64,000 bases of DNA from Mitsuaria sp. GD03876. Its GTDB lineage: Bacteria > Pseudomonadota > Gammaproteobacteria > Burkholderiales > Burkholderiaceae_C. Positions 1 through 64,000 of this stretch are shown here, one piece after another. A model generated the notes under the pieces. The model was not told the DNA's origin, ran no database searches, and saw only the letters and a list, made by a program, of their open reading frames with translations. The stretch is taken from positions 1 through 64,000 of the forward strand of contig NZ_JAOCCU010000018.1 in the NCBI RefSeq assembly GCF_029840635.1. The letters are read 5' to 3'. Both the position numbers and the translations under genes were made by a program. Within the stretch, counting starts at the first letter, position 1. Every line of letters begins with the position of its first letter.

Positions 1-1
1 C

Positions 2-1816
2 GCGCGGCCGCGGGCCGAGGCGGTCGCGATCAAGGACGGCCGCTTCCTGGGCGTCGGCGGCAACCAGGAGATCCTGGCGCTGGCGGGCGCGGCCACGCGC
101 CGCATCGACCTGAAGGGCCGCGGCGTGCTGCCGGGCCTGATCGACAACCACCTGCACATCATCCGCGGCGGGTTGAACTTCAACATGGAGCTGCGCTGGG
201 ACGGCGTGCGCAGCCTGGCCGACGCGATGGCGATGCTCCAGGCGCAGGTCGCGATCACGCCGGCGCCGCAATGGGTGCGCGTGGTCGGCGGCTTCACCGA
301 GCACCAGTTCGCCGAGAAGCGCCTGCCGACGATCGACGAGCTCAATGCCGTCGCGCCGGACACGCCGGTGTTCATCCTCCACCTCTACGACCGCGCGCTG
401 CTCAACGGGGCGGCGCTGCGGGCGGTCGGCTACACGCGCGAGACGCCGGAGCCCCCCGGCGGCCAGATCCTGCGCGACGGCGCCGGCAACCCGACCGGCC
501 TGCTGCTGGCCAAGCCCAACGCGGCGATCCTGTACGCGACGCTGGCCAAGGGCCCGAAGTTGCCGCCCGAGTACCAGGTGAACAGCACGCGCCACTTCAT
601 GCGCGAGCTCAACCGGCTCGGCGTCACCGGCGCGATCGACGCGGGCGGCGGGTTCCAGAACTATCCCGAGGACTACCAGGTCATCCAGCAGCTGTCCGAC
701 GCCGGCCAGCTGACGATCCGGCTGGCCTACAACCTGTTCACCCAAAAGGCGGGGCAGGAGAAGGAGGACTTCCTCAACTGGGCGAAGTCGGTCACCTACA
801 AGCAGGGCGACGACTACTTCCGCCACAACGGCGCGGGGGAGATGCTGGTGTTCTCGGCGGCGGACTTCGAGGACTTCCGCCAGCCGCGCCCCGACATGCC
901 GGACCGGATGGAAGGCGAGCTCGAGGAGGTGGTGCGCATCCTGGCGCAGAACCGCTGGCCGTGGCGCATGCACGCGACCTACGACGAGACGATCTCGCGG
1001 GCGCTGGACGTCTTCGAGAAGGTCCATCGCGAGACGCCGCTGGACGGGCTGAACTGGTTCTTCGACCACGCGGAGACGATCTCGACGCGCTCGATGGACC
1101 GGATCGCCGCGCTGGGCGGCGGCGTGGCGGTGCAGCACCGGATGGCCTACCAGGGCGAGTACTTCGTCGAGCGCTACGGCGCGCGCGCCGCCGAGGCGAC
1201 GCCGCCGGTGGCGGAGATGCTGCGCCGGGGCATGAAGGTCTCGGCCGGCACCGACGCGACGCGGGTGGCGTCCTACAACCCGTGGGTGTCGCTGTCCTGG
1301 ATGATCACGGGCCGGACCGTCGGCGGGCTGCAGGTCACGCCGCAGCGCAACTGCCTGGACCGCGAGACGGCGCTGCGGATGTGGACGGAGAACGTCACCT
1401 GGTTCTCGAACGAGCAGGGCAACAAGGGCCAGATCGCCGCCGGGCAGCTGGCCGACCTGATCGTGCCGGACCGCGATTTCTTCGGCTGCCCGGAATCGGA
1501 GATCGCCGACATGAGCGCGCTGCTGACGATGGTCGGCGGCAAGGTCGTGTGGGGCGCGGGAGAGTTCGCCGACCTCGACGAGGCGCCGCCGCCGCCGGCG
1601 ATGCCGGACTGGTCGCCGGTGCGGCGCTACGGCGGCTACGGCGCCTGGGGCGCTGAAGGCCAGCCGATGCAGGCGGCGATGCGGCGCGTGGCGTGTTGCG
1701 ACACCGCCTGCGGCGTCCACGGCCATGCGCATGCGAACGCGTGGGCGTCGGAGATCCCGGCGTCCGACCTGCGCGGCTTCTGGGGCGCGCTGGGTTGCGC
1801 CTGCTGGGCGGTGTGA
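2..1816 (+). CDS. Amidohydrolase family protein, YtcJ/N-substituted formamide deformylase-like (5' end outside window)
   Basis: The frame is open to the left edge, so the true start is missing; the first residues seen are the beta-sandwich strand that precedes the barrel. The sequence shows the family's metal motif HLH just after GLIDN, later barrel histidines in HATYDE and FFDHAET, and the catalytic aspartate region SAGTDATR. The end folds back into the sandwich with GQLADLIVPDRDFF. Amidohydrolase_3 proteins hydrolyse N-acyl or N-formyl amide bonds; the substrate here is not known. A roughly 60-residue tail rich in Ala, Gly and Cys follows the catalytic domain. A DoxX gene follows after about 50 bases on the same strand, and DUF1275 and RidA genes come next, so these may be co-transcribed. 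Confidence 0.88.
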   Translation, partial: ARPRAEAVAIKDGRFLGVGGNQEILALAGAATRRIDLKGRGVLPGLIDNHLHIIRGGLNFNMELRWDGVRSLADAMAMLQAQVAITPAPQWVRVVGGFTEHQFAEKRLPTIDELNAVAPDTPVFILHLYDRALLNGAALRAVGYTRETPEPPGGQILRDGAGNPTGLLLAKPNAAILYATLAKGPKLPPEYQVNSTRHFMRELNRLGVTGAIDAGGGFQNYPEDYQVIQQLSDAGQLTIRLAYNLFTQKAGQEKEDFLNWAKSVTYKQGDDYFRHNGAGEMLVFSAADFEDFRQPRPDMPDRMEGELEEVVRILAQNRWPWRMHATYDETISRALDVFEKVHRETPLDGLNWFFDHAETISTRSMDRIAALGGGVAVQHRMAYQGEYFVERYGARAAEATPPVAEMLRRGMKVSAGTDATRVASYNPWVSLSWMITGRTVGGLQVTPQRNCLDRETALRMWTENVTWFSNEQGNKGQIAAGQLADLIVPDRDFFGCPESEIADMSALLTMVGGKVVWGAGEFADLDEAPPPPAMPDWSPVRRYGGYGAWGAEGQPMQAAMRRVACCDTACGVHGHAHANAWASEIPASDLRGFWGALGCACWAV

Positions 1817-1868
1817 TGCGGCGCGACACGACACACGCGGGGCCGGCGCGACGGCCGGAGGTCACCCG

Positions 1869-2321
1869 ATGAGCGCGTTCCGTCCGATGCGCACGCTGTC
1901 CCCCGCCGCCCCCCGGTGGGTGGAGGGCCTGCTGCAATGGCCGACCTTCGGGCTCCTGCTCCGGGTGGGGTTGGCCTCGGCCTACCTGATCGGGGGCATC
2001 GACAAGGCGATGGACTTTCCCGGCGCGGTGGCCGAGCAGGCGCACTTCGGCCTGCAGCCGGCGGTGCTGTGGGCGGTGCTGGCGGTCGCGGTCGAGCTGG
2101 TCGCGTCGGTGCTGCTGATCGTCAACCGCTGGGTGTGGCTGGCGGCGGGCGCGCTGGGCGTGCTGACGCTGGTGGCGATGCTGGTCGCCAACAACTTCTG
2201 GGACCTGAGCGGGCAGGCGCGCTTCATGGCCAAGAACGCGTTCTTCGAGCACCTGGGGCTGATCTGCGCGCTGGCGATGGCGGCGCGGATCTCGGTGCTC
2301 GAACGCAAGGAGGCGGCATGA
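1869..2321 (+). CDS. DoxX family membrane protein
   Basis: A 150-residue integral membrane protein with about four hydrophobic helices. The first, GLLLRVGLASAYLIGGIDK, matches the DoxX opening helix with a Gly-rich face followed by charged residues. I chose the ATG at 1869 because a GGAG Shine-Dalgarno sequence lies eight bases upstream; the longer upstream frame is low-complexity shadow. DoxX proteins are small membrane proteins linked in some bacteria to thiol or sulfur redox homeostasis, but a specific role here is not shown. The stop codon overlaps the start of the next gene (ATGA), which indicates translational coupling to the DUF1275 protein. Confidence 0.85.
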   Translation: MSAFRPMRTLSPAAPRWVEGLLQWPTFGLLLRVGLASAYLIGGIDKAMDFPGAVAEQAHFGLQPAVLWAVLAVAVELVASVLLIVNRWVWLAAGALGVLTLVAMLVANNFWDLSGQARFMAKNAFFEHLGLICALAMAARISVLERKEAA

Positions 2322-3004
2322 CCGGCGCGAGGCGGCTGCTGGTGGCGAGCCTGATGCTGGGTTTCATCGCCGGGTACGTGGACACGGTGGGTTTCGTCGC
2401 GCTGTTCGGGCTGTTCACCGCGCACGTGACGGGCAACTTCGTGCTGATCGGCGCGGAGCTGAGCCGCTCGAGCGCGAGCAGCGTGCTGCTGAAGCTGCTG
2501 GTGTTCCCGACCTTCGTGGCGGCGGTGGCGCTGTCGCGGATGACGGCGCTGCGCTGCGAGCGCACCGGGACGGTGGCGAGCCGGCCGCTGCTGGTGATGG
2601 AGGCGGTGTTCCTGGCGGTGGCGCTCGCATGCAGCGTGCCGGCGGGCGCGGTGCTGGCGCCGGACGCGCCGTGGGCCATGGCCACGGGGCTGTTCATGAC
2701 GGCGGCGATGGGCGTGCAGAACGCGGCGGGCCGGCTGGCGTGGCCGGCGCTGACGCCGACGACGGTGATGACGGGCAACGTCACGCAGGTGGTGATCGAC
2801 GGCGTGGACCTGCTGCGCGGCGCGGCGGGACCGGAGGTGCGGGACCGGCTCAAGCGCTTCATCTGGCCGGTGGTGGCGTTCGGCGCCGGCGCGATGGCGG
2901 GGGCGTTCGCCTACGTCGGGTGGAAGTTCTGGGCGCTGGTATTACCGCTGGTGATGCTCGTCGGCCTGGTCGTGATGGATGTGAGGCCGGAGAAGAAGGC
3001 CTGA
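2318..3004 (+). CDS. YoaK/DUF1275 family membrane protein
   Basis: A 228-residue protein with about six membrane segments. The family features are visible: GFIAGYVDTVGFVALFGLFTAHVTGNFV at the start (a Gly- and Asn-containing helix pair), MGVQNAA in the middle and TTVMTGNVTQ, the internal repeat of the TGN motif. The start at 2318 has a full AAGGAGG Shine-Dalgarno inside the end of doxX and overlaps its stop. DUF1275 members are thought to be transporters, but substrates are uncharacterised. The context (amidohydrolase, DoxX) suggests uptake or export of a small metabolite; this is inference only. Confidence 0.85.
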   Translation: MTGARRLLVASLMLGFIAGYVDTVGFVALFGLFTAHVTGNFVLIGAELSRSSASSVLLKLLVFPTFVAAVALSRMTALRCERTGTVASRPLLVMEAVFLAVALACSVPAGAVLAPDAPWAMATGLFMTAAMGVQNAAGRLAWPALTPTTVMTGNVTQVVIDGVDLLRGAAGPEVRDRLKRFIWPVVAFGAGAMAGAFAYVGWKFWALVLPLVMLVGLVVMDVRPEKKA

Positions 3005-3053
3005 GGCGAGGCGATCTGGTCAGAATGGCGCCTCCACGATGCGCGAGGACGCC

Positions 3054-3551
3054 ATGAGCCGAGACAACGCCTTTCAAGACGCCGCCCGGGAGCTGGGCCA
3101 TTCCTTCGACGGCGAGATCAAGGCCGGCGGCAACTACCTCCCGCTGACCCGCGAGGGCGACACCGTCTACCTGAGCGGTCAGGTGCCGCGCGTGGGCAGC
3201 ACGATCGTGGTGACCGGACGGGTGGGCGCCGAGGTCGACCTGGCGGGCGCCCAGTTGGCCGCGAAGATCTGCGCGATGCGGGCACTGGCGCTGCTGCAGC
3301 GCTCGCTGGGCTCGCTCGACGGCGTGAAGCAGGTCCTGCGGATGAATGTCTTCGTCCAATGCGCCGACACCTTCACCCAGCACAGCGAGGTCGCGGACGC
3401 CGCGTCGGACCTGCTGGTCCGGATCCTCGGCCCGGCGGGCACGCACGCGCGGACCTCGGTCGGCGTCTACGCGTTGCCCAAGAACGCGAGCGTGGAGCTG
3501 GATCTCACCGTGGCCGTCGCGGGCGGAGCCGCTCCGACCGGCAAGGCCTGA
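3054..3551 (+). CDS. RidA family protein (YjgF/YER057c-like)
   Basis: A 165-residue cytosolic protein. It contains the RidA-fold features: GNYLPLTREGDTVYLSGQVP near the start, AAKICAMRALALLQRSLGSLDGVKQVLRMNVFV in the middle and the closing GPAGTHARTSVGVYALPKNASVELD. RidA proteins form trimers and many deaminate reactive enamine/imine intermediates. The longer, about 150-residue layout matches the YjgF-like subgroup rather than the 128-residue RidA proper. I chose ATG 3054 over the in-frame ATG 3039 because a GAGG sequence sits at the right distance from it. It lies 49 bases after the DUF1275 gene and is probably the last gene of the run. Confidence 0.85.
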   Translation: MSRDNAFQDAARELGHSFDGEIKAGGNYLPLTREGDTVYLSGQVPRVGSTIVVTGRVGAEVDLAGAQLAAKICAMRALALLQRSLGSLDGVKQVLRMNVFVQCADTFTQHSEVADAASDLLVRILGPAGTHARTSVGVYALPKNASVELDLTVAVAGGAAPTGKA

Positions 3552-3872
3552 CACCGCCGACCAACTTCAAGATGTCGTCAAGATGACGGCGGCGTGTCGC
3601 ACGCCATGACGTCCGGCAGGGTTTGCACTGCGCGGCGCCAGACCTCCCTTCGCTAGCATGCCCCCAGCATTGGCGCCCCGCGCCGATGCTGTCCAAAGCG
3701 CGAGAACAAGCGCGGACACGCCCAAGGGAGGGCCCCCCGATCCACGACACGAGCGACGCCGCCATCGCTGGCCGCCGCATGTCCGCGACCCGGTGGGGCC
3801 TGCCTGGAAGCGTCCTCTGACCCGTCCCTCGTGGACGTCGCTGGGGCATCTCAACCAGGGAGTTTCAACGTC
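3552..3872. other. Intergenic region, no gene seen
   Basis: About 320 bases without a credible gene; the short open frames here lack ribosome sites and family features. The region ends with an AGGGAG sequence at 3857-3862 that serves the secreted-protein gene. I see no convincing promoter or terminator hairpin. Confidence 0.5.
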
Positions 3873-4832
3873 ATGAACAAGTTCCTGCATCGGCTCGGCA
3901 TGACCGGCCTCGTCGCACTCGCCGGCCTGGCCGCGCTGCCGGCTTCCGCGACCATCACCTCCACCTACTCGGGCACGCTGGCGATGCCCGATGGCCGCGG
4001 CGCGCGCCTCGACCAGGCCCAGAACGGCAACAGCGTCTACCGCCCGATCGCGGTTGCCCAGCAGGCGGTGATGTCGCGCATCAAGTCGGAGATCCAGCCC
4101 AAGATCAAGGACGCGCTGCAGTCCGTGAACGGCGCCGTCGCCAACAGCGCCGCGGCCACGGTCAGCGGACCGATCTACCTGCAGCTCAAGAACGGCGTCG
4201 CGTCGTTCTGGGGCCTGCAGGCGACCGGGTCGGTCCGGGTCCAGCAGCAGAAGTTCGGCATCACCGTCAGCTGCCAGATCCAGGCGACGGTCAGCTCCGC
4301 GACGCGGATCAACGGCACGCTGGACCCGTACACCGGCGTGTTCACGTTCGCCAACATCGAGAACTTCGCGGTGACGCCGACCTACACCTGCGACACCAGC
4401 CTGGACTGGGTGCCGTTCGTGAACATCGTGGTGGACGCGGTGGTGGACCACTACGTCGACCAGGCGATCGCCAACGGCGTGCGCACGGCCTACAACGCGC
4501 TGGGCGACCTCAGCAACCTCGCGCCAGTGCAGCTGATGGGGCTGAACAGCCTGCCCAACAACCTGTTCCTGGTGAACGGCGTCGACCTGTGGCCGAGCTT
4601 CAAGACGGACCTGGCCAACGCGTTCTGGTCGGCGGACCTGACGATGACCATCGGCGACCCGAAGCACTACATCAAGGGCCCGACGGGGTATGCCCACATC
4701 GCGACGTCCAACGACCAGGTGTTCTCGTTGAACTTCAACGGGTACAGCTTCTCGCTGTGGGACAACCGGACCTACGTCGACGAGGTGTTCTGCCCCAACA
4801 CCCGCGTGCAGCCGTATTGCTTCTTCAATTGA
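3873..4832 (+). CDS. Secreted protein of unknown function
   Basis: A 319-residue protein that I do not recognise. It begins with a clear Sec signal peptide: positive MNKFLHRLG, a hydrophobic stretch GLVALAGLAALPA, and a likely cleavage after ASA near residue 26. The mature part is rich in Asn, Thr, Val and aromatic residues, with few charges, as in beta-rich exported proteins. Cysteines occur in pairs separated along the chain (SCQIQ, YTCDTS, and two in the last 12 residues), which suggests disulfides formed in the periplasm or outside. The start is supported by AGGGAG eleven bases upstream. It is bounded by a long intergenic region and a hairpin, so it is probably monocistronic. Confidence 0.75.
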   Translation: MNKFLHRLGMTGLVALAGLAALPASATITSTYSGTLAMPDGRGARLDQAQNGNSVYRPIAVAQQAVMSRIKSEIQPKIKDALQSVNGAVANSAAATVSGPIYLQLKNGVASFWGLQATGSVRVQQQKFGITVSCQIQATVSSATRINGTLDPYTGVFTFANIENFAVTPTYTCDTSLDWVPFVNIVVDAVVDHYVDQAIANGVRTAYNALGDLSNLAPVQLMGLNSLPNNLFLVNGVDLWPSFKTDLANAFWSADLTMTIGDPKHYIKGPTGYAHIATSNDQVFSLNFNGYSFSLWDNRTYVDEVFCPNTRVQPYCFFN

Positions 4833-4842
4833 CGCCATGAGA

Positions 4843-4874
4843 AAGGCCCGCGGCGCGGGAGCGCGGCGGGCCTT
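4843..4874 (+). terminator. Hairpin after the secreted-protein gene
   Basis: A nine-base stem (AAGGCCCGC pairing with GCGGGCCTT) lies just after the stop codon. No T-run follows, so termination strength is uncertain. Confidence 0.5.
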
Positions 4875-5136
4875 GGGTACATCAAGCCGGATGCCGGCTC
4901 TGGCTCGTCACTTCACGAGACTTCTCACTACTCGACCAAAGCCGCGGAGCATTGAAAAGATCGCATTGGCAATACGAGTCATCTGCGCACGAGGTGCTTT
5001 GCACGCCATTCAATCCGGTTCGGGAGCTGGGCCTCCCAGATCCACTACAGTCGCTTCTCAAGATTGATTCGAGGCGATTGCGATTGCGCAGCGGCCATCG
5101 AGTCTCCAGCATTGAATCCATTGCGCGCACTTCGCC
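4875..5136. other. AT-richer leader of the Septu-like operon
   Basis: From about 4880 the base composition changes to clearly lower G+C than the flanks, and this continues through both following genes. No credible gene is present. A TTGAAA at 4952-4957 could be part of a promoter, but its -10 partner is weak. No reverse transcriptase or obvious structured RNA was seen, which argues against a retron arrangement. Confidence 0.5.
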
Positions 5137-6519
5137 ATGCGACTGAAATCAGTCACTCTGTCCAACTTTCGCTGCTTTGACCGACTGGAAGTCAACTTCC
5201 ATTCCCGATTGACGGTGTTTGTTGGCATCAATGGCGCTGGCAAGACTGCATTGCTTGACGCCATTGCCGCCGGATTGACACCGGTGCTCCGGCATCTATC
5301 TTCAGCGAATCAGCGCTTAAGCACCGAGGGCGCCGGTCTGAAGGACTCCGACTTCAAGCTTGTCAATCGAGGCAATGACCGTTGGACCGTAGCGGACTAC
5401 GCACAGGTCATTGTCAAAACCGATGACGACCTTGAATGGGACTATTGGCGGGCAGCCTCTTCCGGAAAGGTTCCGGAGCTACGTCCGGAAGGTGGAAAGC
5501 TCGCCGCCGTGATGAAGGAAATCAGCGAGAGCAAGAGTGGCAGCACCCCAAGGCTGATGCCGGTCTTTGCTTACTACGGAGCTCAACGCGGGCGCATCGT
5601 TGTGCCTGAGCGACTTCGGCAAACCAAGGAGAAGTACGACCACCCTACGTCAGCCTTGGTGGGCGCTCTGGACTCCTTGAGCGACTTCAAGGAGATGCTC
5701 AAGTGGTTCGACCTCGCCGAGACCTCGGAGCTACGAACCAACAAGGGGCGTCCAGAGACCGATTTCGCGCGTTCACCAGCGCTTGAGGCAGTCCGGCAAA
5801 CCATCGTTCGACTGCTTGGCGACCAATACAAGAATCCGTACTTCAATAGCGACCATCGTTTCGTTGTTGAGAAAACGGAAACGAATGCGCCCATGCAAGT
5901 CATGCAACTCAGTCAGGGCTATCAGAGCATGCTGGCACTCGCAATGGACTTCGCGCGACGGCTGTCCTTGGGCAACCCGCATCTGACAGAGGCCGATCGT
6001 GAGCATCTGGCACCGGCGAATTCCGAGCCGATCGCTCCGCTGGCAGGCGCGGCGAACGTACTCCCAGCCCTGCTGGCGCCGGCCATCATGCTGGTGGATG
6101 AGCTGGACCTCCACCTTCATCCCACTTGGCAACAACGCGTGCTCGGCGACTTAATGGCGGCGTTTCCGAATACACAATTCATTGTCACGACGCATAGCCC
6201 GCAGATCCTCACCACCGTGCCCGATGAATGCATCCGAGTCATCGACGGTGGTCAATTGTTCTCAGCGCCGCCCGGTACCCAAGGCGCCGAGCCAGCACGG
6301 CTGCTGAAGCAAGTGCTCGGAGTTCCCGAACTCAGGCCGGACCTGGCGATCACGCGCGACCTGAAGGAGTACCTCGCATTGGTGGACGAGGACAAATGGG
6401 CCACGCCACGAGCGCTCGAATTGCGGCGAATCCTTGATGACAACTTCAAAGGCCATGAGCCCGATCTGATCGATGCCGATCTTCGGATCGATAACCGTCG
6501 CTGGGAATTGGGCGAATGA
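5137..6519 (+). CDS. ptuA: AAA family ATPase, PtuA-like subunit of a Septu defence system
   Basis: A 460-residue ABC/SMC-type ATPase. Visible motifs are Walker A GINGAGKT at residues 30-37, an ABC-signature-like LSQG at 258-261, Walker B MLVDELDLHLHP around 318-329 and the H-loop TTHSP at 351-355. This architecture is that of the OLD/RecF-like ATPases. The stop overlaps the start of an HNH-nuclease gene of the TIGR02646 type; in Septu systems this pair is PtuA and PtuB, where the ATPase complex senses phage infection and controls the nuclease. Codon use and G+C differ from the neighbours, which fits horizontal acquisition. It could alternatively be part of another ATPase-HNH defence module, but the pairing and lengths fit Septu best. 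Confidence 0.85.
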   Translation: MRLKSVTLSNFRCFDRLEVNFHSRLTVFVGINGAGKTALLDAIAAGLTPVLRHLSSANQRLSTEGAGLKDSDFKLVNRGNDRWTVADYAQVIVKTDDDLEWDYWRAASSGKVPELRPEGGKLAAVMKEISESKSGSTPRLMPVFAYYGAQRGRIVVPERLRQTKEKYDHPTSALVGALDSLSDFKEMLKWFDLAETSELRTNKGRPETDFARSPALEAVRQTIVRLLGDQYKNPYFNSDHRFVVEKTETNAPMQVMQLSQGYQSMLALAMDFARRLSLGNPHLTEADREHLAPANSEPIAPLAGAANVLPALLAPAIMLVDELDLHLHPTWQQRVLGDLMAAFPNTQFIVTTHSPQILTTVPDECIRVIDGGQLFSAPPGTQGAEPARLLKQVLGVPELRPDLAITRDLKEYLALVDEDKWATPRALELRRILDDNFKGHEPDLIDADLRIDNRRWELGE

Positions 6520-7328
6520 AGCGGACGCTGCGCGGGAGCGAGCCCGTAGGGCTGAGGAGGTTTCGCGATGAGCATCCAGAAGGCACGTGGGACGCGTTCA
6601 GAGACGCTGCTGCTGGCCAAGAGAATGATCCTTACAAGGACTGCCGGACAGAGCTGTTCGAATCCCAGGGTGGTCTTTGCGCCTATTGCGAAATCGACGT
6701 CAGGGACGGCAATCCGCTGACGTGCCGCGTCGAGCACTTCCATCCGAAATCAGACATCACACCAGAGAAAAACTGGGCTTTGGATTGGCTCAATCTTCTG
6801 GGCGTCTGCGCTGGCGGTTCGTATCGCTATGGTGCGGCACCTCACACCTTGGAGCCACTGCATCAAAACCTGAGCTGTGACGCCGCAAAGGATCGTCGTG
6901 TTCAACGCGATGACCGTTTAATGCAATGTGAGGGACGGATCCTTCGCCCAGAGCAGATCCCTGCCGACGCCTGCCTCCTCAAGCTTCAGCGTAGTACCGG
7001 TCGCTTGGAAGCTGACGTCAACGAGTGCATGAAGTTCGAGGCTCAGATTCAGCACGAGATGGAGTCGCTAGCCGACCTCGTGGAGCAGACGATCGACATC
7101 CTCAATCTCAATTGCGACCGCCTGTGCCAAGCACGCCTGATGGTCAGTCGCAGCATTGAACACGCGAAGAAGCAGCAACGAGACCAAGGGTTCACGCCCC
7201 AGCAGGGGATGGCGAACCTCACCGATCGATATCTTCGAGTGAGGTGGCCCGCGTTCTTCACGACGATTCGCCTTTGCATGCGAGACGCATTTGACGCGCG
7301 TCTTGTTCGCGACGGCTACACAGGCTAG
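6516..7328 (+). CDS. ptuB: HNH endonuclease, PtuB-like subunit of a Septu defence system
   Basis: A 270-residue protein with the TIGR02646-type HNH core: CAYC at residues 55-58, the catalytic segment VEHFHPKS at 72-79, a downstream WLNLLGVC near 91-98 and CDAAKD at 121-126, giving a Cys-based zinc knuckle and the His of the beta-beta-alpha-metal site. Such proteins are the nuclease effectors of Septu and of Ec78-type retrons. The ATG overlaps the ptuA stop codon (ATGA), so the two are translated together. No reverse transcriptase is nearby. The C-terminal half is helical and charged and probably binds the ATPase; this is inference. Confidence 0.85.
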   Translation: MKRTLRGSEPVGLRRFRDEHPEGTWDAFRDAAAGQENDPYKDCRTELFESQGGLCAYCEIDVRDGNPLTCRVEHFHPKSDITPEKNWALDWLNLLGVCAGGSYRYGAAPHTLEPLHQNLSCDAAKDRRVQRDDRLMQCEGRILRPEQIPADACLLKLQRSTGRLEADVNECMKFEAQIQHEMESLADLVEQTIDILNLNCDRLCQARLMVSRSIEHAKKQQRDQGFTPQQGMANLTDRYLRVRWPAFFTTIRLCMRDAFDARLVRDGYTG

Positions 7329-7399
7329 TTTGTGAAACGCGCTACGGGCTAAGGTCTCAGGTCATCGAGAGTCCAACCGGTAAGCTCATCCGGAAATGA

Positions 7400-7424
7400 A
7401 AAGCCCGCCAGTTGGCGGGCTCAT
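7400..7424. terminator. Bidirectional terminator between ptuB and ssb
   Basis: GCCCGCC pairs with GGCGGGC over a short loop. Read on the minus strand it is followed by TTTTCATTT, a good intrinsic terminator for ssb; on the plus strand it is followed by a T-rich stretch that could end the ptuAB transcript. Confidence 0.75.
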
Positions 7425-7464
7425 TCTTACTGCCAGGGGGGCGCTCCAAGGAGCGCAAACCCGA

Positions 7465-8016
7465 TCAGAACGGAATGTCGTCATCCATGTCGTCGAAGCC
7501 GGTCGCCGGCTTCGGCGCGGGTGCCGGGGCGCGAGGCGCCGCGGCACGCGGGGCCGGCGCGCGCGGCGCGTCGAAGTCGCCGCTGTCGCGGCCGCTGCCG
7601 CCACCGCCGCTGCGCTCGGACGAGCGCTCGCGGCTGTAGCCGCCACCGCCGCCGCCACCACCCATGTCATCGCCGCCGCCTTCACGGCCGCCCAGCAGCT
7701 GCATCTGCTCGGCGATGATCTCGGTCGTGTAGTTGTCCTTGCCTTCCTTGTCCTGCCACTTGCGGGTCTTCAGGCGGCCTTCGACGTACACCGGGCGGCC
7801 CTTCTTCAGGTACTCGCCGGCGATCTCGGCCAGGCGGTCGTAGAACACCACGCGGTGCCATTCGGTCTCTTCCTGGCGCTCGCCGCCTTCACGGCTCTTC
7901 CAGTTGCGCGTCGTCGCGATGCTCACGTTACACACCGCGCTGCCGCTCGGCGTGTAGCGCAGTTCGGGATCACGGCCCAGGTTGCCGAGGATGATGACTT
8001 TGTTGACCGAGGCCAT
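7465..8016 (-). CDS. ssb: Single-stranded DNA-binding protein
   Basis: A 183-residue SSB. Residues 1 to about 110 form the OB fold with the typical start [17 protein letters not shown], the segment [22 protein letters not shown] and [13 protein letters not shown] long Gly-, Arg-, Ala- and Pro-rich linker follows, ending in the acidic tip DDDIPF, which docks repair and replication partners such as RecQ. I chose the ATG at 8016 (MASVNK) instead of the longer frame because it matches the family start and has GAAGG upstream. recQ lies about 1.3 kb away, but the two are not an operon. Confidence 0.97.
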
Positions 8017-8223
8017 GGTGGGTTGCCTTCGCTTGCGTGTCGTTGAATGTTCGAAAGGGGGATCCGTGCGCCGCCAATCGCCCTTTTCCGGGCGGATGCC
8101 GTCGTCGGAAACGCGGCGCAGGGGGCGGATTATGCCGCCAGCCCCTTCACGAGGCACTTCCTGGGAAACGCCGATCTCCTGCCCGATCCAGGTCGGTGGA
8201 CCACCGCCTCGAGGGGCGCCGCC

Positions 8224-9192
8224 TCAGCCCATGCGCCGCCGCGACTGCTTGTGCGCGTACATCGCCGCGTCGGCCTGCTGCATCAGCTCCTCCAGCGTCA
8301 GCGGCCGGTCGCCGGACATCGCGGCGTCGCCGACGCTGAAATCGAGCTCGTACCCGCGCTGCGCCCGCAGGTTCAGCGCGGTGACCTGCGCGCGCACCCG
8401 CTCCAGCGCCGGTGCCATCTGCTCGGTCGCCGTGCCGCTGAGCAGCACCACGAACTCGTCCCCGCCGGTGCGCGCGATCACGTCCGACGCCCGCAGGCAG
8501 AAGCGCAGGATGTCCGCGAAGGACTTCAGCACCCAGTCGCCCTCGGCATGGCCGTAGCGATCGTTGACCCGCTTGAAGTGGTCGAGATCGAAATACAGCA
8601 TCGTCGCCGGCCACTGCTTGCGTCTGCAGAGCGCGAGCACATGCCCCGCCTGCGATTCGAAGCCGCGCCGGTTCGCCAGGCCGGTCAGTTCGTCGACCAT
8701 CGCCATGTACATCGCGGCGAACTGCTGCTCGACCATGAAGGCCAGGTCGCGCAGCGTCGCCTGGTCGTCCTCGTCGAACCCGCGCGGCACCCGGTCGATC
8801 AGGCACAGCGTGCCGAGCCGGTGGCCGCTGGGCGCCCGCACCGGGCAGCCGGCATAGAAGCGGATGTGCGGCGCCCCCGTCACCAGCGGGTTGTCCACGA
8901 AACGCGGATCGGCGTGCGTGTCGGGAATGAGGAGGATGTCGTCCGACAGGATCGCGTGGCCGCAGAAGCTGATGTCGCGCGGCGTCTCGAGCACGTCCAG
9001 GCCCTGCGCCGACTTGAACCACTGCCGGTCCGCGTCGATCAGGCTCACCAGCGCGATCGGCACCTGGAACAGCCGCCGCGCCATCCGCGTCAGCCGGTCG
9101 AAGCGCTCCTCCGGATCGGTGTCCAGCACCTGCAGCACACGCAAGGTGGCCAGGCGGGCGTTCTCGTCGTCGGGCAACGGCGCAGCGATCAT
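8224..9192 (-). CDS. GAF-GGDEF diguanylate cyclase
   Basis: A 322-residue cytosolic protein. Residues about 25-150 form a GAF domain of the kind opening with LQVLDTDPEERFDRLTRMA and containing FCGHAI and FYAGCPV. Residues about 160-320 form a GGDEF domain with DELTGLANRRGF, YFDLDHFKRVND and an intact TGGDEF active site. An RASD sequence five residues before GGDEF is a perfect RxxD inhibitory site, so product feedback is likely. The enzyme should make cyclic di-GMP from two GTP in response to a signal bound by the GAF domain, whose ligand is unknown. The larger antisense extension into recQ is not real. It is divergent from recQ. Confidence 0.92.
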   Translation of the reverse strand: MIAAPLPDDENARLATLRVLQVLDTDPEERFDRLTRMARRLFQVPIALVSLIDADRQWFKSAQGLDVLETPRDISFCGHAILSDDILLIPDTHADPRFVDNPLVTGAPHIRFYAGCPVRAPSGHRLGTLCLIDRVPRGFDEDDQATLRDLAFMVEQQFAAMYMAMVDELTGLANRRGFESQAGHVLALCRRKQWPATMLYFDLDHFKRVNDRYGHAEGDWVLKSFADILRFCLRASDVIARTGGDEFVVLLSGTATEQMAPALERVRAQVTALNLRAQRGYELDFSVGDAAMSGDRPLTLEELMQQADAAMYAHKQSRRRMG

Positions 9193-9300
9193 CGGTTCGT
9201 CTCTGGCGTGCTGGGAGAGGAGGCGCTCATGCCGCGCCGCGTGGCGGGTCGGGCCGGGTGAACGGCGGGCCCGCCGATGTGCGGGACAATCGAGGGCTCC

Positions 9301-11169
<1,869 letters not shown>

Positions 11170-11223
11170 CCCCCCGGCCCGATCGCATCGTGGCGTTCCG
11201 TCACGCGATCGACACGCGCAAAG

Positions 11224-11252
11224 AAAAACGCCCGGCAGTGCCGGGCGTTTTT
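11224..11252. terminator. Bidirectional terminator after recQ
   Basis: A symmetric hairpin, AAAAACGCCCGGC pairing with GCCGGGCGTTTTT around AGT, gives a T-run on both strands. It ends recQ and the minus-strand small gene at 11318-11608. Confidence 0.92.
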
Positions 11253-11317
11253 CATTGGCGATCGCTACAGCTGGATCCGTCGCGGTCGCCGTCCACCGAC
11301 AGCGCAACCGCTGGAGC

Positions 11318-11608
11318 TCAGCAGAGCTGGGTCGTGCAGCCGACCTGGGCGGCCGAGGCGAGTTGCTGGCCGTCGGCCGACGTGTCGCGGCGGCCGGTGA
11401 TGTAGACGGTGGGCAGTTGCTCGCGCTTGGCGGTGATGACCACCGGGTCCAGCGTGATCACGGCGGCGCGCAGGTCGCGCTGTTCCTGCACGTGCAGCAG
11501 GCTGACGGCGATGGCCAGCGTCGCGCCGATGCCGAAGGCGAAGGCCTTGAAGCTCGCGCCCAGGCGGGTGCTGGTGCGGCGGGTGGTCTTGGAAGTGGTG
11601 GTGCTCAA
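11318..11608 (-). CDS. Small exported or membrane-anchored protein, paralogue A, with TonB-box-like repeats
   Basis: A 96-residue protein of no family I recognise. It has a basic N-terminus, one hydrophobic helix at about residues 21-42 and a short polar tail with two near-identical units, LDPVVITAKR and LPTVYITGRR, then a Cys pair at the end (GCTTQLC). The start is TTG; it is supported by the paralogue at 11932-12177, where the same leader (AGGAGATCGAC) precedes an ATG at the equivalent site. The units resemble the N-terminal TonB-box region of TonB-dependent receptors (LPxVxxxG), as in the receptor at 25989-28262, which has LPQVKIDG. The protein would sit in the inner membrane or, if cleaved, in the periplasm. 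Confidence 0.7.
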   Translation of the reverse strand: MSTTTSKTTRRTSTRLGASFKAFAFGIGATLAIAVSLLHVQEQRDLRAAVITLDPVVITAKREQLPTVYITGRRDTSADGQQLASAAQVGCTTQLC

Positions 11609-11931
11609 GTCGATCTCCTGAAGGGGTTGCGTGTGTCAGTGAAGTCAGTGTCGTCATTGCCGGTCCGCTTCGCGAGGCACAAGCGACGAATGCGCGCGGC
11701 GGCGGAGTGAACTGCTCAGGCTCGCGACGAATGGATGAACCAAAACCCGTCGATCGCTCACACGTCCCATTCCATCGGTATTCCCGGCGATTCGAGGGTG
11801 GTGTCCGCGGACACTCCGGACAGGCTTGGACAAAGCAAAACGCCCGGCGATTGCCGGGCGTTTTGCGTGAAGGGACCGAGGGCTGTTCAGACCGCGGATC
11901 CCCTCCGCCGAGACAGCACAACCATCGGAGC
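11609..11931. repeat. Leader of paralogue A, duplicated upstream of paralogue B
   Basis: About 320 bases without a gene. The first hundred bases match the leader of the second small gene (12178-12290): both contain the Shine-Dalgarno segment and the identical 17-mer AGTCAGTGTCGTCATTG (11643-11659 and 12213-12229), and both carry GCGGCGG(A/C)GTGAACTGC further out. A terminator at 11835-11866 separates the units. The gene plus leader was therefore duplicated as a unit. Confidence 0.7.
11835..11866. terminator. Terminator between the two small paralogues
   Basis: GCAAAACGCCCGGC pairs with GCCGGGCGTTTTGC over four bases. Read on the minus strand it ends the transcript of paralogue B, so each paralogue appears to be a separate transcription unit. 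Its stem core is the same as the terminator after paralogue A. Confidence 0.88.
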
Positions 11932-12177
11932 TCAGAAGGCCGAGGCGACCTGGCCGGCGTCGTCCGTCGTGGCGCGGCGGCCGGTGACGACGACGGTGGG
12001 GAGCTGCTCGCGCTTGACGGTGACGACCACCGGATCCAGCGTGACGACCGAGGCGCGCAGCTCGCGTTGACCCTGGGCGTGGGCGATGCCGAAGGCCAGG
12101 GCCAGCGAGGCGATGGTGCCGAAGGCGACGGCCTTGATGGTGGTGGCGGTGGCGGACGTGATGTTCAGGTGGCTCAT
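11932..12177 (-). CDS. Small exported protein, paralogue B, with TonB-box-like repeats
   Basis: An 81-residue paralogue of the gene at 11318-11608. A hydrophobic helix at about residues 14-33 ends in AHAQ, a plausible signal peptidase I site, so a mature peptide of about 46 residues may be released into the periplasm. The shared core is RELRASVVTLDPVVVTVKR followed by EQLPTVVVTGRR: two tandem copies of a V-V-V-T-x-(K/R)-R unit. The C-terminus lacks the Cys pair of paralogue A. The ATG has AAGGAGATCGAC in front. No known function; the repeats look like TonB-box regions of outer membrane receptors without any barrel. Confidence 0.75.
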   Translation of the reverse strand: MSHLNITSATATTIKAVAFGTIASLALAFGIAHAQGQRELRASVVTLDPVVVTVKREQLPTVVVTGRRATTDDAGQVASAF

Positions 12178-12390
12178 GTCGATCTCCTTGAAGGGGTTGG
12201 CTGTGTCGATGGAGTCAGTGTCGTCATTGGTTCCCTACCTTTCGAGGTGGAAGCGATGAAGCTGCATCGCGGCGGCGTGAACTGCATCCGCGCCTGACGA
12301 ACGTCAGCCTTCGACGATGACCCGCTTCGTCCGCCGCATCCGCCGCATCCGCCGAAGCCACCGTGGCCCGCCACCGGCTCGCGCGACCCG

Positions 12391-12424
12391 GGAAAAAAAG
12401 AAGCCCGCTGGTCAGGCGGGCTTC
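12391..12424 (-). terminator. Terminator of the 60-residue small protein gene
   Basis: On the minus strand GAAGCCCGC pairs with GCGGGCTTC, followed by a run of seven T residues; a textbook intrinsic terminator. Confidence 0.9.
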
Positions 12425-12475
12425 GAAATGCCGGGGGGAAGCGTGGCGTCTATCGGAGCACAGGCCGCGCGGTGG

Positions 12476-12658
12476 TCATCCGCGCGGCTTGCTGGCCTGT
12501 TCGGCCTGAGGTCCCGGCATGGTCTGCTCGGCCCAGTGCTGGGGACCGATGGGCGACGGACGCATGGCTTCGTTCGCGTCCGCCAGGCACAAGGCGATGA
12601 CGGCGGCGCTGGCCACGGCGGCCAGGGCGGTGAGGAAGGTCTTTGCGGCGTCGTTCAT
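12476..12658 (-). CDS. Small membrane protein, 60 residues, unknown
   Basis: The protein starts MNDAAKTFLTALAAVASAAVIALCLADANEAM (segment given by its ends: basic start, hydrophobic helix at residues 8-26, then an acidic turn). The remaining 30 residues are polar and Pro/Gln-rich. The upstream in-frame extension has no ribosome site, while ATG 12658 follows CAGGGGACC. A strong terminator lies directly downstream, which supports a real, separately transcribed gene. It lies next to the two small paralogues but shares no clear sequence with them. Function unknown. Confidence 0.6.
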   Translation of the reverse strand: MNDAAKTFLTALAAVASAAVIALCLADANEAMRPSPIGPQHWAEQTMPGPQAEQASKPRG

Positions 12659-12817
12659 GGTGGTCCCCTGCGGTGGTGTTTCCTGTCCTGGAAAATCAAC
12701 GAGGTTGCACTGTGCGCCTCGCCCCCTGGGCGGGGCCACCGCGACGCGACGAATTGCCGCTATCGCGCGCCGAAATGCCGGACGGACCGCTGAATGGGGT
12801 GAACCGATGGGGTGGTT

Positions 12818-14827
12818 TCAACCACGCGCCGCGTGGGATGCCCCGATTTGGGGCGGCCACGGCGACAGGCGCCCGGCCAGGACCGCGGCCGGCTGCGGCC
12901 GGCAATACAGATAACCCTGCTGCCGCCAGCAGCCCAGCGCCAGCAGCGCGTCGCGCTGGGCCTCGGTCTCGACGCCTTCGGCCACCACCTCGATGCCCAG
13001 CGCCTCGGCCATGCCCATCATCGCCCGCACCAGCGCGCGGTCGTCGGCGCTGCTCGGCAGGTCCCGGACGAAGGCCCGGTCGATCTTCAGCCGCGCCGGG
13101 CGCAGCAGCTTCAGATAGGCGAGCGAGGAATACCCCGTCCCGAAATCGTCCACCGACAGGCTCAAGCCCAGCTCCGACAGCCGCGCCAGCGTCTGCAGCA
13201 CCGTGTCGGTATCGGTCAGCAGCGAGCTCTCGGTGAGCTCGATCGCCAGCTCGCCGGGTTCGACGGCGTGGCGGCGCATCGCCTCGGCGATCCGTTCCGC
13301 CAGCCCGGGTTCGCGGAACTGCAGCGCCGACAGGTTGATCGAGATCGGCCCGGGGTGCCGCCCCGACGCCTTCCAGCGCGCCAGCTGCGCGCAGGCCTGG
13401 TCGATCGTGCTCCAGCCGAGCGCCAGGATCTGTCCGGTCTCCTCCGCCAGCTCGATGAACTGCCCGGGCATCACCAGCCCGCGCTGCGGGTGCTGCCAGC
13501 GCATCAGCGCCTCCAGCCCCGACCAGGCGCCGGTGCGGGCGTCGACGACCGCCTGGTAATGCAGCAGCAGTTCGTCGCGCTCCAGCGCCAGCTTGAGCTC
13601 GCGCTCGAGCTCCATGCGCGCCACCGCGGCGGCGTCCATGTCCTGCTGGAAGAAGCTGTAGCGCGAGCGGCCGAGCTGCTTGGCCCGGTACATCGCCAGG
13701 TCGGCGTGGCGGACCAGCGTGTCGAAGTCCTCGCCGTCGCGGGGGAACAGCGCGATGCCCACGCTCGCCGAGACGCTGGCCACGCCACCCTCGAGCTGCA
13801 GCGGCGCGTTCAGCGCCTCGATCAGCCGCTGGGCCGCGTGGGCGACGTGCTCGCTGGAGTCGCGCATCAGCAGCAGGAACTCGTCGCCGCTGACCCGGCA
13901 GGCCAGGTCCGATTCCCGCACCGCCTGGCGCAGCCGCTCGCTGGCCTGCAGCAGCATCCGGTCGCCGGCGGCGTGGCCCAGCGAGTCGTTGATCGCCTTG
14001 AACCGGTCCAGGTCGACGAACAGCAGCGCCAGATGCGTCTGGTCGCGCCGGGCGACGGCGGCCTCGTGCAGGAACACCTCGCGGAACAGCGTCCGGTTCG
14101 GCAGCCCGGTCAGGTGGTCGTACATCGCCAGCTGGTGCAGCTGCGCGTTCTTGCTTTCCATGTCGGCCAGCAGCCCGGAGATCTGCTGCCCCATCTGGTC
14201 CAGGTGGACGCCGAGCTGGCCCAGTTCGTCGTTGCGGTTCCAGCGCAGGCGCGGCACCGGCTGGCGCTCGGCGATCGCGTTGGCCAGGCGCTTGAGGCGG
14301 TCGATCGGCCGGACCATGCGCACGTAGAAGACCATCAGCACGATGGCCACGCCGACGGCGACCTGGGCCGCCACGATCAGGGCCGTCTGGCGCCGGCCCT
14401 CGGCCAGCATGCGATCCTGGGCGGCGTCGTCGAACTGCACCCGCAGGCTGCCCAGGACCTGGCCCTCGCGCTGGATCGTCGCGGCCAGCGTGACCGTCGG
14501 CCAGCCGGGGCTGCACTTGGCGCGCACGACATCGGGCGTGTCGGCGCGCTCCTCGCTGAGCTCCACCGCGCAGACGTTCACGTCCGACAGCAGCTGGTCC
14601 AGCGCGCGCTGCACCGCCCGGCCGTCGACGGTCCACAGCGGCTCGGCCAGGCCGTTGGCCGCCAGCGTCAGCACGGCGGCGCGCTGGCCTTCCAGCACCG
14701 GCTCCAGGCTGCGGCGGATGAAGGCGTCGCTGAAGGCCACCAGCGCCAGCGCCGGCGCCGCGATCCCGATCACCACCGCGAGCAGGATCACACTGCGCAG
14801 CGACAGTGACGGGGCTTTGAGCTTCAT
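12818..14827 (-). CDS. Membrane-bound GGDEF-EAL protein, probable cyclic di-GMP phosphodiesterase
   Basis: A 669-residue protein. A first membrane helix lies near residues 10-30, a periplasmic sensor of about 120 residues with two Cys follows, then a second helix near 150-175, a HAMP domain ([16 protein letters not shown]) and a GGDEF domain with [12 protein letters not shown] whose active site reads SGDEF. The EAL domain has [32 protein letters not shown] and AEGVET, so the catalytic residues for cyclic di-GMP hydrolysis appear complete. The SGDEF variant may act as a GTP-sensing regulator instead of a cyclase; this is inference. It is divergent from uvrA with about 190 bases between. Confidence 0.92.
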
Positions 14828-15019
14828 CAAGGCGGAGGGGTGGCAGGGCGGGGGATCCGGCGATTCTGCACCCCCGAAAGCGTGAGCCCATCCCGCAAAG
14901 GCGGGGACGCCGAGAAGGATTTCGGCATTCCTCCCGCTGCCATGCGGTGTCAGCAGGCAGCGGCGCGGGAACGGGGCTGGCCCTATCATGGCGAGTTCGC
15001 CTCCCCATGCCCCGGCCCC

Positions 15020-18007
15020 ATGTCCACGAATGTCCCGCCCGTCGTTCCTGCCCCGTCCGAGCCCAGCGCCGAGTCGCAACCGGGCCGGTACCTGGGCCAG
15101 GCGCTCGGCCGGCCGGGGGATGAGCGGCCGATGATCCGGGTGCGCGGCGCGCGGACCCACAACCTCAAGAACATCGACGTCGACCTGCCGCGCAACCAGC
15201 TGGTCGTCATCACCGGGCTGTCGGGGTCGGGCAAGTCCTCGCTGGCGTTCGACACGCTGTACGCCGAGGGCCAGCGCCGTTACGTCGAGAGCCTGTCGGC
15301 CTACGCGCGGCAGTTCCTGCAGCTGATGGACAAGCCCGAGGTCGACGTGATCGAGGGCCTGTCGCCGGCGATCTCGATCGAGCAGAAGGCCACCAGCCAC
15401 AACCCCCGCTCGACGGTGGGCACGGTCACCGAGATCCATGACTACCTGCGCCTGCTGTACGCGCGCGCCGGCACGCCGTTCTGCCCCGACCACCACCTGC
15501 CGCTGGAGGCGTCCAGCGTCGGCCAGATGGTGGACGCGGTGCTGGCGATGCCTGACGAGTCGCGGCTGATGGTGCTGGCGCCGGTCGTGCGCGACCGCAA
15601 GGGCGAGTTCATCGAGCTGTTCCAGGACCTGCAGGCGCAGGGCTACGTGCGGTTCCGGGTCGACGGCCAGACCGTCGAGGTGCCTGACCTGCCGGCGCTG
15701 AAGAAGGCGGAGAAGCACGACATCGACGTCGTCGTCGACCGCGTCAAGCTGCGCCACGACAGCGCCGACCAGCTGCGCCAGCGGCTGGCCGAGAGCTTCG
15801 AGGCCGCGCTGCGCCTGGCCGACGGCCGCGCGCTGGTGCTGAACATGGACAGCGGCGCCGAGGCCATCTATTCCAGCAAGTTCGCGTGCCCGATCTGCAG
15901 CTACTCGCTGCCGGAGCTGGAGCCGCGGCTGTTCTCGTTCAACTCGCCGGTCGGCGCCTGCCCCTCCTGCGAGGGCCTGGGCCAGGTCACGGTGTTCGAT
16001 CCGGAACGCGTCGTCGCCTTCCCGACGCTGAGCATGGCCAGCGGCGCGGTCAAGGGCTGGGACCGGCGCAACGCCTACACCTTCTCGATGCTCGAGTCGG
16101 TGGCCAAGCATTACGACTTCGACATCGAGCTGCCCTTCGAGGAACTGCCCGAGCAGGCGCGCCAGGTGCTGCTGCAGGGTTCCGGCGAGGACGAGATCAG
16201 CTTCACCTATCAGGCGGAAGGCGCCAACGGGCGCAAGCGCAGCGTCAAGCGCTCCCACCCGTTCGAGGGCATCCTGCCGACGCTGACGCGCCGCTTCCGG
16301 GAGACGGATTCGGCGGCGGTGCGCGAGGAGCTCGCGCGTTACCAGAGCGCCAAGCCCTGCCCGCACTGCGAGGGCTCGCGGCTGCGGCGCGAGGCGCGCA
16401 ACGTCCTGCTCCAGCCGGCGGACGCGGTCGAGGGCGAACGCGGCAAGCCGATCTACGAGGTCGAGCACGCGACGCTGCGCGAGGCGCTGGCCTATTTCGA
16501 GACGCTCCGGCTCAAGGGCGCGAAGGCCGAGATCGCCGACAAGGTGATCCGCGAGATCGCGTCACGGCTGCATTTCCTCAACGACGTCGGGCTGAACTAC
16601 CTGAGCCTGGACCGCAGCGCCGACACCTTGTCGGGCGGCGAGGCGCAGCGGATCCGGCTGGCGTCGCAGATCGGCTCGGGCCTGACCGGCGTGATGTACG
16701 TGCTGGACGAGCCCAGCATCGGGCTGCACCAGCGCGACAACGACCGGCTGATCGCGACGCTGCGTCGGCTGCGCGACCTGGGCAACTCGGTGCTGGTGGT
16801 CGAGCATGACGAGGACGCGATCCGCGCCGCGGACCATGTGCTGGACCTCGGACCCGGCGCCGGCGTGCATGGCGGGCGGATCATGGCGCAGGGCACGCCG
16901 GAGGAAGTGGCGGCGAACCTCGAGTCCTCGACGGGCCGTTACCTCAGCGGCGTCGAGCGCATCGAGGTGCCGAAGCAGCGGCATTCGTTGAAGGACAGCG
17001 CGGACCCGCGCACCTTGAAGATCGTCAACGCGCGGGGCAACAACCTCAAGGGCGTGACGGTCGAGTTCCCGGTCGGGCTGCTGACCTGCGTGACGGGGGT
17101 GTCGGGCTCGGGCAAGAGCACGCTGGTCAACGACACGCTGTACGCCGCGGTCGCGCGCAAGCTCTATCAGAGTCACCTGGAGCCGGCGGCGCATGACGAG
17201 ATCGAGGGCATGGATGCCTTCGACAAGGTCATCAACGTCGACCAGTCACCGATCGGGCGCACGCCGCGTTCCAACCCGGCGACCTACACCGGGCTGTTCA
17301 CGCCGATCCGGGAGTTGTTCGCCGAGATGCCGACGGCGCGCGAGCGCGGTTACGGCGCGGGCCGGTTCAGCTTCAACGTCGCGGGGGGGCGTTGCGAGTC
17401 CTGCCAGGGCGATGGCGTGCTGAAGGTGGAGATGCACTTCCTGCCGGACGTCTACGTGCCTTGCGACACCTGCGGGGGCAAGCGCTACAACCGCGAGACG
17501 CTGGAGGTGCTCTACAAGGGCAAGAACATCTCGGAGGTGCTGGGGCTGACGGTGGAGGATGCGTTGGCGTTCTTCAGCGCGGTGCCGACGCTGGCGCGCA
17601 AGCTGCAGACGCTGATGGACGTGGGCCTGGGCTACGTGAAGCTGGGCCAGAGCGCGACGACCTTGTCGGGCGGCGAGGCGCAGCGGGTGAAGCTGGCGCT
17701 GGAGCTGTCCAAGCGCGACACCGGCCGCACGCTGTACATCCTGGACGAGCCGACGACGGGCCTGCATTTCGCGGACATCGCCTTGCTGCTGAAGGTCGTG
17801 CATCAACTGCGCGACGCGGGCAACACGATCGTGATCATCGAGCACAACCTGGACGTCATCAAAACGGCGGACTGGCTGATCGACATGGGTCCCGAGGGCG
17901 GATCGGGCGGCGGCCGACTGCTGGTGGCAGGCACCCCGGAGGAAGTGGCGGCCTGCGACGCGAGCCACACCGGCCGCTACCTGAAGCCTCTGCTCGCCCG
18001 CGGCTGA
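15020..18007 (+). CDS. uvrA: Excinuclease ABC subunit A
   Basis: A 995-residue UvrA, the damage-recognition ATPase of nucleotide excision repair. Both ABC modules are present: Walker A GLSGSGKS in the first and GVSGSGKS in the second, two signature motifs LSGGEAQR, and Walker [13 protein letters not shown] and [12 protein letters not shown]. Zinc-finger cysteine pairs occur in [28 protein letters not shown] and CDTCGGKRY. The start at 15020 gives about 37 residues before the conserved [15 protein letters not shown] 15131 is an alternative closer to the usual 940-960 length. I found no LexA box in the upstream region. Confidence 0.96.
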
Positions 18008-18086
18008 CCCGGGCCTGAATCGACGACCTACTCGGTCGTACTGAATCGAGCCGACCGGTCCCCCTTTTCGGAAGTATTAGGAGGAA

Positions 18087-18110
18087 TTTGGCACCCGGGA
18101 GGGTGCCAAA
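18087..18110. terminator. Hairpin between convergent uvrA and the PEP-CTERM gene
   Basis: TTTGGCACCC pairs with GGGTGCCAAA over a four-base loop. It lies between convergent genes and could end either transcript, though neither side has a long T-run. Confidence 0.6.
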
Positions 18111-18169
18111 GGGGGACATGGAGAAAAGGGGGGCCGGTTGGCTCGATCGCGCGCCAACGGAGGCAGGCG

Positions 18170-18946
18170 TCAGCGCACCGACCGACGCTTGGCGGTGAAC
18201 GCGAGCGCCCCCAGCCCCAGTGCGAACAGCAACCAGGTTTGCGGTTCCGGCACACCAGGGATCGGCGGATTGCCACCATTGTTCCCACCGCCTTGCGGCA
18301 GTTGGGGCAACGTGATGACCCCGGGTCCTCCGACCGACGGGATGCTGCCACCGCCGCCACCCGCGCTGCCGCCGGGCGGCACGACGAGGCTGGTATCGGA
18401 GGTCGCGGTCGGTGGCAGGCCGGCCGTGCGCGAGAAGCTGCCCGGGTCGCCACCACCGCCTTCGGCGCCGCCGGCTGCCGGCGGGTCGAACATCAGCGGT
18501 TCTTCCTCGTTCTTCGCCGTCGGGCCACCTGCCGCGGGCTTGAGGTTGCCGCGGTTGATGCGGCTCACGTTGCGGCAAACCGTCGGCACGAGGATGCACT
18601 GGCCGTCCTCGCAGTACACGAGTCCGCGTTCCAGCGACTGGTCGGTCCACTTCGCGCGCGTGACGGTCTTGCAGACCGAGCCGGCGCCGAAGTGCATGTC
18701 GCGGATGTCGCTGCCGTACTCGTAGCGGCCGACGATGCTGTCGCGATGGATGTCGACGATCTCGTCGTACTGGCGCGCTTGCATGCGTGCCTTGAGCTTG
18801 GCGCGCGTGGCGGCGGGGATGTCCTTGTAGCGGTCCACGGCCGCGACCAGGTCGCCCATGAACGGGTTCACGCCGGGCTTGTCCCAGGAACAGTTGGGCA
18901 GCGTCACCGTGGACGCGGCCATCGCGATTGCGGCCACCAACGACAT
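18170..18946 (-). CDS. MHFG-type PEP-CTERM sorting-domain protein
   Basis: A 258-residue exported protein. The N-terminus is a short signal peptide (MSLVAAIAMAAS), followed by a conserved helical domain of about 100 residues including IVGRYEYGSDIRDMHFG and then CKTVTRAKW with paired Cys. A long Gly/Pro-rich spacer leads to the sorting signal VPEPQTW, a hydrophobic helix and the basic end KRRSVR. PEP-CTERM signals are recognised by exosortases, which anchor or release the protein at the cell surface. The MHFG motif matches a named PEP-CTERM subfamily of unknown function. No exosortase gene is in this window. Confidence 0.85.
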   Translation of the reverse strand: MSLVAAIAMAASTVTLPNCSWDKPGVNPFMGDLVAAVDRYKDIPAATRAKLKARMQARQYDEIVDIHRDSIVGRYEYGSDIRDMHFGAGSVCKTVTRAKWTDQSLERGLVYCEDGQCILVPTVCRNVSRINRGNLKPAAGGPTAKNEEEPLMFDPPAAGGAEGGGGDPGSFSRTAGLPPTATSDTSLVVPPGGSAGGGGGSIPSVGGPGVITLPQLPQGGGNNGGNPPIPGVPEPQTWLLFALGLGALAFTAKRRSVR

Positions 18947-19326
18947 GACTTTTCTCTTGTTTCGGCGCCCGCCTCCGCGACGTGAATCGTGGGGTCAAGG
19001 CTTGCCGGTATCCGCCCGTGTCCATCGGTGGCTTTGGATCACCAGATGTCACGGGAACTGGCCGGCAGTTTAGGGAGCGAAGCCGCGCCGCTTGGGGCCG
19101 GCCCCCTCAGCCGGGGGTGTCGTCAGCCGTGGTTTTTGTCACATCGATTTCACAGTTCGCACGGAAGCGGGAATCGATCACCGACACGGACCCGCGTCAA
19201 CGCCTGAACGGGCGGGTCGAGGGGCGGTTCCGCGGCCCCGTCGGGCGAGTGACGTCGGTGGCATGGACAACGCTGGCAGGGCCGGCTTTCGCTGGTATCG
19301 TGCGCACTCTCCCGCCCGCCGCCGCC
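18947..19326. other. Divergent intergenic region
   Basis: About 380 bases separating the PEP-CTERM gene and the receiver gene, which diverge. It should hold both promoters. I see no recognisable operator or gene. Confidence 0.4.
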
Positions 19327-19704
19327 ATGTCGTCCTCCCCCGCCGCCCGCCACGTCCTCTACGTCGAGGACGACCGCATCAACATCGTGCTGATGGAGGA
19401 GGTCTTCCGCCTCATGCCCGGCTGGACGCTGGACGTCGCCGAGACCGGCGCGCAGGCGATGGAGATGCTGCCGCGGGTGATGCCGTCGCTGGTGCTGATG
19501 GACATGAACCTGCCCGACATGAACGGCCTGGAGTTGATGGCGCTGGTGCGCGCGGACGCGCGCCTGGCGTCGCTGCGCTGCATCGCGCTGTCCGCCGACG
19601 TGATGGACGACCAACGCCAGCGCGCCCGCGCGGCGGGCTTCCAGGATTACTGGCTCAAGCCGATCGACGTGCGCCAGCTGCGCGCCGCGCTCGAGCGTCT
19701 CTGA
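19327..19704 (+). CDS. Orphan response-regulator receiver protein
   Basis: A 125-residue protein consisting of a single CheY-like receiver domain. The acidic pair EDD is at residues 12-14, the phosphorylation aspartate is in LVLMDMNLPDMNG, the conserved Ser is in ALSAD, and the lysine is in WLKPID. There is no output domain, so it works by protein interaction, as in DivK- or CheY-type regulators, or as the last receiver in a phosphorelay with a hybrid kinase elsewhere. No partner kinase lies beside it. The longer upstream frame has no features. Confidence 0.88.
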   Translation: MSSSPAARHVLYVEDDRINIVLMEEVFRLMPGWTLDVAETGAQAMEMLPRVMPSLVLMDMNLPDMNGLELMALVRADARLASLRCIALSADVMDDQRQRARAAGFQDYWLKPIDVRQLRAALERL

Positions 19705-19734
19705 GCGCCGTCCAGCACGGACGCCAGGGACGCA

Positions 19735-19760
19735 AAAAAGCCCGCGCGAAGCGGGCCTTG
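19735..19760 (-). terminator. Terminator of the SWIB gene
   Basis: On the minus strand GCCCGC and GCGGGC form a stem around TTCGC, followed by a run of six T residues. It lies between the convergent receiver and SWIB genes. Confidence 0.85.
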
Positions 19761-19795
19761 TCCTGAACGACGAAGAGGCCTCGCGGCCTCCGCGT

Positions 19796-20215
19796 TCAAT
19801 CCTTCAGGTGGCTGTTGATCAGGCGGGTCATCTCGAACATGTCGGCCTTGGCCTTGCCGAAGATTTCCTTCAGCTTGGCGTCGGCGTTGATGACGCGCTT
19901 CTGCGCGGCGTCCTGCAGGTTGTGCTTCTTGATGTATTCCCAGACCTTCTTCACCACGTCGGTGCGCGGCAGCGGCTTGTCGCCGACGATCGCGGCCAGC
20001 GCGGGGCTGGGGGTCAGGGCCTTCATGAAGGCGGCGTTGGGGGTGCGCTTCTTGGCGGGAGCGGCAGCCTTCTTCGCGGGGGCGGCCGTCTTCGTGGGCG
20101 CGGCCTTCTTCGCAGGTGCCGCCTTCTTCGCGGGAGCAGCGGCCTTCTTCGCAGGTGCCGCCTTCTTGGCCGGTGCCGCCTTCTTGGCGGGCGCGGCCTT
20201 CTTCGCAGTTGCCAT
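19796..20215 (-). CDS. SWIB/MDM2 domain protein with Lys/Ala/Pro repeat tail
   Basis: A 139-residue protein. The first 55 residues are a low-complexity histone H1-like tail made of repeated AAPAKK units. The rest is a SWIB domain: FMKALTPSPALAAIVGDKPLPRTDVVKKVWEYIKKHNLQ, then the closing LKEIFGKAKADMFEMTRLINSHL. SWIB domains are known from eukaryotic chromatin remodellers and occur in chlamydiae and many betaproteobacteria. The tail should bind DNA; a nucleoid-associated role is inferred. The ATG at 20215 follows GGAGAG; the longer frame is rejected. Confidence 0.92.
   Translation of the reverse strand: MATAKKAAPAKKAAPAKKAAPAKKAAAPAKKAAPAKKAAPTKTAAPAKKAAAPAKKRTPNAAFMKALTPSPALAAIVGDKPLPRTDVVKKVWEYIKKHNLQDAAQKRVINADAKLKEIFGKAKADMFEMTRLINSHLKD
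20045..20212 (-). repeat. Tandem repeats coding for AAPAKK units
   Basis: An 18-base unit coding for AKKAAP is repeated about eight times with small changes at the 5' end of the SWIB gene. Such arrays can expand or contract by slippage, so tail length may vary between strains. Confidence 0.75.
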
Positions 20216-20498
20216 TTCGATTCTCTCCATCAAGGGTTGTTGATGTGCCGGGCCCTGGTGAAGGTCTGACGCCTTCGGTACTCGTTGGCACCCTGCGCGG
20301 GCAATGGTACTGCGCGCCTCTGTCATTGAGAAGGCTTTGAGAGGGGAGAAACGGCCTTGGAGTCAACGCCGTCCCCCGTGTTTGTCGCGCTTGCGCATCA
20401 AACGCCGCGTGTCCTACGCGGCCCTCGCGTCACCACCTACGGGGTTCCCCGTGGTCATCGGCCTTCGCCGAGGGTCGCGAGCCACCGCGCGCGATCGC

Positions 20499-21929
20499 TC
20501 AGTAGACGTCGCGCCGGTAGCGGCCGTCGCGGATGAGCGCGTCGACATCGGCATCGCCGAGCGTCTCGCGCAGCACCTCGTCGACCGCGCCGGCCATCCC
20601 CTGCAGGCTGCCGCAGACGTAGAGCGCGGCGCCGTCGGCGATCCACGCGCGCAGCCGGGTCGCGTGTCGCGCGAGCAGGTGCTGCACGTGCACGCGTTCC
20701 GCCTGGTCGCGCGAGAAGGCCCAGTCCGCCTGCGCGATCACGCCGTCGCGCTGCCAGGCCTCGATCTCGTCGCGGTAGTGCGCGTCGTGGGCCGACTGGC
20801 GTTCACCGAACAGCAACCAGGCCGGCGCGGCGCCGCCCGTCACGGCGGCATGAGCGGCGACGTGGGCGGCCGCGCGCGCCTTCAGGTGCGCGCGCAATCC
20901 GGCCAGCCCGGTGCCGTTGCCCACGAGGATCAGCTTGCGATCGGCGTTCGCGCCGATGCGGAAGCTCGCATGCGGCCGCAGCCGCAGCGCGACGGTGCCG
21001 TCCAGCGGCAGCCGTTCGGTCAGCAGTCCCGAGGCGAGTCCCGGGCTGCCGTCCTCGCGCGCCGTGCGGCGCACCATCAGCGCGACGCTGCCGTCCGCCG
21101 GCAGCGAGGCGATCGTGTACTCGCGCGGCCGATGCGCGTCGTCGCCGCCTTCATCGCCCGCCAGGCTGACCTGCACCAGGTCGCCCGCTTCCCACGCCGG
21201 CAGCGGCGATCCGTCCGCCGGCACCAGCTCGAGGTGGAACACCGGTCCGCCCTGGCTGCCCGGATTCAGATGGCGGCGCGCGCGCAACCGCCATGGCGCG
21301 AAGACGGGCGCTTCCCATTCGGCCAGGTCGGCGGTGCCGGCGAAGTGGCTCAGCCGCTGCCGCCATTGCGCGAGCGCCTGGGCATCGGCGCGATCGGCCT
21401 CGATGCGATCGAACATCGGTCGCGCGCCGCGCTCGCGCAGCCAGGCGTCGAGCGCGCGACCGAAGCCGCAGAAGTGCGTGTAGGTCGCGTCGCCCAGCGC
21501 GAGCACGCCGACCTGCAGCGACGACAGGTCGAGGGCCTCGCCCTCCGCGGCGGCCATCAGGTCGCGCGCGAACGGCGCGGCGCTGTCGGGCGCGTCGCCT
21601 TCGCCGTAGGTGCTGGCGATGATCAACGCATGTCGCGCGCCGAGCAGCGCGTCGCGGTCGACCTCGCCGAGCGCCGCGACGCGCACCGGCATGCCGGCCA
21701 GGTGCAGCGCCTTCGCGGTCTGCCAGGCGAGTTCCTCGGCCAGGCCGGTCTGGCTCGCATGCAGCACGAGCACCGGCGGGCCGGCATCGGCGGCGGGCAG
21801 CAGCGCGGCGGATTCCTCGGCCGCCTGGCGCAGCCGCCGGCGATGGCGCCACGCGACGGCGGCGCACATCAGCAGGTAGAGCGCGACCAGCAGCAGCGCC
21901 GTCGCGGGACGGGACAGGACCACGCTCAT
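20499..21929 (-). CDS. Membrane-anchored flavodoxin / sulfite reductase-type flavoprotein
   Basis: A 476-residue protein with an N-terminal membrane helix (about residues 9-25), then a flavodoxin domain (VLVLHASQTGLAEELAWQTA, ASTYGEGDAPDSA) binding FMN, and a ferredoxin-reductase module with the FAD motif REYTIAS and the NADPH-binding segments VGNGTGLAGLRAHL and YVCGSLQGMAGAV. It should move electrons from NADPH through FAD to FMN at the inner membrane. The start overlaps the end of apbE (ATGA). The context with PepSY, DUF2271 and a siderophore receptor points to electron delivery for ferric siderophore reduction. Confidence 0.9.
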   Translation of the reverse strand: MSVVLSRPATALLLVALYLLMCAAVAWRHRRRLRQAAEESAALLPAADAGPPVLVLHASQTGLAEELAWQTAKALHLAGMPVRVAALGEVDRDALLGARHALIIASTYGEGDAPDSAAPFARDLMAAAEGEALDLSSLQVGVLALGDATYTHFCGFGRALDAWLRERGARPMFDRIEADRADAQALAQWRQRLSHFAGTADLAEWEAPVFAPWRLRARRHLNPGSQGGPVFHLELVPADGSPLPAWEAGDLVQVSLAGDEGGDDAHRPREYTIASLPADGSVALMVRRTAREDGSPGLASGLLTERLPLDGTVALRLRPHASFRIGANADRKLILVGNGTGLAGLRAHLKARAAAHVAAHAAVTGGAAPAWLLFGERQSAHDAHYRDEIEAWQRDGVIAQADWAFSRDQAERVHVQHLLARHATRLRAWIADGAALYVCGSLQGMAGAVDEVLRETLGDADVDALIRDGRYRRDVY

Positions 21930-23014
21930 TCGCCCATCAGTTGCCGCATGGCGGCGGAGAAGCGTTCCTCGAAGCCGCCGCCCTCGTCCGGCGTCCGGCG
22001 CCGCACCAGCAGCGCGGCCAGGCCCAGCCGATCGGCCAACGCGAGGCCTTCGTCCGGTCCGAGCACCATCAGCGCCGTCGACCAGCCGTCGGCCCACATC
22101 GCGCTGTCATGCACGACGGTCACCGACGCCAGCCCGTGTTCCACCGGCCGGCACGAGCGCGGATCGATCGTGTGGGAGCGCCGCCGCCCGTCGCCGTCGA
22201 CGAAGACCTTGCGGTAGTCGCCGGAGGTCGCGACCGACAGGCCGTGCAGCGCGATGCGCACCGGCGCCAGGCCGCAATCGGCCGACGGCGGCTCCAGGTC
22301 CACCCACCACGGCTGGCCGCCCGGCTTCAAGCCGGCGCCGCGCAGCTCGCCGCCGATCTCGACGAGGTGATCGGGCACCCCGAGCCGCGTCATCAGCGCC
22401 GACACGCGGTCGACCGCATGGCCCTTGGCGATCGCCGACAGGTCCAGCGTCACGCCGCCGGTCTGCGTCAGCACGCGCCGCGCGGCATCCCATGGCAGGC
22501 CGGCCCAATCCGGCCGGACGCGGGCGCAGGCCTCGTCGGACGGCGGGCGGAAGTCCGGCGCGTCGTGTCGCGGCGCGAGCGCCGTCTCGCCCGACGGCCC
22601 GAAGCCCCACAGCGCGACGAGCGCGCCGGCGGTCGGGTCGTAGGCGCCGTCGCTGGCCGCGGCGATCCGCAGCGCGGCATCGACGACGAGGGCGAAGCCG
22701 TCGGGCAGCGCCTGCGCGCTGGGACCCGGCGCGCGGTTGAAGCGGCTCAGGTCCGAGTCCGCCGCCCAGTGGCTCATCTGCGCGATCACCTCGTCGCAGA
22801 CATGGCGCACCGCCTCCTCGATCGCGGCGAGGCGCAGCCCGGCCGGACCGATGAAGCGCAGCGACCAGGTCGTGCCCATCGTCTCGCCGGCGAGCGCGTG
22901 CGTCACCTGGCCCAGCGACGGCGGCTCGCCGTCGATGCGCAGCGGGACGAGGACGCGCGGCTCGAGCGACCTGCCCGCGCCGTGCGTCGCCGTCGTCCCG
23001 CGCGCGGGGCTCAC
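21926..23014 (-). CDS. apbE: FAD:protein FMN transferase ApbE
   Basis: A 362-residue ApbE. Motifs seen are AGETMGTTWSLRF near the start, DSDLSRFNRAPG, GAYDPTAGALVALWGFG, the conserved TLDLSAIAKGHAVDRV, LVEIGGELRGAG, and SHTIDPRSCRPVEHGLASVTV near the end. ApbE uses FAD to attach FMN covalently to a Thr or Ser in exported redox proteins. The GTG at 23014 overlaps the stop of the DUF4198 gene (GTGA) and is preferred over the longer frame, which runs into that gene. No lipobox or clear signal peptide is visible with this start, which is unusual because the family normally acts outside the cytosol. A candidate target, the DUF2271 protein, is two genes upstream. Confidence 0.93.
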   Translation of the reverse strand: MSPARGTTATHGAGRSLEPRVLVPLRIDGEPPSLGQVTHALAGETMGTTWSLRFIGPAGLRLAAIEEAVRHVCDEVIAQMSHWAADSDLSRFNRAPGPSAQALPDGFALVVDAALRIAAASDGAYDPTAGALVALWGFGPSGETALAPRHDAPDFRPPSDEACARVRPDWAGLPWDAARRVLTQTGGVTLDLSAIAKGHAVDRVSALMTRLGVPDHLVEIGGELRGAGLKPGGQPWWVDLEPPSADCGLAPVRIALHGLSVATSGDYRKVFVDGDGRRRSHTIDPRSCRPVEHGLASVTVVHDSAMWADGWSTALMVLGPDEGLALADRLGLAALLVRRRTPDEGGGFEERFSAAMRQLMGE

Positions 23015-23859
23015 TTGGGCAGCACCTCGAAGGTGGCGCTGACGCTGGCGCGCTGCACCGGCGCCTCGCGGGTGCCGGTGGGCGCGTTCGGGCCGCGCGC
23101 CGGACCGGTGCTCGCGCCGAGGAAGTAGCGGCCGGGCTCGGTCCACTCGACGGTGAACTCGCCCTTGGCATCGGTGCGGAGCTCGACCTCGCCGAACTTG
23201 TAGCGGTAGCGGTTGCCCTCGCGGATCAGCTTGAGCTGCACGTCCGCGGCCGGCTTGCCGTCCAGCACCAGGCGGAACTTCGTCTTGTCGCCATGGCTCA
23301 GGTCGGTGACCGGGCCCAGCGGCAGCAGCTCCAGGCCGTCGCCCTCGGGCTTGAACGCGATCTTGCCCGGCTCTTCCTTGCTGACGAAGGTCTGCTGGCG
23401 GTTGGTCATCACCGTCATCGCGGTGACCTCGGCATCGGCCGGCAGGTCCTTGGCCAGCGTCGCCGGCGTGCCGCGGAAGCGCTTGGTCTCGCCGCCCTGC
23501 TTGTAGCTGCCCATCACCGACTGGCTGACGTTGCTGACGCGCCAGGTGCCGTCCTGCGTCAGCTTCACGTCGAAGCTCTCGCGGTGGCGCGCGGCGCCGC
23601 GGTTCTCCGCCTCGACGCTCTTGCCGTCGGGCGCGGTGATGCGCAGGGTCTCGAGCTTCAGCGCGCGCTCGAAGTTGAACAGGTCTTCCGAGACGGCCGC
23701 GTCGAACGAGGCCACCGGCTCCTTGCCGTCGAAGGCCGCCTTGTTGGGCAGCAGCCAGGTCATGTGCGCGTGCGCGCTCAGCGGGACGAGCGTGGCGACG
23801 GCCAGCGCGACCGGGGCGATGCGCGCGGCCAGGCGGGCGCCGATCGAAGTCTTCATCAT
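23011..23859 (-). CDS. DUF4198 domain periplasmic protein
   Basis: A 282-residue exported protein. A Sec signal peptide (MMKTSIGARLAARIAPVALA) ends at AHA, so the mature chain may begin HMTW, close to a family-typical His-rich N-terminus that could bind a metal. The second half has an Ig-like region with KYKFGEVELRTDAKGEFTVEWTEPGRYFLGAS, typical of DUF4198 (NikM-like domain). The start is supported by GGAGGA. Its place between DUF2271 and ApbE genes suggests a role in periplasmic metal handling for the iron system; the exact function is not known. Confidence 0.88.
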   Translation of the reverse strand: MMKTSIGARLAARIAPVALAVATLVPLSAHAHMTWLLPNKAAFDGKEPVASFDAAVSEDLFNFERALKLETLRITAPDGKSVEAENRGAARHRESFDVKLTQDGTWRVSNVSQSVMGSYKQGGETKRFRGTPATLAKDLPADAEVTAMTVMTNRQQTFVSKEEPGKIAFKPEGDGLELLPLGPVTDLSHGDKTKFRLVLDGKPAADVQLKLIREGNRYRYKFGEVELRTDAKGEFTVEWTEPGRYFLGASTGPARGPNAPTGTREAPVQRASVSATFEVLPK

Positions 23860-23897
23860 GGTGAGGTCCTCCGTGTTCTGTCGGGGGGTCGCGCCGC

Positions 23898-24443
23898 TCA
23901 GGGCTTGACGCTCAGTTCCAGCGCGCCGAGCTCGTGCTCGCCCTGCGCCTTGACGGTGGCGCTCGCCTTGACCGGCCAGGTCAGCGGCAGGCGCTGCACC
24001 TCGCGGCCGCCGGCCTCGCGGCTGGACTCGACGACGATGTCGTACTGGCCCGGGGGCAGCGCGGCCAGCGCGGCGCTGGTGTCCAGCGCGATCGCGTGCT
24101 CGCCGGGGGCGCGCGTCGCGGCGCTCACGCCGTCGGCCGGCAGCGTCATCGCGCGGCCGCCCTGGCGCCACCACTGGCGCATGTCCTTCACCCACTTGGT
24201 GCCGGCGTTGTTCTGCTTCTTGATGTCGTACCAGACCGCCAGCTGCGCGACGGCGGGACCGGATTCGCCGGTCTTCTCGACCCAGACGGCGACGTAGGGG
24301 CGGTGGTACTCGGCCACGTTCAGGCGCGGCAGTTCGAGCTTGAGCTGCACGGAAGCGGCCCAGGCGGACGAACCCGTGGCCAGGAGACCCAGCGTGCCCA
24401 GGGCACCGAGCTGGAGAAGGGGACGACTTGCGGAGCGATTCAT
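23898..24443 (-). CDS. DUF2271 periplasmic protein with ApbE flavinylation motif
   Basis: A 181-residue exported protein with a signal peptide ending at AWA near residue 29. The domain has YHRPYVAVWVEKTG, LAVWYDIKKQNNAGTKWVKDMRQWWR and PGQYDIVVESSREAGG, as in DUF2271. The sequence DGVSAAT at residues 104-110 fits the Dxx(S/T)xA(S/T) site used by ApbE, with Thr110 as probable FMN acceptor. Together with apbE two genes downstream, this marks it as a likely flavinylated electron carrier. It lies 38 bases before the DUF4198 gene and is preceded by the PepSY gene. Electron transfer to a ferric siderophore is inferred from context. Confidence 0.9.
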   Translation of the reverse strand: MNRSASRPLLQLGALGTLGLLATGSSAWAASVQLKLELPRLNVAEYHRPYVAVWVEKTGESGPAVAQLAVWYDIKKQNNAGTKWVKDMRQWWRQGGRAMTLPADGVSAATRAPGEHAIALDTSAALAALPPGQYDIVVESSREAGGREVQRLPLTWPVKASATVKAQGEHELGALELSVKP

Positions 24444-24559
24444 GGACGAAGTCTCGGTTGGGGGTCGGGAGGATCCTGGCGGCGGCTCGGAACGCGAAGG
24501 GGACGGCAAGGAAACGAGGCGGCCGGGCGCGCCGTCGCGGCGCCGGCCTCCGGTGCGGG

Positions 24560-25219
24560 TCAATGGATCAGCAGCAGCGCCAGCAGCGCGGGGATCACCA
24601 GGCCCAGCCCGACCAGCGGCCAGGTGCTGGGCCGGGCGACGGCATGGAACTTCAGGATCAGCAGCCCGGTGATCGAGAACACCAGGCAGGCCGCGGCGAA
24701 GACGTCGATGAACCAGCTCCAGGCCGTGCCGGCGTTGCGGCCCTTGTGCAGGTCGTTCAGGTAGGAGATCCAGCCGCGGTCGGTGTCCTCGTACTCGACC
24801 TCGCCGCTGTCGCGGGCGATGCGGATCCAGGCGTCGCCGCCCGGGCGCGGCAGCGCCAGGTAGATCTCGTCGCGGGTCCATTCGGCGTCGCGGCCGTCGA
24901 CCGGGCGATCGAGCGCCTGGGCCAGCCACGCGCGCACCGGCGCGGGCACGGCCGCCTTGCGGTCGGCCTCGCTGCCGGCGGCCGGCTTCAGCGATGCGGC
25001 GAGCGCCTCGGGCAGCTGCGCGGTCTTGCTGACGATCGCGGGCGTGGCCTCGATGCTGGCCGCGTGGTTCAGCGTGATGCCGGTGACGGCGAACAGGATC
25101 ATCCCGATCAGGCAGATCGCCGAGCTGATCCAGTGCCACTGGTGCAGCTGCTTGAGCCAGGCCGCGCGCTGCGCCGGCTTCCTGGCGGCGTCGCCGCCGG
25201 TGTGGGGCGCCGCGCTCAT
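24560..25219 (-). CDS. PepSY-associated membrane protein
   Basis: A 219-residue protein with a first helix [20 protein letters not shown], a periplasmic PepSY-like domain of about 120 residues ([33 protein letters not shown]), and two helices at the end ([19 protein letters not shown] and the final [17 protein letters not shown]). Histidines near membrane ends (LHQWHW, LNH, LHKGRN, KFHA) could bind haem, as in related PepSY-type ferric reductases such as FoxB; this is inference. Its ATG overlaps the stop of the dioxygenase gene (ATGA), so it is translationally coupled to it. Confidence 0.88.
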
Positions 25220-25896
25220 GTCTCGGCCCAGAGCCGCAGCAGGTTGTGATAGTGGCCGGTGAGGGCGGTGGTCTCGGCGTCGTCGCCGAGCCGGCCGCGC
25301 AGCTTCTGGATGGTCTGGTCGAGCTCGAACAGCATCGCGCGTTGCGCGTCCTGTCGGATCAGGCTCTGCGTCCAGAAGAACGAGCACACCCGCGCGCCGC
25401 GCGTCACCGGCATCACGCGATGCAGGCTGGTGCTGGCGTAGACGATCAGGTCGCCGGCCGGCAGCTTGACCTCGTGGGTGCCGTAGGTGTCGACGACCTC
25501 GAGCTCGCCGCCGTCGTACTCGTCGGGCTCGCACAGGAACAGCGTCGAGGACACGTCGCTGCGCAGCGGCTGGTCGCTGCCGTGCTGGCGCATGATCGCG
25601 CCGTCGACGTGGAAGCCGTACTGCTCGCCGCCCTCGTAGCGGTTGAACAGCGGCGCCAGCGTGCGCAGCGGCAGCGCGGCGCTGATGAACAGCGGATGGC
25701 GCGCCAGCACCTGGCGGATGTGCGCGCCAATCTCCAGCGCCGCCGGATGGTCCACCGGCAGCTGGCGGTTGTGCTTGACCTTCGCGCCCTGCTCGCCCAC
25801 GGTGGCGCGGCCGTCGGTCCAGTCGGCGGCGTCGAGCAGGCGGCGCATCTCGCGCACGTCCTGCTTGGAAAGCACTTCGGGGATGTGAAGAAGCAT
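25216..25896 (-). CDS. piuC: Fe(II)/2-oxoglutarate-dependent dioxygenase, PiuC/YbiX-like
   Basis: A 226-residue PKHD-type hydroxylase. The iron ligands are in GFHVDGAI and [12 protein letters not shown], and the closing R of that segment is the 2-oxoglutarate ligand. The start [18 protein letters not shown] and the tail HNLLRLW match the family. PiuC proteins are commonly encoded beside catecholate siderophore receptors and are iron-regulated; their substrate is not firmly known. Here it lies directly downstream of the receptor gene and upstream of PepSY, in the same orientation. Confidence 0.93.
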
Positions 25897-25935
25897 GTCC
25901 GGATCGAATCAGTTCAGGAGGCCGGGACGGACGAC

Positions 25936-25965
25936 GGCCCGTCCCCGCTAGGACGGGGACGGGCC
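25936..25965 (-). terminator. Hairpin between the siderophore receptor and piuC
   Basis: GGCCCGTCCCC pairs with GGGGACGGGCC over eight bases. No T-run follows, so it may be an attenuator or RNA-stability hairpin that lowers downstream expression relative to the receptor. Confidence 0.55.
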
Positions 25966-25988
25966 GGCCGTACGCTACCTCAAACCGG

Positions 25989-28262
25989 TCAGAAACCGAT
26001 GTTGGCCATCAGGGTCGCGGCACGCGGAGCGCCCAGCACCAGGCGGCTGCCGCCGTTGTTCAGCGAGGACATGTATTCCTTGTCGAACAGGTTGGTGACG
26101 TTGAGCTGCAGCGTGAGGTTCTTGTTGACGCGGTAGGCGCCCATCACGTCGACCACGGTGTACGACGGCAGCGTCGACAGGCCGTTGGACGGCGTGGCGG
26201 CCACGGTGATCACGCGCTTCTGCTCGGCGGTGTGGCGCACGCCGCCGCCGATGGTGAAGTCACCCCACTGGTACGAGTTCCACAGCGTGGCGGACCACTT
26301 CGGCGTCCAGCGCACGCCGTCCGTGACGGTCTGCACGCCGGTCGTCGCGTTGACGCTGCGCTGGCTCAGCGCCTTGGCGTCCATCGTCTGGAAGCCGGCG
26401 GTGATCTGCCAGAAGTTGGTGATCTGGCCCACGGCCGCCAGCTCGATGCCCTGCACGCGGGTCTTGCCGCTCTGCGTGGCGACGTTGGTCACCGCGTCCA
26501 CCGAGACCTGGCCGTCGTTCTCGCTGCGGTACAGCGCGGCGGTCAGGTTCAGCTTCTTGTTGAGCAGGTCCCACTTCGTGCCGATCTCGTAGTTCTTGGT
26601 CTCCTGCGCTTCGGCGGAGGTGCCGTTCTGGCCCGAGGCGGCCAGCGTCGAGTTCGCGCCGCCCGGCGGGGTCAGCGAGTTCGCGGCGGCGGCGTAGACG
26701 GTGGCGTTGTCGGCGAGCTTGTACAGCGCGGCGAGGTTCCAGCTGGTGACCCACTTGGCGGTGTCCAGCGCGCCGGTGGTGGCGCTGCTGTACTTGACCT
26801 TGTAGTGCTCGGTGCGCAGGCCGGCGGTGAGCTTCAGCGCATCGGTCACGGAGATCGTGTCCAGCGCGTAGATCGCGGCGGTGGTCGTGCTGCCCGAGGT
26901 GTCGGCGGCCGGGTTGCGGGTGGAGCCGCCCAGGTCGACGTTGGGGTTCGGGTGGTACAGGTTGGCGACGTTGGTGCCGGCCGGGATCACGGCGGTGTAG
27001 CCGCGGTTGTCCTGGCTCTCGTACATCAGCTCGATGCCGGTGGACAGGTCATGCTTGATGCCGCCGGTGGCCAGCGTGGCGTTGACGCTGGTCTGGTTGG
27101 CCAGGATCTCGTTGGTCTGGTTGACGCGCTGGCGCGAGCGGCTGATGGTCCACGTGTTCTGGTCGGCCGGGTTCACCGCGACGATCGCGTTGATGCCGGT
27201 GACCATGCGGTCCATGTAGGTGCGGCCGTAGCGGGAGATGTTGCGCACCGTCATCTGGTTGCCGATGTCCATCTCGAGCTTGGCGGAGACCATGTCCGCC
27301 TTCACGTCCTCGTAGTCGTGGACGCTGCCGTAGAAATTCTTGCTGTCGATCTTGGGCGCGGCCATCAGCGCGGCGGCCTGCGCCGGCGTGACGGTGGCCG
27401 AGGTCACGGCCGTGTAGCCGGGCCAGCCGATCGTCGGGATGCCGCCGTCCGGGCGGTTGTTCTGGCGCAGGTGCTGCGAGTACAGGAAGAAGCGGGTCGG
27501 CGTGTTCAGGCCGAATGCGATCGACGGCGCGATGCCGTAGTTCTTGCGCTTGACCTCGTCGCGGCCCGGGACGCCGTAGTCCTGCCACACCGCGTTCAGG
27601 CGCACGGCGCTGTTGTCGAGGATGCGCTGGTTGACGTCGACCGAGGCGCGCTTGCGGCTCGCGGTGCCGACGGTGACGGTGCCGTCGATCGAGTTGTCCA
27701 GCTGCGGCAGCTTGGTGATCAGGTTGATGTAGCCGGCGCTGGCGGCGCGGCCGGTGTCGGCGCCCGCCGGGCCCTTCACCACTTCGATCTGCTCGATGTT
27801 GAACACGTCGCGCGTGACCGCGCCCAGGTCGCGGATGCCGTCGACGAAGGTCGAGGTGCTGGCGCTGAAGCCGCGCATCTGGAAGGTGTCGCCGGCGGAG
27901 GTGTTGCCGTTCTCGCCCAGCTGCATCGTGATGCCCGGGGTGTTCTGCAGCGCCTCGATCAGCGAGACCGCGCCCTGCTCGCGCAGCACTTCCTTCTTGA
28001 TCACCGAGATCGTCTTGGGCGTTTCCAGCAGCGGCTGGGTCAGCTTGGACGAGGCGCTCTTGTCGGCCTTGTAGGGGGCCTGCGCGGTGCCGTCGATCTT
28101 GACCTGCGGCAGGTAGGGCGCGCCGGAGGCGGACGCGGCCGACGTGGACGCGTCGGCCGGGGCGGGGGCTTCGGCGGCGTGCGCCAGCGGCAGGGTCAGG
28201 GAGGCGGCCAGGGCAGCCAGCGGGGCCACCGCATGCTTGCGGCTCTTGATGTAGCGGGACAT
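25989..28262 (-). CDS. fiu: TonB-dependent catecholate siderophore receptor, Fiu-like
   Basis: A 757-residue outer membrane receptor. A signal peptide ends at AHA near residue 29; a TonB-box-like LPQVKIDG follows near 50, then the plug domain (ETPKTISVIKKEVLREQGAVSLIEALQNTPG, QMRGF, DGIRDLGAVTRDVFNIEQIEVVKGP). The rest is a 22-strand barrel ending in LVLGAPRAATLMANIGF with a terminal Phe. The plug and the start of the barrel match Fiu/CirA-type catecholate receptors. It has a Fur box upstream and is the first gene of a cluster with piuC. Specific ligand not determined from sequence. Confidence 0.92.
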   Translation of the reverse strand: MSRYIKSRKHAVAPLAALAASLTLPLAHAAEAPAPADASTSAASASGAPYLPQVKIDGTAQAPYKADKSASSKLTQPLLETPKTISVIKKEVLREQGAVSLIEALQNTPGITMQLGENGNTSAGDTFQMRGFSASTSTFVDGIRDLGAVTRDVFNIEQIEVVKGPAGADTGRAASAGYINLITKLPQLDNSIDGTVTVGTASRKRASVDVNQRILDNSAVRLNAVWQDYGVPGRDEVKRKNYGIAPSIAFGLNTPTRFFLYSQHLRQNNRPDGGIPTIGWPGYTAVTSATVTPAQAAALMAAPKIDSKNFYGSVHDYEDVKADMVSAKLEMDIGNQMTVRNISRYGRTYMDRMVTGINAIVAVNPADQNTWTISRSRQRVNQTNEILANQTSVNATLATGGIKHDLSTGIELMYESQDNRGYTAVIPAGTNVANLYHPNPNVDLGGSTRNPAADTSGSTTTAAIYALDTISVTDALKLTAGLRTEHYKVKYSSATTGALDTAKWVTSWNLAALYKLADNATVYAAAANSLTPPGGANSTLAASGQNGTSAEAQETKNYEIGTKWDLLNKKLNLTAALYRSENDGQVSVDAVTNVATQSGKTRVQGIELAAVGQITNFWQITAGFQTMDAKALSQRSVNATTGVQTVTDGVRWTPKWSATLWNSYQWGDFTIGGGVRHTAEQKRVITVAATPSNGLSTLPSYTVVDVMGAYRVNKNLTLQLNVTNLFDKEYMSSLNNGGSRLVLGAPRAATLMANIGF

Positions 28263-28429
28263 GGAATCGAGCTCCGAGGGGGAAGTTCTTCTGAGGGTTC
28301 TGGCTCGGCTGGCTGCGCGTGGCGGCGTCGTCCCGACGCTTCACGGCGCACGGTGACGGGCCCCCTCCCTGGATTCGCGACTGGCTGGCGGTGGTGGGTG
28401 ATTGAGGCCGGTAGGACTCAAAGGCCGCA

Positions 28430-28448
28430 AATGCTAAGCATTCTCATT
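28430..28448 (-). promoter_or_regulatory. Probable Fur box
   Basis: The minus strand reads AATGAGAATGCTTAGCATT, with the inverted (A)ATGAGAAT and GCATT arms of the Fur consensus. It lies about 170 bases before the receptor start in an otherwise G+C-rich region. Iron-bound Fur would repress the cluster. Confidence 0.75.
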
Positions 28449-28530
28449 TATATGTGTCAAAGAAATGCTGCACCGCAGGGCATTCCGCGTGGCGAACGCG
28501 CGACGCCCATGTTTCCGCCCGGTAAAGCAA

Positions 28531-28564
28531 AAACCCGCGGGACGCTCACGCGTCACGCGGGTTT
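28531..28564 (-). terminator. Terminator of the TerC gene
   Basis: On the minus strand AAACCCGCG and CGCGGGTTT form a stem around a 16-base loop, followed by five T residues counting the stem end. Confidence 0.8.
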
Positions 28565-28618
28565 GGGGGAATGGGGACCGCGCGCCGGGCCGGCCGGCCC
28601 GGGCGGGTCAGCCGGCCG

Positions 28619-29608
28619 TCAGCCGACCGTCTTGGGCGGCTCGTCCGAGCGGCGTTCCGGCAGCTTGGGCGCGGTCTTGAGGCTCCAGACCATCGTGATG
28701 GCCAGGATCGCCACCACCACGCCCAGCGACAGCAGCACCGGGATCTTGATCACGTCGATCAGCATCATCTTGGCGCCGATGAACACCAGCACCACCGCCA
28801 GGCCGTAGCTGAGCAGGTGGAACTTGGACGCCATCGCCGCCAGCAGGAAGTACATCGCGCGCAGGCCCAGGATCGCGAAGATGTTGGAGCTCAGCACGAT
28901 GAACGGGTCGCTGGTGATCGCGAAGATCGCCGGGATCGAGTCCACCGCGAAGATCACGTCGGTCATGCCCACCAGCGCGATCACCAGCAACATCGGCGTG
29001 GCGATGCGCTTGCCGTTCTCCATCGTGAAGAAGCGTTCGCCGTCGAAGTTCTTGCTGACCGGCAGCACCTTGCGCAGCAGCTTCAGCGCGGGGTTGTCCT
29101 CGAGGTCGGGCTCCTGGCCGGCCGCCCACCACATCTTGATGCCGGTGATCAGCAGGAAGGCGCCGAACAGGTAGAGGATCCAGTGGAACTGCGCGATCAG
29201 CCAGCCGCCCACCAGGATCATCACCGTGCGCAGCACGATGGCGCCGATGATGCCCATCATCAGCACCCGCTTCTGGTAGGCCGAGGGCACCGCGAAGTAG
29301 GTGAAGATCATCAGGAAGACAAAGATGTTGTCGACCGCCAGCGATTTCTCGATGAGATAGCCGGTGATGAACTCGAGCGCCTTGGTGTTGGCCAGGTCGG
29401 TGCTGCCGGTGCCGTCCTTGACGGCCCACCACAGCAGGCCCATGAAGGCCACGCTCAGCGCCACCCAGACCAGCGACCAGTTGATCGCCTCCTTGACGCC
29501 GACATCGTGCGCGCCCTGCTTGCGCAGGACGACGAAGTCCAGGATCAGCGACACCACGACGATGCCGACGAAAACCACCCACAACCAGGTGGGCACGATC
29601 GTGCTCAT
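28619..29608 (-). CDS. TerC family membrane protein, Alx-like
   Basis: A 329-residue membrane protein with about nine helices. TerC features are EKSLAVDNIFVFLMIFTYF and the internal repeat VGMTDVIFAVDSIPAIFAITSDPFIVLSSNIFAILGLR, which carry the conserved acidic residues of the LysE-like fold. Alx/TerC proteins are linked to manganese export and to metal loading of secreted proteins. The ATG at 29608 has AAGGAG before it, and an in-frame start 15 bases earlier is less likely. I looked for a manganese (yybP-ykoY) riboswitch in the leader and did not see one. A second, shorter TerC protein is at 41057-41788. Confidence 0.9.
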   Translation of the reverse strand: MSTIVPTWLWVVFVGIVVVSLILDFVVLRKQGAHDVGVKEAINWSLVWVALSVAFMGLLWWAVKDGTGSTDLANTKALEFITGYLIEKSLAVDNIFVFLMIFTYFAVPSAYQKRVLMMGIIGAIVLRTVMILVGGWLIAQFHWILYLFGAFLLITGIKMWWAAGQEPDLEDNPALKLLRKVLPVSKNFDGERFFTMENGKRIATPMLLVIALVGMTDVIFAVDSIPAIFAITSDPFIVLSSNIFAILGLRAMYFLLAAMASKFHLLSYGLAVVLVFIGAKMMLIDVIKIPVLLSLGVVVAILAITMVWSLKTAPKLPERRSDEPPKTVG

Positions 29609-29909
29609 TTGCGCTCCTTGCAAGAGTCGGACGGCCAGCTTGCGCCATCCCGGGGTTCAACGACAACGCGCCGGACGGCGCGGTGCGAACGAAAGGTCTT
29701 GCAAGGCTGACACGGCGGGCGGGGTCGGGGGGACCTCGCAAGTCCGGAGTCAGGTGCAGGGCCCGGCTGCCTGTGGGGCAACGTCTTGACGGGCTTCTGC
29801 CGCGGCGGCGCCGCGCGGCTACTCCCCTTTCGGAAGCTTCGGATTATCTTTCAGTTCGCCGACTTCAAGTTCGAATTTTTCTGATGACGAGTGCCGCTAT
29901 GCTGAGCGG
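29609..29909. other. Divergent region between TerC and YvlD-like genes
   Basis: About 300 bases with no gene. The part near 29820-29905 is AT-rich and contains TATGCT at 29898-29903, very close to the downstream start; if used as a -10 box, the transcript would be leaderless or nearly so. This is weak evidence. Confidence 0.4.
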
Positions 29910-30266
29910 ATGAAAACGCTGACCCGTTGGATGCTGCTGGCCGCGGCCCTGCTGCTGGTGGCGCACCTCTACCCCGGCGTCCAGGTGAAGGGCTTCGTCA
30001 CCGCGCTCATCGCGGCCTTCGTGCTGGGCCTGTTCAACACCATCCTGCGGCCGGTGCTGGTGCTGCTGACGCTGCCGGTGACGCTGCTGACGCTGGGCCT
30101 GTTCCTCTTCGTCATCAACGCGCTGCTGTTCTGGGCGACGGCCACGGTGCTGGATGGCTTCACCGTCGCGGGCTTCGGCGCCGCGCTGATCGGCTCGCTG
30201 ATCTATTCGCTGTGCGGCATGGCCATCGACGTGCTGATCGAGCGCCTCTTCCCCGACGCCGAATAA
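29910..30266 (+). CDS. YvlD/phage_holin_4_2 family membrane protein
   Basis: A 118-residue protein with four membrane helices. The family pattern is plain: LYPGVQVKGFVTALIAAFVLGLFNTILRP, LLTLPVTLLTLGLF, FVINALLFWATA and a last helix after TVAGFGAALIGSLIYS. Despite the Pfam name, these are chromosomal envelope proteins and not proven holins. Function unknown, possibly envelope-stress related as with YvlD. A hairpin terminator follows at once. Confidence 0.88.
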   Translation: MKTLTRWMLLAAALLLVAHLYPGVQVKGFVTALIAAFVLGLFNTILRPVLVLLTLPVTLLTLGLFLFVINALLFWATATVLDGFTVAGFGAALIGSLIYSLCGMAIDVLIERLFPDAE

Positions 30267-30268
30267 GA

Positions 30269-30293
30269 AAAGGCCGCTCCGAGGAGCGGCCTT
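30269..30293. terminator. Terminator between the YvlD-like gene and the protease gene
   Basis: AAAGGCCGCTC pairs with GAGCGGCCTTT over three bases, with A-rich and T-rich ends, so it can act on both converging transcripts. Confidence 0.85.
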
Positions 30294-30311
30294 TCTGCTG
30301 CCGTCACGCGT

Positions 30312-31880
30312 TCATGGCTCCGCGCCCGGCGGCACGCCGCGCGGGTACATCTCCGCGAGCAGCTGCCGGCGCTCGTAGCGCAATTCGCGCAGGCGCGCGT
30401 CGATCACGGACGCCTCGAACTGGTCGGCCGTCTTGGCCCGGCCCTGGCGCTCGGCCGACGCGAGCCGGTCGATCGCCCCGGTGATGTCGCCCAGCGCCGC
30501 GCGCGCCTCGCCTTGCGCCCGCAGCGAACGCAGCGGCTGGCCCAGCTGCTGCCACAGCGTCCCGCTTTCCTGCCAGGCCAGCGCGTCCTGCGCATGCAGG
30601 GCGAGGTGGGTCTGCAAGGCCTCCGCGGCCTCGCGCTTCACCTCCGGACGCGGGTCCACCTGCGCCAGGTCGGCGCGGATCATCAGCATCGGGCGCGAGC
30701 GCTCGTCCTTGAGCGCGTCCAGCGCCGCGAAGCCGGCTTCCGGCTTCGCGCGGGCGAGCTCCAGTTCCGCGCGCGCGTAGACCAGCAGCCGCTTGGCGCC
30801 GGCGTCCGCGCCGAGCAGCCCGGCCAACGCATCGGCCGTCTTGAGCGAGGCCTCGGCGCGCGAGAAATCGCGCAGCTTGATCGAGGCCAGTGCGCTCGTG
30901 TAGCGCGCCGCGAGCTGGTCGATGTTCTGCGTCTGGCGCGAGCCCGCGTCCAGGCCCTGCAGCACGCGCCACGGATCGGTGCGCTGGTCCATCAGCACCC
31001 GCGAGCGCGCGGCCATCAACACATGCTCCGAGGTGCCGACCAGCTTGCCCGCGCCGGCGGTGCCCAGCCGGGCGCGGGCCTCGCCGATCCGCTCGCTGGT
31101 CAGCGGGTGGCTGCGCAGGTAGGGGTAGGCGCCCGAATCCATCAGGTGATAGGCCTGCTCCATGCGCTCGAACATGCTGGCCATGCCGGCGCCTTGGTAG
31201 CCGGCCTGCGTCATGACCTGGAAGCCGACGCGGTCGGCCTCGCGTTCCATGTCGCGCGAGAAGTTCAGCTGCGCCTGCGCGGCCGCGGCCTGGCTGCCGA
31301 CGATCGCCGCCTGCGCGCCATCCATGCTGCGGCTCTTGGCCGCGGCCAGGATGCCGATCAGCAGGCCCGCCGTGGCCAGCAGGCTGGTGCGGGCGTCGCC
31401 GACGATGCTGCGCGCGATGTGCCGCTGCGTGACGTGCGAGAGCTCGTGCCCGAGCACCGAGGCGAGCTCGTCGCGCGCGCCCGTCATCGCGACCAGGCCC
31501 AGGTGCACGCCGACATAGCCGCCCGGCAGCGCGAACGCGTTGACCGACTTGTCGCGCACCAGGAAGGCTTCCCAGGCGAAGCGGTCGTTGGTGTCGTCGC
31601 TGATGTTGCCCAGGCGGCGCGCCGCGTCGACCAGCGGCTGCCAGGTGTTCTGCACGTACTCGAGCAGCAGCGGGTCGTCGATGTAGTCCGGATCGACGCG
31701 GATCTGCCGCATGACCTGGTCGCCGAGCTTCTTCTCGGCGCCGATGCTGACCTCGGCCGACACCGAGTCGCCCAGCGCGGGCAGGTTCACCTGTGCGAGG
31801 GCGCCCTGGCCGATCAACGCGGTGCTGAGCAGCGCGGCCAGGCAGCGCTTGCTCAGGGAAGGGGGGTTCAGTCGCTTCAA
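30312..31880 (-). CDS. bepA: M48 family periplasmic metalloprotease, BepA-like
   Basis: A 522-residue exported protein. A signal peptide ends near residue 29 (ALAQ). The protease domain has the zinc motif HELSH in GHELSHVTQRH and the third ligand in READRVG. The C-terminal 200 residues are helical TPR-like repeats. BepA-type proteins help assemble or degrade LptD and other outer membrane barrels and act as chaperone-protease. The length and layout match that family. It is divergent from moaC with about 60 bases between. Confidence 0.9.
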   Translation of the reverse strand: MKRLNPPSLSKRCLAALLSTALIGQGALAQVNLPALGDSVSAEVSIGAEKKLGDQVMRQIRVDPDYIDDPLLLEYVQNTWQPLVDAARRLGNISDDTNDRFAWEAFLVRDKSVNAFALPGGYVGVHLGLVAMTGARDELASVLGHELSHVTQRHIARSIVGDARTSLLATAGLLIGILAAAKSRSMDGAQAAIVGSQAAAAQAQLNFSRDMEREADRVGFQVMTQAGYQGAGMASMFERMEQAYHLMDSGAYPYLRSHPLTSERIGEARARLGTAGAGKLVGTSEHVLMAARSRVLMDQRTDPWRVLQGLDAGSRQTQNIDQLAARYTSALASIKLRDFSRAEASLKTADALAGLLGADAGAKRLLVYARAELELARAKPEAGFAALDALKDERSRPMLMIRADLAQVDPRPEVKREAAEALQTHLALHAQDALAWQESGTLWQQLGQPLRSLRAQGEARAALGDITGAIDRLASAERQGRAKTADQFEASVIDARLRELRYERRQLLAEMYPRGVPPGAEP

Positions 31881-31942
31881 GGGATCTCCGGGGACCAGAA
31901 CTATGATGACGCCTCTACGGTTTCGCGATTGTTGCCGCGCCC

Positions 31943-32425
31943 ATGAGCTCGCCTCTGACCCATTTTGACGCCGACGGACAAGCCCACATGGTGGACGTCT
32001 CCGGCAAGGATGTCACGCACCGCGTGGCGCGCGCGGCGGGACGTATCCGGATGAAACCGGAGACCCTCGCGCTGATCCGGGATGGACACGCGAAGAAGGG
32101 CGATGTCATCGGCGTGGCGCGCATCGCCGCGATCCAGGGCGCGAAGCGGACCGCGGACCTGATCCCGCTGTGCCATCCGCTGCCGATCACGCGCGTCGCG
32201 GTGGAGTTCGCGATCGACGAAGCCGCGAACGCGGTGGTCTGCACCGCGCAGGTCGAGACGCATGGCCGCACCGGCGTCGAGATGGAGGCGCTGACCGCCG
32301 TGCAGATCGGCCTGCTCACCGTCTACGACATGTGCAAGGCCGCTGATCGGGGAATGGTCCTCGAACAGATCAGAGTGTTGGATAAACGCGGCGGGAAATC
32401 GGGCGAGTGGGTCGCGGAGCTGTGA
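31943..32425 (+). CDS. moaC: Cyclic pyranopterin monophosphate synthase MoaC
   Basis: A 160-residue MoaC that converts the cyclised GTP product of MoaA into cyclic pyranopterin monophosphate in molybdenum cofactor synthesis. The conserved blocks are [66 protein letters not shown] and [11 protein letters not shown]. No other molybdopterin genes are adjacent. A sulfatase-fold gene follows after 45 bases, without obvious functional link. Confidence 0.97.
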
Positions 32426-32470
32426 TCGCGGGCTGGGCTCGCGATATCAGTTCCTTGTGCTTCCTTCCTG

Positions 32471-34051
32471 ATGAAACGTCTCCTGCCCTTGGGCTGGATG
32501 CTGCTGCTCGCGGCGCCGGCCCTCACCGTCTTCAGCGCGATCAATGAATGGGACTTCGCGCCCTTCACCCTGGTCGCCGTCTCCACCTGGCTGATCCTCG
32601 GTGCCCGGCTGGTGCTGCCGGCACGCGCCTACTACTGGGGCAGCCTGCCGTTCCAGTGGTTCGGCATCGTCGCCATCGCCGCCGCCTCGCTGCGCCGGGT
32701 GGACGTGCTCGAGTTGGCGCTGATGATCCGCATCTACAACTTTGGGCAGATGGACAACGCGCTGGGACCGTACCTGATCGGCGCGGTGGCGCTGGCGGTC
32801 GGACTCGCGCTATGGGCTCGCCAGTGCGTGCGCGTGGACCACTCGGTCATGCCCCGGCGCCAGGCGATGGGACTGCTCGTGGCCGGCGGCCTCGCCCTGG
32901 GCCTGTGGGTGCCGGGGCTGCTCTGGCTGCGCGCCTGGCCGTTGAACGCGGTGGCCGTGACCATCGCCAGCAGCGCCGGATCGCGCACGATCGACAACCT
33001 GCTGTTCCCCAACAATTCGCTGAGCAATCCACGACCGCCGGACGCCTCGTGGCAGCCGTTCCGCATCGGCGCGCCGACGGGCCCTGAGACCTACGTCTTC
33101 GTGATCGGCGAGAGCGTGCGCGCCGATGGCCTGCGGGAATGCGGCGCCCCGGCACCGATGCCGCGCCTGCGCGCGAACGTCCTGGTCGCGTGCGACGTGA
33201 CCTCCGGCTCCGACGGCACGCACACGTCGGTGCCATTGCTGATCTCGCGCGAGATGCCCGGCGTGACGCAGCGCGTGCCGTCCGATGCCACCTTCCAGAA
33301 GGCGTTCCAGGAACTGGGGTTCCGCACCTACTGGCTCAGCATGCACAATCCGACGCTGGGCTGGCCCGATGCCCAGGAGCAGGCCTATGTCGGCGCGGCC
33401 GGCCGCAACGGCCAGATGCTCGACGGTCGCGTCGACGCCATCCTGGCCGACGGCCAGGAGCGGCGCGCCATCGTGCTGCATTCGTACGACGTGCATTCGC
33501 CCTACTGCACGCGGTTCTCGCGCCAGGCGCCGCATCCGTTCCCCGACACCTGCGACCGCCTCAACGACCTGCCTACGCCGGCGAACCTGCAGGACTGGAA
33601 GCATGCGTATGGCAACGCGGTCGCCGACACGATGGGCTTCCTGGACGGCCTGATCGACAAGCTGAACCGCCTCCCGGGGCGGGTCTTCCTGATCTACACC
33701 TCGGACCATGCGGAGGCGCTGCTCGACGATCATCGCGAGCTCTTCGGCCATGCGATGCGCGAGCCGACGCGATGGGATGTCCACGTGCCGGCGGTCTTCT
33801 GGGCCAACGATGCCTGGCGCCAGGCGAATGCACGGGCCTGGCGCCGGCTGGCGGCGAATCGGGAAGCCCCGTTGATGCACGCCGACCTCGTGCCCACGCT
33901 GTTGGGCGCCGCGAGCATCGGATATCAGGAGGAGCGCAGCGATGTCTACGACCTCACCGCCGTCCTGGCGCCGATGCATCGGGATCGGTTGATCCAGCGC
34001 AACATCGGCCGGACCATCAGCTGGCAGCAGCTGGTCGACGACGCCCGCTAG
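32471..34051 (+). CDS. EptA/OpgE-like phosphoethanolamine transferase family protein
   Basis: A 526-residue membrane-bound protein of the alkaline-phosphatase/sulfatase superfamily. Four hydrophobic helices fill residues 1 to about 175. The periplasmic domain starts with GESVRADG (metal ligand Glu214), then GTHTSVPL with probable nucleophile Thr250, HSYDVHSPY, and the second metal site YTSDHAEAL. Family members move phosphoethanolamine from phosphatidylethanolamine to lipid A or glucans. The membrane part seems one helix short of the usual five, and the lipid-facing motifs differ, so the acceptor is uncertain. No PmrAB-like regulator is adjacent. Confidence 0.82.
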   Translation: MKRLLPLGWMLLLAAPALTVFSAINEWDFAPFTLVAVSTWLILGARLVLPARAYYWGSLPFQWFGIVAIAAASLRRVDVLELALMIRIYNFGQMDNALGPYLIGAVALAVGLALWARQCVRVDHSVMPRRQAMGLLVAGGLALGLWVPGLLWLRAWPLNAVAVTIASSAGSRTIDNLLFPNNSLSNPRPPDASWQPFRIGAPTGPETYVFVIGESVRADGLRECGAPAPMPRLRANVLVACDVTSGSDGTHTSVPLLISREMPGVTQRVPSDATFQKAFQELGFRTYWLSMHNPTLGWPDAQEQAYVGAAGRNGQMLDGRVDAILADGQERRAIVLHSYDVHSPYCTRFSRQAPHPFPDTCDRLNDLPTPANLQDWKHAYGNAVADTMGFLDGLIDKLNRLPGRVFLIYTSDHAEALLDDHRELFGHAMREPTRWDVHVPAVFWANDAWRQANARAWRRLAANREAPLMHADLVPTLLGAASIGYQEERSDVYDLTAVLAPMHRDRLIQRNIGRTISWQQLVDDAR

Positions 34052-34061
34052 CCGCCGGCCG

Positions 34062-35885
34062 TCAGCGCAGCTCCCGGAAGCTGTACGCGCGCTGCGGCGG
34101 CTCGCACTGGAACGGCTTGGCCGCGGCGCCGAGTTCGGCGACCTCGTCGCATTCCGCCAGCCACTCCTCGCTGGCGGCGTTGTGGAACTCGCGCAGCCGC
34201 TCGACCAGGTAGCGCGCCTTGTCGGTCTCGCCGACCGCGTGGAGCGACTTCGCCCAGGCCATCAGCAGCCGGGTGTCGATCAGGTGATGGCCGGTGCGGC
34301 GCGCGGCCTCCAGCGCCACGGGACCGGGCGGCTGCACGGTCGCTTCGGCGTAGTCGGCCTGCAGCGCGAACAACGGCGACCGCTGTCCCGCGGCGATGCG
34401 GTCGTCCAGCGAGACCGCGCCAGCCGGCGGCGCATAGATGTGCACGATGCGCAGGTAGTCGACGATCACCAGCGGCACGGCCGCCGCGACCGCCAGGCCG
34501 AGTGCCGCCACCAGCGGACGACGCTGGCCGGCCGGCATCGCGTCAGCGGGGCCGGAGGCCGCGCTCGATGTCGCGGCGGGTGCCGCCTCCGCGAGGCACA
34601 GGCCGAACGCCAACGCCGCGGGCAGCAGGAAGTAGGCATACCAAAGCGGGTACTCGAGCTGGCTGTGCAAGCCGATCATCACGACGAGCATGCCGGCGCA
34701 ATGCGCGGCAGGGCCGCAGCGGACCGCGCGCGCGAGTCCCTGCCACAGCCCCCGCGCGAGCAGCCCCAGCGTCAGCAACCCCAGCGGCAGGCCCATCTCG
34801 ACGAGCAGCTGCATCTCCATGTTGTGGGTGTGATCGAAGAAGGCGACCGGGCGGTCCGGAAACGGCGTCAGCGTCCAGGCGAGGTTGAAGTCTCCCCATC
34901 CCGATCCCGTCAGCGGGTACTGCGTCAGCAGCGCGGCGGCATTCCGGAGGATGGCCCAGCGGGACGGCGATCCCGCGCCTTCGTCGGAAATGCGCGATTG
35001 CGCGCGGAACGCATGCTGGCCGAGCGCGCTGTACAGGTCGAGAAGCCCCCAGCCGACCGCGAACATCACCGCCGTCGACACCAGCGCGAAGCGTACGCGC
35101 GGCGCGAGCCGCCGATCGACGACGCCCCAGACCACCAGCAGCGCGACGCCGATCCAGCCGGTGCGCGAGCCGCTGAGCAGCACGCAGAACACGAAGAGGA
35201 ACAGCAGCACGTACAGCGCGACGAGGCCGCGGCGCTCGCCGCCCAGCCGCCGGGCCAGCCATCCGCCTTGGGCGAGCCAGACCGAGGCGACGCAGGCCCA
35301 CATCAGCAGGCTGGCCAGGTGATTGGGCTGGCGCATGTTGCCCACGGCGCTGCCGACCACACCCGATCGCGCGATGAAGGTGCCGTCGGCCAGCGAGGGG
35401 AAGAACATCTGCACGAAGCAGACGATCACGCTCAGCGCGCCGGCGGCGGTCAGCGCGACGCAGAAGACCGTGATCAGGTCGTCGCGCTGCGCCGGGGTGA
35501 CCGCGCGTCCGACCTGCACCGCGAGCAGCGCGCCGAGCAGCATCGCCGCGCTGGTCAGCGCCATCGACCAGGGCAGGCCGTTCAGCGTCGGCGCCATGAG
35601 CGCGACGGCCGTCATCAGCAGCAGCGCCAGCGAGACGCCATCCAGGCGGTCGGCGAGCGACACGACGCGCAGCGTGCGGCTCCAGGCCAGGCCGGCGACG
35701 AGGAGACCCAAACCGGCGAATGCGGCCAGCTGGTTGTAGAGGGTGGCCGACGGCGTCTGGTTGTAGGCGATCAGCGGCGCGAGCGTCACGCCGATCAGCA
35801 GGCCGGCCAGCGTGAGCCACTGGCGATGCGGCGCGGGGAACGTGTCGGGGAATTCGGCGGCGGGCGCCGTCGCGGCGAGCGTCAT
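34062..35885 (-). CDS. Wzy/PglL-type O-oligosaccharyltransferase, probable pilin glycosylation ligase
   Basis: A 607-residue membrane protein with about 12 helices. The large periplasmic loop with GSGWGDFNLAWTLTPFPDRP and HTHNMEMQLLVEMGLPLG is the Wzy_C/PglL signature; LEYPLWYAYFL follows, and the C-terminal 150 residues are a soluble helical domain typical of the PglL group. Such ligases move a lipid-linked glycan to pilin Ser or Thr. It lies downstream of the genes for a pilin accessory protein and PilA, all on the minus strand, which fits pilin modification. No glycan synthesis genes are in the window. Confidence 0.85.
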   Translation of the reverse strand: MTLAATAPAAEFPDTFPAPHRQWLTLAGLLIGVTLAPLIAYNQTPSATLYNQLAAFAGLGLLVAGLAWSRTLRVVSLADRLDGVSLALLLMTAVALMAPTLNGLPWSMALTSAAMLLGALLAVQVGRAVTPAQRDDLITVFCVALTAAGALSVIVCFVQMFFPSLADGTFIARSGVVGSAVGNMRQPNHLASLLMWACVASVWLAQGGWLARRLGGERRGLVALYVLLFLFVFCVLLSGSRTGWIGVALLVVWGVVDRRLAPRVRFALVSTAVMFAVGWGLLDLYSALGQHAFRAQSRISDEGAGSPSRWAILRNAAALLTQYPLTGSGWGDFNLAWTLTPFPDRPVAFFDHTHNMEMQLLVEMGLPLGLLTLGLLARGLWQGLARAVRCGPAAHCAGMLVVMIGLHSQLEYPLWYAYFLLPAALAFGLCLAEAAPAATSSAASGPADAMPAGQRRPLVAALGLAVAAAVPLVIVDYLRIVHIYAPPAGAVSLDDRIAAGQRSPLFALQADYAEATVQPPGPVALEAARRTGHHLIDTRLLMAWAKSLHAVGETDKARYLVERLREFHNAASEEWLAECDEVAELGAAAKPFQCEPPQRAYSFRELR

Positions 35886-35967
35886 GAACGGTCCGGGTCG
35901 TGAGGACAGGGCGTGACTCTAACGCCCGCCGGACCGCGCGCCGCGAGCGACCGCTCGCGGGTGAGGA

Positions 35968-36729
35968 TCAGAAGCCGTCCACCGGCGCGAAGCCGGCCGG
36001 GTCGCCGCTCGTCTTGTCGAGCAGCACCGACCAGTCGTTGCGCTTGGCGAGCATGGGGATATAGATCAGTTGCTCGATCGGCTTGCCGGTCTTGGCGACG
36101 GCGGCGCGGAGATCGTCCGCCTGCGCCGGGTGTTTCGCCAGCAACTCGGCCACCGGCTTGCCGGCCTTGCGCGCCGCGGCGCGGGACGGCTCATCCCAGA
36201 GGCGCCAGAAGCTCGGCCGCTGTCCCAGGTCGGCGCCGCCCATGGCGGCCATGACGGCATCGAAGGTCTCGTCGCCCCGCGCGTCGCGGGTCCCGACCAG
36301 CTTGGGGCCGGTGAGGGAGAGACTTCGCAAGCCTTCGGGCGCCTTCGGAAGCTCCGCCTCGACGACATCCGCCGCGATCGCGACGCGGAAGCGTTCGCCC
36401 TCGAGCGCGAGCACCACGGGCCGCGCGACGAACATCGTGTGCGTGCCGTAGGCCAGGCCTGCCAGCTGCAGCGCGACCACGACGACCATGTCCCGCCACA
36501 GTTCGGCCTTGCGCTTGGTGACGTCGAAGACCACCAGCGTGATCAGCGGTCCCAGCACGACGTCGACGCCGACGATCAGCAGGAACAACGTCGCGCCGCC
36601 GGACACCTCGCTGTACGGCCACGGGTACCAGAGCAGGAACACGATGGCCGCCACGGAGGCGGCCACGACCAGCGTGAACGTGAAGTGGAGCAGGGACGCC
36701 TTGAGGCGTCCGCGAAGCGTGGGCGTCAT
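35968..36729 (-). CDS. TfpX/TfpZ family type IV pilin accessory protein
   Basis: A 253-residue protein with a helix near residues 13-35, WYPWPYSEVSGG, and LFLLIVGVDVVLGPLITLVVFDVTKRKAELWRD, all hallmark segments of TfpX/TfpZ. The remainder is a soluble, helical domain. Accessory proteins of this family are encoded next to specific pilins and are needed for stable pilin or its surface display. I chose ATG 36729; the longer frame begins at a TTG inside the pilA terminator. It lies between pilA and the ligase gene. Confidence 0.9.
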   Translation of the reverse strand: MTPTLRGRLKASLLHFTFTLVVAASVAAIVFLLWYPWPYSEVSGGATLFLLIVGVDVVLGPLITLVVFDVTKRKAELWRDMVVVVALQLAGLAYGTHTMFVARPVVLALEGERFRVAIAADVVEAELPKAPEGLRSLSLTGPKLVGTRDARGDETFDAVMAAMGGADLGQRPSFWRLWDEPSRAAARKAGKPVAELLAKHPAQADDLRAAVAKTGKPIEQLIYIPMLAKRNDWSVLLDKTSGDPAGFAPVDGF

Positions 36730-36779
36730 GGGCTGGACGGGGATGATGAAGAATCGATTGTGGCGCGCCGGAAATGACA

Positions 36780-36799
36780 AACGGGGCCGAAGCCCCGTT
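36780..36799 (-). terminator. Terminator of pilA
   Basis: On the minus strand AACGGGGC and GCCCCGTT close a TTCG tetraloop, followed by TGTCATTT. Readthrough would supply the TfpX gene. Confidence 0.88.
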
Positions 36800-36820
36800 G
36801 TTCATCCTTGGAAGGATCGA

Positions 36821-37246
36821 TTACTTGCAGCTGGCGGCGACAAACTTCTTGTCGACGGTGGCCGTGCAGACCCAGTCCAGCGATTCGCCACCGGCGGTCG
36901 GGGTGCCGGTCAGGATGATCGTCTTGCCGTCGATCAGCGAGTCGCCGATGCCCTTGGCGGTCGAGGTCACGACAGCGGTGGCGCCGCCGGCGTATTCAAC
37001 CTTCGAGACGTACTGGCTCTTCAGGATGTCGACCTTGATCTGGCTCACGTCCGGGATCGCGGCCTTGACCGTGTAGTACTCCTGGATCTGGGCCTTCGGC
37101 TGGGTGGCGGCGGCCATCACTTCAGCGACCTTCGTCTTCTTGATGTAGTCCGAGTAGGCCGGCAGGGCCACGGCAGCCAGGATGCCGATGATCGCCACGA
37201 CGATCATCAGTTCGATCAGGGTGAAACCTTGTTGAACGCGCTTCAT
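36821..37246 (-). CDS. pilA: Type IV pilin PilA
   Basis: A 141-residue type IVa pilin. The short leader MKRVQQG is followed by the prepilin peptidase site and [20 protein letters not shown], with Glu5 of the mature chain present. Near the end, two cysteines (DWVC and AASC) form the D-region disulfide loop. The start at 37246 fits the leader length; the longer frame is rejected. The promoter upstream is of the sigma-54 type, as is usual for pilA controlled by PilSR. The TfpX and ligase genes downstream suggest a pilin with a dedicated accessory factor and modification. Confidence 0.95.
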
Positions 37247-37292
37247 GAAAAAACTCCTGAGAGAGGAAGTGGGGTAGAGACGACCCATTGAA

Positions 37293-37308
37293 CGCAGGGG
37301 CCGTGCCA
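37293..37308 (-). promoter_or_regulatory. Sigma-54 promoter of pilA
   Basis: The minus strand reads TGGCACGGCCCCTGCG, matching TGGCAC-N5-TTGC with one change in the -12 element. It lies about 47 bases before the pilA start. Activation by a PilR-type enhancer protein is expected. Confidence 0.85.
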
Positions 37309-37480
37309 GCCACTTTCCTTCCCGGATCCGTGAATGACTTCACGTCCGGCCGCCCGACGGCCAACACCGAGTGACGCTTTTTGTCAGTCGACCTGCCGAA
37401 ATTTGTCACCCGCGTTGTCGCTGACAAGGTTTGTCGCCCCACTTCCAACCGTCCTCTTTCCGTGCCGGCCCGCAGAAGCG

Positions 37481-37515
37481 ACACCGCCCGCGGCGGGGTC
37501 CGGCGCGGGCGGTGT
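37481..37515 (-). terminator. Hairpin after the metallo-beta-lactamase-fold gene
   Basis: ACACCGCCCGCG pairs with CGCGGGCGGTGT, a 12-base stem around 11 bases, placed just after the gene's stop codon. No long T-run follows. Confidence 0.65.
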
Positions 37516-37535
37516 CAGGGGTATTTGTAACAGCG

Positions 37536-38315
37536 TCAACCCAGCGCGAACTCCTGGAAGTTCTCCAACGCGGACAGCCGGTGCGTGGTCTGCAAGCCCA
37601 TCACCGCATCCATCACCGCCGCGCGCTCGCCCGGCTTGATGTGGGTGATGTGCACGTCGATCGCGCCGCCGAGCTTGGCGAGCTCCTCGCGCAGCGTCGT
37701 CGGGCACAGGTGCTTGCTGATGCCGGCCAGGCCGCATTCGTCGTCGCCGAACGCGCATTCGATGATCAGGTGAGCGACCTTGATCTCCGACAGGCGCTGC
37801 CAGAGCGCGGGATTGGGGCCGGTGTCGCCGGTGAAGACCCAGTGGCCCGACTCGCCGGCGTCGACGGCGAATCCGACCGCCGGCACCGTGTGGGCGGCGC
37901 TGAGCACCTCGATCCGGCGGCCGCCGAGGTCCAGCCGGTCGCCGACGGCGAACTCGTGGAAGGTCAGCGCGGGACGTTCCGGCGAGGGCAGCCGGGTGAA
38001 ATCGGGCCAGATCACGCCGTTGAAGACATGGGCGCGCAGCGCCTGCAGCGTCTCGGGCAGCGCGTGGACGCGAACCGGCGGCCGGCCCGCTTGCGCGCGG
38101 CGGCGCTGCACGGTGTCGGCCAGCAGGCCGATGGCCAGCACATGATCGAGATGGGAATGCGTGACCAGGATGTGATCGACCTTGGCCATCGCCTCGACGG
38201 TGAGCTCGGCCACGCCGCTGCCGGCGTCGATGAGCACATCGTCGTCCAGCAGGAAGGAGGTGGTCCTGTAGCCGGCCGCCAGGGCGCCGGCGCAACCGAG
38301 CACGCGAATCTTCAT
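37536..38315 (-). CDS. Metallo-beta-lactamase-fold hydrolase, class-II cyclic nucleotide phosphodiesterase-like
   Basis: A 259-residue cytosolic protein. The metal motif is THSHLDH (residues about 52-58), with further ligands in the HTVPAVG region, FTGDTGPN and HITHIKPGE. MKIRVLGCAGALA and the pattern of strands match the cAMP phosphodiesterase class-II/RNase Z-like group. Substrate might be a cyclic nucleotide but cannot be decided from sequence. It lies between the pilin promoter and the FHA gene and is probably its own unit, with a hairpin behind it. Confidence 0.85.
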   Translation of the reverse strand: MKIRVLGCAGALAAGYRTTSFLLDDDVLIDAGSGVAELTVEAMAKVDHILVTHSHLDHVLAIGLLADTVQRRRAQAGRPPVRVHALPETLQALRAHVFNGVIWPDFTRLPSPERPALTFHEFAVGDRLDLGGRRIEVLSAAHTVPAVGFAVDAGESGHWVFTGDTGPNPALWQRLSEIKVAHLIIECAFGDDECGLAGISKHLCPTTLREELAKLGGAIDVHITHIKPGERAAVMDAVMGLQTTHRLSALENFQEFALG

Positions 38316-38480
38316 GCGAGGAACTGTAGAGCCACCCTCGCCCGCCGCTAAGCGCCGAATCCTCGATTCGCCGACTTATTGCCGTCGCTTACGCGACCCC
38401 GCCGGGATGCCGTGAAAACCTGCACGCGCGTAGGTGATCGCCCGACAGCGCGGAAGCATCTCGATACAGGAATCGGCCTG

Positions 38481-39137
38481 TCAGGCCTGCACGAACTGCA
38501 TCTGCGTGCCCGCCAGCTCGATCACGTCGCCGTTCTTCAGCGGGACGGATTCGGCGGTCAGCGGCGCGCCATTGACCACCGGTCGGGCGCCGCCCTCGAC
38601 GTGCGCGAACACGTAGCCGCTGGGACGCTTGGTGATCGAAGCGACCTGCACGCCGGGCTTGCCGACGGTCGTCACGACCTTGGTCAGCGTGACCTCGCGG
38701 CCAGCCGCCGGGCCGTTCAGCACCTTGATCGCGGCCGGCGCGGTCGACACCGGCGCCGGGCCCAGGCCGCCGAACGACGACGGCAGCCCGAATCCGCTGC
38801 TCGGCGCGGTGCCGGGGCGCAGGATCATCGTCTTTTCGTAGTCGGCGTTGTCCTCGACCAGGTACTTGATCTTGTACTTGCCGACCTCGATCACGTCGCT
38901 GTGCGAGAGTAGCTGCTTCTTGATCGCCTTGCCGTTGATGTACGTGCCGTTGGTCGAGTTCAAGTCCTCGATGAACACATCCGCACCGACCATCTGCAAC
39001 ACCGCGTGCTCGCCGCTGACGGCGAGGTTGTCGATGACGATGTCGTTGTACGGCCGACGACCGAGCGTGGTCTTGTCCTTGGTGATCTGCACTTCCTTGA
39101 TCACCACGCCGTCGAGCGACACCACCAGCTTGCCCAT
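38481..39137 (-). CDS. FHA domain protein
   Basis: A 218-residue cytosolic protein. The first 90 residues are a forkhead-associated domain with LGRRPYNDIVIDNLAVSGEHA, DLNSTNGTYING and LSHSDVIEVG, which bind phosphothreonine peptides. A Gly/Ser/Pro-rich linker leads to a second FHA-like fold of about 85 residues, more degenerate (VGKPGVQVASITKR, GGARPVVNGAP). It follows the phosphatase and kinase genes on the same strand and should read the kinase's phosphorylation marks. A threonine in YEKTMILR resembles a kinase target site in similar proteins; this is inference. Confidence 0.92.
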   Translation of the reverse strand: MGKLVVSLDGVVIKEVQITKDKTTLGRRPYNDIVIDNLAVSGEHAVLQMVGADVFIEDLNSTNGTYINGKAIKKQLLSHSDVIEVGKYKIKYLVEDNADYEKTMILRPGTAPSSGFGLPSSFGGLGPAPVSTAPAAIKVLNGPAAGREVTLTKVVTTVGKPGVQVASITKRPSGYVFAHVEGGARPVVNGAPLTAESVPLKNGDVIELAGTQMQFVQA

Positions 39138-39176
39138 GCTTGACCTCGAGTCCTGTCTTATTTGTAGCGGGCCGCC

Positions 39177-39971
39177 TCAGCGGCGCCCATTGTTACGACT
39201 GAATGGCCACCACGCCCATGGCTTGGTGCGACTTTCCGCGCGAACCAGAACGATCGCAATATTATCCTTGCCGCCCATGTCATTGGCCGCGTCCACCAGT
39301 GCCTGCGCCGCTTCGGGCAGGTCACTGTGGCTTTGCAACACCTGTGCCACGCTGACGTCATCGACCATGTCGGACAGTCCGTCACTGCAAAGCAGGACTT
39401 GGTCGCCGGGCAGCAGCTCGTGCTGATGGACTTCCAGCATCACCGTGTCTTCCACCCCCACGGCCCGGGTCACGAGGTTCTTGTTGCTGCTGAAGACCGC
39501 CTCTTCCGGCGTCAGCAAGCCGGCGTCGATCTGTTCCTGCAGCAGCGAATGGTCCCGGGTGAGCTGCACCAGTTGGCCGTCCCGGTAGCGGTAGGCGCGC
39601 GAGTCGCCGACATGTCCCAGGAGCAGGCTCTGCTCCCGGAACACCGCCAGCACCAGCGTCGTCCCCATGCCGGCATAACGCGGGTTCGTGTTGGCGGCGT
39701 TGAAGATCGCCCGGTTGGCGTTGTCCACGCAGATGTCCATCGCGCGACGGACATCGATGTCGGTGGCGTGCTGGCCGGCCTCGGCCAGCCAGCGTCCCAG
39801 CTCGGACTTGATGAACGCCGTCAGCATCTGGCTGGCGACTTCGCCGGCGTTGTAGCCGCCCATGCCATCCGCGAGGACCGCCAGCCCGACGCCCGGCTCC
39901 AGGGCGACCGAGTCTTCATTGTTGTCGCGCACGCGTCCGGTGTCGGTGGCGCTGAAGAACTCCAGGGTCAT
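39177..39971 (-). CDS. PP2C family Ser/Thr phosphatase
   Basis: A 264-residue phosphatase with the PP2C metal motifs: RDNNEDSVALEPG, LADGMGGYNAGEVAS, GDSRAYRYRDGQLVQLTRDHS, LCSDGLSDMV and GGKDNIAIVLV. It should remove phosphate from the neighbouring kinase and its targets. The start overlaps the stop of the kinase gene (ATGA). The C-terminal tail is basic. Confidence 0.95.
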   Translation of the reverse strand: MTLEFFSATDTGRVRDNNEDSVALEPGVGLAVLADGMGGYNAGEVASQMLTAFIKSELGRWLAEAGQHATDIDVRRAMDICVDNANRAIFNAANTNPRYAGMGTTLVLAVFREQSLLLGHVGDSRAYRYRDGQLVQLTRDHSLLQEQIDAGLLTPEEAVFSSNKNLVTRAVGVEDTVMLEVHQHELLPGDQVLLCSDGLSDMVDDVSVAQVLQSHSDLPEAAQALVDAANDMGGKDNIAIVLVRAESRTKPWAWWPFSRNNGRR

Positions 39972-41038
39972 GTCTTGCTGGCGGGATCGGCTGGGGGAAG
40001 AGGATTGTGCACTGCGCCCTGGGACTGTAGCCGCAAAGTCTGCTCGAACGCCTGTCCCGCCGGTGGGGGGGGTGTGGCGCCGGTGCTATTGGCCAATTCC
40101 ACCGGAATCTGGGCCAGCACGGCCTCCAGATCCTGGGCCAGCGGGTCCCCGCGCTGGTAACGCAATTCGGGGCGCTTCTCCAGCGCGAGCGCGACCACCA
40201 TCGCCAGCGATTCGGGGAGTTCTGGCCGCAGCCGGCGAACGTCCGGGGCCGGCTGGTTCATGATCTGGTGCATCAGCGTGGCCATCGACTCGGACTGATG
40301 CGGCAGATGGCCGGTCAGCAGCTGGAACAGCATCGCGCCCAGCGAGTAGAGGTCGGTGCGGCCGTCCACCTGCAGCCCGGCGAGCTGCTCCGGCGACATG
40401 TAGGACGGCGTGCCCAGCACCAGCCCGGTCCGCGTCCGGCTGCCGTCGGCCACCCGCGCGATGCCGAAATCCATGATCTTCACGCTGCCGGACTCGCGCT
40501 CCAGCATCACGTTGGCCGGCTTGATATCGCGGTGGACCACGCCGTGGCCATGCGCGTAATGCAGCGCCCGCGCCAGACGCGCGCCGAGCAGCAGCACCTC
40601 CCGCAGCGGAAGCAGTTGTCCGGGACGGGTGTGGTGGCTGAGGTCCTGGCCGACGACGTACTCCATCGCGATCCAGGTGTCGCCGGCGCTTTCGCCGGCG
40701 TCGAGCACCCGCAGGATGTCGGGATGATCGAGATGCCGTGCCGCGCTGGCCTCGCGCATGAAGCGGTCGCGGACGTCGATCAGGTCCTCGGGCGCGAACT
40801 CGCGCTGCAGCGCCAGGCGCTTGATCGCCACGGTCTGGCCGTTGCGGCGGTCGACGGCGCGATGGACGACGGCCATCGCGCCGCGGCCGACTTCCTCGCC
40901 GATCTCGTAGTCATCGAGCGCGACACCCGCCGAACGCGGCATCGGCTGCGTCGTCGGCAGGGTGTCCGGCGAGCCATGTCCATCGCCTTCGGACGCGCCC
41001 CGGCCCAGCAGCCGTTTCAGGAAGCCGGAGGCGCTCAT
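39968..41038 (-). CDS. Ser/Thr protein kinase (Hanks type)
   Basis: A 356-residue kinase. The Gly-rich loop is GEEVGRGAMAVVH, the ATP lysine is in VAIKRL, the catalytic loop is VHRDIKPANV, and the metal motif DFGIARV and the activation segment GTPSYMSPEQLAG are complete, so it should be active. No membrane helix or sensor domain follows; the last 60 residues are Pro- and Ala-rich. It is therefore a cytosolic kinase with unknown input. It forms one unit with the phosphatase and FHA genes. Confidence 0.95.
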   Translation of the reverse strand: MSASGFLKRLLGRGASEGDGHGSPDTLPTTQPMPRSAGVALDDYEIGEEVGRGAMAVVHRAVDRRNGQTVAIKRLALQREFAPEDLIDVRDRFMREASAARHLDHPDILRVLDAGESAGDTWIAMEYVVGQDLSHHTRPGQLLPLREVLLLGARLARALHYAHGHGVVHRDIKPANVMLERESGSVKIMDFGIARVADGSRTRTGLVLGTPSYMSPEQLAGLQVDGRTDLYSLGAMLFQLLTGHLPHQSESMATLMHQIMNQPAPDVRRLRPELPESLAMVVALALEKRPELRYQRGDPLAQDLEAVLAQIPVELANSTGATPPPPAGQAFEQTLRLQSQGAVHNPLPPADPASKT

Positions 41039-41056
41039 GACATGGCGGGCCTTTCG

Positions 41057-41788
41057 TCAGGCCTCGGCCGGCCGGCGGCCGGCCAGCAGCTTGCCGACGA
41101 TCAGCACGAACAGCGCGCCGCCCACGCCCAGGGCGTAATAGACCTGCGGCAGGACTTCGGACGTGCCCGGCTTGTCGCCCGGCTGCATCGGCACCCAGGC
41201 GTTCAGCGCCGGATCGGTGACCAGCATCGTCCCGGCGATCCAGCCCAGCAGCATCGCGCCCAGCGTGATCACGATCGGGAACTTGTCCATCAGCTTGATG
41301 ACCAGCTGGCTGCCCCAGACGATGATGGGAATCGACACCAGCAGGCCGAAGATCACCAGCGGCATCTGGTGGCTGCCACCCGCGCCTTCGGCGGCGCCGG
41401 CGATCGCGATGACGTTGTCCAGGCTCATCACGAAGTCCGCGATGATGACGGTCTTCACCGCGCCCCAGAGCTTGTCGCTCGCTTCCATCTTGGAATGGTC
41501 GTCGTCCGCCTCGGGCAGCAGCAGCTTGATGCCGATCCACAGCAGCAGCGCGCCGCCGACCAGCTTCAGGAACGGCAGCTTGAGCAGCGTCAGCGCGAAG
41601 AAGATCAGCACGACCCGCAGCACGATCGCGCCGGCGGTGCCCCACAGGATGCCCTTCGTGCGAAGGGCCGGCGGCAGCTTGCGGCAGGCGAGCGCGATGA
41701 CGACGGCATTGTCGCCACCCAGCAGGATGTCGATCAGGATGATCTGGCCGACGGCGAGCCAGAACTCGGGGCTGGTGAGCATGTCCAT
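41057..41788 (-). CDS. TerC family membrane protein, YjbE/YkoY-like
   Basis: A 243-residue protein with about seven helices. The repeats ILIDILLGGDNAVVIALACRKL and VIIADFVMSLDNVIAIAGAAEG hold the conserved Asp-Asn pairs of the TerC fold. This shorter type is a probable manganese exporter. The start is ATG 41788. It lies 18 bases before the kinase gene on the same strand, so it may be the first gene of that operon, although a link to phosphosignalling is not known. It differs from the longer Alx-like protein at 28619-29608. Confidence 0.9.
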   Translation of the reverse strand: MDMLTSPEFWLAVGQIILIDILLGGDNAVVIALACRKLPPALRTKGILWGTAGAIVLRVVLIFFALTLLKLPFLKLVGGALLLWIGIKLLLPEADDDHSKMEASDKLWGAVKTVIIADFVMSLDNVIAIAGAAEGAGGSHQMPLVIFGLLVSIPIIVWGSQLVIKLMDKFPIVITLGAMLLGWIAGTMLVTDPALNAWVPMQPGDKPGTSEVLPQVYYALGVGGALFVLIVGKLLAGRRPAEA

Positions 41789-41856
41789 GGAAGGGAACCC
41801 GCGCCGGGCGCCTCGCGCGGAAGGCCCAGTCTAAAGCGTTGGAGGGATGAACGAGC

Positions 41857-41878
41857 GAAGGGGCCCGAGGGCCCCTTC
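41857..41878 (-). terminator. Hairpin downstream of sucD
   Basis: GAAGGGGCC pairs with GGCCCCTTC over four bases, about 100 bases after the sucD stop and before the TerC gene. No long T-run. Confidence 0.65.
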
Positions 41879-41981
41879 ATCCGTTCGAGGGGGTGACGGC
41901 GGATTGTCCGCGTCGCCCCCGCCGTTCCGCTTGCGTGAAATTACGCAGCGACGGTCTCCAGCATCAGGTTTTTCCTGCTAC

Positions 41982-42875
<894 letters not shown>

Positions 42876-42902
42876 GTCGTATTCCTTGGCTGGGTCTGCG
42901 GC

Positions 42903-44063
<1,161 letters not shown>

Positions 44064-44448
44064 AGGGAGGTCTCGCTTGATGGATGAATCAGGAAGAGGC
44101 CGCCGACGCCGCGGTCGATCCGCGATGCCGGCGTGGAGATGAGGTTTGCAGGGCCGGATTCAGCCGGGATGCCGCGACAAGGACCCTGTCGTCGCGGCCA
44201 TAGGACCGCGCGTCGACAGGTCGACGACGATGCGGCGGATGGCGCTCGGGGGAGGCGGTGGAAGACATGAAAAACCGATGCAAACACGCAAAAACACGCC
44301 CGCGGACGAACGCCGGCGGGCAGATTTGCGAAGCCGAAAATGTAGCATGCTGCGTTGCATCAAGCCCTTGGCGCGGTTGAGACGCGCACCGGCGTGGGCT
44401 TGTCAGCGGGTCGAAAGGTGCCCGTGGCGCACGAAGTTTCGGACGGTT
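44064..44448. other. Intergenic region before sucC
   Basis: About 385 bases with no credible gene. It should hold the sucCD promoter and the end of recX. Several GC-rich inverted segments are present (for example around 44170-44225), but none is a clear terminator or riboswitch. Confidence 0.45.
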
Positions 44449-44973
44449 TCAGCGCACTTGCCGCACCGCCTTGCGGGCGAGCTCGGATCCGAAGCCCCGG
44501 CCCATGAGGAAGCGCAGCCGCTTCGCTTCGGCGGCCGCGTCGGCCGGCGGCTCCTCGCCGAACTTGCGTCTCAGCAGCTCGCAAGCCCGATCCAACTCCC
44601 CGGCGGCGAGCGTCGCGCGCTGTTCGGCGTCCATCGACAGCCCATGCTGCGCCAGCTCCTGCTCGATGCGCCGCTGGCCGAAGCGCTGCGAGCGCACATG
44701 AATGCGGGACTCGACGAAGCGTGATTCGTCCAGGTAGCCGTTGGCCTTCAGCCAGACGAGCACCGCGTCGACTTCTTCCTCGAGGCCACCGGCGTCGGCC
44801 GCCTCGTCGATCGACGGCTCGTTCGCCGGGTCCGCCTCGGCGAGGCGCCGGTCACGCGCGATGCGCTGCAGCTTGCGCCGCAGCTCCATCGCGCTGTGCT
44901 CCCGTTGCGCGAGCAGGGCCACCGCCCGCGCCTTCAACGACAGCGGCTGGGCGATGTCGCGTTTACTCGGCAT
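44449..44973 (-). CDS. recX: Recombination regulator RecX
   Basis: A 174-residue RecX. The three-helix repeats are visible: [60 protein letters not shown] and [21 protein letters not shown]. An acidic insert of about 25 residues lies between repeats one and two. RecX limits RecA filament growth. Its start overlaps the end of recA by 11 bases, so the two are co-transcribed and translationally coupled. Confidence 0.95.
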
Positions 44974-46006
44974 CGCCGGGCGCGGCGCCCAGCAGCGGGA
45001 TGCCCAGCGAATCGCGGATCTTGTTCTCGATCTCGACGGCCAGGTCCGCGTTCTCGCGCAGGAACTCGCGGGCGTTGTCCTTGCCCTGGCCGATCTTCTC
45101 GCCGCTGTAGGCGTACCAGGCGCCGGACTTGTCGACGATCTTGGCGGTCACGCCCATGTCGATGATCTCGCCCTCGCGGCTGATGCCCTCGCCGTAAAGG
45201 ATGTCGAACTCCGCCGTCTTGAACGGGGGCGCGACCTTGTTCTTGACGACCTTGACCTTGGTCTCGGAACCGATGACTTCCTCGCCCTTCTTGATCGAGC
45301 CGATGCGGCGGATGTCCAGGCGGACCGAGGCGTAGAACTTCAGCGCGTTGCCGCCGGTGGTCGTCTCGGGCGAACCGAACATCACGCCGATCTTCATTCG
45401 GATCTGGTTGATGAAGACAACGGTGCAGTTGGTCTTCTTGATGGTGGCGGTCAGCTTGCGCAGCGCCTGGCTCATCAGGCGGGCCTGCAGGCCGGGCAGC
45501 GCGTCGCCCATCTCGCCTTCGAGTTCCGCCTTCGGCGTCAGCGCGGCGACCGAGTCGATCACGATCAGGTCCACCGAGCCCGAGCGCACCAGCGAGTCCA
45601 CGATCTCCAGCGCCTGCTCGCCGGTGTCGGGCTGGCTGATCAGCAGGTCCTGCAGGTTGACGCCCAGCTTCTGCGCGTACTGGACGTCCAGCGCGTGCTC
45701 CGCGTCGATGAAGGCGCAGACGCCGTCCAGCTTCTGCATCTGGGCGATGACCTGCAGCGTCAGCGTCGTCTTGCCCGACGACTCGGGGCCGTAGATCTCG
45801 ATGACGCGGCCGCGGGGCAGGCCGCCGACGCCCAGCGCGATGTCCAGCCCCAGCGAGCCGGTGGAGACGACCTGGATGTCCTCGATCTTCTCGCCTTCGG
45901 CCAGCCGCATGATCGAGCCCTTGCCGAACTGCTTTTCGATCTGGGCGAGGGCGGCCTGCAGGGCCTTGGCTTTTTCGGTGTTGGCGTTCTTCACGGGGGC
46001 GTCCAT
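44963..46006 (-). CDS. recA: Recombinase RecA
   Basis: A 347-residue RecA. Walker A is GPESSGKTT, the L1 and L2 DNA-binding loops are recognisable in [26 protein letters not shown] and [18 protein letters not shown], and the end is acidic. RecA forms filaments on single-stranded DNA, drives strand exchange and triggers LexA cleavage. I chose ATG 46006, after AGGAG; the longer frame runs through the LexA box. A LexA box and a CATAAT -10-like sequence lie upstream. Confidence 0.98.
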
Positions 46007-46322
46007 GCAATCTTCTCCTGTTGGGCTGCGGCGGATTATGGCGCAATCTGTATATCTGTACAGTACTTTGTCGAACGCCCCGGCCCGCTGCGCGGCGCCG
46101 GTGACGGTCGATGCAGCCATCTTAGGCAGCCGGTGGCTCACTGGATGAGCCAGCCGCGCGAATCCCACCTTTTTCCACCATCGGTGGGACGCCACCCCAC
46201 GCGAACCTGTCGCGGGCCTGACCCGACGCGGCGCCACGCCCCCTTCCGCATGGCTCGGAAACGCCTAGGGAAGGCCGGCGACCCGCTCCCTAGAATGTCT
46301 TCATAACCAGAGGGGACGACAC
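46007..46322. other. Divergent region between recA and the response-regulator gene
   Basis: About 315 bases with no gene. The recA side holds the LexA box and a CATAAT -10-like sequence. The other side should hold the promoter of the two-component genes; no operator is obvious there. Confidence 0.55.
46048..46063 (-). promoter_or_regulatory. LexA (SOS) box of recA
   Basis: The palindrome CTGTATATCTGTACAG matches the CTGT-N8-ACAG LexA consensus. It is about 40 bases before the recA start, where it would overlap the promoter. Confidence 0.93.
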
Positions 46323-46994
46323 ATGCGCATCCTGATCGCCGAAGACGACCAAGTCCTGGCCGACGGCCTGCTGCGCTCGTTGCGGGCGTCGGGCTGCGCG
46401 GTGGACCAGGTCGGCAGCGGCAGCGAGGCCGACGCGGCGCTGGCCTCGCACGAGTTCGACCTGCTGATCCTGGACCTGGGCCTGCCCAAGTTGCACGGGC
46501 TGGAGGTGCTGCGCCGGCTGCGCGCGCGGGGGTCGGCGGTGCCGGTGCTGATCCTCACCGCGGCCGACAGCATCGAGGAGCGCGTCAAGGGCCTGGACCT
46601 GGGCGCCGACGACTACATGGCCAAGCCGTTCTCGCTGCAGGAGCTGGAGGCGCGCGTGCGCGCGCTGACGCGCCGCGGGCTGGGCACGGCCTCGAGCGTG
46701 ATCCGGCACGGCCCGCTGACCTTCGACGCCACCGGCCGCGTCGCCTACATCAACGACCAGATGGTGGAGCTGTCGGCGCGCGAGCTGTCGCTCCTTGAGG
46801 TCCTGCTGCAGCGCGCCGGGCGGCTCGTCAGCAAGGACCAGCTGGTCGAGCGCCTGTGCGAATGGGGCGAGGAAGTCAGCAACAACGCGATCGAGGTCTA
46901 CATCCACCGGCTGCGCAAGAAGATCGAGCAGGGCCCGATCCGCATCGCCACGGTGCGCGGCCTGGGTTACTGCCTTGAAAAGATCCCCGGTTGA
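46323..46994 (+). CDS. OmpR-family response regulator
   Basis: A 223-residue regulator. The receiver domain has AEDD at 6-9, phospho-Asp51 in LILDLGLPKLHG, Thr in LTAADS and Lys in MAKPFS. The winged-helix output domain has the segments LSARELSLLEVLLQRAGRLVSKDQLVERL and NAIEVYIHRLRKKIEQGPIRIATVRGLGY. It resembles the TctD/QseB group. The kinase gene follows 47 bases downstream. Confidence 0.95.
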   Translation: MRILIAEDDQVLADGLLRSLRASGCAVDQVGSGSEADAALASHEFDLLILDLGLPKLHGLEVLRRLRARGSAVPVLILTAADSIEERVKGLDLGADDYMAKPFSLQELEARVRALTRRGLGTASSVIRHGPLTFDATGRVAYINDQMVELSARELSLLEVLLQRAGRLVSKDQLVERLCEWGEEVSNNAIEVYIHRLRKKIEQGPIRIATVRGLGYCLEKIPG

Positions 46995-47041
46995 TCGCTC
47001 CGCCGGCCTTTGCATCGACCCGATGAGCGGCGGCGCGCGGC

Positions 47042-48544
47042 ATGGCGGCTGAACCCTCCGGCCATCGCTCGCTGTTCGGCGAGATCCTGGACTGGATGCT
47101 CGCTCCGCTGCTGGTCATCTGGCCGATCAGCGTCGCGCTGACCTGGCTGGTGGCCCAGGGCATCGCCAACAAGCCTTACGACCGCGAGCTCGATGAGATG
47201 GCGCGCCGGCTCGGGCTGCAGGTCGTGACCGAACCCGCGCCCGGCGAGACGCCGAAGAAGGGGCGCTCGCGGTACGCGCTCGCGCCCGAGGCGGCCGCGC
47301 TGCTGCGCGCGGACGAGTCCGACACCATCTACTACCAGGTGCTGGGCCTGCGTGGCGAGCTGCTCAGCGGCGACGCGCAGCTCCCGGTGCCGGAGGCCGA
47401 GCCGCCGATCGTGCCGTGGGAGGTGAACCGGCGCTTCGACGAGGTGAACAACGAGGCGGTGCGGGTGTCCTACCTGTGGGTGGTGCCCGAGGGGATGGCG
47501 GGCGGCGACCGGATGATGCTGGTGCAGGTGGCGGAGACGCTGGGCAAGCGCTCGCGGCTGACCAACGAGATCATCAAGGGCGTGATCCTGCCGCAGTTCG
47601 TGATCCTGCCGCTGGCGGTGCTGCTGGTGTGGCTGGCGCTGGCACGCGGCATCGCGCCGCTGAACGACCTGCAGCGCCGCATCCGGTCGCGCGACAGCTC
47701 CGACCTCAGCCCGATCGACGAGCAGCGCATCCCCGACGAGGTCGCCCCGCTGGTGCGCGCGATCAACGACCTGCTGGAGCGGCTGGACCAGTCGATCCGC
47801 GCGCAGAAGCATTTCCTGGCCGATGCCGCGCACCAGCTCAAGACGCCGCTGGCGGGGCTGCGCACGCAGGCCGAGCTGGCGCAGCGCGAGATCGACGAGG
47901 GCCGCAGCTCCCCGGCCGAACTGCGGCGTTCGCTGAAGCAGATCGCGGTGTCGAGCCAACGCGCGGCGCACATGGTCAACCAGTTGCTCGCGATGGCGCG
48001 CGCCGAGGACCAGGAGCACGCCGCGCGCCGCAGCGAGGTGAACCTGGCGGTGCTGGCGATCGAGACGGTGCGCGACTTCGTGCCGCGCGCGATGGAGAAG
48101 CGGCTGGACCTCGGCTACGAAGGACCGGAGGCAAGCCAGGCGGGGCTGCGGGTCCACGGCCATCCGCTGCTGATCCGGGAGCTGATCCGCAACCTGGTCG
48201 ACAACGCGCTGCTGTACACGCCAGGCGGCGGCACGGTGACGGTGCGCGTGGTCGAGGACCCGTTCGGCCAAGTCTGCGTGCTGCAGGTCGAGGACTCGGG
48301 CCCCGGCATCGCGGAGGCGGAGCGCGAGCAGGTCTTCCAGCCGTTCTACCGGGCGCTGGGGACGAACGTCGACGGCTCGGGCCTGGGCCTGGCGATCGTG
48401 CGCGAGATCGTCCAGCAGCACGACGCCGAGATCGCCGTCGACGACACGCGGCCGCGCCGCCAGGCGGAGATCGAGGGCGCCGGCCCGGGCGCGCGATTCA
48501 CGGTGCGCTTCGCGGCGCATCCGTTGTCGAATGGCAGTTCCTGA
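47042..48544 (+). CDS. Sensor histidine kinase, TctE-like with 2CSK_N domain
   Basis: A 500-residue kinase. Helices lie near residues 18-38 and 182-203, with a periplasmic 2CSK_N-type sensor of about 140 residues between. A HAMP-like region follows, then the H-box FLADAAHQLKTPLAGLRTQ, the N-box LVDNALLYTPGGG, the G1 box DSGPGIAE and G2 GSGLGLAIV. TctE-type kinases often sense tricarboxylates and control uptake; no transporter lies adjacent, so the signal is unknown. Confidence 0.93.
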   Translation: MAAEPSGHRSLFGEILDWMLAPLLVIWPISVALTWLVAQGIANKPYDRELDEMARRLGLQVVTEPAPGETPKKGRSRYALAPEAAALLRADESDTIYYQVLGLRGELLSGDAQLPVPEAEPPIVPWEVNRRFDEVNNEAVRVSYLWVVPEGMAGGDRMMLVQVAETLGKRSRLTNEIIKGVILPQFVILPLAVLLVWLALARGIAPLNDLQRRIRSRDSSDLSPIDEQRIPDEVAPLVRAINDLLERLDQSIRAQKHFLADAAHQLKTPLAGLRTQAELAQREIDEGRSSPAELRRSLKQIAVSSQRAAHMVNQLLAMARAEDQEHAARRSEVNLAVLAIETVRDFVPRAMEKRLDLGYEGPEASQAGLRVHGHPLLIRELIRNLVDNALLYTPGGGTVTVRVVEDPFGQVCVLQVEDSGPGIAEAEREQVFQPFYRALGTNVDGSGLGLAIVREIVQQHDAEIAVDDTRPRRQAEIEGAGPGARFTVRFAAHPLSNGSS

Positions 48545-48680
48545 ACCGGTTCACACACATCAGTCACCCAGCAGCCCGAACCCGGGCCCGGCGATCCATC
48601 ACGTGTCACTTCGGGTCAGCGACATCCACTGAACGCTTTCGAAGAATCACCGCTTCTCTTCCGACTGAAGCAGGTGCCCG

Positions 48681-49253
48681 ATGGCCTATCCCCTTTCGAC
48701 GACGACGACGATGCGAATGACGACCGATGAATTCCTTGTGTGGGATTCCCAAGACGACAAGCGATACGAGTTGATCGATGGCTTCGTCGTCGTGATGGAG
48801 ACAGGGATCGATCGGCATCAGACGGTCTCGGGCAACCTCTGGATCGAGTTTCGCCAACATTTGAAGGGCACTGCCTGCACGGCCTACTTCGGTCTGGCGG
48901 TTCACGTCGACGAGTCGAACTGCCTCGTGCCCGATGTCTTCGTCACCTGCGGGAAGGAAGACCAGGCCAAGCCGCGCGGCAAATCGAACGTGCCGCTTGT
49001 TGTCGAGGTCCTGTCGCCGAGCACGCAATCGTTCGACCGGAAGGGGAAGTTCGCGCGCTATCGGCGCATGACGGCATTGCGCGAGTACATGCTGGTCGAC
49101 GTCGAGAAGCTCACGACCGAAGTCCATCGCCGCTGCGAGGACGGCGCTTGGGAGGTGTTCCGCTACACGGCCGCGGACGTCGTGCACCTCGCGTCGATCG
49201 ACCTGGCCGTGGCGGGCGAGGTCGTCTTCGCGAACCTCGAACGCGCCGCCTGA
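48681..49253 (+). CDS. Uma2 family (DUF820) PD-(D/E)XK nuclease-fold protein
   Basis: A 190-residue protein. The start MTTDEFLVWDSQDDKRYELIDG, CLVPDVFVTC, PLVVEVLSPSTQSFDRKGKFARYRR and LREYMLVDVEK are Uma2 hallmarks, with the Asp, Glu and Lys of the nuclease site retained. These proteins are frequent in cyanobacteria and scattered in others, and their role is unclear; possible restriction or element-associated nucleases. An in-frame ATG at 48714 is an alternative start. It sits alone between a two-component system and rodA, in a slightly lower-G+C patch that suggests acquisition. Confidence 0.88.
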   Translation: MAYPLSTTTTMRMTTDEFLVWDSQDDKRYELIDGFVVVMETGIDRHQTVSGNLWIEFRQHLKGTACTAYFGLAVHVDESNCLVPDVFVTCGKEDQAKPRGKSNVPLVVEVLSPSTQSFDRKGKFARYRRMTALREYMLVDVEKLTTEVHRRCEDGAWEVFRYTAADVVHLASIDLAVAGEVVFANLERAA

Positions 49254-50408
49254 TCAGCGCTGCGTGCCCCCGCGGCTCTTGGCGATCGACATCAGCATCC
49301 CCAGCGACAGCCCCAGCGTCACCATCGCCGTGCCGCCGTACGAGATGAACGGCAGCGGCACGCCCACCACCGGCAGGATGCCGGTCACCATGCCCATGTT
49401 GACGAACACGTAGGTGAAGAAGCTCAGCGTGATCGCGCCGGCCAGCAGCCGCGAGAACAAGGTCGGCGCCTCGTGCGCGATCGCCAGCCCGCGCAGGATC
49501 AGCGCGGTGAACCCGACCAGCAGCGCGAGCGCCCCGATCAGGCCGAACTCCTCGCCATAGGCGGCGAAGATGAAGTCGGTGGTCCGCTCCGGGATGAACT
49601 CCAGGTGCGTCTGCGTGCCCTTCATGAAGCCCTTGCCGGTCACGCCGCCCGAGCCGATCGCGATCTCGCCCTGGATGATGTGGAACCCCTTGCCCAGCGG
49701 GTCCTTCGTCGGATCCAGCAGCGTGCAGACGCGGTCCTTCTGGTAGTCCTTCAGCACCACCCACTTCACGTCGGGCTGGCAGATCTGGTCCTCGCTGAAC
49801 ACCAGCGCGGTGATGCCCGCGCCCGCCAGCACCAGCGCCGGGATGATCAGCTTCCACGACAGCCCGGCGAAGAAGATCACGTACAGGCCCGCGCCCAGCA
49901 CCAGCAGCGACGTGCCCAGGTCCGGCTGCTTGGCGATCAGGCCCACCGGCACCGCCAGCAGCACGAAGGCGGCGATGAAGTCGGGCAACCGCAGTTGCCC
50001 CTCGCGCTTCTGGAACCACCACGCCAGCATCAGCGGCACCGCGATCTTCAGCAGCTCCGACGGCTGGATCTGCGTGCCCACGTACAGCCAGCGCGTCGCG
50101 CCCTTCTTCGTGATGCCGAACAGCGCCACCGCGACCAGCAGCGTCACGCCCACCGCGTACAGCGGCAGCGCCAGCTGCATCAACCGCTGCGGCGGCACCT
50201 GCGCCGTCACGAACAGCACGCCCATCGCCAGCACCATGTTGCGGGCGTGATCGACGAAACGCGTGCCGTGGTCGTAGCCGGCCGAGTACATGCACATCAG
50301 CCCCAGGCCCATCAGCCAGAACATCGCCAGCAGCAGCGGCAGGTCGAAGCCCTGGAACAGCGGCTTCAGGCGCTGAAGCAGGCTGGGTTTGCTGAAGACG
50401 GCGCTCAT
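49254..50408 (-). CDS. rodA: Peptidoglycan glycosyltransferase RodA (SEDS)
   Basis: A 384-residue membrane protein with about ten helices. SEDS motifs seen are KKGATRWLYVGTQIQPSELLK, KQPDLGTSLLVL, and ERTTDFIFAAYGEEFGLIG, and at the end PFISYGGTAMVTLGLSLGMLMS. RodA polymerises glycan strands in the elongasome with PBP2. The start overlaps the stop of mrdA. Confidence 0.97.
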   Translation of the reverse strand: MSAVFSKPSLLQRLKPLFQGFDLPLLLAMFWLMGLGLMCMYSAGYDHGTRFVDHARNMVLAMGVLFVTAQVPPQRLMQLALPLYAVGVTLLVAVALFGITKKGATRWLYVGTQIQPSELLKIAVPLMLAWWFQKREGQLRLPDFIAAFVLLAVPVGLIAKQPDLGTSLLVLGAGLYVIFFAGLSWKLIIPALVLAGAGITALVFSEDQICQPDVKWVVLKDYQKDRVCTLLDPTKDPLGKGFHIIQGEIAIGSGGVTGKGFMKGTQTHLEFIPERTTDFIFAAYGEEFGLIGALALLVGFTALILRGLAIAHEAPTLFSRLLAGAITLSFFTYVFVNMGMVTGILPVVGVPLPFISYGGTAMVTLGLSLGMLMSIAKSRGGTQR

Positions 50409-52534
50409 CGTGAGGCTCCCGGGTTGGGGCGCGGCGCGGCGGGCGTCACGCGGCGTTCAGCGGCGGCGCCGGCGATCGCGGCCAGCGTGGACGAGGCCGG
50501 CGCCGCGGGCTTCGGCCCCGGCGATCCGGCGGGCGCCGAGGCGGCCGAGGTGGCCGACGCGGCGACGTCCGGCGCGCTCGCCGCGGTGGCGCCGGGCAGC
50601 GGGACGTCGTCGACGCGGCGCGGCGTGCCGATCGGCGCGCCGACCTGGCCGAGCCGCACCTTGGCGATGTCCTCTTCGCTCGGGTAGGTGCCGGTGAGGA
50701 CGTAGTCGAACACCCGGCGCGCGATCGGCGCGGCCGACTCGGAGCCGAAACCGGCGTTCTCGACGATCAGCGCCAGCGCGATCGTCGGCGACTGGTACGG
50801 CGCGAACGAGATGTACAGCGAGTGGTCGCGCTTGCGCTCGTCGGCCTTGATGCTGCTGTAGGTCTGGCCGGCGCGCAGGCCCACCGCCTGCGCCGTGCCG
50901 GTCTTGCCCGCGCTCTGGTACTGCGCGCCGGCGAACACCATCCGCGACGTGCCCTCCAGCGTCACGTCGTGCATCGCGTTGCGGATCACGTCGACATCGG
51001 TCCGTCGCAGCGCCAGCGGCTCCAGCGCGTCGCTGGCGGTGCGCCGCTGCGCGTGCTTGACCACGTCCTCGATCTCGCGCACCAGGCGCGGCCGGTAACG
51101 CTCGCCGCCGCTGGCCAGCGTCGACATCGCGGTGGCCAGCTGCAGCATCGTGAAGTTGTTGTAGCCCTGGCCGATGCCCAGCGAGATGGTCTCGCCGGCG
51201 TACCACTTCTGCTGCTCGGGGCGCTTGTAGGCGCGCCGTTTCCACTCGGTGCTGGGCAGGATGCCGGTGACCTCGCCGAGCAGGTCGATCTCGGTCTTGC
51301 GGCCGAAGCCGAAGGGCTCGAGCTGGTCGTGGATCAGGTCCACGCCCATCTCGTTGGCCAGCGAATAGAAGTAGACGTTGGACGAGGTGACGATCGCCAA
51401 CCGCATGTCCTTGGCGCCGGCGCGGTCGCCGGTCGCGCTGCCGAAGACGCGGCCGCCGAAGCTGTAGGTCAGGTTGTCCTGGATCACCACGTTGGCGGCG
51501 CGCTTGCCGGTGTTCAGCGCGGCCATCGCCATGTAGGGCTTGAAGGTCGACCCCGGCGGATAGGTGCCGCGCAGCGCGCGGTTGAGCAGCGGCTTGTCGA
51601 TGTCCTCGTTGAGGTCGCGCCAGCTGTCGGCATCGATGCCGTCGACGAACAGGTTGGGATCGAAGGTCGGCTTGGAGACGAAGGCGAGCACCTCGCCGTT
51701 GCGCGGATCGATCGCGACCAGCGCGCCGCGGCGCTCGCCGAAGAGCCGCTCCACCAGCGCCTGCAGCTTGATGTCGATCGACAGGTGCAGCGTGTTGCCC
51801 GGCGTCGGCGGGCGGTTGCGCAGCCGGCGCACCGCGCGGCCGCCGGCGCTGGTTTCCATTTCCTCGAAGCCGGTCTGGCCGTGCAGCTCGCGCTCGTAGG
51901 CCTGCTCCAGCCCGAGCTTGCCGATGTACTCGGTGCCGCGGTAGTTGGCGACGTCCTCCTCGGACCAGTCGTCCATCGCCTTCTTCTCGGCCTGGTTGAT
52001 GCGGCCGATGTAGCCCAGCAGGTGCGCGCCGACGTCGCCCAGCGGATAGCTGCGGAACAGCCGCGCCTTGATGTCCACGCCGGGGAAGCGGAAGCGCTGC
52101 GCGGCGAAGCGCGCGACCTCGGTGTCGGTCAGCTTGGTGCGGATGGGGAGCGACTCGAAGTTCTTGCTCTCCTCCATCAGCCGCTTGAAGCGGCGGCGGT
52201 CGCGCGGCTGGATCTCGATGACGGCGGACAGGCCGTCGATCGTGCGCTCCAGGTCGGGCACCTTGGACGGCGTGATCTCCAGCGTGTAGGCCGAGTAGTT
52301 GCTCGCCAGCACGACGCCGTTGCGATCCACGATCAGGCCGCGGTTGGGCACGATGGGCACGACGGAGACGCGGTTGGTCTCGGCGCGCTCGAGCAGCACG
52401 TCGTGCTGCGTGATCTGCAGGTAGGTCAGGCGCGCGACCAGCAGGCCGAAGCAGAACAGCACGAACACCGCCGCCGCCACGAGCCGCAGCCGGAATCGGC
52501 TCAGCTCCGCCTGGAGGTTCTTGATGACGGTCAT
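50405..52534 (-). CDS. mrdA: Penicillin-binding protein 2 (transpeptidase)
   Basis: A 709-residue protein. A membrane helix lies at about residues 17-37, then the dimerisation domain, and a transpeptidase domain with the serine motif STFK, the second motif SSN and the third KTG (SAGKTGTAQ). The last about 80 residues are an Ala/Pro/Ser-rich tail. PBP2 crosslinks lateral wall peptidoglycan with RodA, MreC and MreD. It starts 22 bases after mreD. Confidence 0.97.
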   Translation of the reverse strand: MTVIKNLQAELSRFRLRLVAAAVFVLFCFGLLVARLTYLQITQHDVLLERAETNRVSVVPIVPNRGLIVDRNGVVLASNYSAYTLEITPSKVPDLERTIDGLSAVIEIQPRDRRRFKRLMEESKNFESLPIRTKLTDTEVARFAAQRFRFPGVDIKARLFRSYPLGDVGAHLLGYIGRINQAEKKAMDDWSEEDVANYRGTEYIGKLGLEQAYERELHGQTGFEEMETSAGGRAVRRLRNRPPTPGNTLHLSIDIKLQALVERLFGERRGALVAIDPRNGEVLAFVSKPTFDPNLFVDGIDADSWRDLNEDIDKPLLNRALRGTYPPGSTFKPYMAMAALNTGKRAANVVIQDNLTYSFGGRVFGSATGDRAGAKDMRLAIVTSSNVYFYSLANEMGVDLIHDQLEPFGFGRKTEIDLLGEVTGILPSTEWKRRAYKRPEQQKWYAGETISLGIGQGYNNFTMLQLATAMSTLASGGERYRPRLVREIEDVVKHAQRRTASDALEPLALRRTDVDVIRNAMHDVTLEGTSRMVFAGAQYQSAGKTGTAQAVGLRAGQTYSSIKADERKRDHSLYISFAPYQSPTIALALIVENAGFGSESAAPIARRVFDYVLTGTYPSEEDIAKVRLGQVGAPIGTPRRVDDVPLPGATAASAPDVAASATSAASAPAGSPGPKPAAPASSTLAAIAGAAAERRVTPAAPRPNPGASR

Positions 52535-52556
52535 CGCGGGCCCGGGATCGCCGCGG

Positions 52557-53078
52557 TCACAGCGGGCGGTGCGCGTCGGGATCCGGCGCGCGGCGCTGCG
52601 GCGCCAGCAGCAGCGCCGCGGCGATCGGCCACAGCGCGGCCTGCAGCACCGGCGCCAGCACCAGGCTCCAGCCCGGCCACATGCCGCCGACGAGCAGGCG
52701 CACGATCACCGCGATCGCCGCCGCGAGGACGAACAGCGGCAGCACGTGCAGCGCCTGCGCGCCCAGCGAGAACCACAGCAGCCGGCGGTGCAGCGCGACC
52801 GCACCGAAGGCCAGCAGGCTGTAGGCCAGCGCGTGCTGGCCGAGCAGCGCGCCATGGTGGACGTCGATCATCAGCCCGAACACGAAGGCCCAGCCCACGC
52901 CGACGCGGCGCGGCTGATGGACGTTCCAGAACACCAGCACCAGCGCGAGCACGTCCGGCATCCACGGCTGGCGGCCGACCGGCACCATGTCGATGAGCAG
53001 GCCCAGCACCAGGCTGAACGCGATGAACAGGGGGTTGGCGGGCAGCAGCAGCTGGCTCGCGCCGCGGGGCATGATCAT
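52557..53078 (-). CDS. mreD: Rod shape-determining protein MreD
   Basis: A 173-residue protein with about five membrane helices, including PLFIAFSLVLGLLIDMVPVG and GWAFVFGLMIDVHHGALLGQHALAY with the conserved acidic residues, and a final helix near VLQAALWPIAAALLL. MreD joins the elongasome at the inner membrane. The start overlaps the mreC stop (ATGA). Confidence 0.93.
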   Translation of the reverse strand: MIMPRGASQLLLPANPLFIAFSLVLGLLIDMVPVGRQPWMPDVLALVLVFWNVHQPRRVGVGWAFVFGLMIDVHHGALLGQHALAYSLLAFGAVALHRRLLWFSLGAQALHVLPLFVLAAAIAVIVRLLVGGMWPGWSLVLAPVLQAALWPIAAALLLAPQRRAPDPDAHRPL

Positions 53079-54052
53079 CGGTTGCCTCCTCTGGGGCCGG
53101 ACGCGGCGGCCGACGCGGCGCGGCGCGGCCGGGCGGCGGCCTCGGACGCGGCGGCATTGGCGGCGCTGGCCGCCTCCTGCGCGGCCTCGGTGCGGGCGGC
53201 TTCCTGGCCCTCGAGCGGTTCCAGCACCAGCACGTGGCGCGCGCTGTCGGGTTGCGCCACCGGCGCCAGGCCGACGCGGGCGAAGCTGGTGTCGCCGCGG
53301 CGCTCGACCTCCATCACCTTGGCCACCGGCAGGCCCGGCGGATACAGGCCGTCCAGGCCCGAGGTCGCGAGCGCGTCGCCGGCCTTGATGTCGGCGTTAG
53401 CGGCGATGAAGCGCAGCTCCATCACGCCGCGCTCGCCGCCGTAGGCGACGCCGCGCTGCTGGGTGCGGGTGTTGAGCACCGGGATCGTGGCCTCGCGGTC
53501 GGTGAGCAGGGTGACCTCGGCGGACAGCGGATAGACGCGCGTCACCTGGCCGAGCACGCCGGCGTCGTTGACCACGGGGGCGCCCAGGCGCACGCCGCGA
53601 TGGCTGCCGCGGTCGATGACGATGCGGCGGGAGAAGGGATCGGGCGCCTCGTAGAGCACCTCGGCGGCCAGGCTCTTCACCGGCATCGCCTCGCGCAGGT
53701 CGAGCAGCGCGCGCAGCCGGGTGTTCTCGGCCTGCAGCTGCGCGGCGCGGCTGAGGATGACGGCCTGCGAGGCCAGTTGCTGGCGCGCCTGGTTCTCGGC
53801 CTCGGTGGCCTTCTCCATGCCGCGGGCGTAGTCGCCGGCCTGTTCCCAGGCGTCGACCGGCGCGAGCAGCGCGCGCTGCAGCGGATGCAGCGCGAGGGCG
53901 AGCCCGGCGCGAGCCGGGGCGGTGATCTGGAAGCGGGAGTCCGCGACCATGAGGAAGATGGCCAGCGCCGCGCAGAAGGCGAGTTTCGTCAGCGCGGACG
54001 GGCCTTCCCTGAACAGCGGCGGCGGGTTGCGATCCAGTGTGCCGAGAGGCAT
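53075..54052 (-). CDS. mreC: Rod shape-determining protein MreC
   Basis: A 325-residue protein with one membrane helix near 26-42, a coiled coil (ENQARQQLASQAVILSRAAQLQAENTRLRALL) and the MreC beta-barrel pair, with DRGSHRGVRLGAPVVNDAGVLGQVTRV and SGLDGLYPPGLPVAKV. It links MreB to wall synthases in the periplasm. The tail is Ala/Glu-rich and longer than in E. coli. Confidence 0.95.
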   Translation of the reverse strand: MPLGTLDRNPPPLFREGPSALTKLAFCAALAIFLMVADSRFQITAPARAGLALALHPLQRALLAPVDAWEQAGDYARGMEKATEAENQARQQLASQAVILSRAAQLQAENTRLRALLDLREAMPVKSLAAEVLYEAPDPFSRRIVIDRGSHRGVRLGAPVVNDAGVLGQVTRVYPLSAEVTLLTDREATIPVLNTRTQQRGVAYGGERGVMELRFIAANADIKAGDALATSGLDGLYPPGLPVAKVMEVERRGDTSFARVGLAPVAQPDSARHVLVLEPLEGQEAARTEAAQEAASAANAAASEAAARPRRAASAAASGPRGGNR

Positions 54053-54083
54053 GACGATCTCAGCAGAGGAGATTCAACGCGAA

Positions 54084-54100
54084 GCGGCCCGAGGGGCCGC
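54084..54100 (-). terminator. Hairpin between mreB and mreC
   Basis: GCGGCC pairs with GGCCGC in the 54-base mreB-mreC gap. There is no T-run; it may lower downstream expression relative to mreB instead of ending transcription. Confidence 0.45.
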
Positions 54101-54106
54101 GTCGAT

Positions 54107-55458
<1,352 letters not shown>

Positions 55459-55758
55459 ATGGCACTCACCCACGACGACGTCAGCCGGATCGCCAAACTG
55501 GCCCGGCTGGAACTTTCCGGCGACGAGCAGGCCGAGCTGCTGCCGCAGCTCAACGGCTTCTTCTCGATCGTCGAACAGATGGGGGCGGTCGACACCAGCG
55601 GCGTCGATCCCCTGTACACGCCGCTGTCGGCGATCCAGGAAGTCGCCCTGCGGCTGCGCGAGGACCGCGTCACCGAGAGCGACCAGCGCGCGCTGAACCA
55701 GCGCAGCGCCCCCGCCGTCGAGGACGGCCTGTTCCTGGTCCCGAAAGTCATCGAATGA
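55459..55758 (+). CDS. gatC: Asp-tRNA(Asn)/Glu-tRNA(Gln) amidotransferase subunit GatC
   Basis: A 99-residue Gat[36 protein letters not shown] and the closing [22 protein letters not shown]. It joins GatA and GatB and helps GatA fold. The stop overlaps the gatA start (ATGA). Confidence 0.96.
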
Positions 55759-57245
55759 CCCAGCCCCTGCATCTCCTGGGCGTGGCCGAGCTCGGCCGCG
55801 CGCTGCGCGCCAAGACCGTCTCCAGCACCGAACTGACGCAACATCTGCTTGCGCGTGTTGCCGCCGCGAAGGACCTTGGCGCCTTCCTGCACATCGACGA
55901 GGCCTACGCGCTGGCCCGCGCCCAGGACGCCGACGCCCGGCTGGCCCGCGGCGACGAGGGCGCGCTGATCGGCGTGCCGCTCGCGCACAAGGACATCTTC
56001 GTCACCCGCGACATGCCGACCACGGCCGGCTCGAAGATGCTCGAGGGCTACCTGAGCCCGTTCGACGCCACCGTCGTCGAGCGGCTGAACGCCGCCGGCA
56101 CCGTCTCGCTGGGCAAGCTGAACTGCGACGAGTTCGCGATGGGCTCGGCCAACGAGAACAGCGCCTACTTCAAGGCGCTCAACCCCTGGGACCGCACCCG
56201 CGTGCCGGGCGGCTCCTCGGGCGGCTCGGCGGTGGCGGTGGCCGCGGGCCTGGTGCCCGCGACGACCGGCACCGACACCGGCGGCTCGATCCGCCAGCCG
56301 GCCAGCTTCTCCGGCATCACCGGCATCAAGCCGACCTACGGCGTGTGCTCGCGCTACGGGATGATCGCGTTCGCCTCCAGCCTGGACCAGGCCGGCGTGT
56401 TCGCGCGCTCGGCCGAGGACTGCGCGCTGCTGCTGTCGACGATGAGCGGCTTCGACGAGCGCGACGCCACCAGCGTGCAGCAGCCGCCGCAGGACTTCAG
56501 CGCGCAGATGCTGGCGCCGCGCGAGGGCGCGACCGCCGCGCGGCCTCTGCAGGGCCTGCGCATCGGGCTGCCGCGGGAGTTCTTCCCGGCCGCGCTGTCG
56601 GCCGACGTCGACGGCGCCGTGCGCGCCGGCCTGGCGGAGCTGGAGAAGCTCGGCGCGACGCTGGTGGACGTGTCGCTGCCGCGCACCGAGCTGGCGATCC
56701 CGGTCTACTACATCATCGCCCCGGCCGAGGCGAGCTCGAACCTGTCGCGCTTCGACGGCGTGAAGTTCGGGCACCGCGCCAAGGACTACGGCAACCTGAT
56801 CGACATGTACGAGAAGACCCGCGCCGAAGGCTTCGGCGCCGAGGTCAAGCGCCGGATCATGATCGGCAGCTACGTGCTCTCGCATGGCTACTACGACGCG
56901 TACTACCTGCAGGCGCAGAAGCTGCGCCGCATGATCGCGGACGACTTCCAGCAGGCCTTCCAGCATTGCGACCTGATCGCCGGCCCGGTGGCGCCGACGG
57001 TGGCGTGGAAGCAGGGCGAGGGCGCGGACGATCCGGTCAAGGCCTACCTGGCCGACATCTTCACGCTGCCGGGCTCGCTGGCCGGCCTGCCCGGCATGAG
57101 CGTGCCGGTGGGCCTGGGCGAGGGCGGCATGCCCGTGGGCCTGCAGCTGCTGGGCAACTACTTCAAGGAAGGCACGCTGCTGCACGCCGCGCATGCGCTG
57201 CAGCAGGCCACGACCTGGCACCGCCAGATGCCGGCGGGGGTGTGA
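55755..57245 (+). CDS. gatA: Asp-tRNA(Asn)/Glu-tRNA(Gln) amidotransferase subunit GatA
   Basis: A 496-residue amidase-signature protein. The Ser-cisSer-Lys triad is present: lysine in PLAHKDIF, and the serines in GGSSGGSA and [11 protein letters not shown]. GatA frees ammonia from glutamine or asparagine for tRNA transamidation. ATG 55755 overlaps gatC; longer frames are rejected. Confidence 0.97.
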
Positions 57246-57250
57246 ACGTC

Positions 57251-58744
57251 ATGAGCAAGAACAGCCAACTGGTGCGGGGCTACGAGGTCGTGATCGGCCT
57301 GGAGAACCACGTCCAACTCTCGACCGTCTCGAAGATCTTCAGCGGCTCGTCGACCGCGTTCGGCGCGGCGCCCAACACGCAGGCCAGCGCGGTGGACCTG
57401 GCGCTGCCCGGCACGCTGCCGGTGCTCAACCGCGGCGCGGTGGAGCGCGCCATCCGCTTCGGCCTGGCGGTCGGCGCGAAGGTGGCGCCGCTGTCGATCT
57501 TCGCGCGCAAGAACTACTTCTACCCCGACCTGCCCAAGGGCTACCAGATCAGCCAGTACGAGATCCCGGTCGTGCAGGGCGGCCAGATCGAGTTCTTCGT
57601 CGGCGACCAGAAGAAGACCGTCCGCCTCACCCGCGCCCACCTGGAGGAGGACGCCGGCAAGAGCCTTCACGAGGACTATCACGGCCAGTCGGGCATCGAC
57701 CTGAACCGCGCCGGCACGCCGCTGCTGGAGATCGTCTCCGAGCCCGAGATGCGCTCCGGCGCCGAGGCCGTCGAGTACGCGAAGACGCTGCACGCGCTGG
57801 TCATGTGGCTGGGCATCTGCGACGGCAACATGCAGGAAGGCTCGTTCCGCTGCGACGTGAACGTGTCGGTGCGCAAGCCCGGCGAGCCCTTCGGCACGCG
57901 GCGCGAGATCAAGAACCTGAACAGCTTCCGCTACCTGGTCGACGCGGTGAACTACGAGGTCAACTGGCAGATCGACCAGATCGAGGACGGCCTGTCGATC
58001 CAGCAGGCGACGGTGCTCTACAACCCGGACACCGGCGAGACCCGCTCGATGCGCACGAAGGAGGACGCGGCCGACTACCGCTACTTCCCCGATCCGGACC
58101 TGCCGCCGCTGATGATCGCGCCCGAATGGGTGGAGCGCGTGCGCGGCGAGATGCCGGAGCTGCCCACGGTGATGGCCGCGCGCTTCCAGGAGGCCGACGG
58201 CCTGCCCGCCTACGACGCCACGATGATGACGCAGAGCCTGGCGACGGCGCGCTTCTACGAAGCCGCGCGCGACGGCTGCGGCGCGCCCAAGCTGGTGGCG
58301 AACTGGGTGATGGGCGAGGTCTCGCGCCGGCTCAACACCGAGGAGCGCTCGATCGAGGACGCGCCGGTGACGCCGGCGCTGCTGGCCGCGCTGATCAAGC
58401 GCATCCAGGACGGCACCCTCTCCAACAACTCGGCCAAGCAGGTGTTCGAAGCCGCCTGGAAGCAGTCGGACTCCTTCGATGGCGTCTTCGGCTCCTTCGA
58501 AGAATCGATGCGCGCGATTGACGCCTTCATCGAGGCGAAGGACCTCAAGCCGATGAGCGACACGGGCGAGCTCGAGCGCATCCTCGATGAGGTGCTCGCG
58601 GCCAACGCCAAGTCGGTCGAGGAGTTCCGCGCCGGCAAGGAGAAGGCGTTCAACGCGCTGGTCGGCCAGGCGATGAAGGCGACCAAGGGCAAGGCCAATC
58701 CGTCCGCCGTCAACGAGCTGCTGAAGAAGAAGCTCGGCGCTTGA
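57251..58744 (+). CDS. gatB: Asp-tRNA(Asn)/Glu-tRNA(Gln) amidotransferase subunit GatB
   Basis: A 497-residue GatB. The N-terminal kinase-like domain has [43 protein letters not shown] and [15 protein letters not shown]; the C-terminal helical GatB/Yqey domain ends with [14 protein letters not shown]. It phosphorylates and amidates misacylated tRNA. The start follows gatA by five bases; a GTG overlapping the gatA stop is an alternative. Just at the end a near-exact 17-base repeat (AGAAGCTC-GCGCTTGA) places a second stop. Confidence 0.97.
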
Positions 58745-58764
58745 AGAAGCTCCGCGCTTGAACG

Positions 58765-58790
58765 AAGGGGGCTGACCGGCCCCCTTTTTC
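58765..58790 (+). terminator. Terminator of gatCAB
   Basis: AAGGGGGC pairs with GCCCCCTT over six bases, followed by a T-run (TTTC). It also faces the convergent DUF4124 gene. Confidence 0.92.
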
Positions 58791-58849
58791 TTTGCCGCGG
58801 TCGGTGCGTCGAAACGCGCCCGCGGATGCGGCCCGGGACCGTGTCCCGT

Positions 58850-59617
58850 TCAGCGTCCGCTGGCCGGCGAGGCCTGCACCGGCGGCTTCGCCGGCGGCGC
58901 CTGCGACGCGCCGGAGGCCGCGGGCTTGTTGTCCAACGAGCCCGGCGCCGCGCCCGCCCACAGCCGCTTGAGCCGCGAGAGTTCCTCGTCGTAGAGCTTG
59001 TTCACGCGCACGATCTCGGCCTTCTGGTTGTCGATCGATTCGCGCTGCGCGGCGGCGGCGGCCTCGTTGGTGTCGAGCTGGTGCTGCAGCTTCAGCGGCA
59101 GGCGCTTGCCCTTGTAGAACTCGGCCTCGTCGAGCATCGGCTTGCGTTCGGTCGCCAGCACCTGCAGCCGCTTCTCGGACTGCTGCATCGCCTCGCGGAT
59201 GTCGTCGAGCGCGCCTTCGCGCGCGCGCTGGTGGGCGGCCTGGTCGGCGAAGCGCTGCAGCAGGTTGCGGTCGCGCCGGATCGCGTCCTGCTGGGCGGCG
59301 CGCTGCACTTCCTCGTTGCGCTTGCGCTGGTCGGCGGCGACCTGCTCCTCGGGCGACATCGCCGGCGGCACCATCTTGCGGACCGAGCCGTCGGAATTCA
59401 GCATGCGCTGCTCACGCGCCTGGCACTCGGCGATCGGGCGGTCGGAGGTGAGCCGGCGGCCGTCGGGCGTGTTGCAGGTGTAGATCGTGGGCGCCGGCGG
59501 CGGCTTGTTCTGCGCCGCGGCGGGACCCGTCAGGCCGCAGGCCAGCATCAGCAGGCCGGCGAGCGCCAAGGGCGCGACCGGTCGGGACGGCAAGCGGCGT
59601 GGGATCGAGGGGCGCAT
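58850..59617 (-). CDS. DUF4124 domain exported coiled-coil protein
   Basis: A 255-residue protein. A signal peptide ends near AAAQ at residue 36. The DUF4124 core follows, with APTIYTCNTPDGRRLTSDRPIAECQAREQR. The rest is a long charged coiled coil (about residues 90-220) rich in Arg, Glu and Gln, and then a Pro/Ala-rich tail. Function unknown; an envelope-located scaffold is plausible. Its start overlaps the stop of pyrE by one base, so the two are translationally coupled. Confidence 0.85.
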   Translation of the reverse strand: MRPSIPRRLPSRPVAPLALAGLLMLACGLTGPAAAQNKPPPAPTIYTCNTPDGRRLTSDRPIAECQAREQRMLNSDGSVRKMVPPAMSPEEQVAADQRKRNEEVQRAAQQDAIRRDRNLLQRFADQAAHQRAREGALDDIREAMQQSEKRLQVLATERKPMLDEAEFYKGKRLPLKLQHQLDTNEAAAAAQRESIDNQKAEIVRVNKLYDEELSRLKRLWAGAAPGSLDNKPAASGASQAPPAKPPVQASPASGR

Positions 59618-60306
59618 CAGACTCCGTAGCGATCGCGGTAGGCATGGACCGCCGCCGCATGGGCGGCGACGGCGGTGCTGCTGGTGGTCTGCAGATACTG
59701 GAGCAAGTCCGAGAGCCCCGCAATGGCGACAACCGGCAGCTGCAGCTGGTCACGCACGTACTGTACCGCCGACCAGGCCAGGTCCTGGCCGTTCTCGGCC
59801 GCCTTCTCCTGGCGGTCCAGCGCGATGGTCACGCCGCAGGGCGTGGCGCCGGCGGCCTGGATCATCGCGATCGACTCCCGCACCGAGGTGCCGGCCGAGA
59901 TCACGTCGTCGATGATCAGCACCCGGCCCTGCACCTTGGCGCCGACCAGCGTGCCGCCCTCGCCGTGGTCCTTGGCTTCCTTGCGGTTGTAGGCGAACGG
60001 CTTGTTGTGGCCCAGCCGCGCCAGCTCGATCGACACCGCCGCGGCCAGCGTGATGCCCTTGTAGGCGGGGCCGAAGATCATGTCGAACTCGAGGCCCGAG
60101 GCCAGCAGCCGCTGCGCGTAGAACGCCGCCAGCCGGCCCAGCTTCAGGCCGTCGTCGAACAGCCCGGCGTTGAAGAAGTAAGGGCTCAGGCGGCCCGCCT
60201 TGGTCTTGAACTCGCCGAAGCGCAGCACGCCGGCGTCGACGGCGAAGGCGACGAATTCCTGGGCCAGGGCGTCGAGGGCATCCGGGCGGGCAGCGGCAGG
60301 GGTCAT
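59617..60306 (-). CDS. pyrE: Orotate phosphoribosyltransferase
   Basis: A 229-residue enzyme that joins orotate to PRPP to form OMP in pyrimidine synthesis. The PRPP-binding motif VLIIDDVISAGTS, the start FGEFKTKAGRLSPYFFNAGLF and FAYNRKEAKDHGEGGTLVG are typical. I chose ATG 60306; the longer frame is not conserved. No other pyrimidine genes are next to it. Confidence 0.96.
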   Translation of the reverse strand: MTPAAARPDALDALAQEFVAFAVDAGVLRFGEFKTKAGRLSPYFFNAGLFDDGLKLGRLAAFYAQRLLASGLEFDMIFGPAYKGITLAAAVSIELARLGHNKPFAYNRKEAKDHGEGGTLVGAKVQGRVLIIDDVISAGTSVRESIAMIQAAGATPCGVTIALDRQEKAAENGQDLAWSAVQYVRDQLQLPVVAIAGLSDLLQYLQTTSSTAVAAHAAAVHAYRDRYGV

Positions 60307-60469
60307 GGCGGGCGACGTCGGAACGTGACAGTGAAATTGGGGCGGAATTGTAGGACGTGGGGTCGCCGGGCAGGCCGCGTTCCCTGGCGGTGATGTCGCC
60401 GTTATCCGGTATGGTCCGGGCCCGGGAAACGACGATCGACACGAGATCACCACGAGGGAGGACCCCGGG

Positions 60470-61444
60470 ATGCTGGTACCCGCCTTTTGGGCCGAGGGCC
60501 GCGCGCGCGCTCGCGTCGGCGGCCGTCCGCGCACGATCCGCCGCTTCGGCTGGTCCGACCTCGGCCAGGTGGACGCGCAATGCCACGCCGACGAGCGCGC
60601 CGCCGAGGCGATGGCCCGCGCCGTGGCCGGCGAGAAGGTCGCGCCGCGCGAATACAAGACCCCGTACGGCGAGGCCGGCCTGCCGATCCGCGAGGAGATC
60701 CTGGCGCGCCACGGCGACTGCGTGATCACCCGCAACGCCTACGGCGCGCATTGCCTGAACACGCCGTCGGCGCTGTTCATCGATGTCGACGTGCCCGACT
60801 CCACCTTGCCGCCGAAGGTGTCGGCGGGCCTTTACCTGGCCGTGATCGTCGGGATCCAGCTGGCCGTCTGGGGACGGGGATGGGGGTGGCAGGTGGGCGT
60901 GCTGATCCCGTCGGTGATCCTGGCGATCTGGCTGCACGGGACGATCGACCGGCTCAACCGCCGCCACGACCGCACGCCGCAGGTGCTGACCCGCGCGCGC
61001 GTCGACGCCTTCCTGAAGGCGCACGAGGACTGGCGCATCCGCCTGTACGAGACGCCGGCCGGCTACCGGCTGCTGGTGACGCACCGGCCGTTCGATCCGG
61101 CCGATCCGGTGGCGCAGGCCGCGATGACTGAGCTCGGCGCGGACCGGCTGTACCAGCGACTGTCGCTGACGCAGCGCTGCTTCCGGGCGCGGCTGACCGG
61201 CAAGCCGTGGCGCATGGGGATCGCGCGCCACATCGTGCCGCGGCCGGGCACCTGGCCGGTGAATCCGGCGCGGATGGACGACCGCCGCGCCTGGTCCGCC
61301 GACTACGACCAGCGCGCCGAAGGCTTCGCCGCCTGCCGCTTCGCGGGCGAGTTCGGCGGCGCCGAGGAACATCCCGAGGTCGCGCCGGTGCGCGCGCTGC
61401 ACGACACGCTGAGCCGCGCGACGACGGACCTGCCTATCGCTTGA
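60470..61444 (+). CDS. Unknown protein with two central membrane helices
   Basis: A 324-residue protein that I cannot assign. A soluble first part (1-115) ends in FIDVDVPD (Asp105 and Asp107), then a hydrophobic pair at about 118-156 (LYLAVIVGIQLAVWG and VGVLIPSVILAIWLHG), then a second soluble part with WRIRLYETPAGYRLLVTH (His205), LYQRLSLTQRCFRARLTGKPWR and a final AACRFAGEFGG. Reading FIDVDV as an Asp-x-Asp metal site and LLVTH as a Ser/Thr-x-His-like motif would recall the archaeo-eukaryotic primase fold, but this is only pattern similarity. It overlaps the convergent exporter gene by 11 bases at the end. Confidence 0.78.
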   Translation: MLVPAFWAEGRARARVGGRPRTIRRFGWSDLGQVDAQCHADERAAEAMARAVAGEKVAPREYKTPYGEAGLPIREEILARHGDCVITRNAYGAHCLNTPSALFIDVDVPDSTLPPKVSAGLYLAVIVGIQLAVWGRGWGWQVGVLIPSVILAIWLHGTIDRLNRRHDRTPQVLTRARVDAFLKAHEDWRIRLYETPAGYRLLVTHRPFDPADPVAQAAMTELGADRLYQRLSLTQRCFRARLTGKPWRMGIARHIVPRPGTWPVNPARMDDRRAWSADYDQRAEGFAACRFAGEFGGAEEHPEVAPVRALHDTLSRATTDLPIA

Positions 61445-62366
61445 AGGGCTTGAAGGGCTTGAAGGCCTTGAACTGCCCGGACGCCGCGCCCGGCCAGCGC
61501 GGCACCCAGCCACGCTGCATCGCCGCGGCCGCGACGAGGATGGCCGCGACGCCGGCCCACTGCACCGGCGCCAGTCGATGCCCGAAGGCGATCCAGTCGA
61601 CCGCGATCGCGGCCACCGGATACACGAAGGACAGCGCGCCGGTGATCGCGGTGGGCAGTTTCTGGATCGCGCCGTAGAGCAGCAGGTACATCAACCCGGT
61701 GTGGACCATGCCCAGTGTGACCAGGCTGGCCCAGCCGGACGGCGCCATCGGTGCGTGCTGCCACGGCGTCCAGGCGCTGAGCAGCAGCGCGCCGGTGATC
61801 AGCTGGATCAGCGCGACCAGCTGCGGCGGCGTGCCCGCCAGGCGCTTCACCAGCAGCGCCGTGACCGCGTAGAGGAACGAGGCGCCCAGCGCCAGCGCGA
61901 TGCCGCCGAGATAGTCGCTGCCCGGCGCCGTGGCGCCGGCCTGCTGGCGCGCGGTGGCGATCGCGACCACGCCGGCGAAGGCGACCGCCAGCCAGGACAG
62001 CTTGACCCAGATCAGCCGCTCGCCGAGGAACAGCGCGGCCAGTCCGACGAGCAGGAAGGGCTGCACGTTGTAGACCGCCGTGCTGATCGCGATCGACGCG
62101 CGGGGGAAGGCCGCGAACAGCAACACCCAGTTGAAGACGATCGCGACACCGCTGAGCACGCTCAGCAGGACGACCCGCCGGTCGAGCCATTCACGCCGGA
62201 ACTGGCCCAGCGCCGCGCAGACCACGCCCAGCGTCGCGGCGCCGATGACGCAGCGCCAGAACACGACGGTCATCACCGGCACGCCGGCGGCGAGCACGAA
62301 CCAGCCGATCGTCCCGGAGATGAGCATCGCGACGATCATGGACAAGGAGCCGGGGTGGCGGGTCAT
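61434..62366 (-). CDS. EamA/DMT superfamily transporter
   Basis: A 310-residue membrane protein with ten helices in two EamA repeats: the first spans SMIVAMLISGTIGWFVLAAGVPVMTVVFWR to AIATA, the second from GIALALGASFLYAVTALLVKRL to VAAAAMQRGW. Glu and Lys in FLGERLIWVKL and the WIAFGHRL segment are typical. Substrate unknown. The C-terminus ends in tandem KPF/KAF residues encoded by a nine-base repeat. The divergent Lrp gene may control it. Confidence 0.9.
   Translation of the reverse strand: MTRHPGSLSMIVAMLISGTIGWFVLAAGVPVMTVVFWRCVIGAATLGVVCAALGQFRREWLDRRVVLLSVLSGVAIVFNWVLLFAAFPRASIAISTAVYNVQPFLLVGLAALFLGERLIWVKLSWLAVAFAGVVAIATARQQAGATAPGSDYLGGIALALGASFLYAVTALLVKRLAGTPPQLVALIQLITGALLLSAWTPWQHAPMAPSGWASLVTLGMVHTGLMYLLLYGAIQKLPTAITGALSFVYPVAAIAVDWIAFGHRLAPVQWAGVAAILVAAAAMQRGWVPRWPGAASGQFKAFKPFKPFKR
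61440..61475. repeat. Nine-base tandem repeat at the exporter 3' end
   Basis: CTTGAAGGG occurs at 61440 and 61449, with CTTGAAGGC at 61458 and CTTGAACTG at 61467. On the minus strand this codes for the KAFKPFKPFKR end of the exporter and also overlaps the stop of the converging gene. Confidence 0.85.
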
Positions 62367-62516
62367 GGAACGCCTTGGAAGTGAAGGGAATGGCCTTCAT
62401 TCTTCCCACTGAGGGCTGCGCTCTCCAGCGCATGACGAAGGCAAAGGGAGGCGATGGCCTTTAGGATCAAGGCGAATCCGCGCTTTCTCCTTTTCACCGT
62501 CTTCGAGGCCGCCGCC

Positions 62517-62954
62517 ATGACCGACGACATCGACCATCTGTTGCTGCGCCTGCTCTCGCAGGACGCGCGCCAATCGCTGAAATCGCTCGCGCAGGCCTGC
62601 GGGCTGTCGGCGCCGAGCGTGGCCGAGCGGCTGCGCAAGATGGAGGAACGCGGCGAGTTGATCGGCACGACGGTCGACATCGATGCCCGCAAGTTCGGCT
62701 ACCAGTTCCAGGCGCTGGTGCGGATCCGCCCGCTGCCCGGGCACCTGCAGGTGGTCGAGCAGCAGCTGATCGAGACGCCGCAGGTCATCGAGTGCGACCG
62801 CATCACCGGCGACGACTGCTTCCTCGCGCGGCTGCAGGTCCGCTCGATGGACGAGCTCGACGTGGCGCTGGACGCCTTCAACCTGCATGCGCAGACGAGC
62901 ACCGCGATCGTCAAGAAGTCGCCGGTCAAGCGCCGCCTGCCACCGCTGGACTGA
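62517..62954 (+). CDS. Lrp/AsnC family transcriptional regulator
   Basis: A 145-residue regulator. A helix-turn-helix (LSQDARQSLKSLAQACGLSAPSVAERLRKMEERGEL) is followed by the RAM ligand domain with VIECDRITGDDCFLARLQV. Such regulators sense amino acids. It is divergent from the EamA exporter, the usual layout for a regulator and its amino-acid exporter target; this is inference. I chose ATG 62517; the extra frame upstream is unlikely. Confidence 0.93.
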   Translation: MTDDIDHLLLRLLSQDARQSLKSLAQACGLSAPSVAERLRKMEERGELIGTTVDIDARKFGYQFQALVRIRPLPGHLQVVEQQLIETPQVIECDRITGDDCFLARLQVRSMDELDVALDAFNLHAQTSTAIVKKSPVKRRLPPLD

Positions 62955-62971
62955 CACTCGGCGCAAAGAAA

Positions 62972-63001
62972 AAGGCCTGCCCCGTCGCCGGGGCAGGCCT
63001 T
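62972..63001 (-). terminator. Terminator of the right-edge TonB receptor
   Basis: AAGGCCTGCCCC pairs with GGGGCAGGCCTT over six bases. On the minus strand TTTTTCTTT follows, a strong terminator; on the plus strand it ends the Lrp gene. Confidence 0.92.
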
Positions 63002-63044
63002 CGCGCGGCGCGGCCCGGAGGCCGCGATGCCGCGATGCCGTCGA

Positions 63045-64000
63045 TCAGAACAGCGCCTTGAACTGCACGCCGTAGGTCCGCGGGTCGTTGATGAAGCCCG
63101 TGTTGTTGTTGAAGTCGATCGCGCCGGTCACGCGGATCTGGTTCGTGATGTTGCGGACGAAGGTCGCGACCTCGTACTTGCCGTTGTTCCACACGTAGCC
63201 CACGCGCAGGCCGCCTTCGGTCAGCGACTTGCCGGTGAACTCCTTGGCCTCGTACAGGAAGAAGTTCACCTTCGAGCGGTAGGCCCAGTCGGTGTAGATG
63301 TAGAACTCGTTGCCGGCCGGGGTCGGGATCGAGTAACGCGCGGTCAGGTTGGCGACCCACTTCGGCGCGTTCGGCAGGGCGTTGCCGTCGATGCTGTAGT
63401 TGGTCGTGGAACCGGCCACCAGCGGATCCAGCATCGTGCAGCCGCCGCCGCACGCCGGCAGCGACAGGCTCGCGTCGCGGATCTTGGTGTTGTTCAGGCT
63501 GCCGCCCAGGGTGATCAGCAGCTGGTCGACCGGCAGCAGTTCCAGGTTGACCTCGACGCCGTTGCCGGTGGCCTTCTTGGCGTTCAGCAGACGGTTGGCG
63601 TTGTTCTGGCCACCGACGGCGGTCAGCTGCAGGTCCTTGACGGTGTAGTCGAAGACGCTGGCCGACAGGCGCGCGCGGCGATCCCAGAAGTCCGACTTCA
63701 CGCCGATCTCATAGGAGGTCACGTTCTCCGGCGTCGCCTGCGACTGGCCGGCGAAGCGCGACGCGCCCTGCACCGACGAGGCGCGGAAGCCGGTCGCGAC
63801 GCGCGCGTACAGGTTGGTGTCCTTGGTCAGCGCATAGGTGCCCGACACGTCCCAGTTCCACTTCTTGTCGGCGGTGCTGGCCGACACGCCGGTGCTGGTG
63901 TTCAGGTCCGCGTAGCTGCTGGTGACGTTGACGTCCTTCTTGTCGTGCGTGTAGCGCAGGCCGCCGCGCACCGAGAAGTCCTGCGTGACCGCGTAGTTCA
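63045..64000 (-). CDS. TonB-dependent receptor, C-terminal part (5' end outside window)
   Basis: The frame is open to the right edge; about 318 residues of the barrel are seen. They include KDTNLYARVATGFRA and ENVTSYEIGVKSDFWDRRARLSASVFDYTVKDLQL, characteristic of the last third of TonB-dependent receptors, and end with YGVQFKALF, a terminal Phe for outer membrane insertion. An extracellular loop holds a Cys pair (ACGGGC). Ligand unknown; it differs from the Fiu-like receptor at 25989-28262. Confidence 0.9.
   Translation of the reverse strand, partial: NYAVTQDFSVRGGLRYTHDKKDVNVTSSYADLNTSTGVSASTADKKWNWDVSGTYALTKDTNLYARVATGFRASSVQGASRFAGQSQATPENVTSYEIGVKSDFWDRRARLSASVFDYTVKDLQLTAVGGQNNANRLLNAKKATGNGVEVNLELLPVDQLLITLGGSLNNTKIRDASLSLPACGGGCTMLDPLVAGSTTNYSIDGNALPNAPKWVANLTARYSIPTPAGNEFYIYTDWAYRSKVNFFLYEAKEFTGKSLTEGGLRVGYVWNNGKYEVATFVRNITNQIRVTGAIDFNNNTGFINDPRTYGVQFKALF

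Follow-up and report, generated by a model that had tools for sequence, protein, structure and literature searches.

Genes A and B of Mitsuaria sp. GD03876, a bacterium of the Roseateles group, belong to a family of small, probably exported proteins in which purifying selection is strongest on two TonB-box-like segments (boxes), the most constrained part. None of the libraries searched (Pfam and NCBIfam) has a name for the family. We tentatively propose, with a little less than even confidence, that two TonB boxes form its working part, and that they would face the periplasm and buffer, hold or redirect TonB. The computed basis of this reading is the conservation of the boxes, their doubling, and their agreement in sequence with the TonB boxes of the bacterium's own receptors. 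Overall, the interpretation given in an earlier note on this DNA, of free TonB-box peptides that compete with or tune receptors, is partly supported.

Genes A and B and their locus

The window, that is the whole stretch of DNA analysed, is 64,000 nt long. Three small minus-strand genes (a 60-residue gene, B and A) fill the interval between recQ and about 12660. The features referred to below are these:

9277-11169 (+): open reading frame, putative recQ, the convergent conserved neighbour
11318-11608 (-): gene A, 96 residues, TTG start with AGGAG, two boxes, C-terminal CTTQLC, no evident cleavage site
11321-11338 (-): C-terminal Cys pair of A, CTTQLC, from the translation
11387-11416 (-): box 2 of A, LPTVYITGRR, from the translation; dN/dS of the element within the genus, 0.14
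11423-11452 (-): box 1 of A, LDPVVITAKR, from the translation; dN/dS of the element within the genus, 0.18
11609-11668 (-): conserved leader of A, TGACGACACTGACTTCACTGACAC...AGGAGATCGAC, from comparison of upstream regions
11683-11715 (-): upstream direct-repeat element of A, a pattern match, repeats phased 20-21 bases
11932-12177 (-): gene B, 81 residues, ATG start with AAGGAG, AHA/Q site, two boxes, no Cys pair
11974-12003 (-): box 2 of B, LPTVVVTGRR, from the translation
12010-12039 (-): box 1 of B, LDPVVVTVKR, from the translation
12076-12177 (-): signal peptide of B up to AHA/Q, predicted by eye and by a crude rule
12178-12237 (-): conserved leader of B, from comparison of upstream regions
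12253-12285 (-): upstream direct-repeat element of B, a pattern match, phased repeats
12476-12658 (-): third small gene, 60 residues, similar helix, conserved PGPQAEQASKPRG tail, no box
27732-28031 (-): Plug domain of a TonB-dependent receptor with the box LPQVKIDG, from a Plug match

Both reading frames are present as the earlier note had described them, adjacent and in tandem, and their products are paralogues (59% identity across 71 residues, B residues 10-80). Each gene has a ribosome site and a conserved leader, the latter also claimed beforehand and borne out by comparing the upstream regions of A and B. The TTG of A is the sole non-ATG start among the 64 copies collected from the genus. 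Each gene had also been credited with its own terminator. GC-rich hairpins with short T-runs are indeed visible by eye below A (about 11229-11257) and below B (about 11838-11868), but the terminator scan listed neither, its one entry here (12400-12424) lying below the third small gene.

The box unit that fits both genes is L-x-x-V-x-[IV]-x-x-[KR]-R, with the consensus LDPVV[IV]TxKR for box 1 and LPTV[VY][IV]TGRR for box 2. The unit first proposed, V-V-x-T-x-(K/R)-R, was right in being doubled but too narrow, as the second copy in A reads VYITGRR. An N-terminal helix in both A and B supports, as a prediction from sequence, the export signal that had been assigned to them. By eye and by a crude rule, B has a canonical-looking AHA/Q site and A has no cleavage site. 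The description of the products as free peptides thus fits the B type, by prediction, whereas the A type looks membrane-anchored.

Family members, constraint and two forms

A single-sequence search at E ≤ 0.01 gave a match in 16 of 60 genomes, and these were all 16 genomes drawn from the genus, the bacterium's own included. In G007 the match was weak (E 0.003), and it (L064) yielded no family reading frame. Relatives bearing the family include Mitsuaria chitosanitabida, Roseateles noduli and a metagenome assembly labelled Rubrivivax. The 16 genomes supplied 64 copies, 63 of them distinct, and both boxes were present in 61 of the 63. A helix that had lost the repeat was named in the earlier note as contrary evidence, and such evidence was found in part: the two remaining members have lost box 1 and keep box 2, and the 60-residue neighbour has a similar helix but no box.

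Across the bacterial family as a whole, profile A1 (39 rows; up to 17 candidates scored per genome) had matches at E ≤ 0.01 in at least 53 of 299 genomes, belonging to at least 28 of 141 genera, some of the matches being receptors; judging by open-frame size, some weak ones (for example in G088 and G147) are probably receptor N-termini. Profile A2 (E ≤ 1e-4) matched, besides the bacterium's own genome, at least 6 of 300 genomes of the order, one through a receptor N-terminus, and at least 1 of 369 genomes of the class, through receptors only, with up to 18 and 14 candidates scored per genome, respectively. A two-box reading frame was found in 25 of 28 loci examined, mostly from other genera; the exceptions were L132, L133 and L135, and L132 has two boxes by eye. 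This set gave 29 reading frames, including two from the genus, L112 (also among the 64 copies) and L183. In all, 91 distinct members of 76-108 residues were collected, with start codons picked by a ribosome-site rule. Those from other genera often read KLERVVIxGKR ... QLPRVVVxGRR. The family is thus met again in related genera.

Two further relatives were seen in the bacterium's own genome. L183 (G000:C64:6754-7011) has the N-terminus MNTIRCYDRF and two LPTVV boxes, and L199 (G000:C54:29303-29422) has a single box, LARLLITGKR.

The family had been held to have no known name, and no model for it exists in either library. Neither A nor B had a Pfam match up to E 10; in NCBIfam A had none and B only CbiN (E 0.056), far below cut-off. 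No toxin domain was recognised in A or B by either. For the 38 members of A2 the matches were scattered, the best being ATP-grasp_4 in Pfam (E 0.017) and an MFS exporter in NCBIfam (E 0.0012), while two members weakly matched the NCBIfam model of the TonB-dependent siderophore receptor RhtA (E 0.068 or worse). A PDB search gave a best E of 0.71.

Within the genus, the two boxes have the lowest dN/dS (box 1, 0.18; box 2, 0.14), followed by the helix region (0.27) and the tail (0.43), and the N-terminal tip reaches 1.6. The estimates come from 604 of 1953 pairs, those with an identity of 60% or more across 60 or more codons; the pairs are not independent of one another. The proposed pattern of a conserved core with diverging ends is therefore present, and the possibility that the genes are not translated is contradicted by it. 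With 64 copies and strongly selected boxes, A and B did not arise by chance.

A C-terminal Cys pair (C-x(4-6)-C at the extreme end), possibly a disulphide, occurs in 29 of the 91 distinct members and in several genera. Of the 63 distinct genus members 17 have it; the crude rule finds no AxA site in 16 of these 17, but one in each of the 46 members without the Cys pair. Cys-pair copies number one or two in 15 of the 16 genus genomes (none in G007, as collected) and non-Cys copies one to eight. Each of the 15 genus recQ loci, from 15 of the 16 genomes, contains a Cys-pair copy. The genus thus has two forms, one with the Cys pair and no evident cleavage site, kept beside recQ, and one that is cleavable and amplified; the A type is predicted to be anchored and the B type released. 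Outside the genus this split fails, an AxA site being present in 8 of 12 Cys-pair members (crude rule). In other genera recQ adjoins family genes in eight loci, with a partial recQ match about 1 kb away in L131; it was not found in the short stretches available for four Cys-pair loci (L128, L129, L130 and L137).

The third small gene had a tblastn match in each of the 15 genus recQ loci, of which the weakest (L061, E 0.065) is poorer than a chance-looking match in L202 (E 0.04). Its helix resembles those of three box-bearing members from other genera (phmmer E 2e-5 to 9e-5, small set), and matches receptor N-termini from E 0.018 in the same set. The helix is probably a shared export module, and it is not tied to the boxes, because the 60-residue gene has a similar helix without a box.

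The boxes and the TonB boxes of receptors

The earlier note had pointed to a true TonB-dependent receptor in the window with LPQVKIDG at the corresponding site, and its Plug domain was duly located. The whole genome gave 54 Plug matches, and TonB_C matches numbered five above cut-off and one below. A box matrix was built from 27 distinct 10-mers of the small proteins of the genus, with no receptor included, and scored against 53 of the 54 receptor N-termini; C76, at a contig edge, was left out and C55, with a stop within the match, was kept for its N-terminus. The matrix scored ≥4 in 47 receptors, ≥6 in 41 and ≥8 in 34. Among 1485 background windows of 75 residues from 265 long reading frames, picked greedily and some surely antisense to real genes, the corresponding numbers were 29, 6 and 2; by eye, the two top windows belong to an NTPase-like protein and a doubtful frame. 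Shuffling the receptor residues gave a mean of 1.0 of 53 at ≥4 (maximum 4), and reversing the matrix gave 3 of 53. Column-permuted matrices gave a mean of 1.8 of 53, but one reached 22 of 53, which makes this the weaker control. The best receptor window begins a median of 19 residues ahead of the Plug match. One member from another genus (L121) carries LETVVVTGKR. That the segments of A and B are TonB-box-like, as first suggested, is well supported; the boxes are tied to the TonB boxes of real receptors because the matrix recognises these.

Within the 75-residue stretch, exactly one window scored ≥4 in 47 receptors and none in the other 6, as against two in the small proteins. This count bears on whether A and B are decaying or accidental receptor fragments, or untranslated, as a helix followed by a box is how a receptor begins. 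We regard this as very improbable: the proteins have two boxes where each of the 47 scoring receptors has one, their dN/dS is low, ribosome sites and leaders are conserved, and the locus is conserved in 15 of 16 genus genomes. Receptor fragments or pseudogenes were rejected on the two boxes and the low dN/dS.

Carriage of the family goes with receptor number. In the 19 carrier genera (family matches at E ≤ 1e-6) the median number of Plug domains was 39, against 6 in 52 non-carrier genera, or 7.4 and 1.9 per megabase, respectively (p 1e-6), and at a mean genome size of ≥4.4 Mb (15 genera each) it was 42 against 18 (p 1e-4). Genome size and phylogeny confound this association, and the weak carriers probably include some receptor N-termini. 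Counts were made in 52 carriers (the 53 minus G000) and in 52 of 246 non-carriers, in handle order with G023 left out. There are exceptions: clear members occur in genus g132 (E 2e-9 to 3e-8), which has only 2-5 Plug domains, and two g115 genomes (E 5e-8 and 6e-7) have 5 and 8. Plug domains are present in every one of the 52 non-carrier genomes searched, so that receptors do not need the family.

A different reading of the same data is that the boxes are a general beta-strand motif for another periplasmic partner or for self-association, their likeness to TonB boxes being convergence. Short hydrophobic beta motifs are simple, the g132 members coexist with very few receptors, outside the genus ITG is often replaced by IVGKR or IEGRR, and one permuted matrix recognised 22 of 53 receptors. 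Convergence would have to account, however, for an in-register match, L-[EDP]-x-V-x-[VI]-x-G, to receptors of the same genome that all but vanishes on reversal (3/53) or shuffling (about 1/53), for boxes that sit at the same place after an export signal, and for the association with receptor number. We consider it rather unlikely. Counted against TonB boxes as the working part are likewise the permuted matrix, the two genus members without box 1, the few receptors of g132 and g115, a locus partner that shares the helix without a box, and the constant neighbour, which is recQ; an informal look at the neighbours noticed no gene of TonB function.

Possible roles of the paired boxes

Receptor boxes pair as beta-strands with the C-terminal domains of TonB. 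We propose that, after Sec export, the boxes of A and B would do the same, and that in cells with dozens of receptors competing for a few TonBs the proteins would hold TonB, buffer it or redirect it. A forms, with their C-terminal Cys pair, would be anchored in the inner membrane near TonB-ExbBD, and the amplified B forms would be released as soluble competitors. We infer TonB binding, competition with receptors and their buffering from the sequences; buffering or competition would be the simplest use of a protein that is little more than two boxes.

Several known systems resemble the family in part. TonB-dependent receptors (Plug PF07715 and barrel) share with A and B an export signal and, after it, the box L-[EDP]-x-V-x-[VI]-x-[GA], whereas the small proteins (76-108 residues) lack Plug and barrel and have two boxes instead of one. 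A synthetic TonB-box pentapeptide, reportedly described by Tuckman and Osburne in 1992, is likewise a box alone that occupies TonB; it is added from outside, whereas A and B are encoded, doubled and conserved and have an export signal. In one study, ETVIV pentapeptide was added to E. coli to stop TonB from acting (PMC5413942). Colicins and pyocins are likewise non-receptor proteins with a TonB box (PMC8546555, PMC7593965), but they are large toxins entering from outside and A and B have no known domain. Among open-licence PMC texts, screened mainly by title and the opening of the abstract, no paper on a natural protein of TonB boxes alone was found.

The main rival to buffering or competition is an exported-peptide role. 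TonB moves colicins across envelopes, and A and B might be precursors of exported peptides, signal or bacteriocin-like, with boxes for TonB transit and KR/RR pairs as possible processing sites. Parallels exist outside the bacterial family. Genus g43, which belongs to another bacterial family, has in three genomes a GG-leader peptide with a pair of boxes of the LEKITVTAKR / LEKVVVTAKR kind:

L202 7964-8197 (+): GG-leader peptide with two box-like units
L204 7343-7726 (+): GG-leader peptide with two box-like units
L193: GG-leader peptide with two box-like units

In G459 and G554 the transporters beside the peptides scored 909 and 896 bits for NHLP ABC1 (cut-off 853), and 673 and 683 bits, under the cut-off of 709, for NHLP ABC2; in G057 an ABC1-like reading frame lies near the peptide (by eye only). 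Doubled boxes therefore occur on another export route too, because these peptides adjoin NHLP transporters. The NHLP GG-leader peptides (L202, L203 and L204) are, like A and B, small, with an export leader and two box-like units; they differ in leader, exporter and bacterial family, with no likeness outside the boxes by eye. Other genes near the g43 peptides encode a cyclic-nucleotide-binding protein in L202 and an ANTAR response regulator in L204. Genes for His_kinase and LytTR proteins adjoin two further small proteins that have an N-terminal helix:

L205 5524-5901 (+): small protein with three box-like units
L206 6650-6940 (+): small protein with two box-like units

The peptides beside NHLP exporters and the kinase and LytTR neighbours of L205 and L206 are both consistent with an exported-peptide role, as are the multicopy genes with variable ends and the control of bacteriocin genes by LytTR regulators described in PMC6193735. 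In the genus, however, the neighbour is recQ, and no exporter, immunity or modification gene was noticed in an informal look at the Burkholderiaceae copies. The periplasm is the location suggested by the Sec-type helices, the recQ locus common to several genera favours vertical inheritance, and a plasmid collection had no family match. We judge an exported-peptide role unlikely and keep the TonB reading as our preference.

We know of no settled account of how a few TonBs are shared among dozens of receptors. A natural, conserved, encoded TonB-box protein would, if confirmed, regulate that sharing directly and offer a ready means of blocking TonB. The TonB-box reading also gives this unnamed family of small Burkholderiales proteins a concrete hypothesis that can be tested. 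A bolder version, possible but doubtful in our view, is that receptor-rich bacteria encode a TonB-control layer of tiny two-box proteins, anchored and released, that would ration or store TonB, the same trick having been adopted separately on NHLP GG-leader peptides.

Expression of the family might be switched by a response regulator binding the phased upstream repeats. The two elements of the leader are present in 74 and 68 of the 91 upstream regions. The same regions contain 125 YTCRYSSC-type sites, against 17 (sd 4) in mononucleotide shuffles, which ignore shared ancestry, and among 55 pairs of sites 42 have a spacing of 20-21 or 40-41 bases. The upstream pattern occurred at six places in 4 of 14 genomes, each adjoining a family copy, and nowhere in the other 10. 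Most LytTR regulators bind 9-11-base repeats spaced 11-13, without a common consensus (PMC4847170, PMC6193735). The Burkholderiaceae stretches searched, which had short flanks in the case of other genera, contained no LytTR pair like that of L205, and LytTR control of the family is a guess. A scan gave no sigma-70-type promoter, and all 17 of 17 Rfam matches were under gathering scores.

A paired-repeat search of the bacterium's own genome was uninformative, with 4 matches, none a family copy, against 1 control match. By eye, L208 and L210 seemingly lie inside open frames and L209 has no obvious gene. Direct repeats of the GTTCATCGC type with about 11-base phasing were also seen in this genome near the middle of L207, upstream of a small secreted-looking protein.
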